A DNA stretch of 54,081 nucleotides. It comes from a virus. Every line of letters starts with the position of its first letter. Position 1 is the first letter of the stretch. The DNA is taken from the IMG/VR virus record IMGVR_UViG_3300023179_000140, positions 1 through 54,081 of that record; one strand, written 5' to 3'. The translations under genes were made by a program, and so were the position numbers. Positions 1 through 54,081 of this stretch are shown here, one piece after another. The notes under the pieces are model-generated. The model worked only from the letters and a program-made list of their open reading frames with translations, did no database searches and had not been told where the DNA came from.

Positions 1-1
1 T

Positions 2-202
2 CTAAAAGCGCAGGAGTTAAGCGAGTTGTACGAAGCGCAACTCTCAGCTCTCCCGCCCGAGCCCGACTACCGGGCGCTGCTGGTGGAGGCGGCGGAGGAG
101 ATTCAAGCGTTGGCCAAAGAAGGCCTAACGATTGATGCCGAGTTAAAGCACGATTTACGGACGCTTGCCGCCCGCATCCGCGCCGTATTGGAGGATAAAT
201 GA
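2..202 (+). CDS. Partial small phage protein, 5' end cut by the window
   Basis: An open frame runs from the window edge to TGA at 200-202, with no start codon visible; 66 residues are seen. The protein is helical and rich in Ala, Glu and Leu. Its C-terminus (YRALLVEAAEE ... LAARIRAVLEDK) resembles that of the next gene (FKALLVECETE ... LIARIREALKGK), so the two look like tandem paralogues. The stop overlaps the next start as ATGA, implying translational coupling. I do not recognise a function. The coding call is supported by the overlap and the paralogy. Confidence 0.75.
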   Translation, partial: LKAQELSELYEAQLSALPPEPDYRALLVEAAEEIQALAKEGLTIDAELKHDLRTLAARIRAVLEDK

Positions 203-471
203 ACGGCATCACAATTACAAAACAAAGCGGCGACTATCACGCCTGCATCACAGGCATGCCAAGTATGTGGGGGTGCGGAATCACTCCAGATGAGGCAATC
301 ATTTCGCTGGTAGCCGCTGTCAACGAGCAGGCCGAGGCATTTAAGGCGCTGCTGGTGGAGTGCGAAACCGAGTTTGTCGGCATGGTGAACGATGGTTTTG
401 AAGACCCAAAACAAGAAGTCGCAGTACGTGGCCTAATCGCCCGCATTCGAGAGGCGCTGAAGGGGAAATGA
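199..471 (+). CDS. Small hypothetical phage protein
   Basis: This 90-residue protein starts at the ATGA overlap with the upstream gene. The N-terminal third (ITITKQSGDYHACITG) looks like a small beta-hairpin unit that resembles HicB-type antitoxin or ligand-binding folds, followed by helix (TPDEAIISLVAAVNEQAEAFKALL). The C-terminal stretch repeats the pattern at the end of the preceding gene. The HicB resemblance is weak and rests on the strand-turn-strand pattern followed by DEAI. No HicA-type toxin lies nearby, so I do not call a toxin-antitoxin pair. Confidence 0.75.
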   Translation: MNGITITKQSGDYHACITGMPSMWGCGITPDEAIISLVAAVNEQAEAFKALLVECETEFVGMVNDGFEDPKQEVAVRGLIARIREALKGK

Positions 472-752
472 CAACCGCTGATCAGTCTTTTCAAGAGTGC
501 TATGAATTGGTGCAGCATTACAAGCGCACGGTAGCCGCCATTGAAGCCGAACTCGCCGCCGCCAAGCGGGACGCGGCGCGGATGACGTACATCATCGAGC
601 GGTCAAACCTGGGCGATCGATGGCTGACTGATGACGTATGGGATCAAGCCGCCGCACTTTGCCCGGTTGATAAAGATGAAGCCGAAGATATCCAGAAGTG
701 GGTGCGGGCCGTAATTGACGCCGCGATGGGGGCTAAAGATGCGACAACGTAA
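468..752 (+). CDS. Small hypothetical phage protein, coiled-coil N-terminus
   Basis: This 94-residue protein starts at an ATGA overlap. Residues 8-35 (CYELVQHYKRTVAAIEAELA) form a likely coiled coil. The rest is acidic with Trp residues (WLTDDVWDQAAAL, IQKWVRAVIDAAMG). It overlaps the start of the next gene by 14 bases. No family is recognised. It sits in a run of tightly overlapping early-type genes. Confidence 0.72.
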   Translation: MTTADQSFQECYELVQHYKRTVAAIEAELAAAKRDAARMTYIIERSNLGDRWLTDDVWDQAAALCPVDKDEAEDIQKWVRAVIDAAMGAKDATT

Positions 753-1239
753 CCCAAACTGCCGCGTCTGCAAGCTGGGCGGGTACCTCGTCCACGGCGC
801 ACACCCGGAGTGCAAGCGGGCGGTTGACCGGGAGCACAAGCGAAAGCTAAATGGTACCGTGGTCTACACCAAGTGCCGGGAGTGCGGCACCGGCGGCGAA
901 CTCAACCGCGCGGGCCGTCACAAGGATTGCCAGGAGATCGTGCGCAAGCGGCTCCACGCGGCGAACCTGAAGCGGCACCGGGCCAAGGCGAAGGCTGAAG
1001 GTCGAGCACGACCGACGCCGAAGCCTGCCAAGAAAGCGGCGGCGCTGGAGCCACGGAAGCCGCTGATCGCGCCTAAGCGGGCGGTGGAGAAGGAATGCGT
1101 GCTGCTGGACACTCGGCCAACTTACGGGCCGTATGAGGTGCCGCGAGTGCTGCCGCAAGGCTTGCGCGATTACTTTGGAGTGCATGGGCCAATACGTAGT
1201 GCTACAGATGACTGGGCCGCACGCGGGGCCGGAGTATGA
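739..1239 (+). CDS. Cys-rich, Lys/Arg-rich small protein (two zinc-ribbon-like units)
   Basis: This 166-residue protein has two similar Cys clusters: CRVCKLGGYLVHGAHPEC near residues 8-25 and CRECGTGGELNRAGRHKDC near 44-62, each suggesting a small zinc-binding knuckle. Residues 65-110 are strongly basic and Ala/Lys/Arg-rich, which suits nucleic-acid binding. The tail (PRVLPQGLRDYFGVHGP) is a short helix-like end. I chose the ATG at 739 over an in-frame ATG at 715 because 715 would add a 24-base overlap with no better ribosome site. The role is inferred only from composition. Confidence 0.72.
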   Translation: MRQRNPNCRVCKLGGYLVHGAHPECKRAVDREHKRKLNGTVVYTKCRECGTGGELNRAGRHKDCQEIVRKRLHAANLKRHRAKAKAEGRARPTPKPAKKAAALEPRKPLIAPKRAVEKECVLLDTRPTYGPYEVPRVLPQGLRDYFGVHGPIRSATDDWAARGAGV

Positions 1240-1337
1240 CTTGGGCAGAGGCGGTGCGGGATATAGTGTTCACGGTTGCTATGGCGATCATTGCCATGAC
1301 ATTTTACACAGGAGAATACCCATGGAAAAGAAAATGA
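1236..1337 (+). CDS. Very small single-pass membrane protein (33 aa)
   Basis: A short frame starts at ATG 1236, overlaps the upstream stop as ATGA, and ends with TGA at 1335-1337, inside the next gene's start region. Residues 9-24 (DIVFTVAMAIIAMTFY) form one hydrophobic segment, preceded by an acidic N-terminus and followed by a basic tail (WKRK), giving positive-inside topology with the C-terminus in the cytoplasm. GGAG lies just upstream but is very close to the ATG. The ATGA coupling and clean membrane segment support it; the length keeps confidence moderate. Confidence 0.5.
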   Translation: MTWAEAVRDIVFTVAMAIIAMTFYTGEYPWKRK

Positions 1338-1765
1338 CGCCCGCTGAACTCCGCGCCCTGCACGCGAAAAGCACGCCGGGGGAGTGGGAAGCGCGCAAGG
1401 GATACAATGGTGCGGCGCTGTGTCTTTACCTGCACCGTGGGCCAGATAGCGATGGTGACAGGCTGATGGGAGACGGCAACGACGTTGAGTTCATCGCCGC
1501 CGCACACAACAACCTCCCCGCCATCCTGGACCGGCTAGAGCGGGAGCGGGATGCAATGGCGCATGCTTTGGACGTTAGCGGGTTTGACCTTGGCAACGCT
1601 GAAGCTTGGCTAACCGCCCGCGACGCCCGCATGAAGGCGCTGGGCGCGGCGGAGTTAATGGAGAGTATCCATCGAGATTGTGAGCCGGGAGGACTGCTTA
1701 CATTTGTCGAGCCAGTAGTAAAGGCGTGGGGGGCGCGGCTGCGGCGGAAAGCGGGAGGTAAGTGA
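1322..1765 (+). CDS. Ead/Ea22-like phage early protein
   Basis: This is a 147-residue protein. The pattern MTPAELRALHAKSTPGEWEA, later DVEFIAAAHNNLPAILDRLE, matches the signature of Ead/Ea22-like phage proteins (TPGPW... then EFIAAA...LLDxLE). Their function is unknown, and they are typical of early accessory regions of temperate and lytic phages. A longer in-frame reading from 1133 exists, but ATG 1322 has GGAGA at 1311-1315 with a 6-base spacer, so I prefer it. The C-terminus (VEPVVKAWGARLRRKAGG) is basic. The stop overlaps the next start. Confidence 0.78.
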   Translation: MEKKMTPAELRALHAKSTPGEWEARKGYNGAALCLYLHRGPDSDGDRLMGDGNDVEFIAAAHNNLPAILDRLERERDAMAHALDVSGFDLGNAEAWLTARDARMKALGAAELMESIHRDCEPGGLLTFVEPVVKAWGARLRRKAGGK

Positions 1766-2433
1766 TGTTATCACCAAATCATAAAACCAAGTATTACAAA
1801 GGCGATCACGGCAGAAATGACTGTAATTGCGACGCCCTCCGCGCCGAAGTGACCCGTCTCCGCGCGGAAATGGCGGCGGCGCTGTGCGCATCAGGCTCAA
1901 ATCATAAAGCATGGCTAGAGGCTGTATGCGATGCGGCAGAAAAACGAACACATTTAGAAATAGAGATCGGCCTTACCGAGCAACAGCGCGATGCAGCCAT
2001 CGCCCGCGCCGAATCAGCCGAGGCCGAGTTGTGTGATGTGGTTCGCGATTGCGGTGGTAATGCGGCAAACGTCGATAACAAACGCCAGTGGGTCGCGTTG
2101 CACTTCCAGTCTCACAAGGCTCGCGCCGAAGCAGCCGAGAAGGACGCGGACATATGCCGAGCCAGCCGCGCTGAGATCATGGCCCACGCCGAGCGGCTGC
2201 GGGCGGCGCTGTTCGACATCCGACAACACGTTGCGCCATCGGGCATCGACCGGGACGATGCGGCGGTCGATGCGATCTGTATTGCCGCCATCGCCGCAAA
2301 CCCCGCGCAATCGCTGGCGAAGCTAAAGGCGCAAGTGCTCGACGCGGTGGCATTAGTGACGCTCGCGGATTATCCCGAGGCGGCGGCAAAGGTGCGGGCT
2401 GAGGCTGAACGGATGGCAAGTGAGGCGGAATGA
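1762..2433 (+). CDS. Ala/Glu-rich coiled-coil phage protein
   Basis: A 223-residue protein. It may start at GTG 1762 or the adjacent ATG 1765; both follow a good ribosome site (GGGAGG at 1752-1757). After a short Cys-containing head (DCNCDALRAE) it is mainly helical with heptad-like stretches (LRAEVTRLRAEMAAAL, RARAEAAEKDADICRASRAE, AAAKVRAEAERMASEAE). Such proteins are common and uncharacterised in phage early regions. No enzymatic motif is visible. The stop overlaps the next start as ATGA. Confidence 0.75.
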   Translation: MMLSPNHKTKYYKGDHGRNDCNCDALRAEVTRLRAEMAAALCASGSNHKAWLEAVCDAAEKRTHLEIEIGLTEQQRDAAIARAESAEAELCDVVRDCGGNAANVDNKRQWVALHFQSHKARAEAAEKDADICRASRAEIMAHAERLRAALFDIRQHVAPSGIDRDDAAVDAICIAAIAANPAQSLAKLKAQVLDAVALVTLADYPEAAAKVRAEAERMASEAE

Positions 2434-2651
2434 AGGCGGCCGATGTTTGCCGCGAAAACGGCTGGGTCGTAGGCGACCGGCTGGTAGGCACCGAGGAGAA
2501 AGGCTGCTTGGCAGAGGATACATCAATCATTGAAATCACTGCGATTGGTCGATCTAATGTGCTGGCGGTGAGGGTAGCCAGTCAACGGTATCGGGTGACC
2601 GGCGCGGAGCTGGTTTGGAGTTTGGATCATCGAGATTGGAGGAAGGTATGA
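2430..2651 (+). CDS. Small hypothetical phage protein, beta-rich
   Basis: A 73-residue protein starting at an ATGA overlap. It reads as an N-terminal helix with a Gly-Trp turn (VCRENGWVVGDRLVG) followed by beta strands (SIIEITAIGRSNVLAVRVA, YRVTGAELVWSL) and a basic tail (HRDWRKV). The pattern NGWxVGDxLxG...IxITAIGxxxVLA recurs, as I recall, in many small phage proteins of unknown function. It is likely a small beta-barrel domain. Confidence 0.72.
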   Translation: MKAADVCRENGWVVGDRLVGTEEKGCLAEDTSIIEITAIGRSNVLAVRVASQRYRVTGAELVWSLDHRDWRKV

Positions 2652-3040
2652 CAAACGAGCAAATGGACCGGCTGGCGGCGATCGAGATTATGAAATGGGA
2701 GTTACTCCCCGGACACCGCGAACTGTTGAGCGTGGACGTGTATCTCTCAACAAACGAGAGCCACACGCCGAACGATGAGCCGCTGGAGGCAAGTGTTTGG
2801 TCCCCCACCACCAACGAAGCTCACGCGGCGCTCGTCCGCGAGAAGATGCGGGCGGATGGGTGGGCACTGGTAATTGAGGCAGATCATTTTGGCTTGTATC
2901 GAGTCGAGTGGAGCCGGTTTGAAGCCGACAATTTATTTGCTTCGCGATTTACGCGGTGGTGGGATACTCTGCCGCTTGCACTAACAACAGCAGCTCTGCT
3001 GGCCGTGGGCGCGTGCAAGGAGGAGGAGATCAATGGATAA
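2648..3040 (+). CDS. Phage ABA sandwich domain protein
   Basis: A 130-residue protein. The order of elements fits the phage ABA sandwich (BC1872-like) family: an N-terminal helix with MDRLAAIEIMKWELLPG, then WSPTTNEAHAALVREKMRADGW, then strands (WALVIEADHFGLYRVEW), then a C-terminal helix with LALTTAALLAVGA. Family function is unknown. ATG 2648 was chosen over an in-frame reading from 2615 because a strong GGAGGAAGG site lies at 2638-2646 and the start makes an ATGA overlap. Confidence 0.78.
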   Translation: MTNEQMDRLAAIEIMKWELLPGHRELLSVDVYLSTNESHTPNDEPLEASVWSPTTNEAHAALVREKMRADGWALVIEADHFGLYRVEWSRFEADNLFASRFTRWWDTLPLALTTAALLAVGACKEEEING

Positions 3041-3290
3041 GCCATGCGCCACATGCGGTAAGCCATCTTGCTTATTATGCGACGGGAAAGTATACAAGCT
3101 GTTGAACGGAGAACTCCATCGCTTTGGTCGATCAATGGGCAGTAACATCCCTCGCGCTGCTACTACATGCGATGCTCCGATGTGTTTTGAGCATCGCCAC
3201 AAAATATCAGATGTCCACATGCGCACTGACAAGGGTTGTCGGTGGAACACCATTGACCTTTGCCCGCTTTGCAATCAGGAGACGAAATGA
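3033..3290 (+). CDS. Small Cys-rich phage protein, zinc-binding
   Basis: 85 residues with eight Cys and several His: CATCGKPSCLLCDGK at the N-terminus, CDAPMCFEHRHK in the middle and CPLCNQE at the end. The spacing suggests at least two zinc sites, as in treble-clef or B-box-like small domains. The N-terminal ATG lies in an 8-base overlap with the ABA protein and follows AGGAGGAG. A protein-interaction or nucleic-acid role is inferred, not shown. Confidence 0.72.
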   Translation: MDKPCATCGKPSCLLCDGKVYKLLNGELHRFGRSMGSNIPRAATTCDAPMCFEHRHKISDVHMRTDKGCRWNTIDLCPLCNQETK

Positions 3291-3487
3291 AGACGAATTA
3301 TGCGGCTATGGCCTATCTTTCTTATCGGCAGTACACCGGAGGAGTATCACTAGCAACCGGTCAAGCGCTGCCGGAATGGCACGAACTCCGTGAGGATATT
3401 CAGAACGCTTGGCACGCAGCGGCGGCTGCGGTTGAAACACACGTGCTGTTAGACCTGGAACGGACTCGAATAGCGAGGATGGTATGA
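3287..3487 (+). CDS. Small hypothetical phage protein
   Basis: 66 residues, starting at the ATGA overlap with the previous stop rather than at an upstream in-frame ATG (3260). The protein is mostly helical (WHELREDIQNAWHAAAAAVE, LLDLERTRIARM) after an aromatic N-terminus (YAAMAYLSYRQYTGG). The motif PEWHELxxxIQNAWxxAA is shared by many small phage proteins as I recall them. No function is known. Confidence 0.7.
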   Translation: MKTNYAAMAYLSYRQYTGGVSLATGQALPEWHELREDIQNAWHAAAAAVETHVLLDLERTRIARMV

Positions 3488-3768
3488 GCGCAAATAACCC
3501 CACACCCGCCGACCTCGCCGCGCTGGCGGGAAGGCTGGAGGAAGACGCGGCGATTTACTACGGCAGCAAGCACCCGCAAATGGCCGCCGACCTGCGCATG
3601 GCAGCGCGGTGCGTGCGGGCCTGGGCGAAACTGGACAACATGATCGAAGAAAGCGACACATTTTTGCAGTTTCGGTCACTCGGCGCAAGCAAGCAGGTGT
3701 GGGTGCCATGCCAATCATGCGGTACTGGACCCACCGCCCTCGCAGCCGTCGAAGAGGTGAAGCCATGA
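3484..3768 (+). CDS. Small helical phage protein with C-terminal CxxC
   Basis: 94 residues starting at an ATGA overlap. Helices DLAALAGRLEEDAAIYYG and MAADLRMAARCVRAWAKLD are followed by a C-terminal CQSCGTG pair that could bind metal together with a partner or fold as half a knuckle. It resembles common early-region phage proteins with LAALAxRLExxA repeats. No function is recognised. Confidence 0.7.
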   Translation: MSANNPTPADLAALAGRLEEDAAIYYGSKHPQMAADLRMAARCVRAWAKLDNMIEESDTFLQFRSLGASKQVWVPCQSCGTGPTALAAVEEVKP

Positions 3769-3932
3769 CCCAAAAGCAAAAGCTGGCCATTTTGGACATT
3801 TGCCTAAACCTGCTACAAAGCGGGCTGGCGTTCGGATTTCAAAAAGAACGCAAAGAGCCGGAGTACTCCGCTACGCGCGGGCTGGCTGAGATTGTAAAGA
3901 TAGTGGAGGGAGAAGATGGCAAATCAGACTGA
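3765..3932 (+). CDS. Small hypothetical phage protein (55 aa)
   Basis: ATG at 3765 makes an ATGA overlap with the upstream stop. The frame is open further upstream, but that part runs in the shadow of the previous gene. The protein is amphipathic helical (KLAILDICLNLLQSGLAFGF, TRGLAEIVKIVEG). It overlaps the next gene's start by 17 bases. Function unknown. Confidence 0.65.
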   Translation: MTQKQKLAILDICLNLLQSGLAFGFQKERKEPEYSATRGLAEIVKIVEGEDGKSD

Positions 3933-4275
3933 GCGCCTCATCAACTGCACCGCCCGCGAAATCCGCGCCTACCAGGCCGGGGGGCGGGTGCTGAGAAGGC
4001 GGGTGAAGCAGCAACCACAGCCAAATAAAGGCAAGGGGCTTGCTCCTGTACGGCCCTACCTCACATCAATGGCGAAGTGGACGTGGGTACTGGCTGCTAC
4101 CGGAATGGGCGATGGGACGACTGGGTTTTACTCCCCCTTCGGCTCCCCCGGCGATCGGCTAGTGTTAGTCCCGCGCGGGTGCCGAGGCCAGTATTGTTAC
4201 GAGGCCACCGTCCGCGCCGTCCGAGTTGAGCAGAGCGACGGCGTGTGGTGGTGGGTAGCGGAGGTGGAGGGATGA
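3916..4275 (+). CDS. Reduced ASCH-like phage protein
   Basis: 119 residues. The N-terminus (INCTAREIRAYQAGGRVLRRR followed by VKQQPQP) resembles the opening of phage ASCH-domain proteins (FS..MVRALLxGxKTQTRRxVKPQP). SPFGSPGDRLVLVPRG resembles their CPYGxPGDRLWVRE core, and the end (VRAVRVEQSDGVWWWVAEVEG) matches their closing strands. The family norm is longer and has a Trp-rich middle, so this is a reduced version. ASCH domains are thought to bind RNA or modified nucleotides; the function in phages is unproven. Confidence 0.68.
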   Translation: MANQTERLINCTAREIRAYQAGGRVLRRRVKQQPQPNKGKGLAPVRPYLTSMAKWTWVLAATGMGDGTTGFYSPFGSPGDRLVLVPRGCRGQYCYEATVRAVRVEQSDGVWWWVAEVEG

Positions 4276-5165
4276 AGGCACCGTTTCCATGGGCCGGCGG
4301 AAAATCACGGGTGGCCGCTGAAGTTTGGGACCGCTTCGGCGACGTGGCGAATTACGTGGAACCGTTTTTTGGTTCCGGCGCGGTGCTACTGAACCGTCCA
4401 ACCTCACCCGGCACAGAGACTATAAATGATCTCGATTGCATGGTGGCCAACTTCTGGCGGGCGCTTCAGCATGATCCTGATTCGGTAGCCTTCCACGCGG
4501 AGAATCCAGTCAACGAAGCAGACCAACACGCGCGGCACCTGTGGCTTTGTTCACAGGCCGAATTCCGCGAAAAGATGAAGGTAGACCCGGATTATCACGA
4601 TGTCAAGATCGCAGGATGGTGGGTATGGGGCCAATGTATTTGGATTGGTTCGGGGTGGTGTGCGGTGCAGCTTCCCCACCTTGGGGACGCGGGGAAGGGG
4701 GTACATCGTAAGCGTCCCCACCTTGGGAACGCGGAAGAACCGATCTACGCTTACATGCGTGAGCTTGCGGCGCGGCTGCGGCGCGTGCGTGTCTGCTGTG
4801 GCGATTGGAGCCGAGTTCTCGGGCCTTCTGTTACCTTCAAACACGGAATTACCGGAGTGTTCCTAGATCCGCCATACGCGGACACAGCAGGCCGGACGGC
4901 TGATCTGTACGCCTCGGACAGCTTAACCGTTGCGCACAACGTCCGAGAATGGGCCATTGCCAACGGCGATAACCGAGACCTGCGCATTGCGCTCTGCGGC
5001 TACGAAGGCGAGCACCAGATGCCGGATTCGTGGGCGTGCCTAGCATGGAAGGCGGCTGGCGGGTACGGCAACCAAGGCGCGGAAAACAAGAATGCGGCAC
5101 GTGAGCGCATTTGGTTTAGTCCGGCGTGTTTGAAACCGCAGGGTACCTTGTGGAGTGCGCAATGA
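4272..5165 (+). CDS. DNA adenine-N6 methyltransferase (D12 class)
   Basis: 297 residues. Motif X-like PFPWAGGKSRVA is at residues 4-15, the AdoMet-binding PFFGSGAVLL (FxGxG) at 31-40 and the catalytic DPPY at 199-202. This order (X, I, IV) matches Dam-type D12 enzymes that methylate adenine-N6. Residues 134-153 contain a repeated PHLGDA/PHLGNA unit; the underlying DNA repeats CCCACCTTGGG near 4676 and 4716. The start at 4272 gives an ATGA overlap and follows GGAGGG. Together with the C5 enzyme downstream it probably modifies phage DNA against host restriction. No cognate restriction gene is seen. Confidence 0.93.
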   Translation: MKAPFPWAGGKSRVAAEVWDRFGDVANYVEPFFGSGAVLLNRPTSPGTETINDLDCMVANFWRALQHDPDSVAFHAENPVNEADQHARHLWLCSQAEFREKMKVDPDYHDVKIAGWWVWGQCIWIGSGWCAVQLPHLGDAGKGVHRKRPHLGNAEEPIYAYMRELAARLRRVRVCCGDWSRVLGPSVTFKHGITGVFLDPPYADTAGRTADLYASDSLTVAHNVREWAIANGDNRDLRIALCGYEGEHQMPDSWACLAWKAAGGYGNQGAENKNAARERIWFSPACLKPQGTLWSAQ

Positions 5166-5371
5166 AATGGGGCTGGCAGCAGATCGACGCGAACAACTAC
5201 CGCTACGACAAAACATGGTCCGTCCAGCGAGACTTGGCCAGCGGCAAGTGGTACGCGATGCGGGACGGGAAGTACTGCTTGGCGGATTTTTCGGACGCGG
5301 GCGGTGCTATGCACGAAGCGGATCTACTGAGGGAGGCGGACAAGCTGTATGCGAAAACCGATAGCGATTGA
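5162..5371 (+). CDS. Small hypothetical protein between two methyltransferases
   Basis: 69 residues from ATG 5162 (ATGA overlap). Rich in aromatic residues (MKWGWQQIDANNYRYDKTW, GKWYAMRDGKYCLADF) with a helical acidic end. It lies between the two methyltransferase genes and overlaps the second by 23 bases. It resembles short Trp/Tyr-rich phage proteins of unknown role. It might be a small partner of either enzyme, but only position suggests this. Confidence 0.68.
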   Translation: MKWGWQQIDANNYRYDKTWSVQRDLASGKWYAMRDGKYCLADFSDAGGAMHEADLLREADKLYAKTDSD

Positions 5372-6251
5372 CTTGTTTTGCGGCCTCGGTGGTTGGTCTG
5401 AAGGCTTACTATCTCAGGGGTACGACGTGACAGGCTACGACATTGAGGCGCATGAATACGGCGACCAAAAGTATCCCGCTACGCTAGTTCTACGGGACGT
5501 GTTGACAATCCACGGCAGCGAGTTCAAGGATGCCACCCTCATCGTGGCGTCCCCGCCTTGCCAAGAGTACAGCTACATGGCCATGCCATTTAAGCGAGGC
5601 AAACAAATCGCGGCGGCGCTTCGAGGGCAAGGTGAATTTCCAGAGGGTTATACCGGATCTCGCACGGTTGAGCAACTCAACGCACTGTTCAACGCCTGTT
5701 TCCGTATCCAACGGGAGACATCCGAAACGACTGGGCATTACGTACCCATGGTTGTTGAAAACGTGAAAGGGGCGCAGCCGTGGGTGGGGAATGCGAAAGC
5801 GAACTTCGGATCGTTCTACCTGTGGGGCGACGTGGATATGGTGGGGGACAGGATTTACGCCGGAAATCTGAAAATGGGGAGCGGGGTTAAGGCGGAGCGA
5901 CGGGGGCAGAAGATGAACCCAGACGGCACAGCACACGGGCATGGATCATGGTTTAAGGTGGCGGATTCGAAGAATCGCGGGGTTAAGGTACTCAACTCTA
6001 CTAAGAACACGGGCGGCAGTTGGTTTGCAATCGGATCTCCTGGGCAGACTGAGTTGAGCATGAATCCAGTCAACGGCACAAAAGGGAATGGCTCGTGGTT
6101 TGGTAGGTACACAGAAGCAAAGGCAGATGGCCGTGGAGTATCAAGTCGATACACGTCAAGCAAATCCCACGCCCGCAAAGCCGCATCCGCGCAGATCGCA
6201 AAGATACCTTTTGCGCTGTCCGAGTACATAGCAAAGGCGTACCTCCCATAA
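5349..6251 (+). CDS. DNA cytosine-C5 methyltransferase
   Basis: 300 residues. Motif I DLFCGLGGWSEGL at 8-20, motif II-like GYDI at 29-32, catalytic motif IV SPPCQEYS with Cys71, motif VI VVEN at 136-139, and a C-terminal motif X-like helix (IAKIPFALSEYIAKAYL). The region where C5 enzymes keep the target-recognition domain (about 160-270) holds three spaced GSWF repeats (199-202, 223-226, 248-251) rather than a large recognition domain. AdoMet-dependent 5-methylcytosine formation is well supported; target sequence unknown. Likely anti-restriction. It closes the leftmost rightward operon. Confidence 0.92.
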   Translation: MRKPIAIDLFCGLGGWSEGLLSQGYDVTGYDIEAHEYGDQKYPATLVLRDVLTIHGSEFKDATLIVASPPCQEYSYMAMPFKRGKQIAAALRGQGEFPEGYTGSRTVEQLNALFNACFRIQRETSETTGHYVPMVVENVKGAQPWVGNAKANFGSFYLWGDVDMVGDRIYAGNLKMGSGVKAERRGQKMNPDGTAHGHGSWFKVADSKNRGVKVLNSTKNTGGSWFAIGSPGQTELSMNPVNGTKGNGSWFGRYTEAKADGRGVSSRYTSSKSHARKAASAQIAKIPFALSEYIAKAYLP

Positions 6252-6281
6252 AACAAAGCCCCTAGGCTTGCGCCCAAGGGC
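6251..6281 (-). terminator. Likely terminator of the leftward late operon
   Basis: Between the convergent ends of the C5 methyltransferase and the late operon. Read on the minus strand, the arms GCCCTT (6276-6281) and GGGGC (6258-6262) can pair, and TTTGTTTT follows. An alternative shorter stem CTTG/CAAG lies inside. Arms are imperfect, so strength is uncertain; the position at the operon end is what supports it. Confidence 0.45.
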
Positions 6282-6307
6282 AAAAGGAAAGAGGAAGAGG
6301 TTCACCA

Positions 6308-8929
6308 CTATTGTACTGTAATCGGGAAGTTCTCTCCAGCCGCAACCACGACATCGCCGCTAGTCAGATACTCCACCCGCATCTGCGCCGCCGTTCCCTG
6401 GCGCGTGTCTAACCCGGTGACAGTACACGGCGACGACGTGCAGGTCGTTGCCGCCGTGGTGCCGTTGGGCAGTGTCACGGTGGCCCGCATCTTCGCAGCG
6501 CTGGGCGGTGCGCCGGTCAACGTGTAGCTCACGGAGACGGATGCTGATACCGGCGTGATGTTGGCGTTGGTTGAGCCAAGACGATGGACTAGGTATTGCC
6601 AATTTCGGCAAGACTGACCATAGAACTTTCCGTTGCTGGATGTGGATGTTAGCATCCCGTATTGGCCATCCGCCCCCGTCCCGATCCACTCACCCATCAT
6701 GGCGGACCAAAGATTGTCGCCGGCCGCCAGAATTGGAGCCGACGCGCCCAACAGATACGTCATGCCGTAGGCGTCAACCGCAAGGTCGTTTTGCTGCCTT
6801 TGCCCTTGAATGTCCGTGTCGGAGGAGCACCCGGTACCAGTGTCCCCATTGGCGTAGTAGTTCGAGTAGACCACACGGCGGGCTTGAAGGTTGCCGAACG
6901 ATCCGGTACAGGTGAAGGCTGGCGTGATGCGGGCGGCGTTGGTCAAAACGTAGTTGCCGTAGTCCTGGATAACGGAAGCTGTCAGCGTCGTCTCTATGGC
7001 GGCACGATAGATCCTGACCATCGCCTCCATGAAGATGCCAGAATGCCAAACGATGTCTCCGTAGCCGAACAGTGATGCGTCCCCGGACTCGTACCGATAC
7101 CCGCCGTTCAACACCGTTGATGCCACAGCCTTTGCGTAAAGCTCGCCGCTCGTTCCCGTGCCTACCATCGGCGTTGTCAGCGTGACTTGCGTGTTAGAGT
7201 CTACGGACTGGATGACGTATTGCTTGTTGCTGTCCGCGCCGTCGTAAAACGCGATGCTCTGCCCTGCCGTGAAAAACGATAGGAACCCCGTCCCGCTGCC
7301 GGTAATGATCGCCGATCCGTTGGACGCGCTGATCGTCCCGGCCCCGGTGGTGTAGGCGTTGGTGCATTCAAACCGCGTGGTTCCGGTGAGACACTGAAGG
7401 CCCCGCGCGTAGTTGGTCATTTCGGTGACCAGCCGCGCCGCGTACGCCGTCCTAGTGGCCGGTGTCGGGTGAGCAACGGCTATCCCAGTCGCAGCCATGA
7501 ACGCATAGCCGGACTCGCGGAGGCCGAAGTACGGCGACGTGTAGCCGTTGTCGGTGCCTCTTTGTTCAACGTAAAGATCGAAATAATAATTGGCGTAGGC
7601 GGTGTAGCAAGTCCACTTCAGGCCCCCTGCCAGTTCGCCTGTTTCGTACGCACGAATCATCAAGCCTTGGATGCTGGCGTTTCTCGGTGCGAGCCAATTC
7701 GACGCCCCGCATGTCCCCGCTGTTGCCTGTGCCGCCCAAATCTGCGAATACCATTTATCGGCACATGCCCGCGCCGCCGTCTGGAATCTTGTCAATCCGG
7801 TGCGGTAGTAGTTCTGGTACTGTGCAAGACACGAATCATAATAGTTCTGTGCCTCCGTCGATGTGAAGGCGTTTGTGTAGTTCACCGTATCCGCGATCCA
7901 ATAATCACCCATTGTGCGGCGGTTCCGTTCGGCCCACGCCCACTCTTGAACACCAGCCGCCAGCATGTCACCCAACATCAGACCGATGGTGGAATCCGGT
8001 ACAACGACAACGCCCGCCGCGTTCGTGGCCACACTGCCAATCGTCAAAGAGGTTACCCCCTTCACGCCGTTGATAGTGGCCTCACAAGTAAGCGAGTATT
8101 GCCCGAACCCAGCGTTCCAGGTGACGGTGGGTGCCGAGGCGGTCGCGCTTGAGAACGACACTGATAGCGGTGGTGCCCCCTGTTGCCTCCACTTGTAGCT
8201 GTCCGCGTTGGTCCCGGCGCATGTCGGCGTGAAAGTGCTATTGCTGCGCACTGTCAACTCCTCGCCTACTATCGGGACGACTGGCGTTGATGGGTAGGTC
8301 GGCGATCCAGTCATAGTCAGATTCAGCCCGGTGGGGCTGCTGTCCGTGCCGCCGCCTTCGAACTCGTAATCCAAAAGGTTGCCGCCCGTGATGTTGGTAG
8401 GCATGGCACTATCCCGCGCTACCGTAGTTGAATACACCCGCAGCCACGCAAGGCCCGCAGGGACGCCGGTGCTGCCTCCGCTGCCATTGTGGAGCACGTC
8501 GAGTGGCGTGTTATTGAGGCTGATATTTGAAACGGTCGCCGCGACGAACTGTCCTCCGTTGTACGTTGCCCCGGTCGCCGCCCAGCTTTCGATGGTCCAC
8601 ATGGTTGTATTCCATTGAACTCTGACGATGACATCGCTTTGCGAGGCTGGGATAGTTGTGGAAATGGCCGGGGAGCCGCTGTCATAGAAGCTGGTGCAGG
8701 TAATGTTGCCAGCATTTTTACTGCACAGTAATGACCCGGCGTCCAGAATACGCCCCGTGCTGGTCCAATCGTGCAGGCGGAACTCGATTCGCACCTGCGT
8801 CATGTTCGTCCATGGCGTGGTGTTGGGGAGCGTGGCGGTGCCGTACTTGCCGCTGGCCCCTTGCAGGGAACGGTACGGGGCCTGAGCGAATAGGCAGGAC
8901 GACGCGATCATGAATAGGGCAAGTCTCAT
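6308..8929 (-). CDS. Large exported fibre/appendage-like protein with signal peptide
   Basis: 873 residues. It begins with a Sec-type signal peptide (MRLALFMIASSCLFA, probable cut before Gln16). Residues about 20-190 look like a LamG/concanavalin-type beta sandwich (IRFRLHDWTSTGRILD-like strands, LAWLRVYS). About 215-300 is an Ig/PKD-like unit with a Cys pair. The middle is Tyr/Trp/Ala-rich and helical, with an inserted beta unit (SNGSAIITGSGTGF). A fibronectin-like unit closes the protein. Many spaced Cys pairs suggest disulfides. It is the last gene of the late operon and starts by ATGA coupling. It could bind or cleave host glycans; no catalytic motif is certain. Confidence 0.8.
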   Translation of the reverse strand: MRLALFMIASSCLFAQAPYRSLQGASGKYGTATLPNTTPWTNMTQVRIEFRLHDWTSTGRILDAGSLLCSKNAGNITCTSFYDSGSPAISTTIPASQSDVIVRVQWNTTMWTIESWAATGATYNGGQFVAATVSNISLNNTPLDVLHNGSGGSTGVPAGLAWLRVYSTTVARDSAMPTNITGGNLLDYEFEGGGTDSSPTGLNLTMTGSPTYPSTPVVPIVGEELTVRSNSTFTPTCAGTNADSYKWRQQGAPPLSVSFSSATASAPTVTWNAGFGQYSLTCEATINGVKGVTSLTIGSVATNAAGVVVVPDSTIGLMLGDMLAAGVQEWAWAERNRRTMGDYWIADTVNYTNAFTSTEAQNYYDSCLAQYQNYYRTGLTRFQTAARACADKWYSQIWAAQATAGTCGASNWLAPRNASIQGLMIRAYETGELAGGLKWTCYTAYANYYFDLYVEQRGTDNGYTSPYFGLRESGYAFMAATGIAVAHPTPATRTAYAARLVTEMTNYARGLQCLTGTTRFECTNAYTTGAGTISASNGSAIITGSGTGFLSFFTAGQSIAFYDGADSNKQYVIQSVDSNTQVTLTTPMVGTGTSGELYAKAVASTVLNGGYRYESGDASLFGYGDIVWHSGIFMEAMVRIYRAAIETTLTASVIQDYGNYVLTNAARITPAFTCTGSFGNLQARRVVYSNYYANGDTGTGCSSDTDIQGQRQQNDLAVDAYGMTYLLGASAPILAAGDNLWSAMMGEWIGTGADGQYGMLTSTSSNGKFYGQSCRNWQYLVHRLGSTNANITPVSASVSVSYTLTGAPPSAAKMRATVTLPNGTTAATTCTSSPCTVTGLDTRQGTAAQMRVEYLTSGDVVVAAGENFPITVQ

Positions 8930-9972
8930 GGGATGAATGCCACCATAGGGTAAGCGTTGGCCGTAATGGAACCAGTAACAGCGGTGATACTGCCTGTGGT
9001 GGCCGGCAGGGCCAGCGTTCCGCCAGATCCAGTAGAGACATTTGCAGCAGTGCCAATTGCCACGGTGCTGGAAAAAGCGAAACCGGAACCGGAACCAGTG
9101 TTATAGGCAATCGTCCCGCCGTTGGATACATAGATGCCGGTAGCGGCATCGCCGCCAAATGCAAACCGATATGTCGTTCCTGCCGTCAGCGTCACTGTTC
9201 CGGCGAATGAGCACACATGGCCGTTGCCACTCCCGCTGGAATTGGCGCAGTTTGCGGTTGAATTGGTCACCCGAGTACTACCCGCAAAGGTGTAGATTGA
9301 AAATGCTACTGACGCCACACCGGACGCCTGATAAGCGATCTTCGTAAATGACATATTAAACGTTGGCGTGAAGCTGTACGCCTTGACCACAGTTGCTCCT
9401 GGATTGAATGCAATTTCTGATCCGGTAGGCGGACCAAAAGGCCAGTACACATCGACCAGCGTAGGTGTTGCACCTCCCCCGCCATCTCCTTGGATGATGT
9501 ATTGGGTGCCGTCATAGCAGATGGTGATGGGCCGGTCTGCTGTGATATCGCCCGCCGCTAACGCGGAACCGGCGCGGTTGAGTATGGACTTCGCGCCCAG
9601 AGTGTCCACGTTAATCGTCGCCGTCGTCACATTGGCAAAGTTGGCGTTTAGCGTCAGGCATCCGCCCGTGGTGTAGGCGGTGAGTGCGGGAGTCAGAGAA
9701 CAGGTGTAGGTGGCGTTGCCGGTGGTGCTCCGGCAGTACGTCGATGTCCCCGCTTGTGCCGTGGCGCGGCTTTGGATAATGGCCGTGTCAACCGTCCAAA
9801 GGCCTGCCGTATCGATGAGGCCTGATCCGGCCGTCACCGAACTACCAGCGCCCACCAAGTCAAGTTGCCCGGTGAAGGGGTTCAGCTTGACGGTCTGCGC
9901 CGACAAGGACGCCGCAAAAAACAAGGCAGCGGATAGTCCCGCTGCCCTTCCTGCCTTCAGTGCTTTGGTCAT
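8926..9972 (-). CDS. Fibre-like protein with Sec signal peptide
   Basis: 348 residues. Signal peptide: a basic N-region (MTKALKAGRAAG), a hydrophobic core (LSAALFFAASLSA) and a probable cut before Gln26. The mature part is Gly/Ser/Thr-rich beta structure. It contains LNPFTGQLDLVGAGSSV, a start shared with many phage fibre proteins, then a unit like those closing fibres (ADRPITICYDGTQYIIQGDG) and a jelly-roll-like C-terminal domain (FTKIAYQASGVASVAFSIYT). Paired Cys suggest disulfide bonds. It is coupled to the next gene by ATGA. A receptor-binding or surface role is inferred. Confidence 0.8.
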   Translation of the reverse strand: MTKALKAGRAAGLSAALFFAASLSAQTVKLNPFTGQLDLVGAGSSVTAGSGLIDTAGLWTVDTAIIQSRATAQAGTSTYCRSTTGNATYTCSLTPALTAYTTGGCLTLNANFANVTTATINVDTLGAKSILNRAGSALAAGDITADRPITICYDGTQYIIQGDGGGGATPTLVDVYWPFGPPTGSEIAFNPGATVVKAYSFTPTFNMSFTKIAYQASGVASVAFSIYTFAGSTRVTNSTANCANSSGSGNGHVCSFAGTVTLTAGTTYRFAFGGDAATGIYVSNGGTIAYNTGSGSGFAFSSTVAIGTAANVSTGSGGTLALPATTGSITAVTGSITANAYPMVAFIP

Positions 9973-9978
9973 GGCCGT

Positions 9979-10263
9979 TTACTGACGCCCCCCAGCCCGC
10001 GACGCCAGCTTTGCAACGGCATCCGGATTCTCAAACCCGAATCCGTCATACACGACCCTCTTGGCGGTCGGCACGTATTTGAGTGCGATCACGTCAATCT
10101 GCTGTCTGGCAGCAGCGACGAAATCCTCGAACGGATCAATATCCGGGACCTGAACCGTGTCGGTTCGAATGCCAGCGACCTGGAAGTTAACAAGGCGAAC
10201 GTCCTTGTTTTCTTCCGCCTGAACGATGTCCAGAACTTTGACTACTACCCATGTTGATGCCAT
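9979..10263 (-). CDS. Small hypothetical protein in the fibre cluster
   Basis: 94 residues, no signal peptide. Strand-like WVVVKVLDIV and VRLVNFQVAGI are followed by a helix (DPFEDFVAAARQQIDVIALK) and a basic, Gly-rich end. It lies between two signal-peptide fibre genes and has an ATG preceded by AGGAAAAA. It could be a fibre-assembly factor, but only location suggests that. Confidence 0.68.
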   Translation of the reverse strand: MASTWVVVKVLDIVQAEENKDVRLVNFQVAGIRTDTVQVPDIDPFEDFVAAARQQIDVIALKYVPTAKRVVYDGFGFENPDAVAKLASRAGGRQ

Positions 10264-10275
10264 TTTGTTTTTCCT

Positions 10276-11640
10276 TTACTGAATGAAGATTGACCACGCA
10301 CGCCAAGTTGTTTGAGTTGTCGCGCCGCCCGTGCAAGACACGCCAATGCGATCACCAGCGACAACAGCTATCGATGGGGTTGCTGTCCATGACCTAGGGT
10401 TAGACCCATAGGATAGAGCAACAATAGTTATCGTGGGAGTTTGATCCACTTGGTTCAAACGAATGCGACACGTTGCGTCGTTTGACGGTGCCGTTGTGCC
10501 AGTAACAATTACGAACCTTGTTATCGTACCGGCGAAGGGGACCGTAAATTGACGACCGGCCTCGCCAGTACCCATGGTCGCTGCTCCAGCGCAATACGCA
10601 AGCGTTGACGCCACTAAAGCGCTATCCAGGCATGTAGACCCAATGTAATATCCAGCGCCTAGATTCGTCCTGGCTGTAGCCGCATCTGATGCCCCTGTTC
10701 CGCCTTGCAGTACCGTGACAGCGGCATTGTCTGTTAACACGGTGGCGCTGGCATTGGGGAGGGTGAACGTCTTCTCGGATGTCGTTGGTCCAGACAGCTT
10801 CGCGAAGCCGTTGCCGGTACCGCCAAACGTAGACGAGATTACTTGAGTGAGTGCCGCTGTGCCATCGAAGTTGTTGCCGTAAATGGCGCGAGGGGTAGCA
10901 AGCGCTGTTGCTGTCGCCGCATTACCTGTCGTTGACCCGGATGATCCACTGACATTCCCCGTCACATTCCCCGTCAACGACCCCGAAAACGTCCCTGACG
11001 TGGTACCGGGAAGAGTTGGGTTATTCGGAATGCTCAGCGTGATAGCCCCGGTGGAGGCGCTTGCCGTGATTTGGTTGGCCGTGCCAGTGATGGTCGTAGG
11101 GAGCGGCGTGCAGGACTCGGAATTTCCGGAGGCGTCCACACCGGGAGTGAAACTGCCAGCGCTGCAATTAGTCCCGTTGGCGGCTAGGGCTGTTGCGGTC
11201 GCTGCATTCCCAGGAATGTTCGTCTGATCGCCGGTATTCGTCCCGCTCAGATTGGACCCGGTGACCGTTCCAACCGCAGCCACGCTGGACGGTGTGATCC
11301 CGCCAAGCGTCAGCGTGATCGCTGGTGTTGTGGTGGCCGTCGCCACGCTGCCAGAAACACCATTGGCCGTGGTGACCGACACGGACGTTACGGTACCGGT
11401 TCCGCCACTGCTCGGTATGGCTGGAGCCCACGCCGATCCAGAGTCCCGGCACAAGAGCGTAACCGACCCGCCGCCAACCGTACAACTGGCGGTGGAGGCA
11501 GCGTCGGTGACGAAGGCAATTCGATTGCGGACGCCAAAAGCGGGAAGTTTGGCCACGGTATAGGACTGCACAATCGGCCACAGAGGGCGGATCTGCGCAG
11601 CCAACGGCAGCAGCGCCAACGCGAGTATCAGGCGAACCAT
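10276..11640 (-). CDS. Tail fibre protein with Sec signal peptide
   Basis: 454 residues. Signal peptide LILALALLPLAA, probable cut before Gln16. The body has typical fibre repeats: VTSVSVTTANGVSGSV, GTVTGSNLSGTNTGDQT, SGSLTGNVTGNVSGS, GNAATATALA and SSTFGGTGNGFAKLSGPT, with LPNASATVLTDNAAVTVLQG. The C-terminal ~100 residues form a separate beta domain (FAGTITRFVIVTGTTAP, ACRIRLNQV-like). Cys residues occur as close pairs, unusual for a cytoplasmically assembled fibre. The start overlaps the upstream gene by 13 bases. Fibre identity is well supported; export is inferred from the N-terminus. Confidence 0.85.
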   Translation of the reverse strand: MVRLILALALLPLAAQIRPLWPIVQSYTVAKLPAFGVRNRIAFVTDAASTASCTVGGGSVTLLCRDSGSAWAPAIPSSGGTGTVTSVSVTTANGVSGSVATATTTPAITLTLGGITPSSVAAVGTVTGSNLSGTNTGDQTNIPGNAATATALAANGTNCSAGSFTPGVDASGNSESCTPLPTTITGTANQITASASTGAITLSIPNNPTLPGTTSGTFSGSLTGNVTGNVSGSSGSTTGNAATATALATPRAIYGNNFDGTAALTQVISSTFGGTGNGFAKLSGPTTSEKTFTLPNASATVLTDNAAVTVLQGGTGASDAATARTNLGAGYYIGSTCLDSALVASTLAYCAGAATMGTGEAGRQFTVPFAGTITRFVIVTGTTAPSNDATCRIRLNQVDQTPTITIVALSYGSNPRSWTATPSIAVVAGDRIGVSCTGGATTQTTWRAWSIFIQ

Positions 11641-12122
11641 GACTTCACCTTGTCGATCCAGCTAACCGGCGGAGGCGGTAGTGGAGGTAGTTCCGGCTTC
11701 ATTGCCGCAAGATCTCGCGCCTCCTCTAAAAGCGCGACCATTTCTGCCTTGAGCGCGTTGGCAACCCGCACCACATTCGTCGGAGGCATGCTTGCCATTT
11801 GAAGGACGGCCTGAAAGACTCCTCTCTCAACCTTGGGAGCAAGCCGCCCGTCTGGGATGCCGATGCGGATATGTTGGTCAGACTGGATGCCGCCAGGCCG
11901 AAGTAGCAGGATGTTCGTCCCGGCTATGTCGGCAATGCGGTTGATTAGCTTGCGCTCCCACTCCGAATCAACGCCATCGACTGTCGGCACAGGGCCGTCG
12001 CAATGAACGATCTCCACCGTGTACAGATACCCCTCATCGCTGACCACCACAGTGGGATCTTGATTCAGCATTCCGCGAATCGCAATTGCGGAATCGGTAT
12101 TACCTAAGATTCTGATTCTCAT
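11628..12122 (-). CDS. Hypothetical protein in the fibre cluster
   Basis: 164 residues from ATG 12122, which has GGGTGA about 6 bases upstream; a TTG at 12134 is a weaker alternative. Strands alternate with helices (MRIRILGNTDSAIAIRGML, YLYTVEIVHCDG, KLINRIADIAGTNILLLRPG), suggesting an alpha/beta domain that resembles small sensor or ADP-ribose-like folds. A proline-rich linker (PPLPPPPVSW) precedes a short amphipathic C-terminal helix (IDKVKSWF). No family recognised. Confidence 0.68.
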   Translation of the reverse strand: MRIRILGNTDSAIAIRGMLNQDPTVVVSDEGYLYTVEIVHCDGPVPTVDGVDSEWERKLINRIADIAGTNILLLRPGGIQSDQHIRIGIPDGRLAPKVERGVFQAVLQMASMPPTNVVRVANALKAEMVALLEEARDLAAMKPELPPLPPPPVSWIDKVKSWFA

Positions 12123-12126
12123 ATTT

Positions 12127-12456
12127 TCACCCAATGAACAGCACAGAGACGTTGAACGAACCGGAGGAGCTTTTCAGGTATGAAACAGCGTCGCCATTCT
12201 GCGCCGCCGCATAGCCCGTGATGCCCCTAGGGTCATCGGACATAATCCACTCTTCCTGCGTGCCGGCCGGAATGGTCAGTTGGGTTGTGGCCGACGAACT
12301 GACGATCCGGCGGTAAATATCAAGAGCGCCAGCCTCGTTGTTTGACACGATGATCCGCTTGACGTTAAACGGCCTGCCGGACAAGGACGCGCTCGGGACA
12401 ACAACTGGAGTCCATACTACCGAATCAACAGCGATGAGTGACTGTGCGATGTTCAT
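12127..12456 (-). CDS. Small beta-rich virion-associated protein
   Basis: 109 residues of probable beta sandwich (VVWTPVVVPSASLSGRPFNV, KRIIVSNNEAGALDIYRRI, TTQLTIPAGTQEEWIM, FNVSVLFIG). The pattern, with a strand-rich body and a turn IPAGTQEEW, resembles phage decoration or fibre-tip domains that are short and lack enzymatic motifs. It sits between a signal-peptide protein and the previous hypothetical gene. The call as a virion protein is inferred from fold-like pattern and location. Confidence 0.62.
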   Translation of the reverse strand: MNIAQSLIAVDSVVWTPVVVPSASLSGRPFNVKRIIVSNNEAGALDIYRRIVSSSATTQLTIPAGTQEEWIMSDDPRGITGYAAAQNGDAVSYLKSSSGSFNVSVLFIG

Positions 12457-12457
12457 G

Positions 12458-12994
12458 TCATTGATATTGCGTCGGGCTGGTCGTGCAAGTGGTCGTCGAG
12501 GAAGGCACGCCGGTGGACCACCCAGACCAAATCATGTTGCTGCCGCTGTAAACAAAGAACTGCACCGACCAGATACTTGATGTCGTCCTGGGTGCTCGCG
12601 TGGTGAATACAATCGTCCCCGTTAAAGCACCGAAGGCCGTCGCGTCAACCGGGATGGAGAGTGTGGTGGAACTGATGATCGTCGCTGTTCTCGCTCCATT
12701 GATTGCAACCCAGTTCCCCGTGCCGCCGGACACGGAGATGTTTGGCTTGGAACTGACATCGAACCCATGCCCGCCGCTGACGGTCAGTACGGTCGGACTG
12801 GCGTTGGTAGCGGATGCCACCGAGATTGCCGGCGACACGGGCTGAATCGAAGCGGCCTTGCAGAGATAAATCAGGTTAGATCCTGAGTACCCGGCGATGT
12901 ACTGATAGCCGACATCCGGGTTTCGCTGCGATAGCCGGAACTCGGTTTGCGCGAATGCCGACAGTGACGCCAGCACGAGGAGTAGTTTTTTCAT
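12458..12994 (-). CDS. Exported beta-rich protein with FCCH-like module
   Basis: 178 residues. Signal peptide MKKLLLVLASLSAFA with a probable cut before Gln16. Residues about 60-135 hold a beta module (TVLTVSGGHGFDVSSK ... VAINGARTATIISSTTLSIP) matching the phage FCCH-like repeat in two other late genes here. The C-terminal part is Ser/Thr-rich with close Cys. It begins by ATGA coupling to the HELLH peptidase. A surface or fibre role is inferred. Confidence 0.72.
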   Translation of the reverse strand: MKKLLLVLASLSAFAQTEFRLSQRNPDVGYQYIAGYSGSNLIYLCKAASIQPVSPAISVASATNASPTVLTVSGGHGFDVSSKPNISVSGGTGNWVAINGARTATIISSTTLSIPVDATAFGALTGTIVFTTRAPRTTSSIWSVQFFVYSGSNMIWSGWSTGVPSSTTTCTTSPTQYQ

Positions 12995-13302
12995 GAGTTG
13001 CCTTTCAATTTAATTGCTTGCGAGAGCGCTACGGACACCGGGTGAATCCAGCGCTCATGAACCGGGTCCGTCAGTTCCGAGCACACATGGAGAAGTTCAT
13101 GCGCCATAATGCGGTCTGGGTCCTTGTGCTGCCCGTCGCGCACCCTGATGGTCCACGGCGGTCGCTGGCTTCCGTCGTATTCGACCGTGGCATCACAGTG
13201 CGGGATCTGGTCGGCCGGTACCATATACAGCTTCGGCATCGGACGGATTTTCAAAATTCCGCACCAAAACTTTAATAGCGATCGCCACTCTTTAAGGTTC
13301 AT
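12991..13302 (-). CDS. Small HExxH zinc metallopeptidase-like protein
   Basis: 103 residues. Contains HELLHVCSELTDPVHERWIHP: a gluzincin-like HExxH (His, Glu, His of HELLH near residues 68-72) with downstream Glu and His candidates for the third zinc ligand. The N-terminus is basic (WRSLLKFWCGILKIRPMPKLY). It lies next to a holin-like and an XhlA-like gene, so a role in lysis (peptidoglycan peptide cleavage) or virion maturation is possible. It is much shorter than most HExxH peptidases. The metal-site motif is seen; the substrate is unknown. Confidence 0.65.
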   Translation of the reverse strand: MNLKEWRSLLKFWCGILKIRPMPKLYMVPADQIPHCDATVEYDGSQRPPWTIRVRDGQHKDPDRIMAHELLHVCSELTDPVHERWIHPVSVALSQAIKLKGNS

Positions 13303-13436
13303 TTAACAACCAGCCTCAGATTCGCGAGCATTGCGGCCATGAGCGCTTGGATGTGTGGCTTGGCAAACAGCTTGGCAATGTCCACCACTGTCCGCCCACA
13401 CGGGTAAACTTTGACAGTATCTGATCTGCTAGTCAT
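13299..13436 (-). CDS. Short hypothetical protein (45 aa)
   Basis: A 45-residue frame from ATG 13436 to TGA at 13301-13299. Both ends form ATGA overlaps: the start with the upstream gene's stop, the stop with the HELLH gene's start. That double coupling is strong support despite the size. The N-terminus is polar with a VYPCGRTVVDIAKLFAKP stretch; the C-terminal half is a hydrophobic/basic helix (HIQALMAAMLANLRLVVK), possibly membrane-active. It fills an otherwise empty gap. Confidence 0.62.
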   Translation of the reverse strand: MTSRSDTVKVYPCGRTVVDIAKLFAKPHIQALMAAMLANLRLVVK

Positions 13437-13666
13437 TTAACAACCTTCCGGTAGTGTGGGACGGGGTACGGACGGCCGCCTGCCATGATGCGAAACTTCT
13501 TCACCTCGACTAAGCCAGCGCTTACGCCGCGCTTGAGTATCTCTGCCGTTCGCGGCGTTGAAAGGCCTGCTTCCGCCGCGTGTCGCTCTGCGGTTTCCCA
13601 TCCATCTGGCACTTCGTCAAGCCCTCCGTTTTGCAGCGCGGTAGCCAGTTCTTTCAAGAAGCTCAT
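13433..13666 (-). CDS. Winged-helix-like small protein
   Basis: 77 residues from ATG 13666, which forms an ATGA overlap with the phosphoesterase stop. WETAERHAAEAGLSTPRTAE and ILKRGVSAGLVEVKKFRI, followed by a YPVPHYRKV strand, read like helix-turn-helix and wing elements. As I recall, such small winged-helix proteins are frequent in phage lysis and tail neighbourhoods, with unknown DNA or regulatory role. Helix positions are inferred by eye. Confidence 0.6.
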   Translation of the reverse strand: MSFLKELATALQNGGLDEVPDGWETAERHAAEAGLSTPRTAEILKRGVSAGLVEVKKFRIMAGGRPYPVPHYRKVVK

Positions 13667-14436
13667 AGCGGAAACCGCCATTCTTCCGGCTCGCCGTCAC
13701 CGCACTCGCATTGCGTTAGATTGAGCGCCGCCGAAGTGTCGCTAACCTCTCCCCACACGCAACCATGAGCCCATGCGTGCCAGGATCGATGGTTGAAAGC
13801 GTACTCCATCTTGTGCTTGTTGGCCGTCATCCCAACGCAGTAGCCAACAGCCCCGCCGTGCCGTCGCGCTTGCGCGATGCCGGGTTTGTGGAGATGTGCA
13901 ATGACGCAGTTGCCGTAGTTTTCGGCGTGGTCGCGAAGAGCCTGTTCGTTGTAATAGATCCCGTGGCCCCACTTGTACCCGCCGAACTCGAACCACTGCT
14001 TGACCGGGTGATAGGGGTTGACGACCGTTCCGTTCTCCCGGTCAATCTCGCGGATGCTATTCAGGACGCGCGAAGCCGCGTACGAAATCACCGCGTTGTT
14101 CGTCCCCACTAGTTTGTATATCCGGTGGTCGTGATTGCCCTCTATGCGGTGCGTCGGGCGATACCGCTTCAGCCAATCACTCCCCGCGTCAAAGTCTACA
14201 TCCACGTCAGCCGATTCATCGCTGGTGCCTTTTGCGCCGGTTCGGAACGCCGTGAAGTCGCGAACGTCTCCGTGGTCGATGACAATTTCCGGGTTAAATC
14301 GCTCCCGGAAAGCTAAAATGTTGTCCTGTGCCGTTTGGCAGGCGTATGCGCCATGATTGCAGCCAACCGACATGATCCGCCGCCACTTCTGGACGACGGC
14401 GGGCACTACTTGCCCCCACCGTGTTGCACTATCCAT
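13663..14436 (-). CDS. Calcineurin-like metallophosphoesterase
   Basis: 257 residues from ATG 14436, with GGTGG upstream and a 31-base overlap with the previous gene. Motifs in order: SVGCNHGAYAC (first motif with Cys-Asn-His instead of the usual Asp-x-His), IVIDHGDVRDF (GDxxD-like), IEGNHDHRIYKL (GNHD/E) and later IAHLHKPG and GCVWGEV. A two-metal phosphoesterase is likely, with an altered first metal ligand. The substrate is unknown. Its place in a lysis-type cluster is unusual; it could process nucleic acid or nucleotides late in infection. Confidence 0.8.
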   Translation of the reverse strand: MDSATRWGQVVPAVVQKWRRIMSVGCNHGAYACQTAQDNILAFRERFNPEIVIDHGDVRDFTAFRTGAKGTSDESADVDVDFDAGSDWLKRYRPTHRIEGNHDHRIYKLVGTNNAVISYAASRVLNSIREIDRENGTVVNPYHPVKQWFEFGGYKWGHGIYYNEQALRDHAENYGNCVIAHLHKPGIAQARRHGGAVGYCVGMTANKHKMEYAFNHRSWHAWAHGCVWGEVSDTSAALNLTQCECGDGEPEEWRFPL

Positions 14437-14726
14437 GACGCCACCGCGCCAATAATTCCCGCTGGAATCGTTGACACAAGAGCCACGAACCGCCACGCGC
14501 CACGAACTTCCGCCAACGCTGTTTCTAGCACGGCTATACGGTCTTCGTTCTTTGCCGTGCGTCCGTTTAGCGTTCCGAGGTGAGACTCAATACTGATGAG
14601 CTTTTGCTCAATTACTGCTTCTGACGTGCGGCAATGCGCCACGTCGTCGCGCAATGTGACAAGGACTTGCCCCATGCGATGAAGTGCTTCGAGCGGTTCC
14701 TGTGAGGCCAAGATAGACTCCGGCAT
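14406..14726 (-). CDS. XhlA-like lysis accessory membrane protein
   Basis: 106 residues: a cytoplasmic or periplasmic coiled coil (VIEQKLISIESHLGTLNGRT, KNEDRIAVLETALAEVRG) followed by one C-terminal membrane helix (WRFVALVSTIPAGIIGAVAS) and a short tail. This architecture matches haemolysin XhlA-like or spanin-like helpers that sit beside holins. It is directly downstream of the holin-like gene. The subfamily cannot be told apart by eye. Confidence 0.7.
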   Translation of the reverse strand: MPESILASQEPLEALHRMGQVLVTLRDDVAHCRTSEAVIEQKLISIESHLGTLNGRTAKNEDRIAVLETALAEVRGAWRFVALVSTIPAGIIGAVASWIVQHGGGK

Positions 14727-14732
14727 TGGGAT

Positions 14733-14906
14733 CTACTGCTTCTTTGAATCTTTTGCAAACCACCCCAACAAGGTAGTTGAGATCACGGCAATGGCTTGCG
14801 CTACCGGTGCAAGATCAGCCGGAATTCCAAATGCGCCAGGGTTGGCTACCGCCGCTCCTGCCAGCGCCGCCACGAATCCACAGATGCTTGTTTTCCAGTC
14901 GTTCAT
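14733..14906 (-). CDS. Putative holin
   Basis: 57 residues from ATG 14906 with GGGGAAG upstream; longer in-frame readings lack a good ribosome site. MNDWKTSICGFVAALAGAAV and VAQAIAVISTTLLGWFAKDS give two hydrophobic segments around an NPGAFGIP loop and a charged end, the standard small-holin layout. It lies between the internal virion genes and XhlA-like gene, consistent with a late lysis role in making inner-membrane holes. Confidence 0.75.
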   Translation of the reverse strand: MNDWKTSICGFVAALAGAAVANPGAFGIPADLAPVAQAIAVISTTLLGWFAKDSKKQ

Positions 14907-14938
14907 CGCTTCCCCTTTATCGCACGTATTGAAAGTAT

Positions 14939-14968
14939 GCAGAGGACACACCAAAGTATGCCCTCTGC
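14939..14968 (-). other. Hairpin in the holin leader
   Basis: GCAGAGG (14939-14945) and CCTCTGC (14962-14968) form a perfect 7-bp stem with a 16-base loop in the 73-base gap before the holin. AAAGTATGC is also directly repeated (14933-14941 and 14955-14963 region). There is no U-run in either direction. It may slow ribosomes or RNA polymerase ahead of the lysis genes; function unproven. Confidence 0.35.
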
Positions 14969-14979
14969 CGGTGATTGCA

Positions 14980-15357
14980 TTAAGCCGTGAGAGCCCGCTT
15001 GATAGCCTTGCGGACTTCCGGGATGTTGAGCATGGCGGACTCGGCGTCGAGGTCCAGTTCATCGCAGATGCTGCGAAACGCAGTGGTCGGATCGCCGATG
15101 ATCTTTTCCGTGGCGATCAGCGACGCGACAACAAATAGCCGCCCTGACGGCCCCTGCACGTGGACATAGTACTTCTCTCCGGGAGCGAGTTCCCCTGCCG
15201 GAACTTGATCGATAGGATAGATCTCCATCGCTCCTCCGCCGACCTCTTCCACGCAAAGCTGGCCGAAGGGTAAGCCAAGCGCCTGCTTGGACTTCACCCA
15301 CGCCTCGGCAACTTCAATGGAAACATTCTGTGTTCTGTTGGGTGCTACGAAATTCAT
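14980..15357 (-). CDS. Hypothetical late protein
   Basis: 125 residues. The N-terminal half mixes a helix (IEVAEAWVKSKQALGLPFG) and strands (MEIYPIDQV, KYYVHVQGPSGRLFVVASL). The C-terminal half is helical (TTAFRSICDELDLDAESAML, VRKAIKRALTA). It lies between the giant internal protein and the holin. I do not recognise a family. A role in lysis control or virion assembly is only positional. Confidence 0.7.
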   Translation of the reverse strand: MNFVAPNRTQNVSIEVAEAWVKSKQALGLPFGQLCVEEVGGGAMEIYPIDQVPAGELAPGEKYYVHVQGPSGRLFVVASLIATEKIIGDPTTAFRSICDELDLDAESAMLNIPEVRKAIKRALTA

Positions 15358-15375
15358 ATAATTCCTCGTGTGTGG

Positions 15376-18300
15376 TTATTTCTGTTTAGCCCTGCGCTCG
15401 GCAATCGCTTCCAGGACTTTATCGGTCAAAATCTTTTTCTCTTGGAATGGCTCAAGGATGGCGACCGCTTCGTCCTCGCTCTTTCCTTTAATCAGGCCGA
15501 GAAAATATTCCGCTCGCTCGTCGGCGCTCTTGTGAAGAAGGTATCGATCTGACTTGCTCAGTCCCGACTGTTCTCCCTGTACCATTTTAGCGATATAATC
15601 TTCTGTTTCCTCACTCATGGTGCCATTATCTAGGGCCTCAATCATGCGCCGCTCGCCCTCTACCCTGTCGTCCTTCCAAGCGTTGAACAATTCCCGCGCC
15701 ATCCGCATGTTCGGGGCCTTTTCTTTTGCGATGGTTTGCGACGCCTCGTCGATAGCCGCCATCTCGCGCTCGTCGGTCGCGCCGCCACGGGCTTGAAGCG
15801 CACGCCGGCCAAACGCTTGCGCAGTGGACTCGCCGCCGACCGGCACTTTCCGCAGGTAGTCGAGCACGGCATTATTGCCTGGAATGGCGTCAGCCACACC
15901 TTTGCGGGCTCGGTCCACGACGTTTAGGACCTGCGGTGCGACAGTGCCAAGGTGGCCCTTGATCATGTGGTCTACCTTCAACGGAGCCGCACCGATGGCA
16001 TCTCCGATCATCTGCGCCGTCCCGCTGGTGGAGTCGAAGCGCTGTTCGGATGTTGGGAGCGAAAGCATCCGCTGCGGAACGATATCACGGTTCGTGAAGA
16101 AATTCTTATTGACCGACACCTCAACGGCGGGCTTAGCTGTCATCGGCACAAACTGGCCCGCCATCTGTTCGCCGGTCCCGGAGATCGGGTTGAGATAGTT
16201 GTAGACGGCGGCAAGATATTCTTGGGCCTTTACTGGATCGCCGCCGTACTGCGCTTCGATGTTCCGGCGCACCAACGTGCCGACATCGCTGATCCCAGGA
16301 GCCATCGGTAGTTTAATCGCGTCGTATGTGCCTCTGCTGTTCTTCTTCGGATTCTCCGGCAACCAAATTAGAGACTTGTCTTTCTCCCACGGCTCAATAT
16401 CTTCCCACGCCTTCCGTTTCTCCGGCGTGCTGATATTGTGCAGTGTGGCGATAGCCACCGGGATCGCCACCGTCATAGCTGCTCTGGTCGCAAACCCCAC
16501 CGGGTCCTTGCGCATCGCGCTGATCGAACTTCGAGTACCCTGGATGCCAGCGTTGGCGTATGGGAATAGGACCATCAGGCCGCGCTTATAGTTGCCGCCC
16601 CGGTAAAAGTCGCCGGTGGCCTGGCGTGATGCCTTGGCGGCGGTAGCAGCGGCGTCTTGCTCTCCCATCCCTCGCTTGATCGCCTCAGCCTTGGCGATGC
16701 GGTATGCCTGCATGCGGGTCATGTCTTCCGTCATGCCGATGAAGTTCTCGACATCGCGCCAACCGCCGCGAAGGGCGTTTGTGACGCGGCTTGTGCCGGA
16801 CTCAAAACGATGCGTGCGCGCCACGCTCTGATTCGGAAGCGTGGACTCATCCCGAAATACATTCCCGAGGGTGTTGTATTTCTGAGCCCGGATGTCGCGC
16901 ACCCCAAGGAGCGGTTGCTCCCGGTACAGGTCGAACGAGTTGCCGCCGCCACCGTTCCAAACCATCTCGTCGTACATGCCGTTGCGGGCGGAGACGTAGT
17001 TGTCGCCCACATCGCGGATCGCCTGAAGCGTGGCCTTAGCAATATCCATGTGGATGCCGGTGAGATCACCGATCTTTCCGGCTATCGACTTGGACCCTGG
17101 ATTCGCCTTCTCCGCCATGCGGTCCACGCTTATTTGGTTCAAGTGCCGCGTCGCTTGGTCGCGCGTGAAATTGTATAGCGCGAATATCGGATTGATGCCA
17201 GTGGTACCGACCTTGAACGCCCGCACCGCCCCGCCAAGAATCTGCTGAAGCAAGCCCATGCCCTGCGCGTCCAAACTCTTGGCTGCCCGAACGTACTCAA
17301 CCGGCGCGGCAACGTGCTGGGCGTTGCCGTTCTCAAGGTAGGTGAAGTACTGCTCCGGCTTCATCTTCTCGGCAGTCTTTGCGGAAATGCGGCGGATGAA
17401 CTTGTCGCCACCGGGAAGGTCGCCATATTGCGCGGCAGTGCGGGCGGCTTCGTTCTGCGCCGCCTCCCGGATCACTTGGTTGGTTTTTTTGAGAAGGTTC
17501 TCTAGCGGGCTATCAATCGCCAGTTTGTCTGAGCCCTTGAGCTTTTGAATGACATTCGTGGACGACTTGCTGGCCGTCGCGCGCGTGTTCTGAAACGGCT
17601 CCACCCCTTCCGGCATAATGCGGTGAAGATCGGCGTAGTCTGGATACATCTTTCGGAGATTGTCAATTTCTGCCTGACTTTTTATCCCCGACTGCACCAT
17701 CATATCCTCAAGCGCGGTGACGTGATTCTTGACGGCATCGAGATGCTGCTGGTACTTCGGCGTGAACTCAGCGATAAGCGCGTCGTCCTTCAGGATTTCA
17801 TCCGGTTCTCGGCCCAACTCAATCTGTCCGCGCTCCTCCAGCCGCGCGATCTCTTTCATCGCTCGCTCGGCGGCGGTCTTGCTCCCTGATTGCTTTGCCG
17901 CAGCGTAGGATGTTTTGGCAGCGGCAAGGTCAGCCGCGTTCTGCGCATTCGTGCGGTCAATCTCAGCGGCTCGACGGGCCAGCAAAAGCCGGTCGAACCC
18001 CTCCACGTCCATCTGCGTCGGCAAGTTTTGGATGGCCTTCGTCAGTCCGGTCTTCTTGGCGAAGACTCCGGCGCGGGAGTTGGCTCGATAGACGTTCGCT
18101 ACCGCCCGATCAAATTCCATGCTGGGGCGAATGGAGTAGGTGTCATTGTCGCCTTTGATGATCTCCCGGTGAACGTCTTCCATGGGAGCTATCGCGTCCA
18201 CCAAATCCGGCCGCAATCCATGCCAGTACAACTGAAGCAGCGACGGCTTAGACGCTTGCATTGCCCGTCGTGCGGCCTCTCGCTTGGCCACCTGTTCGGA

Positions 18301-20436
18301 GACGTGTAGTTCAGACGGCGTGAGCGGCCTGCCGGGATTGGCGAACGGCTTCCACGAACCAGCCTCGCTGCTGCGCCGGTTGTACTTGGCGCGGGCCTCT
18401 CGCCGTGCCTTCGGGTCCTGCGATGACATGCCGTCAATAATGGCGTTATCTTGCGGCGATAGTGTGTCCGGGTCCATGCCCAGCGTGCGGGCGATCTTGG
18501 CGCGTGCGGCGGCTCGCTGTGCTAATGGATCGGCTGGGGCTGGGGCGGCTGGTTTGGGTTGCGGAGCCTGGGGAGCGGCGGAGCCAGGCACGCCTTTATC
18601 CGTAGACCACGACACGCCGATATAGGTTCGGCCATCACCGTCGGTCACCATCTGATCACGCTTATAATCGTCAAGTAGGGACGGAGCGTCGTGTTCGTGC
18701 AACACAATATCGCCATTACGGCTTGCTTCGAGCATGGCGGCGTCAAAGCGGTCCTTTGGCAGACCAGAAGCCGCCCTGACATCCTCAACCAGCACCGCTT
18801 CTCCAACTCGCCCAGAAGCACCGCGCATGGCGTTCCGGACGATTTGGCTGTCGGGGAGGTTGGGGGATGGAGGCGGCTCCGTAGTTGGCGGCTGTGGCGC
18901 TTCCACGGCACGCTCCGCAACCGGCGCGGGCGGCGCTACCTCATGGGCATCTCCTGATGCTTGTCTGAGTTCGCTATTGACCCGATTTATAGCCCTTGAT
19001 CCATCTGCGCTCAGGAGATCTCCTTGAGTTGGCTTGATCGCATACCCATCTTTAGCCGCCTGCTTTATAAGAGATGAGCCAATTCCCGTTCTTTGGAACT
19101 CAGGCCTGACCGCAAGGTGAAGTATTCCACCGTCCATATTGCCCCTATACGGGCTATCCATTTTGATCGTTCCAACTACCTTTAATTCTCCAGATTGATC
19201 TCTAAACGCGGCGTAATAGTTACCTGGGGATGGGCTGGCCACAGGTTCTTCTTTAGGCGTCCACGGTCTAGTCCTGAAAATCTCTATTCCGTCTGGCCTA
19301 CCTAACGACGAAACTTGTTCGGAGTTTCCATCAATAACATGCCATGTATTCCCGTATCCAGAGTGTTTTTCTAAATATCGACTGCCGAGATTGTCGGTAT
19401 TGGGTCTGTAGTCGCCAACAGGCTGAACCGGCGCAACCTCCGGCGCAGGCGGCAACTCCATCGGAGCCTCCACCACCTTCGCCACTTTGTCGTAATTCTC
19501 CAGCAGCTTCGCCGTGCGGTCGTTGCCTTCAGCCACCTGTTCCGCAAACGGAGGCCTCGGCGTGGCAGGCGCAGTAACCCCTTCCTGCGTCGGCATCAGC
19601 GTCTTCGGCAACTCAAACCGATTCATCCGCGCCTGAGAGCCTTCTGCCGCCTCATTGACCATCTCTCGCCCTTGCTGGCGGGTACGGCGGTTTTCTCCCA
19701 GGCCATAGCCGATATCCATGGCCGCATCCATGTCACCAAGGATGCGTGGTCGCATGCGGGCCTGAACCTGCGGCGAAGTGCGGAAGTCTCGTACAGCGCC
19801 TTTTGCACCGAGCACGCCCAGCGCCGTCGTCCCGAGTAACTCGGTGACTGCCTGTGCCTTGTCGCCTGATGTCGTATTCTCGTCGGAGAACACATCCCTG
19901 ACACCCTTGACCTGCTCCGGCAGCGTCATCAACTGCTCGCCGGTAAACGCCGCGCCAATGCCCGCTTGGACCAGCTTGGGAGCCATGCCGATACCAGTGG
20001 CCATTGCAGCATTCAATGGGTTTATATTGCTGTTGATAAGATTGCCGACACCCCTTGCCGCGCCTTCAATTGCGCTCCCGCCTGTTTCCGCAAGATAATC
20101 TTTGACCCGTCTTTTAACCGGCTCGGTCTTCCATGAGCCACCGCCAACTTCAAGAGATCCAATGTTAGGTGCCCCGCCTTCGAGCGCAACATTGTCAAAA
20201 GTTGGAGTGGTGGCGAAGTCCTTCACCTTCTCCCACGTCGTCTTTTCGGCGCTCGTGACGCCGGGCATCCGCAATGCCCGGTTGAAATCCTGCGCTGGCG
20301 TGGAGGTTGGCTTGACCGTGGGCGCGACGACGTTGGGGAGTGGTGCGACCGAGCGCTTAGGCGCGGCGTATTCTTCCCACGGCTTAGGGCCGGAGTCTGT
20401 CGTTGTTGCGTATTCTTCCCACGGTCCCGCTGGCAT
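15376..20436 (-). CDS. Giant internal virion/ejection protein with GNAT domain
   Basis: 1,686 residues, the largest gene. The N-terminus repeats PWEEYA (residues 5-10 and 19-24), a tag seen in phage internal proteins. About 397-490 is a GNAT acetyltransferase domain (YYAAFRDQSGELKVVGTI, then the acetyl-CoA loop in LAVRPEFQRTGIGSSLIKQA). Long helical regions follow. About 1080-1400 looks like an LPD38-type polyvalent segment (INPIFALYNFTRDQATRHL, PVGFATRAAMTVAIPVAIA, DIEPWEKDKSLIWLPENP). The C-terminus is a charged coil. Such polyvalent proteins are carried in the head and injected with DNA; the GNAT may modify a host target early. Neighbours are also internal-type proteins. Confidence 0.85.
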   Translation of the reverse strand: MPAGPWEEYATTTDSGPKPWEEYAAPKRSVAPLPNVVAPTVKPTSTPAQDFNRALRMPGVTSAEKTTWEKVKDFATTPTFDNVALEGGAPNIGSLEVGGGSWKTEPVKRRVKDYLAETGGSAIEGAARGVGNLINSNINPLNAAMATGIGMAPKLVQAGIGAAFTGEQLMTLPEQVKGVRDVFSDENTTSGDKAQAVTELLGTTALGVLGAKGAVRDFRTSPQVQARMRPRILGDMDAAMDIGYGLGENRRTRQQGREMVNEAAEGSQARMNRFELPKTLMPTQEGVTAPATPRPPFAEQVAEGNDRTAKLLENYDKVAKVVEAPMELPPAPEVAPVQPVGDYRPNTDNLGSRYLEKHSGYGNTWHVIDGNSEQVSSLGRPDGIEIFRTRPWTPKEEPVASPSPGNYYAAFRDQSGELKVVGTIKMDSPYRGNMDGGILHLAVRPEFQRTGIGSSLIKQAAKDGYAIKPTQGDLLSADGSRAINRVNSELRQASGDAHEVAPPAPVAERAVEAPQPPTTEPPPSPNLPDSQIVRNAMRGASGRVGEAVLVEDVRAASGLPKDRFDAAMLEASRNGDIVLHEHDAPSLLDDYKRDQMVTDGDGRTYIGVSWSTDKGVPGSAAPQAPQPKPAAPAPADPLAQRAAARAKIARTLGMDPDTLSPQDNAIIDGMSSQDPKARREARAKYNRRSSEAGSWKPFANPGRPLTPSELHVSEQVAKREAARRAMQASKPSLLQLYWHGLRPDLVDAIAPMEDVHREIIKGDNDTYSIRPSMEFDRAVANVYRANSRAGVFAKKTGLTKAIQNLPTQMDVEGFDRLLLARRAAEIDRTNAQNAADLAAAKTSYAAAKQSGSKTAAERAMKEIARLEERGQIELGREPDEILKDDALIAEFTPKYQQHLDAVKNHVTALEDMMVQSGIKSQAEIDNLRKMYPDYADLHRIMPEGVEPFQNTRATASKSSTNVIQKLKGSDKLAIDSPLENLLKKTNQVIREAAQNEAARTAAQYGDLPGGDKFIRRISAKTAEKMKPEQYFTYLENGNAQHVAAPVEYVRAAKSLDAQGMGLLQQILGGAVRAFKVGTTGINPIFALYNFTRDQATRHLNQISVDRMAEKANPGSKSIAGKIGDLTGIHMDIAKATLQAIRDVGDNYVSARNGMYDEMVWNGGGGNSFDLYREQPLLGVRDIRAQKYNTLGNVFRDESTLPNQSVARTHRFESGTSRVTNALRGGWRDVENFIGMTEDMTRMQAYRIAKAEAIKRGMGEQDAAATAAKASRQATGDFYRGGNYKRGLMVLFPYANAGIQGTRSSISAMRKDPVGFATRAAMTVAIPVAIATLHNISTPEKRKAWEDIEPWEKDKSLIWLPENPKKNSRGTYDAIKLPMAPGISDVGTLVRRNIEAQYGGDPVKAQEYLAAVYNYLNPISGTGEQMAGQFVPMTAKPAVEVSVNKNFFTNRDIVPQRMLSLPTSEQRFDSTSGTAQMIGDAIGAAPLKVDHMIKGHLGTVAPQVLNVVDRARKGVADAIPGNNAVLDYLRKVPVGGESTAQAFGRRALQARGGATDEREMAAIDEASQTIAKEKAPNMRMARELFNAWKDDRVEGERRMIEALDNGTMSEETEDYIAKMVQGEQSGLSKSDRYLLHKSADERAEYFLGLIKGKSEDEAVAILEPFQEKKILTDKVLEAIAERRAKQK

Positions 20437-21705
20437 TTATTTGACCTGCTCCCAACTCGACGGCGATGCTGGGTCACCGCCTTTGAAGCGGTAGCCGCCC
20501 TTGACGGTACCAACGGCGGGAGCCGGCGGCTTGGCCGCTGCTGGTTTAGCCGCCGGTGCAGCGCCGCCGCCTCTCAGCGCCCCACGCAAGTCTACTTTCC
20601 CGCCGCGCTGTGGTTTGCGCAGTTTCTCCCCTTTCATGGCCATCAAGCGCTGCCGAACTTGCTCCGCCGTCTCGTCTCTTTCTGCCCACGAGTTGATGTC
20701 GGCCAGCGCCTTGTCTTCACCGCCGCTCTCTGCGATGAAGGCGTCTGTTCTCTCTTGGATCTTTCGCCGGTTCTCAGCCGCCGACTGATTCGCCGTTAAT
20801 CCGCCAGTGCCGCGTGCGGCGGTTGGGCGGTTCGCTCGGTTTGCCGTAGCCTGCTTGGCTTCGTTTGCCAGCCTTCGCTGCTCCTGATATAACTTCGCGG
20901 CCTCTGCGTCCACCTCGGCTTGCTCCCAATCAGGGTGAGCGTCTTTGATGGATTGCTTCAGGGTGTCATATCCACGGTCGGAGCGCGGCGCATTGTTCAT
21001 AATCGGCGCAACCATACTGCCGTTGGCGTAATAAAAGTCTTTGCCCTCTACCCCGTCACCGAAGTACGGCTTGTTGTCGCGGCCCATCTTGATTCTGGTT
21101 TCCGGCGGCTTGGGGTTGGTGAACTTGGGATTGCCATTTATATCCACGGCTACTTGTCCTTGACCGACATTATGTAGCCGCTCACCATAACTTCTGCCAC
21201 GCGCCCGTTCTGCATCACGCCGTGCAGCAGATGCTTCTGCCATCGCCATCTGGCTTTGCGTCTGCGCCGCCTCATGATCTAACTTCGACTGCCCCATCAT
21301 GGTCGCCACCCGTCCTTGATACTCCCGCATCTGACGGTCGTAACCAGGCGCAAGGATCTCGCGGCCAATCGGAGGAACGTACATCGACGCGACGGTGCCA
21401 AGGATCTTGCGAGTCAGCCCAACCTTCGGCGGCGCGGGCGGCTCCGGCAACTCCATGCGCTGCGATTGACGCGGCGGAAGCGGCCCGTACTCGCGCTGCG
21501 GAACAGCCACCGGTGCGTCCTCTAGCAAGCCGCTCATGCCGCGCGGCTCTGGCGCGTCGTACTCAGCCATGGGCGTACGGGGTCGGTATTGCGGCGGCGG
21601 CGGCGGGGGCGGGAGCGCCGGGGCCTCTTCGCGTTCATCGTACAGGCCATCCGGGGCGAAGCCGGGGGTGCGGAGGAGTTTACGAGGGTCGAAGAATGGT
21701 CCCAT
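20437..21705 (-). CDS. Putative internal virion protein, Pro-rich
   Basis: 422 residues. The N-terminal ~100 is disordered and Pro-rich (a PPPPPPP run, many PEP and APP). Residues about 100-170 contain a hydrophobic patch (KILGTVASMYVPPIGREIL) and a coil (ASAARRDAERARGRSYGER). The tail ends in GGYRFKGGDPASPSSWEQV, a closing motif I recall from phage internal or lytic proteins. It directly precedes the giant protein. A role in the ejection complex is inferred. Confidence 0.72.
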   Translation of the reverse strand: MGPFFDPRKLLRTPGFAPDGLYDEREEAPALPPPPPPPQYRPRTPMAEYDAPEPRGMSGLLEDAPVAVPQREYGPLPPRQSQRMELPEPPAPPKVGLTRKILGTVASMYVPPIGREILAPGYDRQMREYQGRVATMMGQSKLDHEAAQTQSQMAMAEASAARRDAERARGRSYGERLHNVGQGQVAVDINGNPKFTNPKPPETRIKMGRDNKPYFGDGVEGKDFYYANGSMVAPIMNNAPRSDRGYDTLKQSIKDAHPDWEQAEVDAEAAKLYQEQRRLANEAKQATANRANRPTAARGTGGLTANQSAAENRRKIQERTDAFIAESGGEDKALADINSWAERDETAEQVRQRLMAMKGEKLRKPQRGGKVDLRGALRGGGAAPAAKPAAAKPPAPAVGTVKGGYRFKGGDPASPSSWEQVK

Positions 21706-21707
21706 GG

Positions 21708-23399
21708 TTAGTATCCAAAAGCAGACTTAGACGACTTGAACGCATTAGACGGGTTGCCGATGAACGATCCGAGCCCGCTCCCCAGGGCCCGCTTGAAGTT
21801 GGCTCCGAACCCGTTAGAGTCCTTCCCAAGCTGGTATTGTGCCGCCGCGTTCGTCCCGGCTTGCGCCGCTTGCTGCGTCTGCCCGTAATTACGGAGACGA
21901 TTGCCGAACGTGTTCTGCACGTTGTCGTTAGCGAGCTTCTGCTGCCCCGCAAGCCAGTCGCGGTACTCTTTCTCTTGCGCCAACTTCTGATCGGCGACAG
22001 TTCTGGTCCGATTGCTGGTCGCTTCATTGGCAAATCGGCGACGGTCGTATTGGTCTGACTGTGCTCCGGTTTCCGTCTGTTGGCGATTACCGGCCAGTGC
22101 AGCGGCACGGCGCGAGGCTTCGGCATCGGCGGCATTGTACAGCGCGGCCCCGGTTTCACCGGAGTATCTGGCGGCATCGCGCGTATTGTCGTTGACCCGG
22201 TTGATGGCGTTATAGCTGCGGTCGGCGTTGTTGTCGGCGATCTGGTATCGGCGGGTCTGCTTATCTCGCTCCGTCCCAACGCGGGCCTGTTCGTAATCGG
22301 TTGCCGCACCATACGCCCGGTCGCCGAGACCCATCTCCGCATCGGCCTCACGGCCAGACAATCCCATTTCCGCGCCAGACAGCATTCCTGCGTAGTTGTC
22401 TTCCGCGCCGAGCCGCATACCTTCGGCGGTCTTCAGGCGGTCGGCTTGCATGCCTTTCGCCGCGATACGGGCGTCCAGCATGGCTCGATTGGCTTGTTGG
22501 TCGCCACGGGTCGTCAGTTCGTTGTAGGCCCCTGCTAACGCCAGCGGGGACATCCCGCCGGACCCGGCTGCTGCGCGTTCAATAGCGTCTATCCGGCCAC
22601 GAGAGACATTGCCTTGTGTCAGCGCCGCCGCTTGCGTGAAGTCGTTGACATCCCGATCTGTCATCTCGTACTTGCGCCGGAACTCAGGGTCGAGCGATAG
22701 CTTGCCGTAGTCGATGGCACCGCGCACGCGGCCAGCGCCGCCATCAAGCGCCCCGCGAACACCGGAAGCCTGGTTGCCGACGATATTGCCGAGTTCGTCC
22801 CGGTATCCCGTGGACAGCGATAGCGCGTCCTCGTTGTAGGTGTTGTTGAGCGCTCGTCCGGACTCATCGACGTTCTCGTGAATACGCTTATTTCCTTCGG
22901 TATTGATCGAGTCCAGCCATGCCGGGTCAAACCATGCAAGGCCTTTGTTGGGGTCGCCGTATATCTGATCCCGCTCAGCGCCAGACAGGAATCGAGACTC
23001 TCGCTCCTCCGGCGTCATCTGCATGTCGTCAAGTCCGCGTCGCCCCAGGATGTCTTCCTGTTGCTGCTGGCCGTACCCGCCACGACCAGCGGCAATCTCG
23101 CCGTATGCGGAGTCTCCCTGTCCACGGTAGTACTGGTTCCACCAATCTTGGTCTTGGCCGTAATTCACCAACTCCTGATTGAATTGGTCGCCCTGTCCGG
23201 TGGCGCGGGCGCGGTTATTGTTCGACTGCTGAACAAAGTCGGTGCCATCGTAGAACGGCTGCGTTGAGTACGGCACGGACCCGCGCGGCGGCGGCCCATA
23301 CTGCTGCGGCGGCGGCTCTGGGTTGAGGTACTCGTCGTACCCGTCCGACATGCGCCGGGACCCGACACCGTCACGCCCGTAATCCATTCGCACCGCCAT
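21708..23399 (-). CDS. Putative internal/ejection protein, helical
   Basis: 563 residues. The N-terminal ~130 is Gly/Tyr/Gln-rich and likely disordered. From about residue 170 it is almost all helix, rich in Ala, Arg and Asp (LSGREADAEMGLGDRAYGAA, YNAADAEASRRAAALAGNRQ), with MSPLALAGAYNELTTRGDQQ in the middle. The C-terminal tail is Gly/Phe/Ser-rich (FKRALGSGLGSFIGNPSNAF). Long Ala-rich helices in this position resemble podovirus internal core proteins. No enzyme motif is seen. Confidence 0.72.
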   Translation of the reverse strand: MAVRMDYGRDGVGSRRMSDGYDEYLNPEPPPQQYGPPPRGSVPYSTQPFYDGTDFVQQSNNNRARATGQGDQFNQELVNYGQDQDWWNQYYRGQGDSAYGEIAAGRGGYGQQQQEDILGRRGLDDMQMTPEERESRFLSGAERDQIYGDPNKGLAWFDPAWLDSINTEGNKRIHENVDESGRALNNTYNEDALSLSTGYRDELGNIVGNQASGVRGALDGGAGRVRGAIDYGKLSLDPEFRRKYEMTDRDVNDFTQAAALTQGNVSRGRIDAIERAAAGSGGMSPLALAGAYNELTTRGDQQANRAMLDARIAAKGMQADRLKTAEGMRLGAEDNYAGMLSGAEMGLSGREADAEMGLGDRAYGAATDYEQARVGTERDKQTRRYQIADNNADRSYNAINRVNDNTRDAARYSGETGAALYNAADAEASRRAAALAGNRQQTETGAQSDQYDRRRFANEATSNRTRTVADQKLAQEKEYRDWLAGQQKLANDNVQNTFGNRLRNYGQTQQAAQAGTNAAAQYQLGKDSNGFGANFKRALGSGLGSFIGNPSNAFKSSKSAFGY

Positions 23400-23400
23400 A

Positions 23401-23907
23401 TCAATACCGCCCCATCGTCGGCTCTACCTGACGACGGTATTCAGACCCGGCAATGTCTTCTTCGATGGGCTGAGGCATGGGCATAGGCATCGGCGTCTCC
23501 TCGCCAATGTATCCGCCGCCGTATCCACCCAGCCCGCGCTGCGGGACCATGGGCGGCATCCCCCACGAGCGCTGCTGATAGCGCGTCTCTTGCGGCATCG
23601 GACGGTACTGTTGCTGTTCCGGCTGCGGCATGGGCCGTTCGTCGTCATACTTCGACATCGGCCGAGCCGGGGGCGGCTGGTATCCGCGTTGCGGTTGCTG
23701 CATTTGACGCTGAGGCCCGCCGTAGCCGCCGTACTGCGGCTGCCGGTAGGGAGGTTGAGGCTGGCGCTGCTGGCCGTACATGCGCTGCTGCGGCTGCTGC
23801 GGCTGAGGGCGTCCGTATGGCATGCGGTCGCCGGTGTTGCGCATGGGCTGCTGCCGGTCCTGCTGTGGCTGCGGTTGCTGTGATTGTCCGGGTACGACGA
23901 ATGGCAT
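23401..23907 (-). CDS. Pro/Gln/Tyr/Met-rich disordered protein
   Basis: 168 residues, almost wholly low complexity: runs of QPQPQQ, QQRMYGQQRQPQPPYRQPQY, then GGYGG and PMPMPMPQP. A good ribosome site (AAGGAG) precedes ATG 23907. There are no globular segments. Its place beside internal virion genes suggests a virion-packaged or scaffold-like flexible protein. Such composition favours phase separation or multivalent binding, which is inference. Confidence 0.68.
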   Translation of the reverse strand: MPFVVPGQSQQPQPQQDRQQPMRNTGDRMPYGRPQPQQPQQRMYGQQRQPQPPYRQPQYGGYGGPQRQMQQPQRGYQPPPARPMSKYDDERPMPQPEQQQYRPMPQETRYQQRSWGMPPMVPQRGLGGYGGGYIGEETPMPMPMPQPIEEDIAGSEYRRQVEPTMGRY

Positions 23908-23911
23908 ATGG

Positions 23912-24175
23912 CTACTCCTTTGATGGTATCAAGCACCCTAGATCGGCGCTCAGCTTAAATGCGGTTTCAGTGTGGCCGTCGCGGGCGGCGATAGCCATGC
24001 AGATGTCGTTCAATGACTCTCGCGCCACGTCTACTTGGCGCTGTGCGGCCTCGATACGGTCAAGGTATTTCCGTATCGTCGCCTTTTCATTCGGCTGGAG
24101 CGGAATGGCTCCTTCTGGGATGGGAAGAGGTTGGCTGAACATAGTGCTGTAGGGGCGGTTTTTAAGCCGCCCCAT
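23912..24175 (-). CDS. Small helical protein in the virion cluster
   Basis: 87 residues. After a Pro-rich lead (MFSQPLPIPEGAIPLQPNEK) there is a long helix (RKYLDRIEAAQRQVDVARES) and a Cys-containing end (LSADLGCLIPSKE). ATG 24175 has a weak AAGAAAG site; an internal ATG at 24142 lacks one. The function is unknown, with a possible link to internal virion assembly by position. Confidence 0.65.
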   Translation of the reverse strand: MGRLKNRPYSTMFSQPLPIPEGAIPLQPNEKATIRKYLDRIEAAQRQVDVARESLNDICMAIAARDGHTETAFKLSADLGCLIPSKE

Positions 24176-24180
24176 CTTTC

Positions 24181-25524
24181 TTAGGTTTCCTGAAGCGTGA
24201 CGGTAACCTGAACTCCAGCCACCGCAGTAAGCGTGCCAGCGAAGTCAAGGCTCAGCCGATCCCCGGCCAAGAGTGTATTGGCCCAATCGGAGATAAACGT
24301 GCCAGTTTGCACTGTGTTGATAGTGCCTTTGAGGTTGAAGCCCGCGTTGGCGTTGTTTGAGAGCAAGTCAGTCCCGGCCCCCGGAGCATCAGTCAGCCGG
24401 TCTAGTGTCAACTGAACGTTGACTGCGCTACCGTCTGTGCCAAGCGTCGAATGAACCTCCGATACTGCCACCACCCGAACAGGACGATTGGCCGTGAAGA
24501 AGCACTGATCGGCCAAGCCGGAGTTTGCGTTCATATTCCAGACAACATCGAACACGCGGAAGTACGGCGCAAAAGTAACCGTAATGACCACGCCGGCCAG
24601 CGCGGTAAGCGTACCGGCAAAGTCAACGGACAGCCGATCTCCAGGAGCGAGCCGAAGGTTGGCGGCAGTTGCGGTCAATGTGCCGTTTTGAACAGTGTTG
24701 ATTGCGCCCTTGCAATCAAAACCAGCGTTTGAATTATTCGTGAGCAAGTCAGTACCAGCGCCAGGTGCGGCGGTGCCGGTATCTTTAGTAACCTGCACGT
24801 TGACAGCACTCGCGTCCGTACCTAGCGCCGAATGCACGTAGTCGATGCGCGTGATGAGCATGTTCTTCGTTGCCGTGAAGAAACACTGATCGGCCAGGCC
24901 TGCGTTCGCGTTCATCACAAAGCTGGCTTGGTCGCCGGAATATCCGGGTGCCAGATTCAACACCACCACAACGCCAGCGACGGAAGTCGTGACGCCAGTG
25001 ATGTTAATCGAGATCCTGTCGCCAGCGGCAATGAACGCATTTGCCGGGGTCGTGCTTGCGCTGATGGTCTGTAGCGTGTTTGCGGTCCCCTTGAGATTGA
25101 ACGTAGAGGAAAGAACAGAAGCGCCAACCGTGGGCGCTTGCGTTCCAGTGTCCTTGTCAATATCAAGGGTAACCGCGCCGCCATCGGTTCCAGCCGTGGA
25201 GTGAATTTCGGTGGCGCTAATGACTTCGTAAGCACCATCCGAGATCCAAATCGTTTGGTCAACAACCCCGGCGTTTGCGTTCATCACGAAGCGAACGGTT
25301 TTAAGGGCGCTGGAGGTCGCGCTGTAGCCAAGGATCAGCCGATTGGACGCATCAAGGCGAAGTGCCTGAATGGACGACGCACCGTTGGCGGTCGAGAAGG
25401 TCAGGCTGTAGTCGTTGTCGAAATCCTTGTCGATGGCTGAAACGCTTGGCAGTAAGCCGAACCGCTTGGCGAATGGAGCACGCTGAGCGGAAAAGAAGTT
25501 TTTGACTGAGCCGCGAAATGGCAT
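24181..25524 (-). CDS. Virion surface protein with three tandem ~125-residue repeats
   Basis: 447 residues. The N-terminus (SVKNFFSAQRAPFAKRFGLLP) resembles that of 37345-37779 and may be a shared docking peptide. Residues 79-201, 202-327 and 328-447 are three copies of one beta module, each with MNANxGxxDQ, VHSxLGTDxSAVNVQ, NTVQxGT and LxxGDRLSxDFAGTLTAxAG patterns. Repeats 2 and 3 are closest. Tandem beta domains of this kind suit a fibre, whisker or decoration protein. It lies between a fibre gene and internal protein genes. Confidence 0.75.
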   Translation of the reverse strand: MPFRGSVKNFFSAQRAPFAKRFGLLPSVSAIDKDFDNDYSLTFSTANGASSIQALRLDASNRLILGYSATSSALKTVRFVMNANAGVVDQTIWISDGAYEVISATEIHSTAGTDGGAVTLDIDKDTGTQAPTVGASVLSSTFNLKGTANTLQTISASTTPANAFIAAGDRISINITGVTTSVAGVVVVLNLAPGYSGDQASFVMNANAGLADQCFFTATKNMLITRIDYVHSALGTDASAVNVQVTKDTGTAAPGAGTDLLTNNSNAGFDCKGAINTVQNGTLTATAANLRLAPGDRLSVDFAGTLTALAGVVITVTFAPYFRVFDVVWNMNANSGLADQCFFTANRPVRVVAVSEVHSTLGTDGSAVNVQLTLDRLTDAPGAGTDLLSNNANAGFNLKGTINTVQTGTFISDWANTLLAGDRLSLDFAGTLTAVAGVQVTVTLQET

Positions 25525-25613
25525 GGTTGTATTACGGGAGTTACCCGGTTCCTTTCGTTTGCTATGGGGTTTCGTGGTGAGCTATTTGTGATAGCTAGTC
25601 GCTTGAGGACTTA

Positions 25614-26957
25614 TCAGACCGCGCTCGTGAGGACGCCCTTGGAGTGGGTGATCGTCACGTTGGTATAGGTCAAGGTCTGAATAAAAGAGGCAGATGTCGT
25701 AGATAAGCCGCCGAAATTAACGCTTGTAATGGCGTTGGCAGTGGTGTAGGAAAAACTGGTGGGGATACTGGCAGTGTTGTCGATACCAGGGGTTCCACTG
25801 ACGGAATAAGCCGTGGCGTTGATTGCCCGCGCGCTAGTGACAACCGCAGTCCCGCCAACGCGATATTCGTTTGTTACATTGACGTTTGTAGCGGTGATGG
25901 TCCCGGATGACCCAGTAAGGGTGATGGTCGCCGTGGCCGTGGAGTTTCTGACGGTCACCGACCCACCCGTACCGGAAGACGTTAAGTTGATCGCAAGGAC
26001 CGGGGTAGAGTTGTAGACGCTTATGCCAGATCTGGCCACTTGAACATACTCGCCCGTGAGCGCGGCGTTATTTGCGAACATGGTCCCCTGGAACAAGCGA
26101 ATCTGATTTGTTGTGAAGGTGTCACGAAAGATTGCGTCTGGACCCGTCGATGGGTTTAGTTCGATGTACCCGTTATTCACCACGTCCGTCAGGGTAATCA
26201 AGGCATTTTTGATCTTCAGTTGTCCATCAGCGTACGCCCGCAATTTGTAGTTGGTAAAAGAGTCACCAACCGCAATGGTCTGAAACCGGCCTCCGCCGAA
26301 GTATCGAGTCGCCGTGCCGCCGGTCGTGTATGCGCCAGATCCAGCCACATCTATGCCGGACAAATCGGTCAATTCAAATGTGTTGGGGGTAGCGCCCTGA
26401 ACGATGCGATAGCCGTTCGTTGCCGTGTTACCACCGACGGCTGCAATAAATACCGTATCCCCGTCCTCGTAGCCATGAGCATTCGAGGTAACGACAATCG
26501 GGGTCGCGTTCGTTGCGCCAGTAATCGTCTTCGGCGAATCAGCCTGTACGCCAAGCCAGCCAACCTCATTCGCGCCTCCGTCTTGTATTGAGAGAGATCC
26601 GTTCTTCCCGATAATCACGTCGCCATTCACGTCAGCAAAGAATGGGGCGGTATCCGGGCCGTCTGCGCCAACGTAGAGTTGCTGAACCCATCCGCCGAAA
26701 TAGGGCGCTCTCGATCCTATCCAGCCGATCAGCTTCCCGCTTGCATCTCGAATGATGATCTCGCCGAACGTGTTACTCGCCGAATCCCGCATGGCTTTTT
26801 CCAGCCGGTTGGTCGATGACTGAATCTGGTTCAGTGCGCTTGCGATGATCGTCATGTCACCGCCCTTCCCGTTGAGGCCCGCCACGGCAGCGCGGATGTC
26901 CAGTGAATATGGGGAGCGCTGTGCGAGGAGTGGCTGGGAGGGGATGGTTATGCTCAT
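25614..26957 (-). CDS. Putative tail fibre/appendage protein with FCCH-like module
   Basis: 447 residues. An N-terminal helix region (LDIRAAVAGLNGKGGDMTII, then a short coiled coil) precedes beta repeats with GEIIIRDASGKLIGWIG, as found in phage appendage proteins. About residues 130-220 hold an FCCH-like module (PIVVTSNAHGYEDGDTVFIA ... TFELTDLSG ... GAYTTGGTATRY). The C-terminal region is Thr/Ser-rich beta structure. The start is coupled to the nozzle gene by ATGA. Receptor binding is a reasonable inference. Confidence 0.75.
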   Translation of the reverse strand: MSITIPSQPLLAQRSPYSLDIRAAVAGLNGKGGDMTIIASALNQIQSSTNRLEKAMRDSASNTFGEIIIRDASGKLIGWIGSRAPYFGGWVQQLYVGADGPDTAPFFADVNGDVIIGKNGSLSIQDGGANEVGWLGVQADSPKTITGATNATPIVVTSNAHGYEDGDTVFIAAVGGNTATNGYRIVQGATPNTFELTDLSGIDVAGSGAYTTGGTATRYFGGGRFQTIAVGDSFTNYKLRAYADGQLKIKNALITLTDVVNNGYIELNPSTGPDAIFRDTFTTNQIRLFQGTMFANNAALTGEYVQVARSGISVYNSTPVLAINLTSSGTGGSVTVRNSTATATITLTGSSGTITATNVNVTNEYRVGGTAVVTSARAINATAYSVSGTPGIDNTASIPTSFSYTTANAITSVNFGGLSTTSASFIQTLTYTNVTITHSKGVLTSAV

Positions 26958-29107
26958 CGGATCATCGTGTATCGTGTGAAGTAATGCCGCAGGAGCGACA
27001 GGCGGAAATGCGCGTCAAGGGTGTTTGCGTTGGAAATTGTGTAGTACGCCCGCTCGGAGATGAGCCGCATCCCACGGAAGTACTCACGGCCCGGAGCCGT
27101 GGCCAGCGTGATCGGTGACAGCGTGGCCGTTTGCGCCCCGTCGAGCGTTGACGCTGTGATGTTCAGGGTTCCTGAACCGCGAACGCGAAAGTCTGCGCCG
27201 TGGTGTTGAAGCGTTCCGCCGTCGCCATCGTTGGCGAACAAGCCGCTCTGGTAAAGCGCGTCAATGGGGTTCGATCCGTCCCGGTACAGGTTGGTTTCGT
27301 TGTCCTGCTTCTGCCGGTAGATTGCGCCCGCCGCCGCCAGACCGACCCACAACTCTTGGCGTTTGTTGGTGTAGTTGTTCACCATCGTAATGGCGCTCGG
27401 GGCAAGCCCCTGGAGCGGCCACCGGGAAAACTTAATCGTATCGACCGAATCGCCCTTAGTGTAATTCCACGTCAATAACTCTGTGTTATAGGTCGGAGCA
27501 ACGCTATAAGCGACATTTGTTTGCGTGCCCGCTGATCCAGTCAACACGAGCGCCGTCCGGCTGGTGACCGACGAGATAGAGTACGAGACGCCATTAATGG
27601 TGATGGCCTGCCCAGATACCCAGGCTGTCGAAAAGTCGTCGTTGTCGTTCTGGTATCCGGCGTCAACCCACGTCACAGCGGTACCGACCGTTGACACCCG
27701 CCCGGTGGCGGTCATTGGCGCGGCAACGAACACTGTGTTGATCGTGTTGGAATCCACTACACGGAGGCAGTACGGGGCCGCCGTCCAGTTGATTTTATTC
27801 CAGATGGTCGAGTTCATGTACGACGCTGGCATATCGTCGTACGCGCCTCCCGCAAAGCGGTAGAGCCCGCTGGTGTGCGCCACCCATCCAATCCCTCGCG
27901 CCATATCGAAGCTGACGCCCTCCGGGCACATCGTGCCAATAGAGGAGTCTATGCACGTCGCCGCCGCCCATGAGGACGGGTCATCTCCAGTGTCGCCGAC
28001 CGCATACGTCCAATCGTCGCCGATAGCGTAGATCACCTTGTCTTTATAGAATCCGGTCGTAACCTGCAACTGGCCTGGAAGGTAGACAAGGTTGCGACTG
28101 GCTGAAATTTCTTGGTATTGATTAGGGTTCGAAATGAACATCCCCTGCCCGTACGCAGAATTGCGGAACACGTATGCCATGCGGTTCCCGGCGTTGAATA
28201 CGGCGCTCGGGTTGAATGGCGCGACACCGCTTGAATCCTGCGTTAAAAGGAAGAAATACTTGGTTGCGTCGGAAACTCCCGCGTCAATCACGAGGTCATC
28301 ATCGGAGATACTAATAGTCGTAGATACCGCTAAGCCGCCGCCAGCCGGGGTGCCCAGCACAGTCCCAGGAACGAAATAGTACGTCGCAGGGTCTACCGTC
28401 GTTGTCATGATGATTTGGATGGACCCAGCCCACGCTGGCCATACTGTCGTCGGTGTGACAGTTACAAGAAACTGCTTATTGGCGGATGTGGTCGTGACGG
28501 AAGTGGCTTGCAGAACGAGCGATGTGTTCGTCGGCGCTGGGCGTCCGGTGAACCCGTTCCTCGTCGTCATGATGAACCCGATCTTCCGGGTTCCTTCCGT
28601 GCAGTTGCCACCGGCACTCGGAGCACCACCCGTCAGTGTTACCTCGGTAGTCAACATGGGGCGGGCGAACAGCGAGTCCGCGCCGATGCTGTTGCCGTAC
28701 ACGTTGCCGCCGTCTACGCCAACGCCAGACGTGTTGTAGTGGGCTGCATAGAACTTGGCTCCGGCGTTAGCAAATAGCGCCCCGCGCGCTCCGGTCACCG
28801 CATACAGGTCGGTGGCAGACGGAGCGGACAGGTCGGCCAGTCGGACGCCGTACCCTTGCTTGTGCCAGATGAGATAGGACTTGCCGCTCGACGAAGCGTC
28901 GCCGAATAGCCAGTGCTTCATCGAATTGACTATATCGTTTGGGTTAAACGCCGACGCGAAGCCGTTTCTGACAAACACCGACCCAGGGATGAATGAGCAA
29001 TTGAGCGCACGAAGAGCACGCTCCGGCGGGATGTCGTCTTGGTCAATAAGACGCCATTCGCCACCGAAGTCCGATATCTCCTCTTTTGCCCACGTCGAAT
29101 CGATCAT
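26954..29107 (-). CDS. Putative tail nozzle / gp10-like tail hub protein
   Basis: 717 residues of beta-rich sequence. The N-terminal pattern (GEWRLIDQDDIPPERALRAL, then FIPGSVFVRNGF) and repeated propeller-like strands (GYGVRLADLSA, NRMAYVFRNSAYGQGMFISN, KDKVIYAIGDDWTYAVGDTG, QELWVGLAAAGAIYRQKQ) resemble P22 gp10-type stabilisation or nozzle proteins. Size (717) is larger than P22 gp10 (about 470). It follows the head-completion-like gene in transcription order, as expected for a podovirus tail. The assignment is by architecture and position. Confidence 0.68.
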   Translation of the reverse strand: MIDSTWAKEEISDFGGEWRLIDQDDIPPERALRALNCSFIPGSVFVRNGFASAFNPNDIVNSMKHWLFGDASSSGKSYLIWHKQGYGVRLADLSAPSATDLYAVTGARGALFANAGAKFYAAHYNTSGVGVDGGNVYGNSIGADSLFARPMLTTEVTLTGGAPSAGGNCTEGTRKIGFIMTTRNGFTGRPAPTNTSLVLQATSVTTTSANKQFLVTVTPTTVWPAWAGSIQIIMTTTVDPATYYFVPGTVLGTPAGGGLAVSTTISISDDDLVIDAGVSDATKYFFLLTQDSSGVAPFNPSAVFNAGNRMAYVFRNSAYGQGMFISNPNQYQEISASRNLVYLPGQLQVTTGFYKDKVIYAIGDDWTYAVGDTGDDPSSWAAATCIDSSIGTMCPEGVSFDMARGIGWVAHTSGLYRFAGGAYDDMPASYMNSTIWNKINWTAAPYCLRVVDSNTINTVFVAAPMTATGRVSTVGTAVTWVDAGYQNDNDDFSTAWVSGQAITINGVSYSISSVTSRTALVLTGSAGTQTNVAYSVAPTYNTELLTWNYTKGDSVDTIKFSRWPLQGLAPSAITMVNNYTNKRQELWVGLAAAGAIYRQKQDNETNLYRDGSNPIDALYQSGLFANDGDGGTLQHHGADFRVRGSGTLNITASTLDGAQTATLSPITLATAPGREYFRGMRLISERAYYTISNANTLDAHFRLSLLRHYFTRYTMIR

Positions 29108-30052
29108 TTAGATGTAACCGTAGTTGTCCATTTGCGGCCGGAACGGTCGCGGGCCGCGATCATACGGATCTCGATTTTGAATCTGCCGGACGGCGGTGAC
29201 AAGCAATTGCCGCAGGCTTCCACCGATCACGCCGCTCGTGTACGCTGGCCCTACGGCTTCCTCCCATAATGAGGCTGCTCGATCATTCGCGCCCTGTGCC
29301 TTGCATGCCTTTGAGCCGGCGAACTGAGACAAAAAGTCAATGCAGTCGTTGACTGCTACCGTATCCGTTCCGGTCGTTGGTACTGCCGCGCTTGACCAAT
29401 ACGGCACTCGAATCTGCTGCTCTGTCGTTGACGGCATGAACTGAAAGAAGCCGTCCTGGTACACCACAGAACTGATGCCGTCTACGGCCTGCGTTGTCGC
29501 CGGAAGAGCGCTTGCCCAAGGCAATGGACCAAACTCATTTTGGCTGGTCACAACGTTGCCGCCGCTGGTATACGTGCCAGTCGTGACAAGGCCGTTGGCA
29601 AAAAGTTGGGACGCCGAGCTTGCTGTGACCGTACACGCGACGTTCGCTCCATTTAGTCCGCCCAGTTGCTGTAATACCACCACCGCCCCAGTGGACAACC
29701 CGTGGATTCCGGTACAGGTAATGTCCAAAAAGCCAGAGGCCTGCGTAGCAGCAGCCACGCCTATCGAAGTTAACGACCCGCGCACGGATACTGGACCGGA
29801 CGGTTCTGAGAAGTCAGTGATAAGCGCCGTCGATGGGTAGAATACCGATGTATTTGCGGGAAGAGTGTAATAGAACGTGCGCGACACGCGCGGAACAGCG
29901 AGGGTGCGCATCCCGCGCCACAACTCGCGGCACGCCGCTTGGATATGCGGCAACAGCAAGGCGTTGGTGTAGATTTGGCCACCAGCCACCTCGGTGTCAC
30001 CGCACTCCGAGCGGGTTTTATCGTAGATTTCAGTGAGCGTTGGAAACGACAT
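29108..30052 (-). CDS. Head-tail adaptor-like protein with inserted FCCH-like module
   Basis: 314 residues. N-terminal helices (TLTEIYDKTRSECGD, LLPHIQAACRELWRGMR) followed by YYTLPANTSVFYPST resemble P22 gp4-like adaptor or head-completion proteins. About residues 97-165 hold a beta module (ITCTGIHGLSTGAVVVLQQL ... QLFANGLVTTGTYTSGGNVV) seen elsewhere in this genome, apparently inserted. The end has helices (INDCIDFLSQFAGSKACKAQ-like, LRQLLVTAVRQIQNRDP). It overlaps the upstream gene by 23 bases. An insertion of this type inside an adaptor is notable. Confidence 0.65.
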   Translation of the reverse strand: MSFPTLTEIYDKTRSECGDTEVAGGQIYTNALLLPHIQAACRELWRGMRTLAVPRVSRTFYYTLPANTSVFYPSTALITDFSEPSGPVSVRGSLTSIGVAAATQASGFLDITCTGIHGLSTGAVVVLQQLGGLNGANVACTVTASSASQLFANGLVTTGTYTSGGNVVTSQNEFGPLPWASALPATTQAVDGISSVVYQDGFFQFMPSTTEQQIRVPYWSSAAVPTTGTDTVAVNDCIDFLSQFAGSKACKAQGANDRAASLWEEAVGPAYTSGVIGGSLRQLLVTAVRQIQNRDPYDRGPRPFRPQMDNYGYI

Positions 30053-31028
30053 ATCCCTTTGCGGTCATCTGATCGAGCAACTGCCGGTTCTTCATGCACA
30101 GATCTGGGATCATGGCGATCAGGTACTCGTCCTTTTCCGCCTGACCCTTCTTTGCGTGCATCTCGGCCTTCTGTTCGCCGTTGAGCGCGTTTACCAACAA
30201 GACGCGAGCGTCCGGCGGAAGCGTAGTGCCGACGTTGGACCGGATGAACAGAGGTTCCGTTTCCGCCTTCGTAGTGGTGCCTTGCGTTTGCTTGGGGGCC
30301 TGCATCTTGGTGACGATGGCCGCAACCACGGGGTCGGCGTCGGGTGATAGGCCGTCCTGATATTTGATGTAGTACTCGATGAGATCGACGCCGCAGGACT
30401 TGCAACCTTTGGCTTCGTACTTGATGGACTCGCCGCACTTCAAGCACTTCTTCATCGTCTCGACGGTCTGCGCGTTGTACCACGGCAGCGCGATAGCCTG
30501 ATCGCCGAACATCCATTTGGCCAACTCCCGGTGGAACCCATCGGAGATGTACTTGGAGTCCCCGTTGCTGGCCTTGTCGCTGGCGTCACGGATCGCCCAC
30601 TCAGCCAACTGCGCGACCTGCGCTGACAGCGTACGCAGCACCGCCGCAAACTCCGGCGTCCCCTCCATCAAGTCATTCGGCATGACGTACAGCCCAAAGC
30701 TACCCACTGGCGCGATGGAGCGATTCCATTCAGCCACAAGCGACTGAGCCAGAACAGACGCCCGAATCGGGGCCGGCTGTAGCGTTGGGTCAGGGTTTGA
30801 GTCGTTCAACTCATCGAAGCCGCCGCGAATGAGTTGGTAGGTGTCGGCCACTGTGAGGATGTGGTACTTGTCACGCGGCTGCGCCGGAATGCGGAAGGTG
30901 TACTGACAATGGCCAAGCGATTGCGTCTTGGTCCTTTCCAGCGGGCAGATCGAGAGAATCCGAACCTCAGACACCATGGATGGCAGGATGCTCGGGAAAT
31001 TGGGTAAAACTTGTGTTGCTGCGCTCAT
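30030..31028 (-). CDS. Head-tail connector-region protein with zinc ribbon
   Basis: 332 residues, coupled by ATGA to the upstream gene. It has a beta-rich N-terminal part (VRILSICPLERTKTQSLGHC, TFRIPAQPRDKYHILTVADT), a helical middle, a zinc ribbon at about residues 196-216 (CLKCGESIKYEAKGCKSCG), and a charged C-terminal helix region (NGEQKAEMHAKKGQAEKDEY). A zinc ribbon is not expected in a standard connector protein. It could be a structural knot or a nucleic-acid-binding site. Location between capsid and adaptor supports a virion role. Confidence 0.68.
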   Translation of the reverse strand: MSAATQVLPNFPSILPSMVSEVRILSICPLERTKTQSLGHCQYTFRIPAQPRDKYHILTVADTYQLIRGGFDELNDSNPDPTLQPAPIRASVLAQSLVAEWNRSIAPVGSFGLYVMPNDLMEGTPEFAAVLRTLSAQVAQLAEWAIRDASDKASNGDSKYISDGFHRELAKWMFGDQAIALPWYNAQTVETMKKCLKCGESIKYEAKGCKSCGVDLIEYYIKYQDGLSPDADPVVAAIVTKMQAPKQTQGTTTKAETEPLFIRSNVGTTLPPDARVLLVNALNGEQKAEMHAKKGQAEKDEYLIAMIPDLCMKNRQLLDQMTAKGYVVSNAH

Positions 31029-31648
31029 ACTGATTCCTTTGTGAGAATTACTGGTTCCGCCGAAGGCGCGTTGAAAAACGATGCTGAACTTTTGCTGCCT
31101 GGAACTTCCATGCCTGCGCTAAAACGGTCGCGCACCATATCGCCGAATCGAACCGCATCTGCCCTTTCGCGCTTGTCCTGGATTTCTTCCGCCTTGTCAA
31201 AGAAGTCACGCACGGCCACTCGGTTGGCTCTGGCCCCTTGGATCATGTTCCATGTGTCGGTGCGAGTGGGGATCACTCCCGGCTTGAGTGCCGTGTGCTG
31301 CAATGGCTGCCAGATGCCGCCGACCGGATACTCGACACGCACGCCGAAGCGCTGCCGGAAGATAGATTCCTGATCGGCCGGGACAAAACGGCACAACACC
31401 CAGCTATTCGGAATCATGGGGAGCATCGGCATATCCACGTATTCCGGTGACAACTCAATGAGCCCGGTGGCCGGGTTGGCTTTATAGTGGTACTGCGGAT
31501 CAATGCCGGTTGGCGATGTCGAGGACTCCAGGATCTTTTGCACGCGAATGCGAAGCGTCGATGAGTGCTTCCACGCCCAAAGCGGCTGCGTCCCAAGTTC
31601 CGCCCGGAGTACTGCATTTTCCTGATCTACGATTTCTTGGGCGGTCAT
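31025..31648 (-). CDS. Hypothetical head-region protein
   Basis: 207 residues directly downstream of the major capsid gene. It contains strand patterns with Pro and aromatic residues (NSWVLCRFVPADQESIFRQR, GVRVEYPVGGIWQPLQHTAL) and a charged helical C-terminus (RDFFDKAEEIQDKRERADAV). It could be a capsid-associated or connector protein. AGAGAAAG precedes the ATG. No named family is recognised. Confidence 0.7.
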   Translation of the reverse strand: MTAQEIVDQENAVLRAELGTQPLWAWKHSSTLRIRVQKILESSTSPTGIDPQYHYKANPATGLIELSPEYVDMPMLPMIPNSWVLCRFVPADQESIFRQRFGVRVEYPVGGIWQPLQHTALKPGVIPTRTDTWNMIQGARANRVAVRDFFDKAEEIQDKRERADAVRFGDMVRDRFSAGMEVPGSKSSASFFNAPSAEPVILTKESV

Positions 31649-31681
31649 TCTTTCTCTGCCTTCATGTCAACTCCTGGTAGG

Positions 31682-31707
31682 GTGCGGGGACCCAAAGGCC
31701 CCCGCAC
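31682..31707 (-). other. GC-rich hairpin after the major capsid gene
   Basis: GTGCGGGG (31682-31689) and CCCCGCAC (31700-31707) pair perfectly over 8 bp, with further pairing CC/GG around a CAAA loop. It sits 5 bases past the capsid stop. No U-run follows in either direction, so it is not a classic terminator. It may protect the capsid mRNA 3' end or attenuate downstream genes. Confidence 0.5.
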
Positions 31708-31712
31708 TATTG

Positions 31713-33053
31713 TTAGTAGCTGGACGGAACAGCGAGGCCGGAGATAAAGAATCCGGCACCGGGGTCCATACAGCCGGTGTCCATCTTCTGAACGATCTTC
31801 ATTTCGTACGCCGCAACAACGTTGCCGGTCGTCGCAGAGTTGACCGCCTTCATCTTCTGGCCGTCGCCGTAGTCAAACCATTCGGACGGGTGACCTTCGA
31901 CGCGGAACCAGTTCTTCGCGTTGAACGAATCCACGCGGGCCTTGTCTTGGCGCTTATCCACGATGAACGACACGCCGGCCGCCTGGAACTCGTTATCGGC
32001 CTTCGGCTGAAGGTCGATCATGTTGGCGCTGGTCGAGTTGCGCTGGAACACGGAGACGGCGGTAACCGTATCCTGCAACTGCGCACGCTGGGCCATGTGA
32101 ACCACGCACTGCATTCCATCCATAATCGACTGGTCGCGTTTCTGGATGGCCAGGTTCTTCGCGAGTTCGATGGTGGAGAAGGTCAGCGCGGCGCTGGCCG
32201 CCGGAATCTGCACCGGCAGCAGTTCGCTGTAGGTGGACTTCAGCTTCCCGAGGTAGTAATTGGCGGTCGTGGCGTCGTTGACATAGCCAAGGCCATGCCG
32301 CCACGAGTCGCCGGTCAGACCGGGGGCGTTGGAAGTGCCGCCACCGGGCCAAGTGGAACTGAACGTGGTCAACGCAGCGGGGCCATAGGCGTCCACATTG
32401 TAGACCGCCAGCAAGTCGCCGGATACCATGGCGGTGGGAGCGACGCTGAAGGTGACGATCTTGGAGTTCCAGTCGATGTTGCTGATGTAGTACGGGCCGT
32501 TTGCGCGTTTGGTCGCGCCGGTCGAATCCCACACATCAACGGCAGCGCCGAGCCACAGGCGGTTCACACCGAGGGTGTCGGTGGTGCCTGCAAAGGTGAG
32601 TTGCGTGGTGGACGGGCTGGCACTGGACGAGTTCGTCAGTTTGCCGGTGCCGTCGCCGAACAGGAAGGTGTTGTCGTACACTTCCAGTTGCGTGAAGGCG
32701 TTAGTGAGGATTTCCTGAAGCACGTCGGCCATGGCGCTGCCGTTGGACTTCATGTAGTCCTTCTGTTCCTTGGTGATCTCGAAGTTGAAAACACTGTCGA
32801 AATAACCAGCGGTCAGAGAGTTGAAGTTCGGCCCGGTGCCGGACCCCATGTCGCCACGGTTGGCGGAGTACTTCTGGAACGTGCCGCCCACCCAACGCAT
32901 GAAGGGGATGCGGTAGAGGTAGCGGGAGGCCGCTACGGTTTTGCTGATTTTCAGCTTGGAGGCAAGGCTCGTGGACAGGTCATAGTAACGGGCAAGAATG
33001 TCCGAAACCTGTTCAAGCTGGATATTGTAGGAATCTGCAATGGAAGCAGGCAT
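31713..33053 (-). CDS. Major capsid protein
   Basis: 446 residues, with a strong ribosome site (AGGAGAACTAA before ATG 33053). The N-terminal helix (SYNIQLEQVSDILARYYDLS) and early core (RYLYRIPFMRWVGGTFQKYS, NRGDMGSGTG) are followed by EITKEQKDYMKSNGSAMADV (spine-helix-like), a beta-rich middle and an ending typical of HK97-fold capsid proteins (KNWFRVEGHPSEWFDYGDGQ, VVAAYEMKIVQKMDT). It lies downstream of portal and scaffold genes in the normal order. The HK97 fold is inferred from size, order and pattern. Confidence 0.83.
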   Translation of the reverse strand: MPASIADSYNIQLEQVSDILARYYDLSTSLASKLKISKTVAASRYLYRIPFMRWVGGTFQKYSANRGDMGSGTGPNFNSLTAGYFDSVFNFEITKEQKDYMKSNGSAMADVLQEILTNAFTQLEVYDNTFLFGDGTGKLTNSSSASPSTTQLTFAGTTDTLGVNRLWLGAAVDVWDSTGATKRANGPYYISNIDWNSKIVTFSVAPTAMVSGDLLAVYNVDAYGPAALTTFSSTWPGGGTSNAPGLTGDSWRHGLGYVNDATTANYYLGKLKSTYSELLPVQIPAASAALTFSTIELAKNLAIQKRDQSIMDGMQCVVHMAQRAQLQDTVTAVSVFQRNSTSANMIDLQPKADNEFQAAGVSFIVDKRQDKARVDSFNAKNWFRVEGHPSEWFDYGDGQKMKAVNSATTGNVVAAYEMKIVQKMDTGCMDPGAGFFISGLAVPSSY

Positions 33054-33077
33054 TTAGTTCTCCTGGATGCGTCCAGG

Positions 33078-34478
33078 CTATCCTCGAAGTGCTTGGAACC
33101 TTTCAGCCAGAATCCGCCGTGTCGCGTCTGCCGATGACTCACCGGGGTTGACTGCGATGGACTGAAAGCTGGTCGATTGGCCGGGGGCAGTTCCGGGGCC
33201 TGGAGCGGTTTTCGTACTGGCCTGTTGCATTACGGCGCGAGCTTGATCTGCTGATTGCATCACAGTCGCGCCAGCCGCTTTCAAATAGTTCTGGCGAACC
33301 GCCGGAAGCGAGTCCGCGTACCCTTGTCGCCACAAACGAATCACCCGATCCATCTGGGATGTATCCCCTCTGGCGGTCATTGCGTTGATGTGGTTATTGA
33401 TCTCGTTCCGGATAGCCAAGTTGCTCATTGCAATCTCCCGCATCTCGCCAACCATCTGCTTGCGGAGGGCATCGAAGATGATCGGCTGATTGGCGTATGC
33501 TGCCTTCAGCGGCTTGAGCGCGGCATCGGCGTCCCGTTCGAGAGCCGTATCGAAGTTGCGAATGACCGTTGACCGGACTGATTCCTGTGCTTGCTGTTGA
33601 CCACGGCCTTCCAACTCGGCTATGCGCTGCCGGAGCGCGGCCACCTCATCGTTTGGCTTGGCGGCCGGCGCGGCTTGCGGCTGCGCCTGGAGCGGCGCTC
33701 CGGTGACTTTGGCGAGGATGTTAGCGGCGTCTACGAGACGCGCTTTATCATCGTCAGAGTAACCGGCGCTTTGCGCCATCTGGGTAAGCGTGCTGACGAC
33801 ATTGGTGCCGTAATGAGTACCGATCTTCTGGTACGCTTCCGGGTTTGACTGCGCCAGCAGCACGGGAAAGTTTTCGGCGAACTGGTCCGCCCCACGCATC
33901 GTGGCCCCGCTTGCGTCCTTACCGACCCAGAAGTCAACGAAGTTCTTCATCGCATCCGGAGTGCCGGTGCTGAAGTCCCGTATCATCTGGTCCATGGTCG
34001 CGTGCGCTTGGTGCCACTCTCGCACTTGGTCCGCGTCGGGCCGGAATCCAATACCGCCCTCCTCGGGAGGAGCGGCTAGTTTTGAGAGTTGTGTGTGGTT
34101 CTCATAGATCCTCTGAAAACGAGGGTTGGTCTTGAGAAGCTGCTGAAACTCGACTTCCGCCTCGCGGCGGGTCATCGGCGCTTCAAGAGCGGGGGCGGCT
34201 GGGTCTGCGGCAGGTTCCTCGTTCAGAGGGTTCTTGCTGAGATCCAGCTCAAAGTCATCTTCAGCTTGGATCGGAAGATCCGTCTGTGGCTGAGCACCCG
34301 GTTCAAGAGACCCCGCAGGAGCCTCTGGCGGCGGTGCTGTTACGGCCGGTTCGGGAGCGGCAACGGGCGCTTGCTGCTGCAACACAGCAAGTGGCACCGG
34401 TGCCTGGTTTAGCGATGCGGCTATCGCCTCTCGAAGTCCGCCGACGTTAATTTGAATGCCTTCCGGATTGGCTGACAT
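33078..34478 (-). CDS. Putative scaffolding protein
   Basis: 466 residues. The N-terminal ~100 is Pro/Ala-rich and disordered with an acidic patch (AEDDFELDLSKNPLNEEP). The rest is helical (MTRREAEVEFQQLLKTNPRF, EVAALRQRIAELEGRGQQQA), with a Pro/Gly/Ser-rich linker and a charged C-terminal helix (SSADATRRILAERFQALRG). Position between portal and capsid and the acidic, helical composition suit a capsid assembly scaffold. A GGAGAA site precedes the ATG. No protease domain is seen. Confidence 0.78.
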   Translation of the reverse strand: MSANPEGIQINVGGLREAIAASLNQAPVPLAVLQQQAPVAAPEPAVTAPPPEAPAGSLEPGAQPQTDLPIQAEDDFELDLSKNPLNEEPAADPAAPALEAPMTRREAEVEFQQLLKTNPRFQRIYENHTQLSKLAAPPEEGGIGFRPDADQVREWHQAHATMDQMIRDFSTGTPDAMKNFVDFWVGKDASGATMRGADQFAENFPVLLAQSNPEAYQKIGTHYGTNVVSTLTQMAQSAGYSDDDKARLVDAANILAKVTGAPLQAQPQAAPAAKPNDEVAALRQRIAELEGRGQQQAQESVRSTVIRNFDTALERDADAALKPLKAAYANQPIIFDALRKQMVGEMREIAMSNLAIRNEINNHINAMTARGDTSQMDRVIRLWRQGYADSLPAVRQNYLKAAGATVMQSADQARAVMQQASTKTAPGPGTAPGQSTSFQSIAVNPGESSADATRRILAERFQALRG

Positions 34479-34486
34479 TGTTCTCC

Positions 34487-36712
34487 TTACGCCCCTTCCA
34501 GGGCTGCGCCCACAAGTTCCTCTGGAACAAGCGGTGTAGTTGGCTCAAAGCCGCTCGGCGGCATCGAACCGATATCGGTTTGCGATGGCATTGGCGGTCC
34601 ACCAGGAGCGGATGGATCGCCGCCTTGCATTGGATCTCCAGGCATGGGAGGTGGCGCGGCCATGGCCGCATGCTCTTTCCCCCACAGAATCACGTTCATG
34701 TACCCTTCCGGATTCTCGGCCTTCGCCGCGCGTCCGGCGTCGTCTATGGCCCATTCCTTGACGATCTGGACCACAAGCGCGTGATCGTCCACAAAGTCGT
34801 CTGCTGGCTGCGACGCCATCAACTGCGGTTGCCCGGTCATCGGGTCGAACTGCTGCGTCGGTTTCTCTCGCAGGAGCATATTGATGTCGAAGAGCGTCTT
34901 GTCGCGCTGCTTCTCGCCAGGTAGGATGTAGTCGCTGTTACCAATGGACTTCAGGAACGCCATCACGTTGCGCGGGTCCTGCATGCCGATCATGTTCCAG
35001 AACTCGGGACCTTTATCCATGATCTGGAAGGATTGCGCCCGGATTTGGCCCCATGTCATCGGAATAGCTTCCTCGCACTCCACTTTCCATCGGCCATTTA
35101 GAACAGCGCGGAGTCGGGGAATTTCCACTTCCTTCACGGGGTTTGACCGCTCGCCGCCGAAGTAGGCTTTCGACAAGCCGTATTTTGCGATCTGGCGTAT
35201 CCCGTTAGTGAATACGCCAGCCCAGAAACGCCGCATGAAGTTCCAAGTTACGTTATGGGGCAGAAGCGCCATGTTTCGGTTGATCTCGGCTTCGCCTAGC
35301 GTTTGCTGTTTCGTCTCGCTGCCGGAAAGCGCCGGGGTGATTCCGGAGTTTTCCCGCATTGCGTTTTTCGAGTACTCCAAGAGCGTCACCGCTGATTGCG
35401 GGATCTCGATTGGTTCTGATGTGTGAATACCCTTGCGGATGTCACCACCCTGCCCCGGCATCACCGGCAGGTAGTCCACCGGATTGGAAGCGTGGAGGCT
35501 GATGGCTCCTGGGTCGATAACCTGCGGATCGTAAAACGTGATCGGGTTGCCCTTCTCGGCAACTTCCTGGAACACGTTGTACATATCGTCGATGCCGCGA
35601 TTCAACCTCGCCGTCTCGTCGCCGAGGGCCGGCTCATCAAGGGACTGGCCAACTTCCGCCGGACACTCGAACCAGACATCGTGCATGTTCTCCGATTCGA
35701 TCCGGATCACATACCCGTTGACCATAACGACCTTTGCGCCGCCAGCATGCTCGGAACGCAGAACGGCCGCAAGCTGCTTGCCTTGCTCATCCTGCATCTC
35801 CAGCATGTCGTACATCTGCGGCTGCAACCAGATGAGCGATTCCGTCCAGTAGTTCGTGGACAGGGGCCGGTTGTACGCCGCTGCCGACGCCGCCTGATCG
35901 CGGGCGGTCTTGCCGTAGTTGTCGAAGCCTTGCGATGATCCGCCGATTTTGGCGTAAATCTCCGGGTTCTTTGCTTCCGGGTAGCGGGAGAGGATTGTGG
36001 ACTTGTGCAGTTCCCGCTCGAAGATCAGCCACGGCGCGTCGATTAACGACTTGATGCGAGTTGGCTTGATGATCTCGTAGTCCGTCGCAAGGATCAGCGA
36101 TACGCTGCCATTGGCAAAAGAGTCGTAGCCGTCAAGTACCGGAACGTCCTCAAAATACCCCGGCTCCACCTCGACCGATTCCATCCGGTATTTAGGAATC
36201 TCGGTGTACCCGAACCGCCGCCCGTCCGCCCCGAATGGCGTATACCCGTACACCGGGCCGCAGGTCCACAAGTAGAAGACCAGATAGCTATTCAGGACCT
36301 CAACGTCCCAATGCCACCGCAACTCCGCCAGAATCTTATTTGCGTCTTCAGCCTCGGTCACCTGATCGTCGTCGCGCTGATTGATTGCCGATGCCGTTGC
36401 GTTTGGGGTACGTCCGAGCACGCCAATCAACTTCTTGGCGTCGCCCTTGTAGTAGTTGAGCGAGTTGTTGTACGCACGCCGTCCCGTCTCTGAAGTGTTC
36501 AGCGGCCCGCCGGTGTTATTGCCGACTGGACCCCACTCCACGCGGTTCGTGACTCCCAGAAGCGGCGCGATGTAATGAAAGCCCTGCCACATGAAGTTGT
36601 TCCGGATCAACCGGCGCAACGTCACCTGGCGGTTCGTCGTGACATCGGCGTAGCAGGCCGACCGGACGAAGCCGCTCAGTTGTGTGCGGGTTTCATTAGT
36701 GAGTGGTGTCAA
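34487..36712 (-). CDS. Portal protein (P22-like)
   Basis: 741 residues, similar in size to P22 portal (725). Features: VTLRRLIRNNFMWQGFHYIA near the start, a long acidic/helical body with DAKKLIGVLGRTPNATASA, LVFYLWTCGPVYGYTPFGAD, MHDVWFECPAEVGQ and KNAMRENSGITPALSGSETK, and a Pro/Gly/Met-rich tail. The only in-frame start not cut off by an upstream stop is TTG at 36712 with GAGAGAG about 7 bases upstream. It overlaps the previous gene by 17 bases. The portal forms the dodecameric DNA entry ring at one capsid vertex. Confidence 0.82.
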   Translation of the reverse strand: MTPLTNETRTQLSGFVRSACYADVTTNRQVTLRRLIRNNFMWQGFHYIAPLLGVTNRVEWGPVGNNTGGPLNTSETGRRAYNNSLNYYKGDAKKLIGVLGRTPNATASAINQRDDDQVTEAEDANKILAELRWHWDVEVLNSYLVFYLWTCGPVYGYTPFGADGRRFGYTEIPKYRMESVEVEPGYFEDVPVLDGYDSFANGSVSLILATDYEIIKPTRIKSLIDAPWLIFERELHKSTILSRYPEAKNPEIYAKIGGSSQGFDNYGKTARDQAASAAAYNRPLSTNYWTESLIWLQPQMYDMLEMQDEQGKQLAAVLRSEHAGGAKVVMVNGYVIRIESENMHDVWFECPAEVGQSLDEPALGDETARLNRGIDDMYNVFQEVAEKGNPITFYDPQVIDPGAISLHASNPVDYLPVMPGQGGDIRKGIHTSEPIEIPQSAVTLLEYSKNAMRENSGITPALSGSETKQQTLGEAEINRNMALLPHNVTWNFMRRFWAGVFTNGIRQIAKYGLSKAYFGGERSNPVKEVEIPRLRAVLNGRWKVECEEAIPMTWGQIRAQSFQIMDKGPEFWNMIGMQDPRNVMAFLKSIGNSDYILPGEKQRDKTLFDINMLLREKPTQQFDPMTGQPQLMASQPADDFVDDHALVVQIVKEWAIDDAGRAAKAENPEGYMNVILWGKEHAAMAAPPPMPGDPMQGGDPSAPGGPPMPSQTDIGSMPPSGFEPTTPLVPEELVGAALEGA

Positions 36713-37046
36713 TTTTCAAATCTCTCTCAAGCTCAGCCATGACATCCATCATTTGCTTGTGCTCCAGCATCGCGCCATGCTGAATCGGACGGCGGGACGG
36801 CTCCGGAGCCTTCGGCTTCTCATAGACATTGCTGTTGATCGGCGGCTTGCCCATCAACGCCGCCATCCAGTCCTCGACCTTGTTGCACTTCTCAACCAAC
36901 AACGCGACCGCGCGGCTTTCCGCCTCACGCGCAGCGGTCATCTGGGCGTACATCGACCGGCTGTCGTCTTCAGCCTTGATGCGCCCAGCTACAGCATGCT
37001 CCAACTCCCGCTCCAGTTCACGGATGCGGGAGTAGGGATTAATCAC
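36696..37046 (-). CDS. Coiled-coil protein upstream of portal
   Basis: 116 residues from GTG 37046, which overlaps the previous stop as GTGA. The N-terminal half is coiled coil (YSRIRELERELEHAVAGRIK, MTAAREAESRAVALLVEKCN), followed by a Pro-rich linker and a C-terminal helix (MLEHKQMMDVMAELERDLKI). It could be a small virion or assembly protein, or a TerS-like subunit by position, but no HTH is visible. Confidence 0.65.
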   Translation of the reverse strand: MINPYSRIRELERELEHAVAGRIKAEDDSRSMYAQMTAAREAESRAVALLVEKCNKVEDWMAALMGKPPINSNVYEKPKAPEPSRRPIQHGAMLEHKQMMDVMAELERDLKIDTTH

Positions 37047-37348
37047 GCGCCGCGCTCCTTGTGGAGGTTGCAGCCGCCGCCGGGGTCAACAATGATCTTC
37101 AATGGCTGGCACTCGCCGGACTCTTCCAAGTACTGACACGTCGAGCACACCTGCTGGCCATCGCGATAGCAAACGGCCTCCGGCGTGATAGTGACGGCTG
37201 CGGCCTCTTCTGACTCGTGCTCTGGCGTCTCGCTCATCTCATCTTCCATCCCGCCCACACGCACATTGTTGTTCAGCGCCGTAATGACGCCGCCAGCTTT
37301 CGGCGGAAGCGCCATGGCCATGCCAAGATTGTTGGGGAATGCACTCAT
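37043..37348 (-). CDS. Small protein with HiPIP-like Cys cluster
   Basis: 101 residues from ATG 37348 (ATGA overlap). The C-terminal third holds VCSTCQYLEESGECQPLKII and DPGGGCNLHKER: Cys-x2-Cys-x8-Cys-x12-Cys plus an earlier Cys. This resembles the high-potential iron-sulfur-type Cys pattern I recall in podovirus head-region proteins, but the spacing differs from classical HiPIP. The middle is acidic. Metal or Fe-S binding is possible and unproven. Confidence 0.6.
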   Translation of the reverse strand: MSAFPNNLGMAMALPPKAGGVITALNNNVRVGGMEDEMSETPEHESEEAAAVTITPEAVCYRDGQQVCSTCQYLEESGECQPLKIIVDPGGGCNLHKERGA

Positions 37349-37779
37349 GATGTTGGTCCTTCTAGCGGAGGCGTAAAGAAGTCCCACCCGCTGTTGTAAT
37401 ACTCAAATCCTAATGTCGTTCTGGTGTTTGCGGTTGTGCCGACCAGTTGCGCGTTTCTATTGCGAACGGTAGACGGCAGGTTGAACTCCCAACCTCCAGT
37501 ACCGTCTTGCGTGACGTGAAGGAAGAACCGGGTCCCCTCCGGTATGGACAGCCCGCCGTTGATGACGAACTGACTGCTGAAGACATTGCCGGTCAGCGTG
37601 ATGTACTGAGACAGACCATTGGCCAGATCGAACGTCGGACTGGATGAGTATGCGACCGTTGCCACCGCTTCCAAGGGGTCATTGTCAGCAATCCACGTTA
37701 GATCTCGGGTGGCCGGGAATAACCCGAAGCCGACCATATTCCGTTTACTCGATGCTGCCAAGAAGTTTTTGAAGCTCAC
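37345..37779 (-). CDS. Small fibre-like virion protein
   Basis: 144 residues, starting in an ATGA overlap with the TerL stop. The N-terminus (SFKNFLAASSKRNMVGFGLF) resembles that of 24181-25524. The body matches the fibre-tip pattern: ISLxGN-like YITLTGNVFSSQFVING, then FFLHVTQDGTGGWEFNLPST and GFEYYNSGWDFFTPP, the TQDxTGGxxFxxPS signature of phage fibre or neck proteins. It probably folds as a trimeric beta domain on the virion. Confidence 0.72.
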   Translation of the reverse strand: MSFKNFLAASSKRNMVGFGLFPATRDLTWIADNDPLEAVATVAYSSSPTFDLANGLSQYITLTGNVFSSQFVINGGLSIPEGTRFFLHVTQDGTGGWEFNLPSTVRNRNAQLVGTTANTRTTLGFEYYNSGWDFFTPPLEGPTS

Positions 37780-39665
37780 GTGATGTACACTCCGGCGTTT
37801 GCGCCTCGTCCGATCCGGAACCCTCTAACGGTCTTTTTACCAAGCCTGTCGGCGATGAACGGGCGGGCCTGGAATTTCTGCTCTTCCGTCATACCTGGGT
37901 AGCGGTCAAGTTCCGCGTCAATGCGGTTGGCCAGTGGGGTCTTGATCTGCTGGAATAGGTTGGTCGCCTCGGCGGCGTAGCGGAAGGCGTCTCTAACGTC
38001 GTCGTGTAACTGAACGATGTCTTTGTTGCCGCGTTTTGGAGAAGCGATGTCTTCCAAATCGTTTGGCGAACTTACGGCGCTTTCAATGGCATCCGGCAGG
38101 TACCGCAGCCGGGAGGATATCTGAAGCCTCGGAAGCGCTTCCTGTTTGCCGTCGAACTCTTGCCGGTACTTGAAGAACTCGTGAGCGTCTTTTGCCGCCA
38201 GGTCCATCGCATACTGATGATCGTATTGCGACAAGTCCGGGGCCGCTACCGACTCCCACGACATCAAATTCCGGATGCGATCCCAGCCGTGGTGCCGGCG
38301 GTTTGACGAGCGGCGTAACGGCATTTTCGATTCCGTCCGGATCAGCAAGCGGGCGTCGAAGTCGGTGTTGTCGGTGTCTTCCTTCGAAAGAATTTCGCTG
38401 GAACCGGCACCGAATATCTCCATGATTCCGTCGCGAATATTTTCGGCCGTCGTGCCGAAGCTATCCCGGCGCTGCTCGATTGCGTCCGGGGAGATGAATA
38501 CCGGAATGACGGGGGCCGCGCCGCATGCCTTCAGGCCGGTCATATCGGGAACGCACCACCGGGCTAACACTGCGCCCAATTCCAGCGATCCAAGACCTTT
38601 TTGAACCAACTCATCAATCACCCACACCCGGCCATCTGGAGACATGGCGACTTTCAATGCTGCGAAATAGTGAGAGAAACCCCAGTCAAGGCCGATAAGC
38701 CTCGGCCACCACGGTTGGATCACCACCTTCCCTGCGTCGAATATGTGGCACGCATTTGGCGGTTCGCCGTTACGCGGCTGCCGCCGGAACTCGAAGAACT
38801 TGCCGCCCGCCGCATCCCAGTCACCCTCCAGGTATGCGGCGCGAAGAGATGGGTTGCTGATCGTTGCAAGACGGGCTTGGTATGTCGGATCTTTTTCGAT
38901 AAACGCCGGGTTCCCCGACATCTTCCAGTGATAGTAGACCCGTTCAATGTACGTCCGCTCTTTGGTGAGTGGGTTAATCAGCGGGATCTTGATAACCTCG
39001 CCCGCCTTATACATCTTGCCGTTCTCGTCGTACTGCTTGATAAACCGCTCTTTAACCCACGGCAATCCGGGACCTTCCGGGTTGCAAGCCAGAAGGATCT
39101 GAGCCCGCATTTTCTTGTGCGGCGAGCGGATGGAGGAGAAGACCTTTTCGTACACTTCCATGCTCGGCTCGAACGTGATTTCATCCCAGAACAGTCGGGT
39201 CAGCGATTGTCCAGTGAGGCGCTGATACGACTCGCTGTCAGCCATGTGAGTCAGCGTGATCTTTGCGCCGGACTTCCACGTAAACTCGCGCGGCTGAGTG
39301 GTGTATGTCGCACCCAGTAGGTCACCCTTAGTACCGTACACGCGCTTGGCGTCTTCGATCCAGGAGTTCAAATCGTCGCTGTTTTTACGAACAACTGCGG
39401 CACGGAAAACAGGGTTGTTGACATACAGGATATCAGTTTGATCTTTGAGTTTATCCGGCACGTCAAGGTTGCCACGAACAAGCCAAACGATGCTGGCGGT
39501 CGTTTTCCCGGTACCCTTTTCACCGCTAATTAGCGTTTCGAAATAATACCGATGCTGTAGGTCGGATTGCTGCCCTTCCTGCATGACGATAACCGAATCC
39601 GACTGCTCGCGAATGCGGTCAATCTCGGCTTGGCTCGATACTGTTGCGAATCCGGTTTGAGCCAT
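37776..39665 (-). CDS. terL: Terminase large subunit
   Basis: 629 residues. Walker A GEKGTGKT at 48-55, Walker B with catalytic acid RLFWDEITF (Asp161-Glu162), a coupling-type motif (ILLACNPEGPG) and the RNase H-like nuclease core starting with IGLDWGFSH (Asp327), later VFISPD and LHDDVRDAFRYAAEATN. The ATPase pumps DNA into the procapsid through the portal and the nuclease cuts the concatemer. The layout fits circularly permuted, headful-type packaging but does not prove it. It is followed by fibre-like, Cys-cluster and portal genes. Confidence 0.93.
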   Translation of the reverse strand: MAQTGFATVSSQAEIDRIREQSDSVIVMQEGQQSDLQHRYYFETLISGEKGTGKTTASIVWLVRGNLDVPDKLKDQTDILYVNNPVFRAAVVRKNSDDLNSWIEDAKRVYGTKGDLLGATYTTQPREFTWKSGAKITLTHMADSESYQRLTGQSLTRLFWDEITFEPSMEVYEKVFSSIRSPHKKMRAQILLACNPEGPGLPWVKERFIKQYDENGKMYKAGEVIKIPLINPLTKERTYIERVYYHWKMSGNPAFIEKDPTYQARLATISNPSLRAAYLEGDWDAAGGKFFEFRRQPRNGEPPNACHIFDAGKVVIQPWWPRLIGLDWGFSHYFAALKVAMSPDGRVWVIDELVQKGLGSLELGAVLARWCVPDMTGLKACGAAPVIPVFISPDAIEQRRDSFGTTAENIRDGIMEIFGAGSSEILSKEDTDNTDFDARLLIRTESKMPLRRSSNRRHHGWDRIRNLMSWESVAAPDLSQYDHQYAMDLAAKDAHEFFKYRQEFDGKQEALPRLQISSRLRYLPDAIESAVSSPNDLEDIASPKRGNKDIVQLHDDVRDAFRYAAEATNLFQQIKTPLANRIDAELDRYPGMTEEQKFQARPFIADRLGKKTVRGFRIGRGANAGVYIT

Positions 39666-41467
39666 TACTTACCGATCCACTTGCCAAGTGCCACGTAATA
39701 AATGAAATCCAGCCGCCCGTACTGGGCGATTGACACAGCCGCCGCGATATTGCCAGCGGCGGTAAAGTTAACTGTCCCGGCGTCGGTCTTCACGATGGTG
39801 ATTTGCCGCCCATCCCACACTGGTGTCAGAGATGTCACGTTTGTCGTCCCGGATACCTCGATATTGCGAAGGACTCCCGTAGCACCGGCAGCGCTTAATG
39901 ACGCGCTGGCAATGACTGTGAAAAGGTCATCAACGCCAGAGTTTGCGCTGATAATCACATTCTCCATAGTTGGCGTGGGGTCTTTGAATATCGGGGCCGT
40001 GACGTTACCGCGCACGTCGTTGCCGGTGATATTGTAGCCTCGGAACTTGCCAGTGGCACCCGCAAGGTAAATGCCGACTTGCTGTGTTGCCGCTCCATAG
40101 AACGTGATGTTGTTGCCGATCACATTGCCGGTAATGGTGGTGCGTGCTTCATACGAGCCGGAGCCACCGGAGCCAGTTGCCGGTAGGACAATTCCATACC
40201 CGGTCCCGCCAAGCCCGCAGTTATTGATGTTATTACCGGCAACCGTCACGCTTCTGGGAGCCTTGTCTGTGACCCCCAGCGTAATGCCGCTCCCGTACTG
40301 GCCGGAGATGTTGTTGCCAATAATTGCAACCGATTCAACGTCGTTGCCGAAGTAGATAGCGCTGGCGGTTGCGCTGCCGGATTGAGTCGCAAAGTGGCAG
40401 TTCTCAATCTTGAACTGGCTGAACACTACGTTGTGCGCCCCAGGTGCAACATAGAATCCGTGCGAATAACAGGCATCGAATATCACATTTGATGCGTATA
40501 TGAAGTTCATAATATACGCAGAGTTGTTCTCGATCTCAATGCCGTACGTGCCGTTATAGGCCCCGCCGGTGATGACGATGCCGTCAGCGCGTATGATCTT
40601 TAGGCCCGATCCGCCCGTCGCGGTTGGAGTATCTCGCGATGACCTTGTATTGAGGATATAGGCCGCGTGAGTGTTGAGCGTGATTCCGTGCCCAGTCGTA
40701 TAAACACTGGAGTATGCCCCCTGGATGGAGACATAGACGTTATCGAAGATCACGCCGCTTGAAACGGTACCGGCAACCTGCGGGTCAACCACGATAGGGT
40801 TGACGCCGTTATAGACCGTGATGTCTCGAAGCAGGGCCTCGAACGGCTGATTCACGATCAAATGAATCCCAGCGCCAGATGGGTTATCGAAGCCGTTAGC
40901 GTTGAGCACGCTGAAATTTTTCATTATCAACTGACCGTTGCCTAGGGTCGAGTTGTACAGGATCAAGTCGCCAGATGGGTAGGAAGAGTGACGCCTCACG
41001 CGCGAGGCCGGGTCGCCGCCGCCGGTGATCTGGACCGTTGCGCCCAGCCTGCCGTACAAAGTGCACTTCGCGTAAAACACCAGACCGGCATCCGGAATAA
41101 ACCCGTTCAAGGGAGCCGTCGCGCCGTAAAACCACTCCTGCATCCCATCCGTCGAACTGGTGATTTTCCAATCGCCGGTGTGCGTGTTGACGGTCGTAAA
41201 GGTGAGCGTTCCGCCTAGGTTGCCGGACGTGCAGGTCCCGCCCGTAATCAGCACCGCCTCTGCCGTCCCTACGCCGCCGGAAATGTAGATGTAGTGCTGG
41301 ACATTACTTCCGCTGATACCCAGTGGAGCGCGGCGCAGCGTGATCGTCTTTGCGCCGGCCGTCGCCAGACTGCCGCTGGTGATGTCGGACGATCTCAATG
41401 TGAACTGAAAGCCTTTAATCGACTGGCTTGGCCCTTCGTTTATCAGTTTGTAATTGACGTTAGGCAT
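39665..41467 (-). CDS. Right-handed beta-helix protein (tailspike-like)
   Basis: 600 residues from ATG 41467 (a TTG at 41476 is an alternative). Many turns of parallel beta-helix type: IKIIRADGIVITGGAYNGTY-like, VVFSQFKIENCHFATQSG, VESVAIIGNNISGQYGSGIT, RSVTVAGNNINNCGLGGTGY and RTTITGNVIGNNITFYG. The N-terminal ~120 and C-terminal ~90 are separate beta domains. Such folds serve as phage tailspikes that bind or cleave host polysaccharide. Its place immediately before TerL, far from the fibre cluster, is odd. TerL starts one base inside its stop (TAATG). Confidence 0.82.
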   Translation of the reverse strand: MPNVNYKLINEGPSQSIKGFQFTLRSSDITSGSLATAGAKTITLRRAPLGISGSNVQHYIYISGGVGTAEAVLITGGTCTSGNLGGTLTFTTVNTHTGDWKITSSTDGMQEWFYGATAPLNGFIPDAGLVFYAKCTLYGRLGATVQITGGGDPASRVRRHSSYPSGDLILYNSTLGNGQLIMKNFSVLNANGFDNPSGAGIHLIVNQPFEALLRDITVYNGVNPIVVDPQVAGTVSSGVIFDNVYVSIQGAYSSVYTTGHGITLNTHAAYILNTRSSRDTPTATGGSGLKIIRADGIVITGGAYNGTYGIEIENNSAYIMNFIYASNVIFDACYSHGFYVAPGAHNVVFSQFKIENCHFATQSGSATASAIYFGNDVESVAIIGNNISGQYGSGITLGVTDKAPRSVTVAGNNINNCGLGGTGYGIVLPATGSGGSGSYEARTTITGNVIGNNITFYGAATQQVGIYLAGATGKFRGYNITGNDVRGNVTAPIFKDPTPTMENVIISANSGVDDLFTVIASASLSAAGATGVLRNIEVSGTTNVTSLTPVWDGRQITIVKTDAGTVNFTAAGNIAAAVSIAQYGRLDFIYYVALGKWIGK

Positions 41468-41918
41468 GGACGGCAACTACCCCTATGCGGACGTGGTTTT
41501 CGGCAAAGGCGCTACACCTGGCTGTGTGGTGAAAGAACGTTGATGCCCCTACCTGCGTCCACGTGCGTGACCCTTGTGCCTTGGCTTGTAATGCCTTCGA
41601 AGAGTTGCGCCGCAGGTAGACCTCAATCGTCTTGATCGGCACCTGCAAGGTTACGTGACGCAGGAAGACCTCCCGCTCGCCGTTCTCCATGCGCTTCCCC
41701 AGTCGCCCAAGTCCTTCCACCCACCCCTTTGCCGCGAACATGGCCGTCTGTTGGGCGTCAAGGCGCAAAAGCATTGCGCCGTTCTGGTCCCGGCACGGGA
41801 TACCATCTCTCAGGTGGAGCTTGATGTCTTGGGGTAGTATTTGCAAGTTGGCACCAAAAAAAAAGACAGGCCACCGACGCCCGGATAAGGGGTCAATGGC
41901 CTGTTCTGCACGACGCAT
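41460..41918 (-). CDS. Possible small protein, start uncertain
   Basis: An open frame of up to 152 residues ends 8 bases inside the beta-helix gene. The body (AMLLRLDAQQTAMFAAKGWV, FLRHVTLQVPIKTIEVYLRR, TWTQVGASTFFHHTARCSAF) reads like real protein, but the first ~20 codons coincide with a strong terminator hairpin and its T-run (41856-41904). The likely start is therefore lower, for example ATG near 41774, with no clear ribosome site. No family recognised. It could be a spurious frame or a leader gene. Confidence 0.4.
   Translation of the reverse strand: MRRAEQAIDPLSGRRWPVFFFGANLQILPQDIKLHLRDGIPCRDQNGAMLLRLDAQQTAMFAAKGWVEGLGRLGKRMENGEREVFLRHVTLQVPIKTIEVYLRRNSSKALQAKAQGSRTWTQVGASTFFHHTARCSAFAENHVRIGVVAVHA
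41856..41904 (-). terminator. Strong intrinsic terminator on the minus strand
   Basis: On the minus strand ACAGGCCA (41904-41897) pairs perfectly with TGGCCTGT (41873-41866) around a 23-base loop, and nine consecutive T follow (41864-41856, A-run on plus). It ends the leftward operon of small genes 44172-41964. The late genes downstream then need their own promoter or antitermination. Confidence 0.8.
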
Positions 41919-41963
41919 GGTGAGGCGGACCTTGGAGGAGATGACTACCTCTACATAGTGCGA

Positions 41964-42152
41964 TTATTTTTTGGTGATGTCAAATGGTGGTGGAACATCG
42001 CACGTATCGTAGCACTCCACCCCGTCAACGATCGTCAGATGGCAGCCTCTCATCTGGCTGCGCTGCGCAGCGGTGATGGTGTGGGCGGGGGTGTAGTGGG
42101 GTAGGTGGCTGCCCGCCAGTAACTTGCCTTGGTCCGTCTCATTAGACATCAT
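41964..42152 (-). CDS. Small hypothetical protein (62 aa)
   Basis: 62 residues; ATG 42152 (or 42149) overlaps the upstream stop. The sequence is polar, with HLPHYTPAHTITAAQRSQMR and a CHLTIVDGVECYDTCDVPPP segment with three Cys. It is the last gene of the leftward small-gene operon, followed by the terminator. Function unknown. Confidence 0.6.
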   Translation of the reverse strand: MMSNETDQGKLLAGSHLPHYTPAHTITAAQRSQMRGCHLTIVDGVECYDTCDVPPPFDITKK

Positions 42153-42324
42153 CGGGCTCCACTATCCAGGTTATCGACGCCCCGGCATACAGCCGGTTGC
42201 TTGAAAGTGCGTCGCCTGGGTTGGCGAACGTCAAGTTTGTTGCGATGCGCTCTTGCTGCATCACCGGCTTTGCCACCGCGAAGCCGGTTAAGGCGGTCAG
42301 GAAGGCGCGGCGGTTCACCACCAT
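42142..42324 (-). CDS. Tiny protein with Tat-like N-terminus (60 aa)
   Basis: 60 residues from ATG 42324 with AGGAG upstream. The N-terminus VVNRRAFLTALTGFAVAKPV has the twin-arginine R-R-x-F-L pattern, a moderately hydrophobic core and a possible cut near AVA-K, resembling a Tat signal. The remaining ~38 residues are polar. A phage gene with a Tat-type leader and so small a cargo is unusual. Alternatively it is a single-pass membrane protein. Confidence 0.58.
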   Translation of the reverse strand: MVVNRRAFLTALTGFAVAKPVMQQERIATNLTFANPGDALSSNRLYAGASITWIVEPDDV

Positions 42325-42665
42325 ACCACGCTCCTGTGACTTCCACGCTGAGCGAAGCAGTTGGGTGCCTTGCTGTACTCTTTTGCCTTCGCTACGTTCT
42401 CCCTAGCCCATCCCATCCATTCATCCGCCTTTTCTTTTTCTTCTATCGGCAGTTCGCTCGATAGCCCGCATAGATGCCGGATCATCCGCTTAGACCTTTC
42501 AGAGTATCCGGGATCGCCCAACACTAGGCTATCTAACAGTTTCATATCGTCTCTGGTGTACTGCTTTTGCGCCATCGTTTCACAGACAAGCCAGACGATC
42601 CCGTACTCGTCGGCGTCAAGGTTGAGGTCGTTGGGGTCTGGGGTGAATGGGTCGTGGGCTACCAT
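42315..42665 (-). CDS. Small helical accessory protein
   Basis: 116 residues from ATG 42665, overlapping the upstream stop. An acidic N-terminus (DPNDLNLDADEYGIVWLVCE) is followed by helices (DDMKLLDSLVLGDPGYSERS, EEKEKADEWMGWARENVAKA) and a basic tail. No motif recognised. It is in the leftward small-gene operon with zinc-finger-like neighbours. Confidence 0.65.
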   Translation of the reverse strand: MVAHDPFTPDPNDLNLDADEYGIVWLVCETMAQKQYTRDDMKLLDSLVLGDPGYSERSKRMIRHLCGLSSELPIEEKEKADEWMGWARENVAKAKEYSKAPNCFAQRGSHRSVVWW

Positions 42666-43036
42666 ACAACAAGCACCTCTTTTTCCGGGTATGAGCACTT
42701 GATTCCAATGACGCTACCAACCTCCGGTATCTCCCGTGCTGCCGACAACGCCGTGTACAGATCTTTGGCGGCTATGTAGGCGGTTTTTACGGCACCGGAC
42801 ATGTCCTGGCTTGTCGTGAACTCGACCGTAAATAGTGCTTTGGTGTTAATTTCTTTTTTCTGTTTTTGATTGCTGCGAAGTGCGGCTACAATTCCCTTAC
42901 ACTCACCATCCGTTGTGTACTCAACCATACTTGACGGCGACCACTGCCCGCCATGAACCCTGGTGGATCCACATTCGCATCGTTCGATATCAGGGTGAGG
43001 CAGAATAGTTTTTTGTGGTTTGTGGACGTGGCTCAT
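42659..43036 (-). CDS. Small hypothetical protein with CxC cluster
   Basis: 125 residues from ATG 43036 (ATGA overlap). HPDIERCECGSTRVHGGQWS near residues 14-33 and CKGIVAALRSN follow, then a basic stretch (KQKKEINTKALFTVEFTT), a helix (AVKTAYIAAKDLYTALSAAR) and closing strands (VIGIKCSYPEKEVLVVW). The Cys/His arrangement could bind zinc. Unknown function. Confidence 0.65.
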   Translation of the reverse strand: MSHVHKPQKTILPHPDIERCECGSTRVHGGQWSPSSMVEYTTDGECKGIVAALRSNQKQKKEINTKALFTVEFTTSQDMSGAVKTAYIAAKDLYTALSAAREIPEVGSVIGIKCSYPEKEVLVVW

Positions 43037-43341
43037 CGCTTGCCCCCGCCCCACATATCTGAAACCGCCCACGGGCCTGGGTCGAGGCGGCGGTCACCCA
43101 CGCTAAACTCGCACCCCTCAATCGCCACCCCGTTGCCTTGCACGTATTGATCCGCCAACCAACCATACTGCGTTGGGTTGCTGGTAGTTGCGGTATGTCC
43201 GCCACAAAGCGGGCAAAGCCCATCTCGACCCAAGTATGGCAAGTTGATATCCCAGCCGGTTCCGCTCACTATAGCGCGTGCGGTCAATGCGCAGTCTTGG
43301 CAGAGAGGGATAAAGCCGGTGTCTAGCAAAGCGGCAGTCAT
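43033..43341 (-). CDS. Small Cys-rich zinc-binding-type protein
   Basis: 102 residues. Cys pairs IPLCQDCAL and GLCPLCGGHT, about 25 residues apart, could form one zinc site, followed by WLADQYVQGNGVAIEGCEFS. Both ends are coupled by ATGA overlaps. Many small phage proteins with two CxxC pairs occur in accessory regions. Function unknown. Confidence 0.68.
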   Translation of the reverse strand: MTAALLDTGFIPLCQDCALTARAIVSGTGWDINLPYLGRDGLCPLCGGHTATTSNPTQYGWLADQYVQGNGVAIEGCEFSVGDRRLDPGPWAVSDMWGGGKR

Positions 43342-43553
43342 ACCGCCGGCTCCCCGCCACCATACCCAACGCCCGCAGTCGTGTCCAGAACGCTACCGTG
43401 GACGACAACCGAATCCTCTACGGAGCACCCTGGGGGTAGGATTAGGTAAATGTCGCGAAACTCGCAGTCTTTGAAATGCGTGTCCGGCTGCGCGATCATG
43501 ATGCCATACGGCACATTGTCGCGGTTGAATGTCTGCCCTGTAATCGTCGTCAT
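43338..43553 (-). CDS. Small beta-rich protein (71 aa)
   Basis: 71 residues from ATG 43553 (ATGA overlap). It reads like two or three turns of a beta-helix or pentapeptide-like coil (FNRDNVPYGIMIAQPDTHFK, DCEFRDIYLILPPGCSVEDS, VVVHGSVLDTT). Short repeats of this sort could form a small solenoid. Function unknown; it is in the small-gene operon. Confidence 0.65.
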   Translation of the reverse strand: MTTITGQTFNRDNVPYGIMIAQPDTHFKDCEFRDIYLILPPGCSVEDSVVVHGSVLDTTAGVGYGGGEPAV

Positions 43554-43837
43554 ACCGTATCCCAATTTCCAATCTTCGGTTCGATCTCTTGCCGACAGCA
43601 CGCGCACGGGCCGGTGTTCTTCGCGCCAGTCACTTGGCAGTAGGGCGGATAGATGAAGGTTTGCGGCGCGAGCGATGCGTCCAGTTTCACCCCGGAGATG
43701 TCGCAGTGCATCTCCTCATGCCACTTCAAATGCACCTCCATATCCTCCTTACTCAGAATCACCGCCGCGCACGTGTCGCAGCGGTACACGTAGGGCCTAT
43801 GGCCCCAGCCGTCTTGTTGGAGGTGGTGGATGTCCAT
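43550..43837 (-). CDS. C2H2-like zinc finger protein
   Basis: 95 residues. YRCDTCAAVILSKEDMEVHL followed by KWHEEMH gives Cys-x2-Cys-x12-His-x3-His, the classical C2H2 spacing. A second pair CACCRQE lies near the C-terminus. It may bind nucleic acid or protein and act as a phage regulator. The start follows TAATG at the upstream stop. Confidence 0.72.
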   Translation of the reverse strand: MDIHHLQQDGWGHRPYVYRCDTCAAVILSKEDMEVHLKWHEEMHCDISGVKLDASLAPQTFIYPPYCQVTGAKNTGPCACCRQEIEPKIGNWDTV

Positions 43838-44172
43838 TATTGCCCCCTCAGCGCCGTCAGCCGCGCCACTTCTTTTTCGGCCTCTTCGCGCTGCATCTCT
43901 TTTGACTTCAGTTCTTCGGCCTTTCGCTTCGCGGCTATGAGTTGTGCCTCCAGGTTCTCGCGATAGGCGTGCTGGGCTCTGCGAATCTGTGTGGCCCTCG
44001 CCTCAATCATTGACTTTGGCACGTCGAATCCAAGAAGCTCGTACTGGCTGATGACCGCGTTCAGGGTGCAGAGTTCCTCAACGATATCACGGAGGTGAGA
44101 TTTGCCGTACATTACATCCGCCTCCCACGCTCGGCGCATTTGAATCTGTGTGAGTTCGCTATCTGTGACCAT
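43837..44172 (-). CDS. Coiled-coil protein, first gene of the leftward small-gene operon
   Basis: 111 residues from ATG 44172. An upstream in-frame ATG at 44199 lies past the operator-like repeat and lacks a ribosome site. The protein is helical throughout (SELTQIQMRRAWEADVMYGK, MIEARATQIRRAQHAYRENL, EELKSKEMQREEAEKEVARL), a likely coiled coil. It diverges from the plus-strand gene at 44198. Function unknown. Confidence 0.65.
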   Translation of the reverse strand: MVTDSELTQIQMRRAWEADVMYGKSHLRDIVEELCTLNAVISQYELLGFDVPKSMIEARATQIRRAQHAYRENLEAQLIAAKRKAEELKSKEMQREEAEKEVARLTALRGQ

Positions 44173-44176
44173 GCCC

Positions 44177-44191
44177 AATTGTTGTACAATT
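44177..44191. promoter_or_regulatory. Operator-like inverted repeat between divergent genes
   Basis: AATTGT (44177-44182), a 3-base spacer and ACAATT (44186-44191) form a perfect inverted repeat with TTGTACAA at its centre, located in the 25-base gap between divergent starts at 44172 and 44198. It could bind a dimeric regulator controlling both directions. Confidence 0.45.
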
Positions 44192-44197
44192 AAAGGC

Positions 44198-44323
44198 ATG
44201 AACGCAAGCACAAAAAAGCCCGGACCAATCCCAAAGCAATACGAATGCGGGGCCTGCGGCGCGATTCTCACCGCTCGCGAGTGGCAGCGGCACCCGCCGC
44301 GATGTGCTGGAGGTAAGAAATGA
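44198..44323 (+). CDS. Very small zinc-knuckle protein (41 aa)
   Basis: 41 residues from ATG 44198, with AAAGG just upstream, to TGA at 44321-44323. KQYECGACGAILTAREWQRH followed by PPRC gives Cys-x2-Cys-x10-His-x3-Cys, a C2HC finger. The stop overlaps the next start as ATGA, which supports coding despite the size. It is the first gene of the rightward replication operon and might be a regulator. Confidence 0.68.
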   Translation: MNASTKKPGPIPKQYECGACGAILTAREWQRHPPRCAGGKK

Positions 44324-44703
44324 GCATTAAACACGGCGACCAATGGACACTTGGACATTTGATTTACGCGCTAAAGAGCTTTGATGGGGCGCGGAAAATT
44401 CGATTTGATTTTGCCGCCATGGTACCGGGGGCAATATCGTCGTATCGAGGGTACTACGAGGATCTTGCCGTTGAACCGCAGTTTTGCAGTAAAGGGGTTG
44501 CCACGTCTGATTTTATTGAACGGCTCACACTTCAAGTCGGGTCAGTCGAAATCGGCTACAAGGGGGGCGAATATCGAAGCTCTTTGAATACCGCCCTATG
44601 GGTGGCGAGGCACAGCGAGTCTACTGGAACCTACATTACTGGGGTGGACGACCTGCATGGCGGCCCAGTCATTACAACAAGGACGGAACTGGATTGGTTA
44701 TGA
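44320..44703 (+). CDS. Conserved small phage protein (SYRGYY family)
   Basis: 127 residues. The pattern WTLGHLIYALKSFDGARKIR, FDFAAMVPGAISSYRGYYED and GYKGGEYRSSLNTALWVARH matches a small phage protein I recall in many phages (FDFGxxxPxxxxSYRGxYxxLAL ... GYKGGEY). Its function is unknown. It starts and ends with ATGA overlaps. Confidence 0.75.
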   Translation: MSIKHGDQWTLGHLIYALKSFDGARKIRFDFAAMVPGAISSYRGYYEDLAVEPQFCSKGVATSDFIERLTLQVGSVEIGYKGGEYRSSLNTALWVARHSESTGTYITGVDDLHGGPVITTRTELDWL

Positions 44704-45119
44704 TTTGGACGCGAGAGCACGATAGGGTTTTGGCAGAACTAGAAGGGATCAAGGTGATCCTCGGCGAAAATATACCGCCGGGGACTAACGACCCGCACGC
44801 CGACTGGGAATGGGGCGCGGATTATCCAGATCGCGGCGAACTCTACTATTTATTTGTGAAGGATGGGCTGACGTACTGGCGACTAATCGACAACTACAAC
44901 ATGGAGATCGCCGACGCCATTCGCGCGGCGGAGGCGTGGGTGGGGCAAGATCCGGAGAATAGGTTTTATGATATTGAACGTCGCTTGCGCGAGAGCAGCG
45001 ATAAGAAGTTCACTGTGACGCTGGGCGAAGTCAACTTTGATGACGCAACTCGCTGGGTCGGGAAATCCGATGATCTGGCCGAGGCCATCGCCGCCGCTCT
45101 CTACGAGGCCGTGCAATGA
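44700..45119 (+). CDS. Phage ABA-sandwich-like protein with insertion
   Basis: 139 residues from ATG 44700 (ATGA overlap). The second half (IADAIRAAEAWVGQ, YDIERRLRESSDKKFTVTLG, EVNFDDATRWVGKSDDLAEA, IAAALYEAV) resembles the phage ABA sandwich pattern seen in 2648-3040. The N-terminal half adds a strand-rich insertion (GELYYLFVKDGLTYWRLIDN). Function unknown. Confidence 0.65.
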   Translation: MIWTREHDRVLAELEGIKVILGENIPPGTNDPHADWEWGADYPDRGELYYLFVKDGLTYWRLIDNYNMEIADAIRAAEAWVGQDPENRFYDIERRLRESSDKKFTVTLGEVNFDDATRWVGKSDDLAEAIAAALYEAVQ

Positions 45120-45478
45120 AAGCCTCTGACATCAGCGACGAAAGCGTCTATCAGTTAATGAAGCGGGCAATTCAGTACAACCAGAAAAGGTGTGGTGTTG
45201 GATGTGTATTTGCTAATCCACTTCAACTCACACCGCCGGGCGGACGGATTCCTCCAAAGGTATTTGCCGCTAAAATTCGGAGAATGGTTAAAAAGGGAAG
45301 GCTTAGGCTTGCCCCTGCCGGACTAACATTTGAGTTTTGGGAGGACTTCAATGTTCTCGGGGACTGCTTAATGCTGCCAGAGAAAGAAATGCAGGTGGTT
45401 GACGTTGAAGTCACCGCCGATGAACTATTGGCGATCATGGGAGGTCGGTATGTCCCGCTGGCGAACGAACGGCACTAA
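45116..45478 (+). CDS. Winged-helix-like small protein
   Basis: 120 residues, ATGA start. ISDESVYQLMKRAIQYNQKR opens, then IPPKVFAAKIRRMVKKGRLR, resembling phage proteins with KVVLAKMRxMVxKGLI (winged helix-like). The C-terminal part is acidic with strands (MQVVDVEVTADELLAIMGGR). It may bind DNA. It overlaps the next gene. Confidence 0.65.
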   Translation: MKASDISDESVYQLMKRAIQYNQKRCGVGCVFANPLQLTPPGGRIPPKVFAAKIRRMVKKGRLRLAPAGLTFEFWEDFNVLGDCLMLPEKEMQVVDVEVTADELLAIMGGRYVPLANERH

Positions 45479-45626
45479 AATCTGCAAACAGTGCAAGTAT
45501 AAAGGGCCTATGGAGGAGTTCTCGCGCTTCAACCCGCATCTCTGCTGGGCTTGCTGTGACCAGCCGTTCACCGGCACGCCGTCCACGAACCCGGTTCATT
45601 TGCCGGGGTGGATGTGGGAGAAGTGA
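45450..45626 (+). CDS. Small zinc-ribbon protein (58 aa)
   Basis: 58 residues from ATG 45450 with GGGAGG upstream. It contains KICKQCKYKGPMEEFSRFNP and LCWACCDQPF, two Cys pairs about 18 residues apart, a ribbon-like site. The stop TGA (45624-45626) immediately precedes the GTG start of the helicase. It could act with the helicase, but only position suggests it. Confidence 0.68.
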   Translation: MSRWRTNGTKICKQCKYKGPMEEFSRFNPHLCWACCDQPFTGTPSTNPVHLPGWMWEK

Positions 45627-47036
45627 GTGAGCCGCATCCAAGTAGTCTCCCAGGTCGGCATCACCTCCATCGGCTTCGACGAGGCCAGGTTACACGTTGA
45701 CATCGACATGCGACCGACCGACTCAGAGGGTGATTGGCTTCAGCGCCGGGGCCGGTGCGGGCGGGCATACCCAGCTATCAACGGGAACCGGGACTACCAG
45801 GAAACCGGCATTGAGGCGATGCGGCGAGAGCTTGCGGCAAAGCGAAACCCGGTCTATGTGCTCGGGTGTGGCGGCGGCAAGAGCTATATGGCTGGGATGG
45901 TTGCGGCGGCGGCCGGAGCGAAAGGACGCAGCGTCGGGCTGCTTACCGTGCGGCGGGTTTTGGTGGACGACATCAGCAATCGGTTTTCGGCAATGGGCGT
46001 CCAGCATGGTGTCATTATGGCTGGCCGACAGGACAACGAGCACCGCTCGAAGGTCGCCAGCGCCCACACGGTCGCAGCACGCAATCTGACGCTAAACGTT
46101 GACGTATTGTTCGTAGACGAGGGGCATCAATACGTTGCCGGTGAATTCCGCGCCATTCTTGATCGGCACGCCAATATTCCCCGTGTCATCCTCACGGCGA
46201 CTCCGATCCGGGCAGACGGGCTGGGGCTTGGTCGTATCGCCGACTCGATCATCCTGGGGCCGACGACGCAGGAGTTGATCAACCGTGGCTTCCTTGTGCC
46301 TACACGAATCTTTTGCCGCCACGCTCCCGACGTGTCGCAGCTACGGCGCAACAGTTCGGGAGAGTTCAATGAACGTGAGAACGAAGAGGTGATGGGCCGG
46401 TCTGAAATCGTCGGCGATTGCGTGAAGGAGTGGTTGTACCGGGCTAGGAATTTGCCGACCATCGTTCACGCCGTGTCCATTAAGCACTCTCTGGCCATCG
46501 TCAAGCGCTTCCAGGGCGCTGGTGTCAATGCGGTTCACGTGGACGCTGATACGCCGGACGATGAGCGCAAGCGAGTCTTCGACGATATGTGCCGCGATGC
46601 GCCACCGAAGAAGCACAGCCTGTTGATTGACTTGGCCGGCAACAGTTTACGATTTGGATTTCCGGAAGATCATCGCGAATGGTCGCTTGACGACTGGGAC
46701 CCAACGGAGCCCAAGCCTGCGGCCCTCGCCATTCGCCGCTGCGAGCAGTGCTGGTGCGTCTTTCGCACAACGAAGCCGGAATGTCCACAATGCGGCGATC
46801 CGTATGTCCCGACGCAACGGGAGATCAAAGAGCGAAAAGCGGAACTTGTCGAGCGGCAGCGAGAGGCGAAAGACGCCGCCGTTGAACGCTGGCGCAAGTC
46901 GCAAGGCGACGACGAGCGGCGGGCGCGGTACATGGCGCTGGTTGAAAAGGCGAGGACGATGGGATACAAACCGAACTGGGCGGCTGTTATGCTGAACAAG
47001 ACAACCGGCCATTGGCCAAAGAAAGAGTGGAAATGA
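45627..47036 (+). CDS. SF2 (RadD/DEAD-like) helicase with reordered motifs
   Basis: 469 residues from GTG 45627 (GGGAG at 45616-45620; a stop in frame just before it prevents a longer start). Motif V-like SQVGITSIGFDEARLHVDID (8-27) and motif VI QRRGRCGR (39-46) lie first. Then come RDYQ (55-58), Walker A GCGGGKS (80-86), DEGH (164-167), TATP (190-193) and motif IV-like TIVHAVSIKHS (278-288). In homologues V/VI should follow KRVFDDM (316-321), but here CRDAPPKKHSLLIDLAGNSL comes next. The protein ends with a zinc finger (Cys372, Cys375, Cys386, Cys389) and a charged helix. Its neighbours are nuclease and primase genes. Activity of this layout is untested. Confidence 0.88.
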   Translation: MSRIQVVSQVGITSIGFDEARLHVDIDMRPTDSEGDWLQRRGRCGRAYPAINGNRDYQETGIEAMRRELAAKRNPVYVLGCGGGKSYMAGMVAAAAGAKGRSVGLLTVRRVLVDDISNRFSAMGVQHGVIMAGRQDNEHRSKVASAHTVAARNLTLNVDVLFVDEGHQYVAGEFRAILDRHANIPRVILTATPIRADGLGLGRIADSIILGPTTQELINRGFLVPTRIFCRHAPDVSQLRRNSSGEFNERENEEVMGRSEIVGDCVKEWLYRARNLPTIVHAVSIKHSLAIVKRFQGAGVNAVHVDADTPDDERKRVFDDMCRDAPPKKHSLLIDLAGNSLRFGFPEDHREWSLDDWDPTEPKPAALAIRRCEQCWCVFRTTKPECPQCGDPYVPTQREIKERKAELVERQREAKDAAVERWRKSQGDDERRARYMALVEKARTMGYKPNWAAVMLNKTTGHWPKKEWK

Positions 47037-47389
47037 GCGCAAGCACCGACCTTACCAACCGGCTGATGTTGGCGATCCAAGAGTCAGTTCCTGGATGCCG
47101 TATCTGGCGGCAGAATACTGGAGTTGCGTACCCGATATCCATGGTTGACGGCGGCCGGCTCAAGCCAAACGCGAGGCCGGTGAAGTATGGAGTACCGGGC
47201 GTGCCGGATATTATCGGCGTGCTGCCGGATGGCCGGTGGCTGGGGGTCGAGGTCAAGGTTGGCCGGGATAAGCAGAGCGAGCAGCAGCTCAACTTTCAGT
47301 CAATGCTAGAGCAGCGAGGTGGCGTCTATGTCGTCGCCCGTGACCTCGACACCGCCGTGGCTGAGGTTAAGCGGCGGGTGTGCAAGTAA
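47033..47389 (+). CDS. VRR-NUC domain nuclease
   Basis: 118 residues, ATGA start. GVPDIIGVLPDGRWLGVEVK carries the Asp and Glu-x-Lys of the PD-(D/E)xK VRR-NUC core, with QSEQQLNFQSMLEQRGGVYV and VARDLDTAVAEVKRR following, the usual order. Phage VRR-NUC proteins are thought to be branched-DNA nucleases or Holliday junction resolvases. It directly follows the helicase and probably acts in replication or recombination. Confidence 0.85.
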   Translation: MSASTDLTNRLMLAIQESVPGCRIWRQNTGVAYPISMVDGGRLKPNARPVKYGVPGVPDIIGVLPDGRWLGVEVKVGRDKQSEQQLNFQSMLEQRGGVYVVARDLDTAVAEVKRRVCK

Positions 47390-47447
47390 GGCTAGGCGGT
47401 ATTGCTTACGGTGACTCCCGAGCTACGCTCGCACCGCCCAGCCTTTT
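47390..47447 (+). terminator. Terminator after the helicase-nuclease operon
   Basis: GGCTAGGCGGT (47390-47400) pairs with ACCGCCCAGCC (47433-47443) over 11 positions with one mismatch. A small inner hairpin CGAGC-TAC-GCTCG lies at 47419-47431, and TTTT follows at 47444-47447. The structure starts one base after the nuclease stop. Confidence 0.72.
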
Positions 47448-47481
47448 AGTCACGTCCGTCCCGTACGCGGCGGGCCGCTCG

Positions 47482-47530
47482 AAAAGGCACTCATGTCCGC
47501 CCTAAAGCAGCCACGTCCGTGCGGGTGCCT
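47482..47530 (-). terminator. Possible terminator of the lone leftward gene
   Basis: On the minus strand AGGCAC (47530-47525) can pair with GTGCCT (47490-47485), followed by TTTT (47485-47482 on plus as AAAA). The 34-base loop is large and GC-rich. It lies downstream of 47550-47948 and faces the rightward terminator. Confidence 0.42.
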
Positions 47531-47549
47531 ACCGCAGAACTACAGCGTA

Positions 47550-47948
47550 TCACGAAGCGGCCTTAGTGCTCCCCTCAATCTTCCCCGCCGCTTTTAGCAG
47601 GTCGTAATGTAGTTGGATCATGCCCCGCACGTAGGGCTCGATGGCTTCCTCGGGCAAGTCGATGCCAAAGGCCTGTTCGACCTCGATAATAAGCGACGGG
47701 AAGGCAACGCGCAGTGAGGATAGCGCCGCCTCGAATTGTTCCGCGCCAGTGCCGCCCTTGAGCCGAGCCGCTCCGATGGCGTTGAGGATGCTGCCGATCA
47801 TAGGTACTACCGGCTTGCCGGGCAGAACGGCCGACGCCACGCCGACCGCCAGCGGGCCGTAGTTGACGAATGCGTTGAGAATGTTCTTGAGAAGGCCTTT
47901 GAACTTCATGCTCTTAAGGTAGCGCACCACCACATCTTGCGGTTGCAT
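47550..47948 (-). CDS. Lone leftward gene, membrane- or virion-associated protein
   Basis: 132 residues from ATG 47948; ATG 47909 (MKFKGLLKNILNAF) is an alternative. It has a basic amphipathic start, a hydrophobic stretch (YGPLAVGVASAVLPG), a middle (VVPMIGSILNAIGAARLKGG) and a helical acidic end (LIIEVEQAFGIDLPEEAIEP). It is alone on the minus strand between two rightward operons, which suggests separate expression. It could be a small holin-like or virion protein. No family recognised. Confidence 0.65.
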   Translation of the reverse strand: MQPQDVVVRYLKSMKFKGLLKNILNAFVNYGPLAVGVASAVLPGKPVVPMIGSILNAIGAARLKGGTGAEQFEAALSSLRVAFPSLIIEVEQAFGIDLPEEAIEPYVRGMIQLHYDLLKAAGKIEGSTKAAS

Positions 47949-47989
47949 GGAGCGAGGATTGGGGTGTAGGATGGGGGTCTACTTAATTT

Positions 47990-48514
47990 ATGTCGCAAAA
48001 GCGCCCAGTTGGAAGACCAAAGATCATCACACCTTGCCCGCTGTGCAAGAAAAGAATGGGCCGGGCGTTGCTCCGGGTTCATATCGCCAGATGCGGAAAT
48101 AACCGGGAGATGATCTCGGCGAAGGACGAGTGTTTAATGCTTCTTGAAAAGGCATTCTCCATGGAACCGCGCCTGTGCTACGAGGGGATTGGCGTCGATG
48201 ATGGAACCGGCAACCGGGCCTTTCGAGGCCGGAAGTTTATAGAAAGCCAAGACCGGCTGGAGAGCGAGTTCGAGCAGTTGATCGCCTGCGAAGAATGGCT
48301 TGTCCCGCAGCACCGCAAGAGAGCAATCAACAAAAAATTCAGCTCATATAAGCTGAAGCACATCGTTGAGCACACAAAAAACAAACACGTCTCAAATGGC
48401 GCTCTGTGTGCGATGGCAATTGGCCTGGAGTTCAAATACGAGGTAGACGGGCCGAATATCTACATCAACATCTCCAACGATTTGTACGATTACGACGGCA
48501 CGCCGACGGCCTGA
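47990..48514 (+). CDS. Putative DNA-binding protein, AT-hook-like plus zinc knuckle
   Basis: 174 residues. The N-terminus KRPVGRPKIITPCPLCKKRM joins an AT-hook-like GRP core to a C2HC-like finger (CPLC ... HIARC). The C-terminal part HRKRAINKKFSSYKLKHIVE and VSNGALCAMAIGLEFKYEVD resembles phage proteins with SSYxLKHxxE...YVSNGAxIAAAxxLGF, of unknown role. It is directly upstream of the primase-helicase and could help recognise an origin. No strong ribosome site is seen. Confidence 0.68.
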   Translation: MSQKRPVGRPKIITPCPLCKKRMGRALLRVHIARCGNNREMISAKDECLMLLEKAFSMEPRLCYEGIGVDDGTGNRAFRGRKFIESQDRLESEFEQLIACEEWLVPQHRKRAINKKFSSYKLKHIVEHTKNKHVSNGALCAMAIGLEFKYEVDGPNIYINISNDLYDYDGTPTA

Positions 48515-48516
48515 CT

Positions 48517-50655
48517 ATGACACCACAGAAATTTATACCAGCATCAATCCCGCATGATCTCGCGGATCTTGATCAATGGGTAGTTTGGGGTAATGACCCA
48601 GACTCTGGTAAAGCAAAATGCCCATTCAACGCCGAAAAAGGCTACAAAGCATCATCGACCGACCCAAGCACTTGGACAGATTGCCAAACAGCGCTGGATG
48701 CGGCCAAATCATCCGACCTATACCTTGGAGTTGGAGTGGTTTTGTATGCGCAGGACCCATTCTGCGGCATTGACTTGGATGACTGTCTTGATAGCAAGCA
48801 GCAGCCAAAGCCATGGGCCGTTGAGATTTTCCGTCGCTTCGGAGAAACCTACGCTGAGATAAGCCCATCTGGGACCGGCGTTAAGTTCTGGTGTAGAGCG
48901 TCTATACCATCGTCACGAGTATTCAGGTATGGCGACGGGCAGATTGAAATATACTCCCAGTCCAGGTACTTCACTGTCACCGGGAACCGCTGGAGGACAT
49001 CCACGTCTGAAATCCTCGACTGCCAAGCAACTGTAGATTGGCTTCAAACACTTGACCCAAAGAAGAAGAGTGGGCCTTTCCGGCTTCCAGGCCAGATAAT
49101 AAAAGGCTCGCAACACAAGACCCTTATCTCTTATGCCGCGTCTCTTTGGGCAAAAAACTTAGATCAAGATGAAGTCAGACAGCTAACTATTTCCGCATCG
49201 AAAAGATGCCAAGAGGTCCCACCAGAGCAGCACGCGATCAATATTGCGAACTGGATTATCGCAAACCGTCGTCGCGGGTATTCGGAAGAGGTAGAAGCTA
49301 AGCTAAATGGCAAATCGCCAAAGGACTATACGTTTGCTGGTGAAGAAGATGGCCACCCTTCGCCGCCGGAACTAGCCGAAGAACCAGACGAAACCCCGTT
49401 AGATTTCGTTCCATGGCCGGAGCCGCTGTCAGAATCCGCCTTCCATGGGCCACTTGGTGATCTATGTAAAATTATTGAACCAGAGACAGAAGCCGACATT
49501 GCGGCGGTACTTTTTCAAGCAATCGTGATGATCGGGAACGTCTTTGGCCGTGGTGTTCACTTCATGGCCGAGGGGACGCCTCACTTCTGCAACGAATTTG
49601 TCGGAATCGTCGGAGCCACCGCGAAGGGCCGCAAGGGTTCCAGTTTCGGACAGGTAAAGTCGGTCATCAATTCCATCGCCCCTGAGTGGGCCAGCAAGCG
49701 CACGAAGTCCGGCCTCACGTCCGGAGAGGGCCTGATCTTCCACGTCCGCGACGAGATCCGGGAGATCAAGCAGCAAAAAGGCCAGATGGTTGAGGTTGTC
49801 ACGGACGCCGGCGAGTCCGATAAGCGCATGCTGGTCGTAGAAGAAGAACTGTCAAGCGCCATTAAAGCCATGTCGCGCGAGGGGAACACGCTTTCCGGCG
49901 TACTCCGTCAGGCCTGGGACAGCCCGATGGTGCTGGCCCCGATGACCAAGAACAACCGGATTACCGCCAGCCACCCCCACGTCAGCATTATCGGGCACAT
50001 CACGCGGGATGAACTGCTGAAGAACCTGAAGGCCGTCGAGAACACCAACGGTAATACCAACCGGTTCCTGTGGTGCTGCGCAAAACGCGCCAGGCTCCTG
50101 CCTTTCGGCGGGAATCCTAACAGAGCGGCTCTGGCCGAGGTCGCGCAACGCATTGATTTTGCAGTCGGTTGGGCGCAAACCGTGAAACAGGAGATCACCT
50201 TCGACGCCGAGGCGTCGGAAATGTGGGAGATCGTCTACGAAGAGCTTGGCAATATCCCAGGCGGCACGGTTGGGGCCATTTTATCCCGCGCCGAGCCTCA
50301 TGTCCGCCGGATTGCCATGATTTACGCCGCTCTCGACCGCAGCGCGATGATAAAGCCGGAGCACTTGGAGGCAGCGCTGGAGATTTGGCGCTATTCGGCT
50401 GCCTCTGTCCAGTGGATTTTCGGCGGAACCGACTCCGGGGAGTCCGTTCAGAGCAAAACGGCCGATAAAATCGCGAAATTCATCGATTCCAAGCCGGAAG
50501 GGTGCTGCCGACGAGATATCGCGCAGTACATGGGCGGCAAAACAAAGGCCGCTGAAATCGAGTATCACCTATCCCAGATGCTGAGCAACGGAAAGATCAT
50601 CTGCAAGCCAGAAAACAGGGCCAGGAAAACCGTGGATTACTACTACCGAGCCTGA
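48517..50655 (+). CDS. Primase-polymerase fused to DUF3987 helicase-like domain
   Basis: 712 residues from ATG 48517. N-terminal AEP-type primase: PFCGIDLDDCLD (Asp86-x-Asp88), YAEISPSGTGVKFWCRA (115-127) and IEIYSQSRYFTVTG (143-156). After a linker (about 225-330), a DUF3987 helicase-like domain has VGIVGATAKGRKGSSFGQV (Walker A, about 362-372) and RMLVVEEELSSAI (Walker B, about 437). The C-terminus has a winged-helix-like end (PEGCCRRDIAQYMGGKTKAA). It probably primes and unwinds phage DNA. No separate DNA polymerase gene is visible in the window. It lies next to the candidate origin. Confidence 0.85.
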   Translation: MTPQKFIPASIPHDLADLDQWVVWGNDPDSGKAKCPFNAEKGYKASSTDPSTWTDCQTALDAAKSSDLYLGVGVVLYAQDPFCGIDLDDCLDSKQQPKPWAVEIFRRFGETYAEISPSGTGVKFWCRASIPSSRVFRYGDGQIEIYSQSRYFTVTGNRWRTSTSEILDCQATVDWLQTLDPKKKSGPFRLPGQIIKGSQHKTLISYAASLWAKNLDQDEVRQLTISASKRCQEVPPEQHAINIANWIIANRRRGYSEEVEAKLNGKSPKDYTFAGEEDGHPSPPELAEEPDETPLDFVPWPEPLSESAFHGPLGDLCKIIEPETEADIAAVLFQAIVMIGNVFGRGVHFMAEGTPHFCNEFVGIVGATAKGRKGSSFGQVKSVINSIAPEWASKRTKSGLTSGEGLIFHVRDEIREIKQQKGQMVEVVTDAGESDKRMLVVEEELSSAIKAMSREGNTLSGVLRQAWDSPMVLAPMTKNNRITASHPHVSIIGHITRDELLKNLKAVENTNGNTNRFLWCCAKRARLLPFGGNPNRAALAEVAQRIDFAVGWAQTVKQEITFDAEASEMWEIVYEELGNIPGGTVGAILSRAEPHVRRIAMIYAALDRSAMIKPEHLEAALEIWRYSAASVQWIFGGTDSGESVQSKTADKIAKFIDSKPEGCCRRDIAQYMGGKTKAAEIEYHLSQMLSNGKIICKPENRARKTVDYYYRA

Positions 50656-50664
50656 TTTGGACGA

Positions 50665-50860
50665 GTTGTTGGTTGTTGTTGGTTGTTGAATTGTTGGTCG
50701 GCCTAATGGGTACCTATTGAGTGGCTTACACTCACATCCTTTTGTTTTCATATACTTAACTATTTTATGTGTGATATATACATACCAACAATAAAAGCAT
50801 CAAATAGCAGAATATACCCCCCCCCACAACCAACAACCAACAAACCAACAATCCCAACAA
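50665..50860. repeat. Long inverted repeat of TTGTTGGTTGTTG / CAACAACCAACAA
   Basis: TTGTTGGTTGTTG occurs at 50666-50678 and 50676-50688; its exact complement CAACAACCAACAA lies at 50831-50843. The surrounding arms (50665-50697 and 50826-50860) are complementary over about 30 bases with small offsets, enclosing about 130 bases of mostly AT-rich DNA. Confidence 0.65.
50718..50746 (+). terminator. Terminator after the primase-helicase gene
   Basis: TGAGTG (50718-50723) and CACTCA (50729-50734) form a 6-bp stem with a GCTTA loop, followed by a T-rich run with TTTT then TTTT broken by G. It lies about 60 bases past the primase stop. Confidence 0.55.
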
Positions 50861-51003
50861 TAGAAGCAGCGCCGATGCACCTCAAAGCGCCCTGCCCTGC
50901 AATCGCAACCACCGACCCACCTCAACCTACCACCCACCTCTCTCCGAACGCAGGACGGCCTGGTTGCGCTTAAATGGCACCCAACCTCCTCGAAGGGGAC
51001 CCT

Positions 51004-51053
51004 GGGTGAAAATAGGGTGGGGGTGTTTGGAAGGGGGATAGGGATCAAGCGGG
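51004..51053 (+). other. G-tract cluster, potential G-quadruplex
   Basis: Six G-runs of 3-5 bases lie in 50 bases: 51004-51006, 51015-51017, 51019-51023, 51033-51037, 51041-51043 and 51051-51053. Four of them with loops of 1, 9 and 3 bases meet a common quadruplex pattern. It marks the switch from C/A-rich to G-rich DNA. Confidence 0.55.
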
Positions 51054-51215
51054 ATAGCCCAGTTGCAGTGCGGATGGGACCAGTGCCGGCGCGACCATGG
51101 CCGGGGGTGTACCGCATCGCGACCGTCACTTTCAACCCGCCGCGACGCCACGCCAATGGTCCCAGCCGAGCCAATGCAACTACACAATCCTGTCAGATTG
51201 TATAGTTCGAAATAT

Positions 51216-51234
51216 GTGAGTGTCCTTCACTCAC
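51216..51234 (-). terminator. Hairpin at the end of the HTH gene
   Basis: GTGAGTG (51216-51222) and CACTCAC (51228-51234) form a perfect 7-bp stem with a 5-base loop, overlapping the stop of 51227-51730. The U-tract after it is weak. The arms match the hairpin at 50718-50734 (TGAGTG-N5-CACTCA). Confidence 0.45.
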
Positions 51235-51730
51235 TCTTCGCGTCTATAGTTTGCGTAACTACCTTGTTTTCAATAGTTTCACCCTTAGCGAGTGCGTGTA
51301 TCACTATAGATTGTGCGAGCATCTTTGTCGCGGCCGCCTGGTCGCCCCCGTCAGGTGCCCATTGGCCAAGCTCCTTTGCTGCTTGACCTAGGATATTGAC
51401 GGCTTGCGCGACCATTTTTCCGTCCAGCTTGCCCTTATCCTGTGATTCAATTTCGTCCCGGACTCTCTTATATAGATAGTCCAGTTCCCTCACTCGCCGA
51501 AGCTTGGTCGCGATCGCTACCTGTGCGAACTCACTCAGTGGTCCGCCTTGCGCATCGAGGACTTGTCGCGTGATGTCCCTGTTGGCGTGTCCGGCCGTCC
51601 TATGATGAGCAACACTGGCGACTGTAACGCCAAATTCCTCAGCTATGGCGTGATTGCCCACCCCCTCCATGATCCGAATATTGATCGCATCCGCCTTTTT
51701 ATCCTTGCAAACCACGCATGATCGCGCCAT
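51227..51730 (-). CDS. HTH protein with N-terminal CxxC; possible small terminase or regulator
   Basis: 167 residues. The N-terminus SCVVCKDKKADAINIRIMEG followed by VGNHAIAEEFGVTVASVAHH is a CxxC unit plus helix-turn-helix (resolvase/homeodomain-like), the layout I recall for phage small terminase-like proteins and mobile-element DNA binders. A coiled region follows (ATKLRRVRELDYLYKRVRDE, AVNILGQAAKELGQWAP). It stands alone, far from TerL, and its upstream region has repeats it may bind. It could be TerS, or an initiator or autoregulator. Confidence 0.62.
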   Translation of the reverse strand: MARSCVVCKDKKADAINIRIMEGVGNHAIAEEFGVTVASVAHHRTAGHANRDITRQVLDAQGGPLSEFAQVAIATKLRRVRELDYLYKRVRDEIESQDKGKLDGKMVAQAVNILGQAAKELGQWAPDGGDQAAATKMLAQSIVIHALAKGETIENKVVTQTIDAKSE

Positions 51731-51766
51731 CCCTTAACTATAACCTGCATCATACATGCATAATAT

Positions 51767-51846
51767 TGTCTAAATTTTATACACTGTCTAAATTTTGTAC
51801 ACCGAAGCCTCAACTTTACACCATAAAGTGTCTAAATTTTATACAC
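51767..51846. repeat. Three 18-bp direct repeats plus a palindrome (iteron/operator array)
   Basis: TGTCTAAATTTTATACAC at 51767-51784, the same with G for A (TGTCTAAATTTTGTACAC) at 51785-51802, and an exact copy at 51829-51846. The first two are tandem. Between copies 2 and 3 lies ACTTTA-CACCA-TAAAGT (51813-51829), an inverted repeat. The array sits in the divergent region between the HTH gene and 52024. It may be an operator or replication iterons. Confidence 0.7.
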
Positions 51847-51973
51847 TCTCGCCTTAACCATAGTTAACCTCGCATTTTTTTTCGCTCCTCGCTAACATTA
51901 CCCTTGCATTGCTCAAACACTACTGCTAATCTGGGTTTGTCAGGCAGAGGTTGACGGAAAAGAGAGACACAAT

Positions 51974-51998
51974 GGCGCGCTACCCTCGAAAGCGCGCC
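51974..51998 (+). promoter_or_regulatory. Leader hairpin before 52024
   Basis: GGCGCGCT (51974-51981) and AGCGCGCC (51991-51998) form a perfect 8-bp stem with a 9-base loop, just upstream of the purine-rich ribosome site (52007-52020) of the next gene. There is no U-run. Similar leader hairpins precede 52676 and 53762. Confidence 0.5.
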
Positions 51999-52023
51999 TG
52001 ATGAGATGAGGGAGAGAGAGATC

Positions 52024-52224
52024 ATGAGAGACCCGATTAGAACCGTTATTTTTCGCCCATATCGTAAAGGCATGGGGCCAGTGTTTACCCTTCGGATGTT
52101 CGACACTGGAGGGTATATAGGCGGTAAGTATCGCGTAGCCTATACCCTGAGGAGCGAAGGGAAAACGAGGTTGGCCAGTATGCCTCGTATCGGCAAAAAG
52201 TTGAAGAGGCACACGCCGCTGTAG
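52024..52224 (+). CDS. Conserved small phage protein (GMGPxFTL family)
   Basis: 66 residues from ATG 52024; GGGAGAGAGAG precedes it, so I prefer it to ATG 52006. RTVIFRPYRKGMGPVFTLRM then FDTGGYIGGKYRVAYTLRSE matches a small protein I recall in many phages (YRPGMGPTFTLxLWDTGxxxxGxxRLAYxL). Homologues continue with an EDFGCSPxHAID segment that is missing here, so this copy is short or divergent at its C-terminus. Confidence 0.72.
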   Translation: MRDPIRTVIFRPYRKGMGPVFTLRMFDTGGYIGGKYRVAYTLRSEGKTRLASMPRIGKKLKRHTPL

Positions 52225-52239
52225 GGATGACGTACTAAC

Positions 52240-52377
52240 ATGCCACACTCCACCTATCACGGCATCACCATCTACCGCAACACAGACCCCGGCTATCGCC
52301 TGCGATGGTACGCCATCGGTGTTGGCGCGGCCGATACGCTGGCGGGACTCAAGCAACTCATTAGGGAAGGGAGATAA
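52240..52377 (+). CDS. Conserved very small phage protein (45 aa)
   Basis: 45 residues from ATG 52240 to TAA 52375-52377. YHGITIYRNTDPGYRLRWYA then ADTLAGLKQLIREG matches a short phage protein family of unknown function (GIxIYRNTxPGYxLRWxA ... ADTLAGIKxLIRE). No strong ribosome site is seen. Its pattern supports coding more than its length does. Confidence 0.66.
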   Translation: MPHSTYHGITIYRNTDPGYRLRWYAIGVGAADTLAGLKQLIREGR

Positions 52378-52381
52378 GGCG

Positions 52382-52591
52382 ATGACATTTTTATATGCCC
52401 GTCACGAGTCCTATAGACTCGGATGCGATCACACGGTTATCGCCAAAGACTTGAAAACAGTTCGAGGTATCCAAAACCGCATCATTCGCGGCCACGCGCC
52501 GGCCGGAAAGTGGTTTATCTACCGCGTTCATGAGAATGACTGGTACAAAGGAACTGGCCATTTTCTTGTGGGTAAAGTCAACAAGCGCTAG
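52382..52591 (+). CDS. Small basic phage protein (69 aa)
   Basis: 69 residues from ATG 52382, with GGGAGATAAGG upstream. FLYARHESYRLGCDHTVIAK and KTVRGIQNRIIRGHAPAGKW then FIYRVHENDWYKGTGHFLVG suggest a small alpha/beta basic domain. It may bind nucleic acid. No named family. Confidence 0.68.
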   Translation: MTFLYARHESYRLGCDHTVIAKDLKTVRGIQNRIIRGHAPAGKWFIYRVHENDWYKGTGHFLVGKVNKR

Positions 52592-52599
52592 TCCGCGTT

Positions 52600-52661
52600 C
52601 CTGCGCCATTTTTGCGAGTGGCGCAGGGGGCAAGACTAGCTCAAATGCCCGCATAGCGGGC
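52600..52661 (+). promoter_or_regulatory. Two strong hairpins in the leader of 52676
   Basis: CCTGCGCCA (52600-52608) / TGGCGCAGG (52619-52627), a 9-bp stem with a 10-base loop, then GCCCGC-ATA-GCGGGC (52647-52661). The second ends 2 bases before the ribosome site (GAAAGAAGG, 52663-52671). Neither has a U-run, so termination is unlikely; mRNA stability or translation control is possible. Confidence 0.55.
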
Positions 52662-52675
52662 GGAAAGAAGGACAT

Positions 52676-53320
52676 ATGGAAACGACTATCATTTTCAACG
52701 CGCTGGAGACGTGGATCAACCGGAGGCCAGGTCTGGAGTATGCCAATTACGGCAACCAGACGGCCTACCGCTCCGAGCTTCGCTCCATCGCTAAGGATCG
52801 CCGCGAAGCACTGGCAGCACTGGCGGAGGCCCGGTCATTGACACCGCGCCATGAGTTGCTGCTTGCCTCATTCCCGGCGGCATTTAGCGGCCGTCTGGAG
52901 TGGGATGGCGCAAAATTGGACTATTGCACCGGGCAATATTTCCCCACCGAATACCGGAAGGCAGCGGCGGCCGTGTTGCGCCGATACATCCATCAGTGCA
53001 AAGTGACGGAGGCGGCGGAACGGCCGCGAACGTACATCTACAACTCAATGGCCGACGTTCGCCGCGCTAATGAGGAGTCTGGCGGGTGCTGGTTTGACAA
53101 GTCATCCATGCGGTTTTTCAAGTCGCGCATCGAAACGGGTATTGTCCGGTCCGGGGATTGCGCCCGATTCATCAGCTCCGAGCAAGGCCCGCACGGTCGT
53201 CGCGCCTATACCATCCGGGAGGCGCAACCGGACGGCGGCATCGACACGGTGGGAAAGTTCCAGGGGTATGCTACACTGCGGGCGGCAAAGGCCGCTATTT
53301 TGGGGGAGGTGGAAAAGTGA
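52676..53320 (+). CDS. Phage protein fusing two small families (RPGLEYANYG + DUF7447-like)
   Basis: 214 residues. The N-terminal ~100 (ETWINRRPGLEYANYGNQTA, YRSELRSIAKDRREALAALA) resembles one small phage family. The C-terminal ~85 (NSMADVRRANEESGGCWFDK, SSMRFFKSRIETGIV, FISSEQ, RAYTIREAQPDGGIDTVGKF) matches the DUF7447-like pattern. Each is usually seen as a separate protein, as I recall. Function unknown. A GAAAGAAGG site precedes the ATG. Confidence 0.75.
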   Translation: METTIIFNALETWINRRPGLEYANYGNQTAYRSELRSIAKDRREALAALAEARSLTPRHELLLASFPAAFSGRLEWDGAKLDYCTGQYFPTEYRKAAAAVLRRYIHQCKVTEAAERPRTYIYNSMADVRRANEESGGCWFDKSSMRFFKSRIETGIVRSGDCARFISSEQGPHGRRAYTIREAQPDGGIDTVGKFQGYATLRAAKAAILGEVEK

Positions 53321-53622
53321 CCAACGGCGAAGTATTCTTATCTGCCTATCCACGGGCAATGACTGCGGACTATGTGTTTATGGTGGAAAAGGAGGCTAAC
53401 CACGAGATGGAGCGCCGCAAGATCCGGCGAACAATGGGAAACATTAAGGAGGCGCGGGAAACAGCCGAGAAGCGAATCCAAGCGTGGGCGGATGAGTCGG
53501 AAGAATATAACATCGAGCGCCTATCTACTTTCGTCGCCTCTCATCGTCCGGCGTGTGTTTGGGCGGTATTGATTGGCCGTGAGGCCAAGGAATCGGCCAC
53601 CAACCGGAGGGCCGCGCAATGA
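53317..53622 (+). CDS. Small basic helical phage protein
   Basis: 101 residues from GTG 53317, which overlaps the upstream stop as GTGA and follows GGGGGAGGTGG. Helices YVFMVEKEANHEMERRKIRR and NIKEARETAEKRIQAWADES are followed by a C-terminal part with RPACVWAVLIGREA. It is rich in Arg, Glu and Ala. No family recognised. Confidence 0.66.
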   Translation: MTNGEVFLSAYPRAMTADYVFMVEKEANHEMERRKIRRTMGNIKEARETAEKRIQAWADESEEYNIERLSTFVASHRPACVWAVLIGREAKESATNRRAAQ

Positions 53623-53690
53623 CCGCCTTCTACTGCCTACTTTGGCTAGTGGCGGTAATGGCGCTTGTGCGGGCATGGAAGGAGCGTTAG
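53619..53690 (+). CDS. Tiny membrane protein (23 aa)
   Basis: Frame from ATG 53619 (ATGA overlap) to TAG at 53688-53690: MTAFYCLLWLVAVMALVRAW then KER. One hydrophobic helix with a basic C-terminal end, so the N-terminus lies outside. The ribosome site GGAGGG is upstream. Very short, but the coupling and membrane character support a real miniprotein. Confidence 0.5.
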   Translation: MTAFYCLLWLVAVMALVRAWKER

Positions 53691-53703
53691 ACCACGGTGC
53701 GGC

Positions 53704-53744
53704 GCTACTCTAACAGGTAGCTCCGCGCGGCTGGTACTAAGCCG
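53704..53744 (+). promoter_or_regulatory. Two leader hairpins before 53762
   Basis: GCTAC (53704-53708) / GTAGC (53717-53721) and CGGCT (53728-53732) / AGCCG (53740-53744) form two 5-bp stems in the 71-base gap, followed by AAAGGGAAAA at 53751-53760. This echoes the leader of 52676. Confidence 0.4.
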
Positions 53745-53761
53745 AACTCGAAAGGGAAAAC

Positions 53762-54022
53762 ATGAAAAAGATTGTAACCGTAACAGAGGTTGAAGGCGAA
53801 GGCCTTGTAGGCCTCTTGGGCAAGCGCGTGCTGCTACTATGCGCCAATTATTTCTACTCCGGCGTACTCGCCGGGGTCAATACATCAGACGTACTACTAG
53901 AGGACGCCGGAATCGTTTACGAAACCGGCCCGCTAAACGCGGCGAAGTTTCAAGATGAACAGAAATTCGCCGGCCCGTTGTATGTTCGAGTGGCGTCGAT
54001 TGAGTCCTACCGGGAGGTGTAA
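53762..54022 (+). CDS. Conserved small phage protein
   Basis: 86 residues, AAAGGG site upstream. KKIVTVTEVEGEGLVGLLGK, RVLLLCANYFYSGVLAGVNT and VLLEDAGIVYETGPLNAAKF form a beta-rich domain that I recall in many phages (KKIVTVxEVEGEGLxALLGxxV ... LEDAxIVYETG). Small SH3-like barrel folds would suit the pattern. Function unknown. Confidence 0.76.
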   Translation: MKKIVTVTEVEGEGLVGLLGKRVLLLCANYFYSGVLAGVNTSDVLLEDAGIVYETGPLNAAKFQDEQKFAGPLYVRVASIESYREV

Positions 54023-54024
54023 CC

Positions 54025-54081
54025 ATGCGCGGTAGAAAACAAAGGGTCGCGCGGTCGGGGTCGGGGTCGGGGTCGCGGTCG
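54025..54081 (+). CDS. Partial Gly/Ser-repeat protein, cut at the window end
   Basis: Frame from ATG 54025 (GGGAGG upstream), 19 codons visible with no stop: MRGRKQRVARSGSGSGSRS. The DNA is a GGGTC repeat (54058-54081). Short phage proteins with an RGR.RxR start and GSGSG/GYG repeats are known to me from early regions; repeats may also be why the sequence ends here. Confidence 0.5.
   Translation, partial: MRGRKQRVARSGSGSGSRS

Follow-up and report, generated by a model that had tools for sequence, protein, structure and literature searches.

The window analysed here, 54,081 bases long, is one virus record of IMG/VR. It comes from a tailed phage that is uncultured and carries terminase, tail and portal-like genes. 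The nearest kin that we found was locus L024 (IMGVR_UViG_3300046394_000008), a short contig without the helicase, whose terminase is 59% identical. For the structural block of the phage no other relative was found; the genes there are collinear with those of L024 at 66-69% DNA identity. Nearly all of the other proteins in the window had a weak family match or none. A 1686-aa protein on the minus strand (15376-20436) contains an LPD38 (large polyvalent protein) domain and a GNAT acetyltransferase-like stretch, and is probably an injected or virion-associated multidomain protein. Adjacent D12 adenine and C5 cytosine DNA methyltransferase genes lie on the plus strand (4245-5165 and 5349-6251); Pfam covers only the N-terminal quarter of each model, whereas the later motifs, DPPY and PPCQ, can be seen in the translation.

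The gene of interest is an ORF of 469 aa on the plus strand (45627-47036), with a GTG start immediately 3′ of an in-frame TGA (45624-45626) and a likely Shine-Dalgarno sequence, GGGAG, read from the sequence on the same strand 6 bases before the GTG (45616-45620). Its product matched the phrog_16 DNA helicases (E 1.8e-56) and a profile that we built from six normal-order phage relatives (E 7.8e-108), and was significant over the ATPase core. Escherichia coli RadD was matched weakly, and the RadD equivalog NCBIfam NF053632 scored 50.9 bits, far below its cut-off of 720 bits. The full set of Q motif, Walker A, DExH, TATP, motif V and motif VI is present; however, the order differs from the canonical Q-I-II-III-IV-V-VI, with motifs V-VI preceding Q-I-II-III-IV. 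Judged by its sequence, the gene is a permuted variant of the phrog_16 phage DNA helicases (RadD-like SF2) and not a regular member.

Directly downstream on the plus strand is a VRR-NUC nuclease gene (47033-47389; PF08774 above its cut-off), followed by a primase-like gene. Among the matches listed, 7 of 120 normal loci likewise have a VRR-NUC gene downstream of the helicase and on its strand. These two neighbours therefore point to a role in replication or recombination, as for normal phrog_16 helicases.

To resolve the order of the parts, the protein was searched with the six-relative profile with all filters off. It aligned in three pieces: residues 2-49 to profile positions 276-323 (conditional E 3.6e-9; 1.2e-10 for this block alone), residues 55-324 to positions 5-276 (the body; E 1.7e-76) and residues 323-458 to positions 320-455 (the tail). 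Together the pieces cover the family without a gap and hardly overlap, so that nothing has been lost or duplicated. The block was still recovered when searched among all ORFs of the window (i-E 4.7e-6), and an independent phrog_16 search of the record's DNA placed positions 540-588 upstream of 274-538. Positions 70-109 of the PF00271 Helicase_C profile fell on residues 6-47 with 21.1 bits, slightly below the curated cut-off of 23.5 bits. No second copy or fragment of the helicase scored above the inclusion threshold among all ORFs of the window.

The moved block (45630-45773, plus strand) carries motif V (G16-F17-D18) and motif VI (Q39-RRGRCG-R46) and aligns to residues 300-346 of RadD; R46 is the arginine finger by equivalence to RadD R343, whose role has been described (PMC9821108). 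It is followed on the same strand by a new linker, AINGN (residues 50-54, 45774-45788), which lies between the profile pieces and joins motif VI to the Q motif. The body (45789-46598, plus strand) contains RDYQ (residues 55-58, the Q motif), GCGGGKS (80-86, Walker A), DEGH (164-167), TATP (190-193) and the first part of RecA domain 2. At the place which the block occupies in relatives, around 50 residues are absent and the gap is closed by CRDAPP (residues 322-327, 46590-46607, plus strand). The tail (46608-47036, plus strand) comprises the last RecA2 strand (DLAGN), a zinc ribbon of four invariant cysteines (C372, C375, C386 and C389) and C-terminal helices.

In the initial annotation, motifs V-VI preceded the Q motif and Walker A, and both the three-piece alignment and the phrog_16 search bear this out; the alignment to RadD and phage SF2 helicases that it had proposed confirmed the shifted block. 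Its claim that the block is missing at the old site also stands, while the coordinates needed correction: the segment KRVFDDMCRDAPPKKHSLLI extends from about K315 to I334 rather than over 316-330, and the gap itself from C322 to P327. That the block truly opens the protein, as it had argued, is supported by the upstream in-frame stop, the GGGAG before the GTG and the frame-0 coding bias. It had also described a segment transposition rather than a plain circular permutation, and we agree. A plain circular permutation was rejected since the tail (profile 320-455) remains last, and no single cut-and-rejoin yields the observed order because the tail is still at the C-terminus. As read from these alignments, a segment of 48 residues that bears motifs V and VI has left the interior of RecA domain 2 and become N-terminal.

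We searched for other genes sharing this order. All 124 helicase ORFs examined in IMG/VR, taken from the matches listed and two other scans, had the normal order with the block in place; the C-terminal motif pattern occurs there in at least 120 loci, which are a sample. Relatives that were mapped later were every one in normal order, as were those in 396 genomes from the phylum of an Acidobacteria bin and in one other bacterial genome. In the phage collection, 755 records held relatives, all at < 60% identity, with the order read individually in a minority. A query across the new adjacency gave no record in that collection with ≥ 80% coverage, and its two longest partial matches were in normal order. 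We also scanned with patterns, two of which required the Q motif to come after motif VI, while another described the closed gap and a further one the unusual LQR form of motif VI. These revealed no second case; it should be noted that they fix some codons, so that part of any shuffled-order family would escape. Several apparent matches to the shuffled order (L022, L195-L199, Variovorax phage VPv64 L233 and Providencia phage PSTCR4 L234) all proved to be normal. Related-locus searches with the helicase, the primase or alignment A1 as query returned no matches.

The proposed search for relatives sharing the order thus found none among those examined. A normal-order relative with near-identical flanking DNA, which had been named as the sign of an assembly error, was not found either, nor was any near-identical relative of either order; the nearest normal-order ones have about 31-36% body identity, and the searches may omit very near records. 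We know of no natural SF2 protein with motifs V-VI before the Q motif, and our searches of open literature for permuted helicases, NTPases and proteins turned up no such SF2 case, judging by titles and abstracts. The permutation is real in the sequence of one uncultured contig and is unmatched in everything searched.

We also compared conservation in the three parts. The block has a mean identity to relatives of 38%, vs 40 ± 5% in normal pairs of similar body divergence. Strongly conserved columns were kept at 9 of 10 positions in the block, 34 of 46 in the body and 23 of 30 in the tail; the body value is below the family mean of 0.89 but within the spread, normal relatives averaging about 0.9 with wide variation. 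In motif V the common glutamate is replaced by isoleucine (E to I). R46 and the four cysteines are intact, as are the Q motif, Walker A, DEGH, TATP and motif VI, and codon scores were positive in frame 0, which was the best frame in block, body and tail alike. There is no stop or frameshift, every join is in frame and all catalytic residues are kept. The conservation is compatible with a protein that works or with a rearrangement too young to have decayed. Normal relatives (IMG/VR loci L064-L183) are of two kinds, with a motif V-VI block of 48 or 55 residues; in the 55-residue kind the extra residues lie between motif V and the next strand, and the window's block is of the 48-residue kind.

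The structure was predicted with AlphaFold2 using fragment rows for body, block and tail (mean pLDDT 82, pTM 0.65). In the model the block forms strands at 6-9 and 24-27 and a helix at 34-42 with moderate confidence (pLDDT approximately 55-83), the tail strand at 331-335 is formed and all expected elements are present in the rest of the protein; the linker region, residues 45-51, has pLDDT < 50. The best fold matches in the PDB were crystal structures of RadD (Foldseek, sequential alignments). In RadD, R343 of motif VI contacts the ATP phosphates and its replacement, R343A, abolishes ATPase activity (PMC9821108), while motif Q forms the adenine groove (PMC9049331). The equivalent R46 lies here nine residues before the Q motif.

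These data suggest how the rearranged protein may work. A 48-residue strand-strand-helix unit of RecA domain 2 would have been placed behind the start codon and its old site closed in frame. In a parallel sheet, such a unit is expected to enter and leave at one and the same edge, and therefore its excision and the closure of the gap by CRDAPP are topologically reasonable. Residues 55-324 would provide the Q motif, Walker A and DEGH, and the N-terminal unit would fold back into the gap in RecA domain 2, as the initial annotation had suggested, supplying the arginine finger R46. The AINGN linker would then cross the ATP cleft, since in RadD a single ATP is contacted by the equivalents of both R46 and the Q motif. 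A short linker is plausible there because the family fold already brings the new chain neighbours together at one ATP. This predicts a second tether between the lobes, which may limit their opening. The protein probably still acts as a DNA-dependent ATPase or translocase. We give about even odds to the full picture of a working, non-circularly permuted SF2 ATPase whose RecA domain 2 is completed from outside by an N-terminal strand-strand-helix, whose arginine finger precedes the Q motif by nine residues and whose two lobes have two covalent connections spanning the ATP cleft.

For the origin of the gene, we lean modestly towards a natural non-circular permutation of a phage RadD-like (phrog_16) SF2 ATPase of a replication or repair module, which is probably active. 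This is favoured by the complete tiling, block conservation, coding bias, intact motifs, predicted strands and helix of the block, the RadD fold match and the ATP contacts of R343 and motif Q known from RadD, and is held back by the single contig, the want of a second case and the 34 of 46 conserved columns in the body. A less probable reading, which still carries appreciable weight, is that the rearrangement is real but recent and broke the helicase, leaving a young pseudogene or a gene being lost: no relative has the same order, the body is slightly below average in conservation and motif V lacks the common glutamate, but against decay the reading frame is free of stops and frameshifts behind a Shine-Dalgarno start, with catalytic residues all kept and all joins in frame. 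That the order is an artefact of the contig or library, the real phage having the normal order, seems unlikely. The evidence is one metagenomic contig from an uncultured phage with no close relative for comparison; however, three independent false joins would be required, all in frame, and a collapsed duplication would, we reason, not give the body-to-tail join, while the structural genes are collinear with those of L024. No direct repeat of ≥ 12 bases was found between the junctions, the longest word shared near the joins (within 60 bases) being 9 bases, so assembly via repeats was rejected and an assembly slip is less likely. Very improbably, no segment was moved, and the block at the N-terminus was instead taken up from a different helicase while the gene's own block was deleted separately. 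Moved and borrowed blocks look alike at this distance, which makes this formally possible, but the block is of the 48-residue type found in many relatives of the body, its divergence is as expected for the same lineage and its coverage exactly equals the missing part.

If the permutation is natural, the DNA event behind it was possibly a partial duplication followed by deletions. A partial tandem duplication of body and block, with later loss of the first body and the second block, is one reading and would leave a working gene at each step. A match to TG(A/T)GCCGC (7 of 8) lies left of both the start-to-block and body-to-tail joins, with a chance of approximately 0.6% per pair with shifts allowed, a figure which is weaker after counting the choices made; this similarity is at most a hint of a deletion by microhomology. 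The block also shares 9 bases, CTTCGACGA, with a site just upstream of the gap, a match judged to be chance.

SF1 and SF2 motors are recognised by a fixed motif order, on which annotation depends. If the protein is active, a RecA lobe can be built from non-neighbouring segments, the gene would show a route by which phage genes pass between chain topologies, and the protein would be a natural motor with two tethers, allowing a direct test of how its lobes open as ATP is turned over. If it is inactive, the rearrangement has been caught early.

Compared with known systems, the gene is closest to the normal-order phrog_16 helicases, such as gp02 of Bdellovibrio phage phi1422 and IMG/VR loci L153, L091 and L170. 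It shares with them the same body, block, tail, motifs, zinc ribbon and size and, with some of them, the VRR-NUC neighbour; however, their motif V-VI block lies between body and tail whereas here it is N-terminal, and body identity is only about 31-36%. E. coli RadD/YejH (PDB 6jde, 7r7j, 8h5y and 8h5z), the best fold match, has in common with it the SF2 core, the Q motif and the equivalent of the arginine finger, but has the normal order and is a larger protein that includes two zinc fingers and a C-terminal domain (PMC9049331). The circularly permuted P-loop GTPases YlqF/YawG/YqeH and cpRAS are a further natural example in which, as here, NTPase motifs are reordered around one nucleotide site (PMC2430557). 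The GTPase rearrangements are circular and characterise whole families, whereas here a segment has been transposed internally within a two-lobe SF2 ATPase, as seen in one case.
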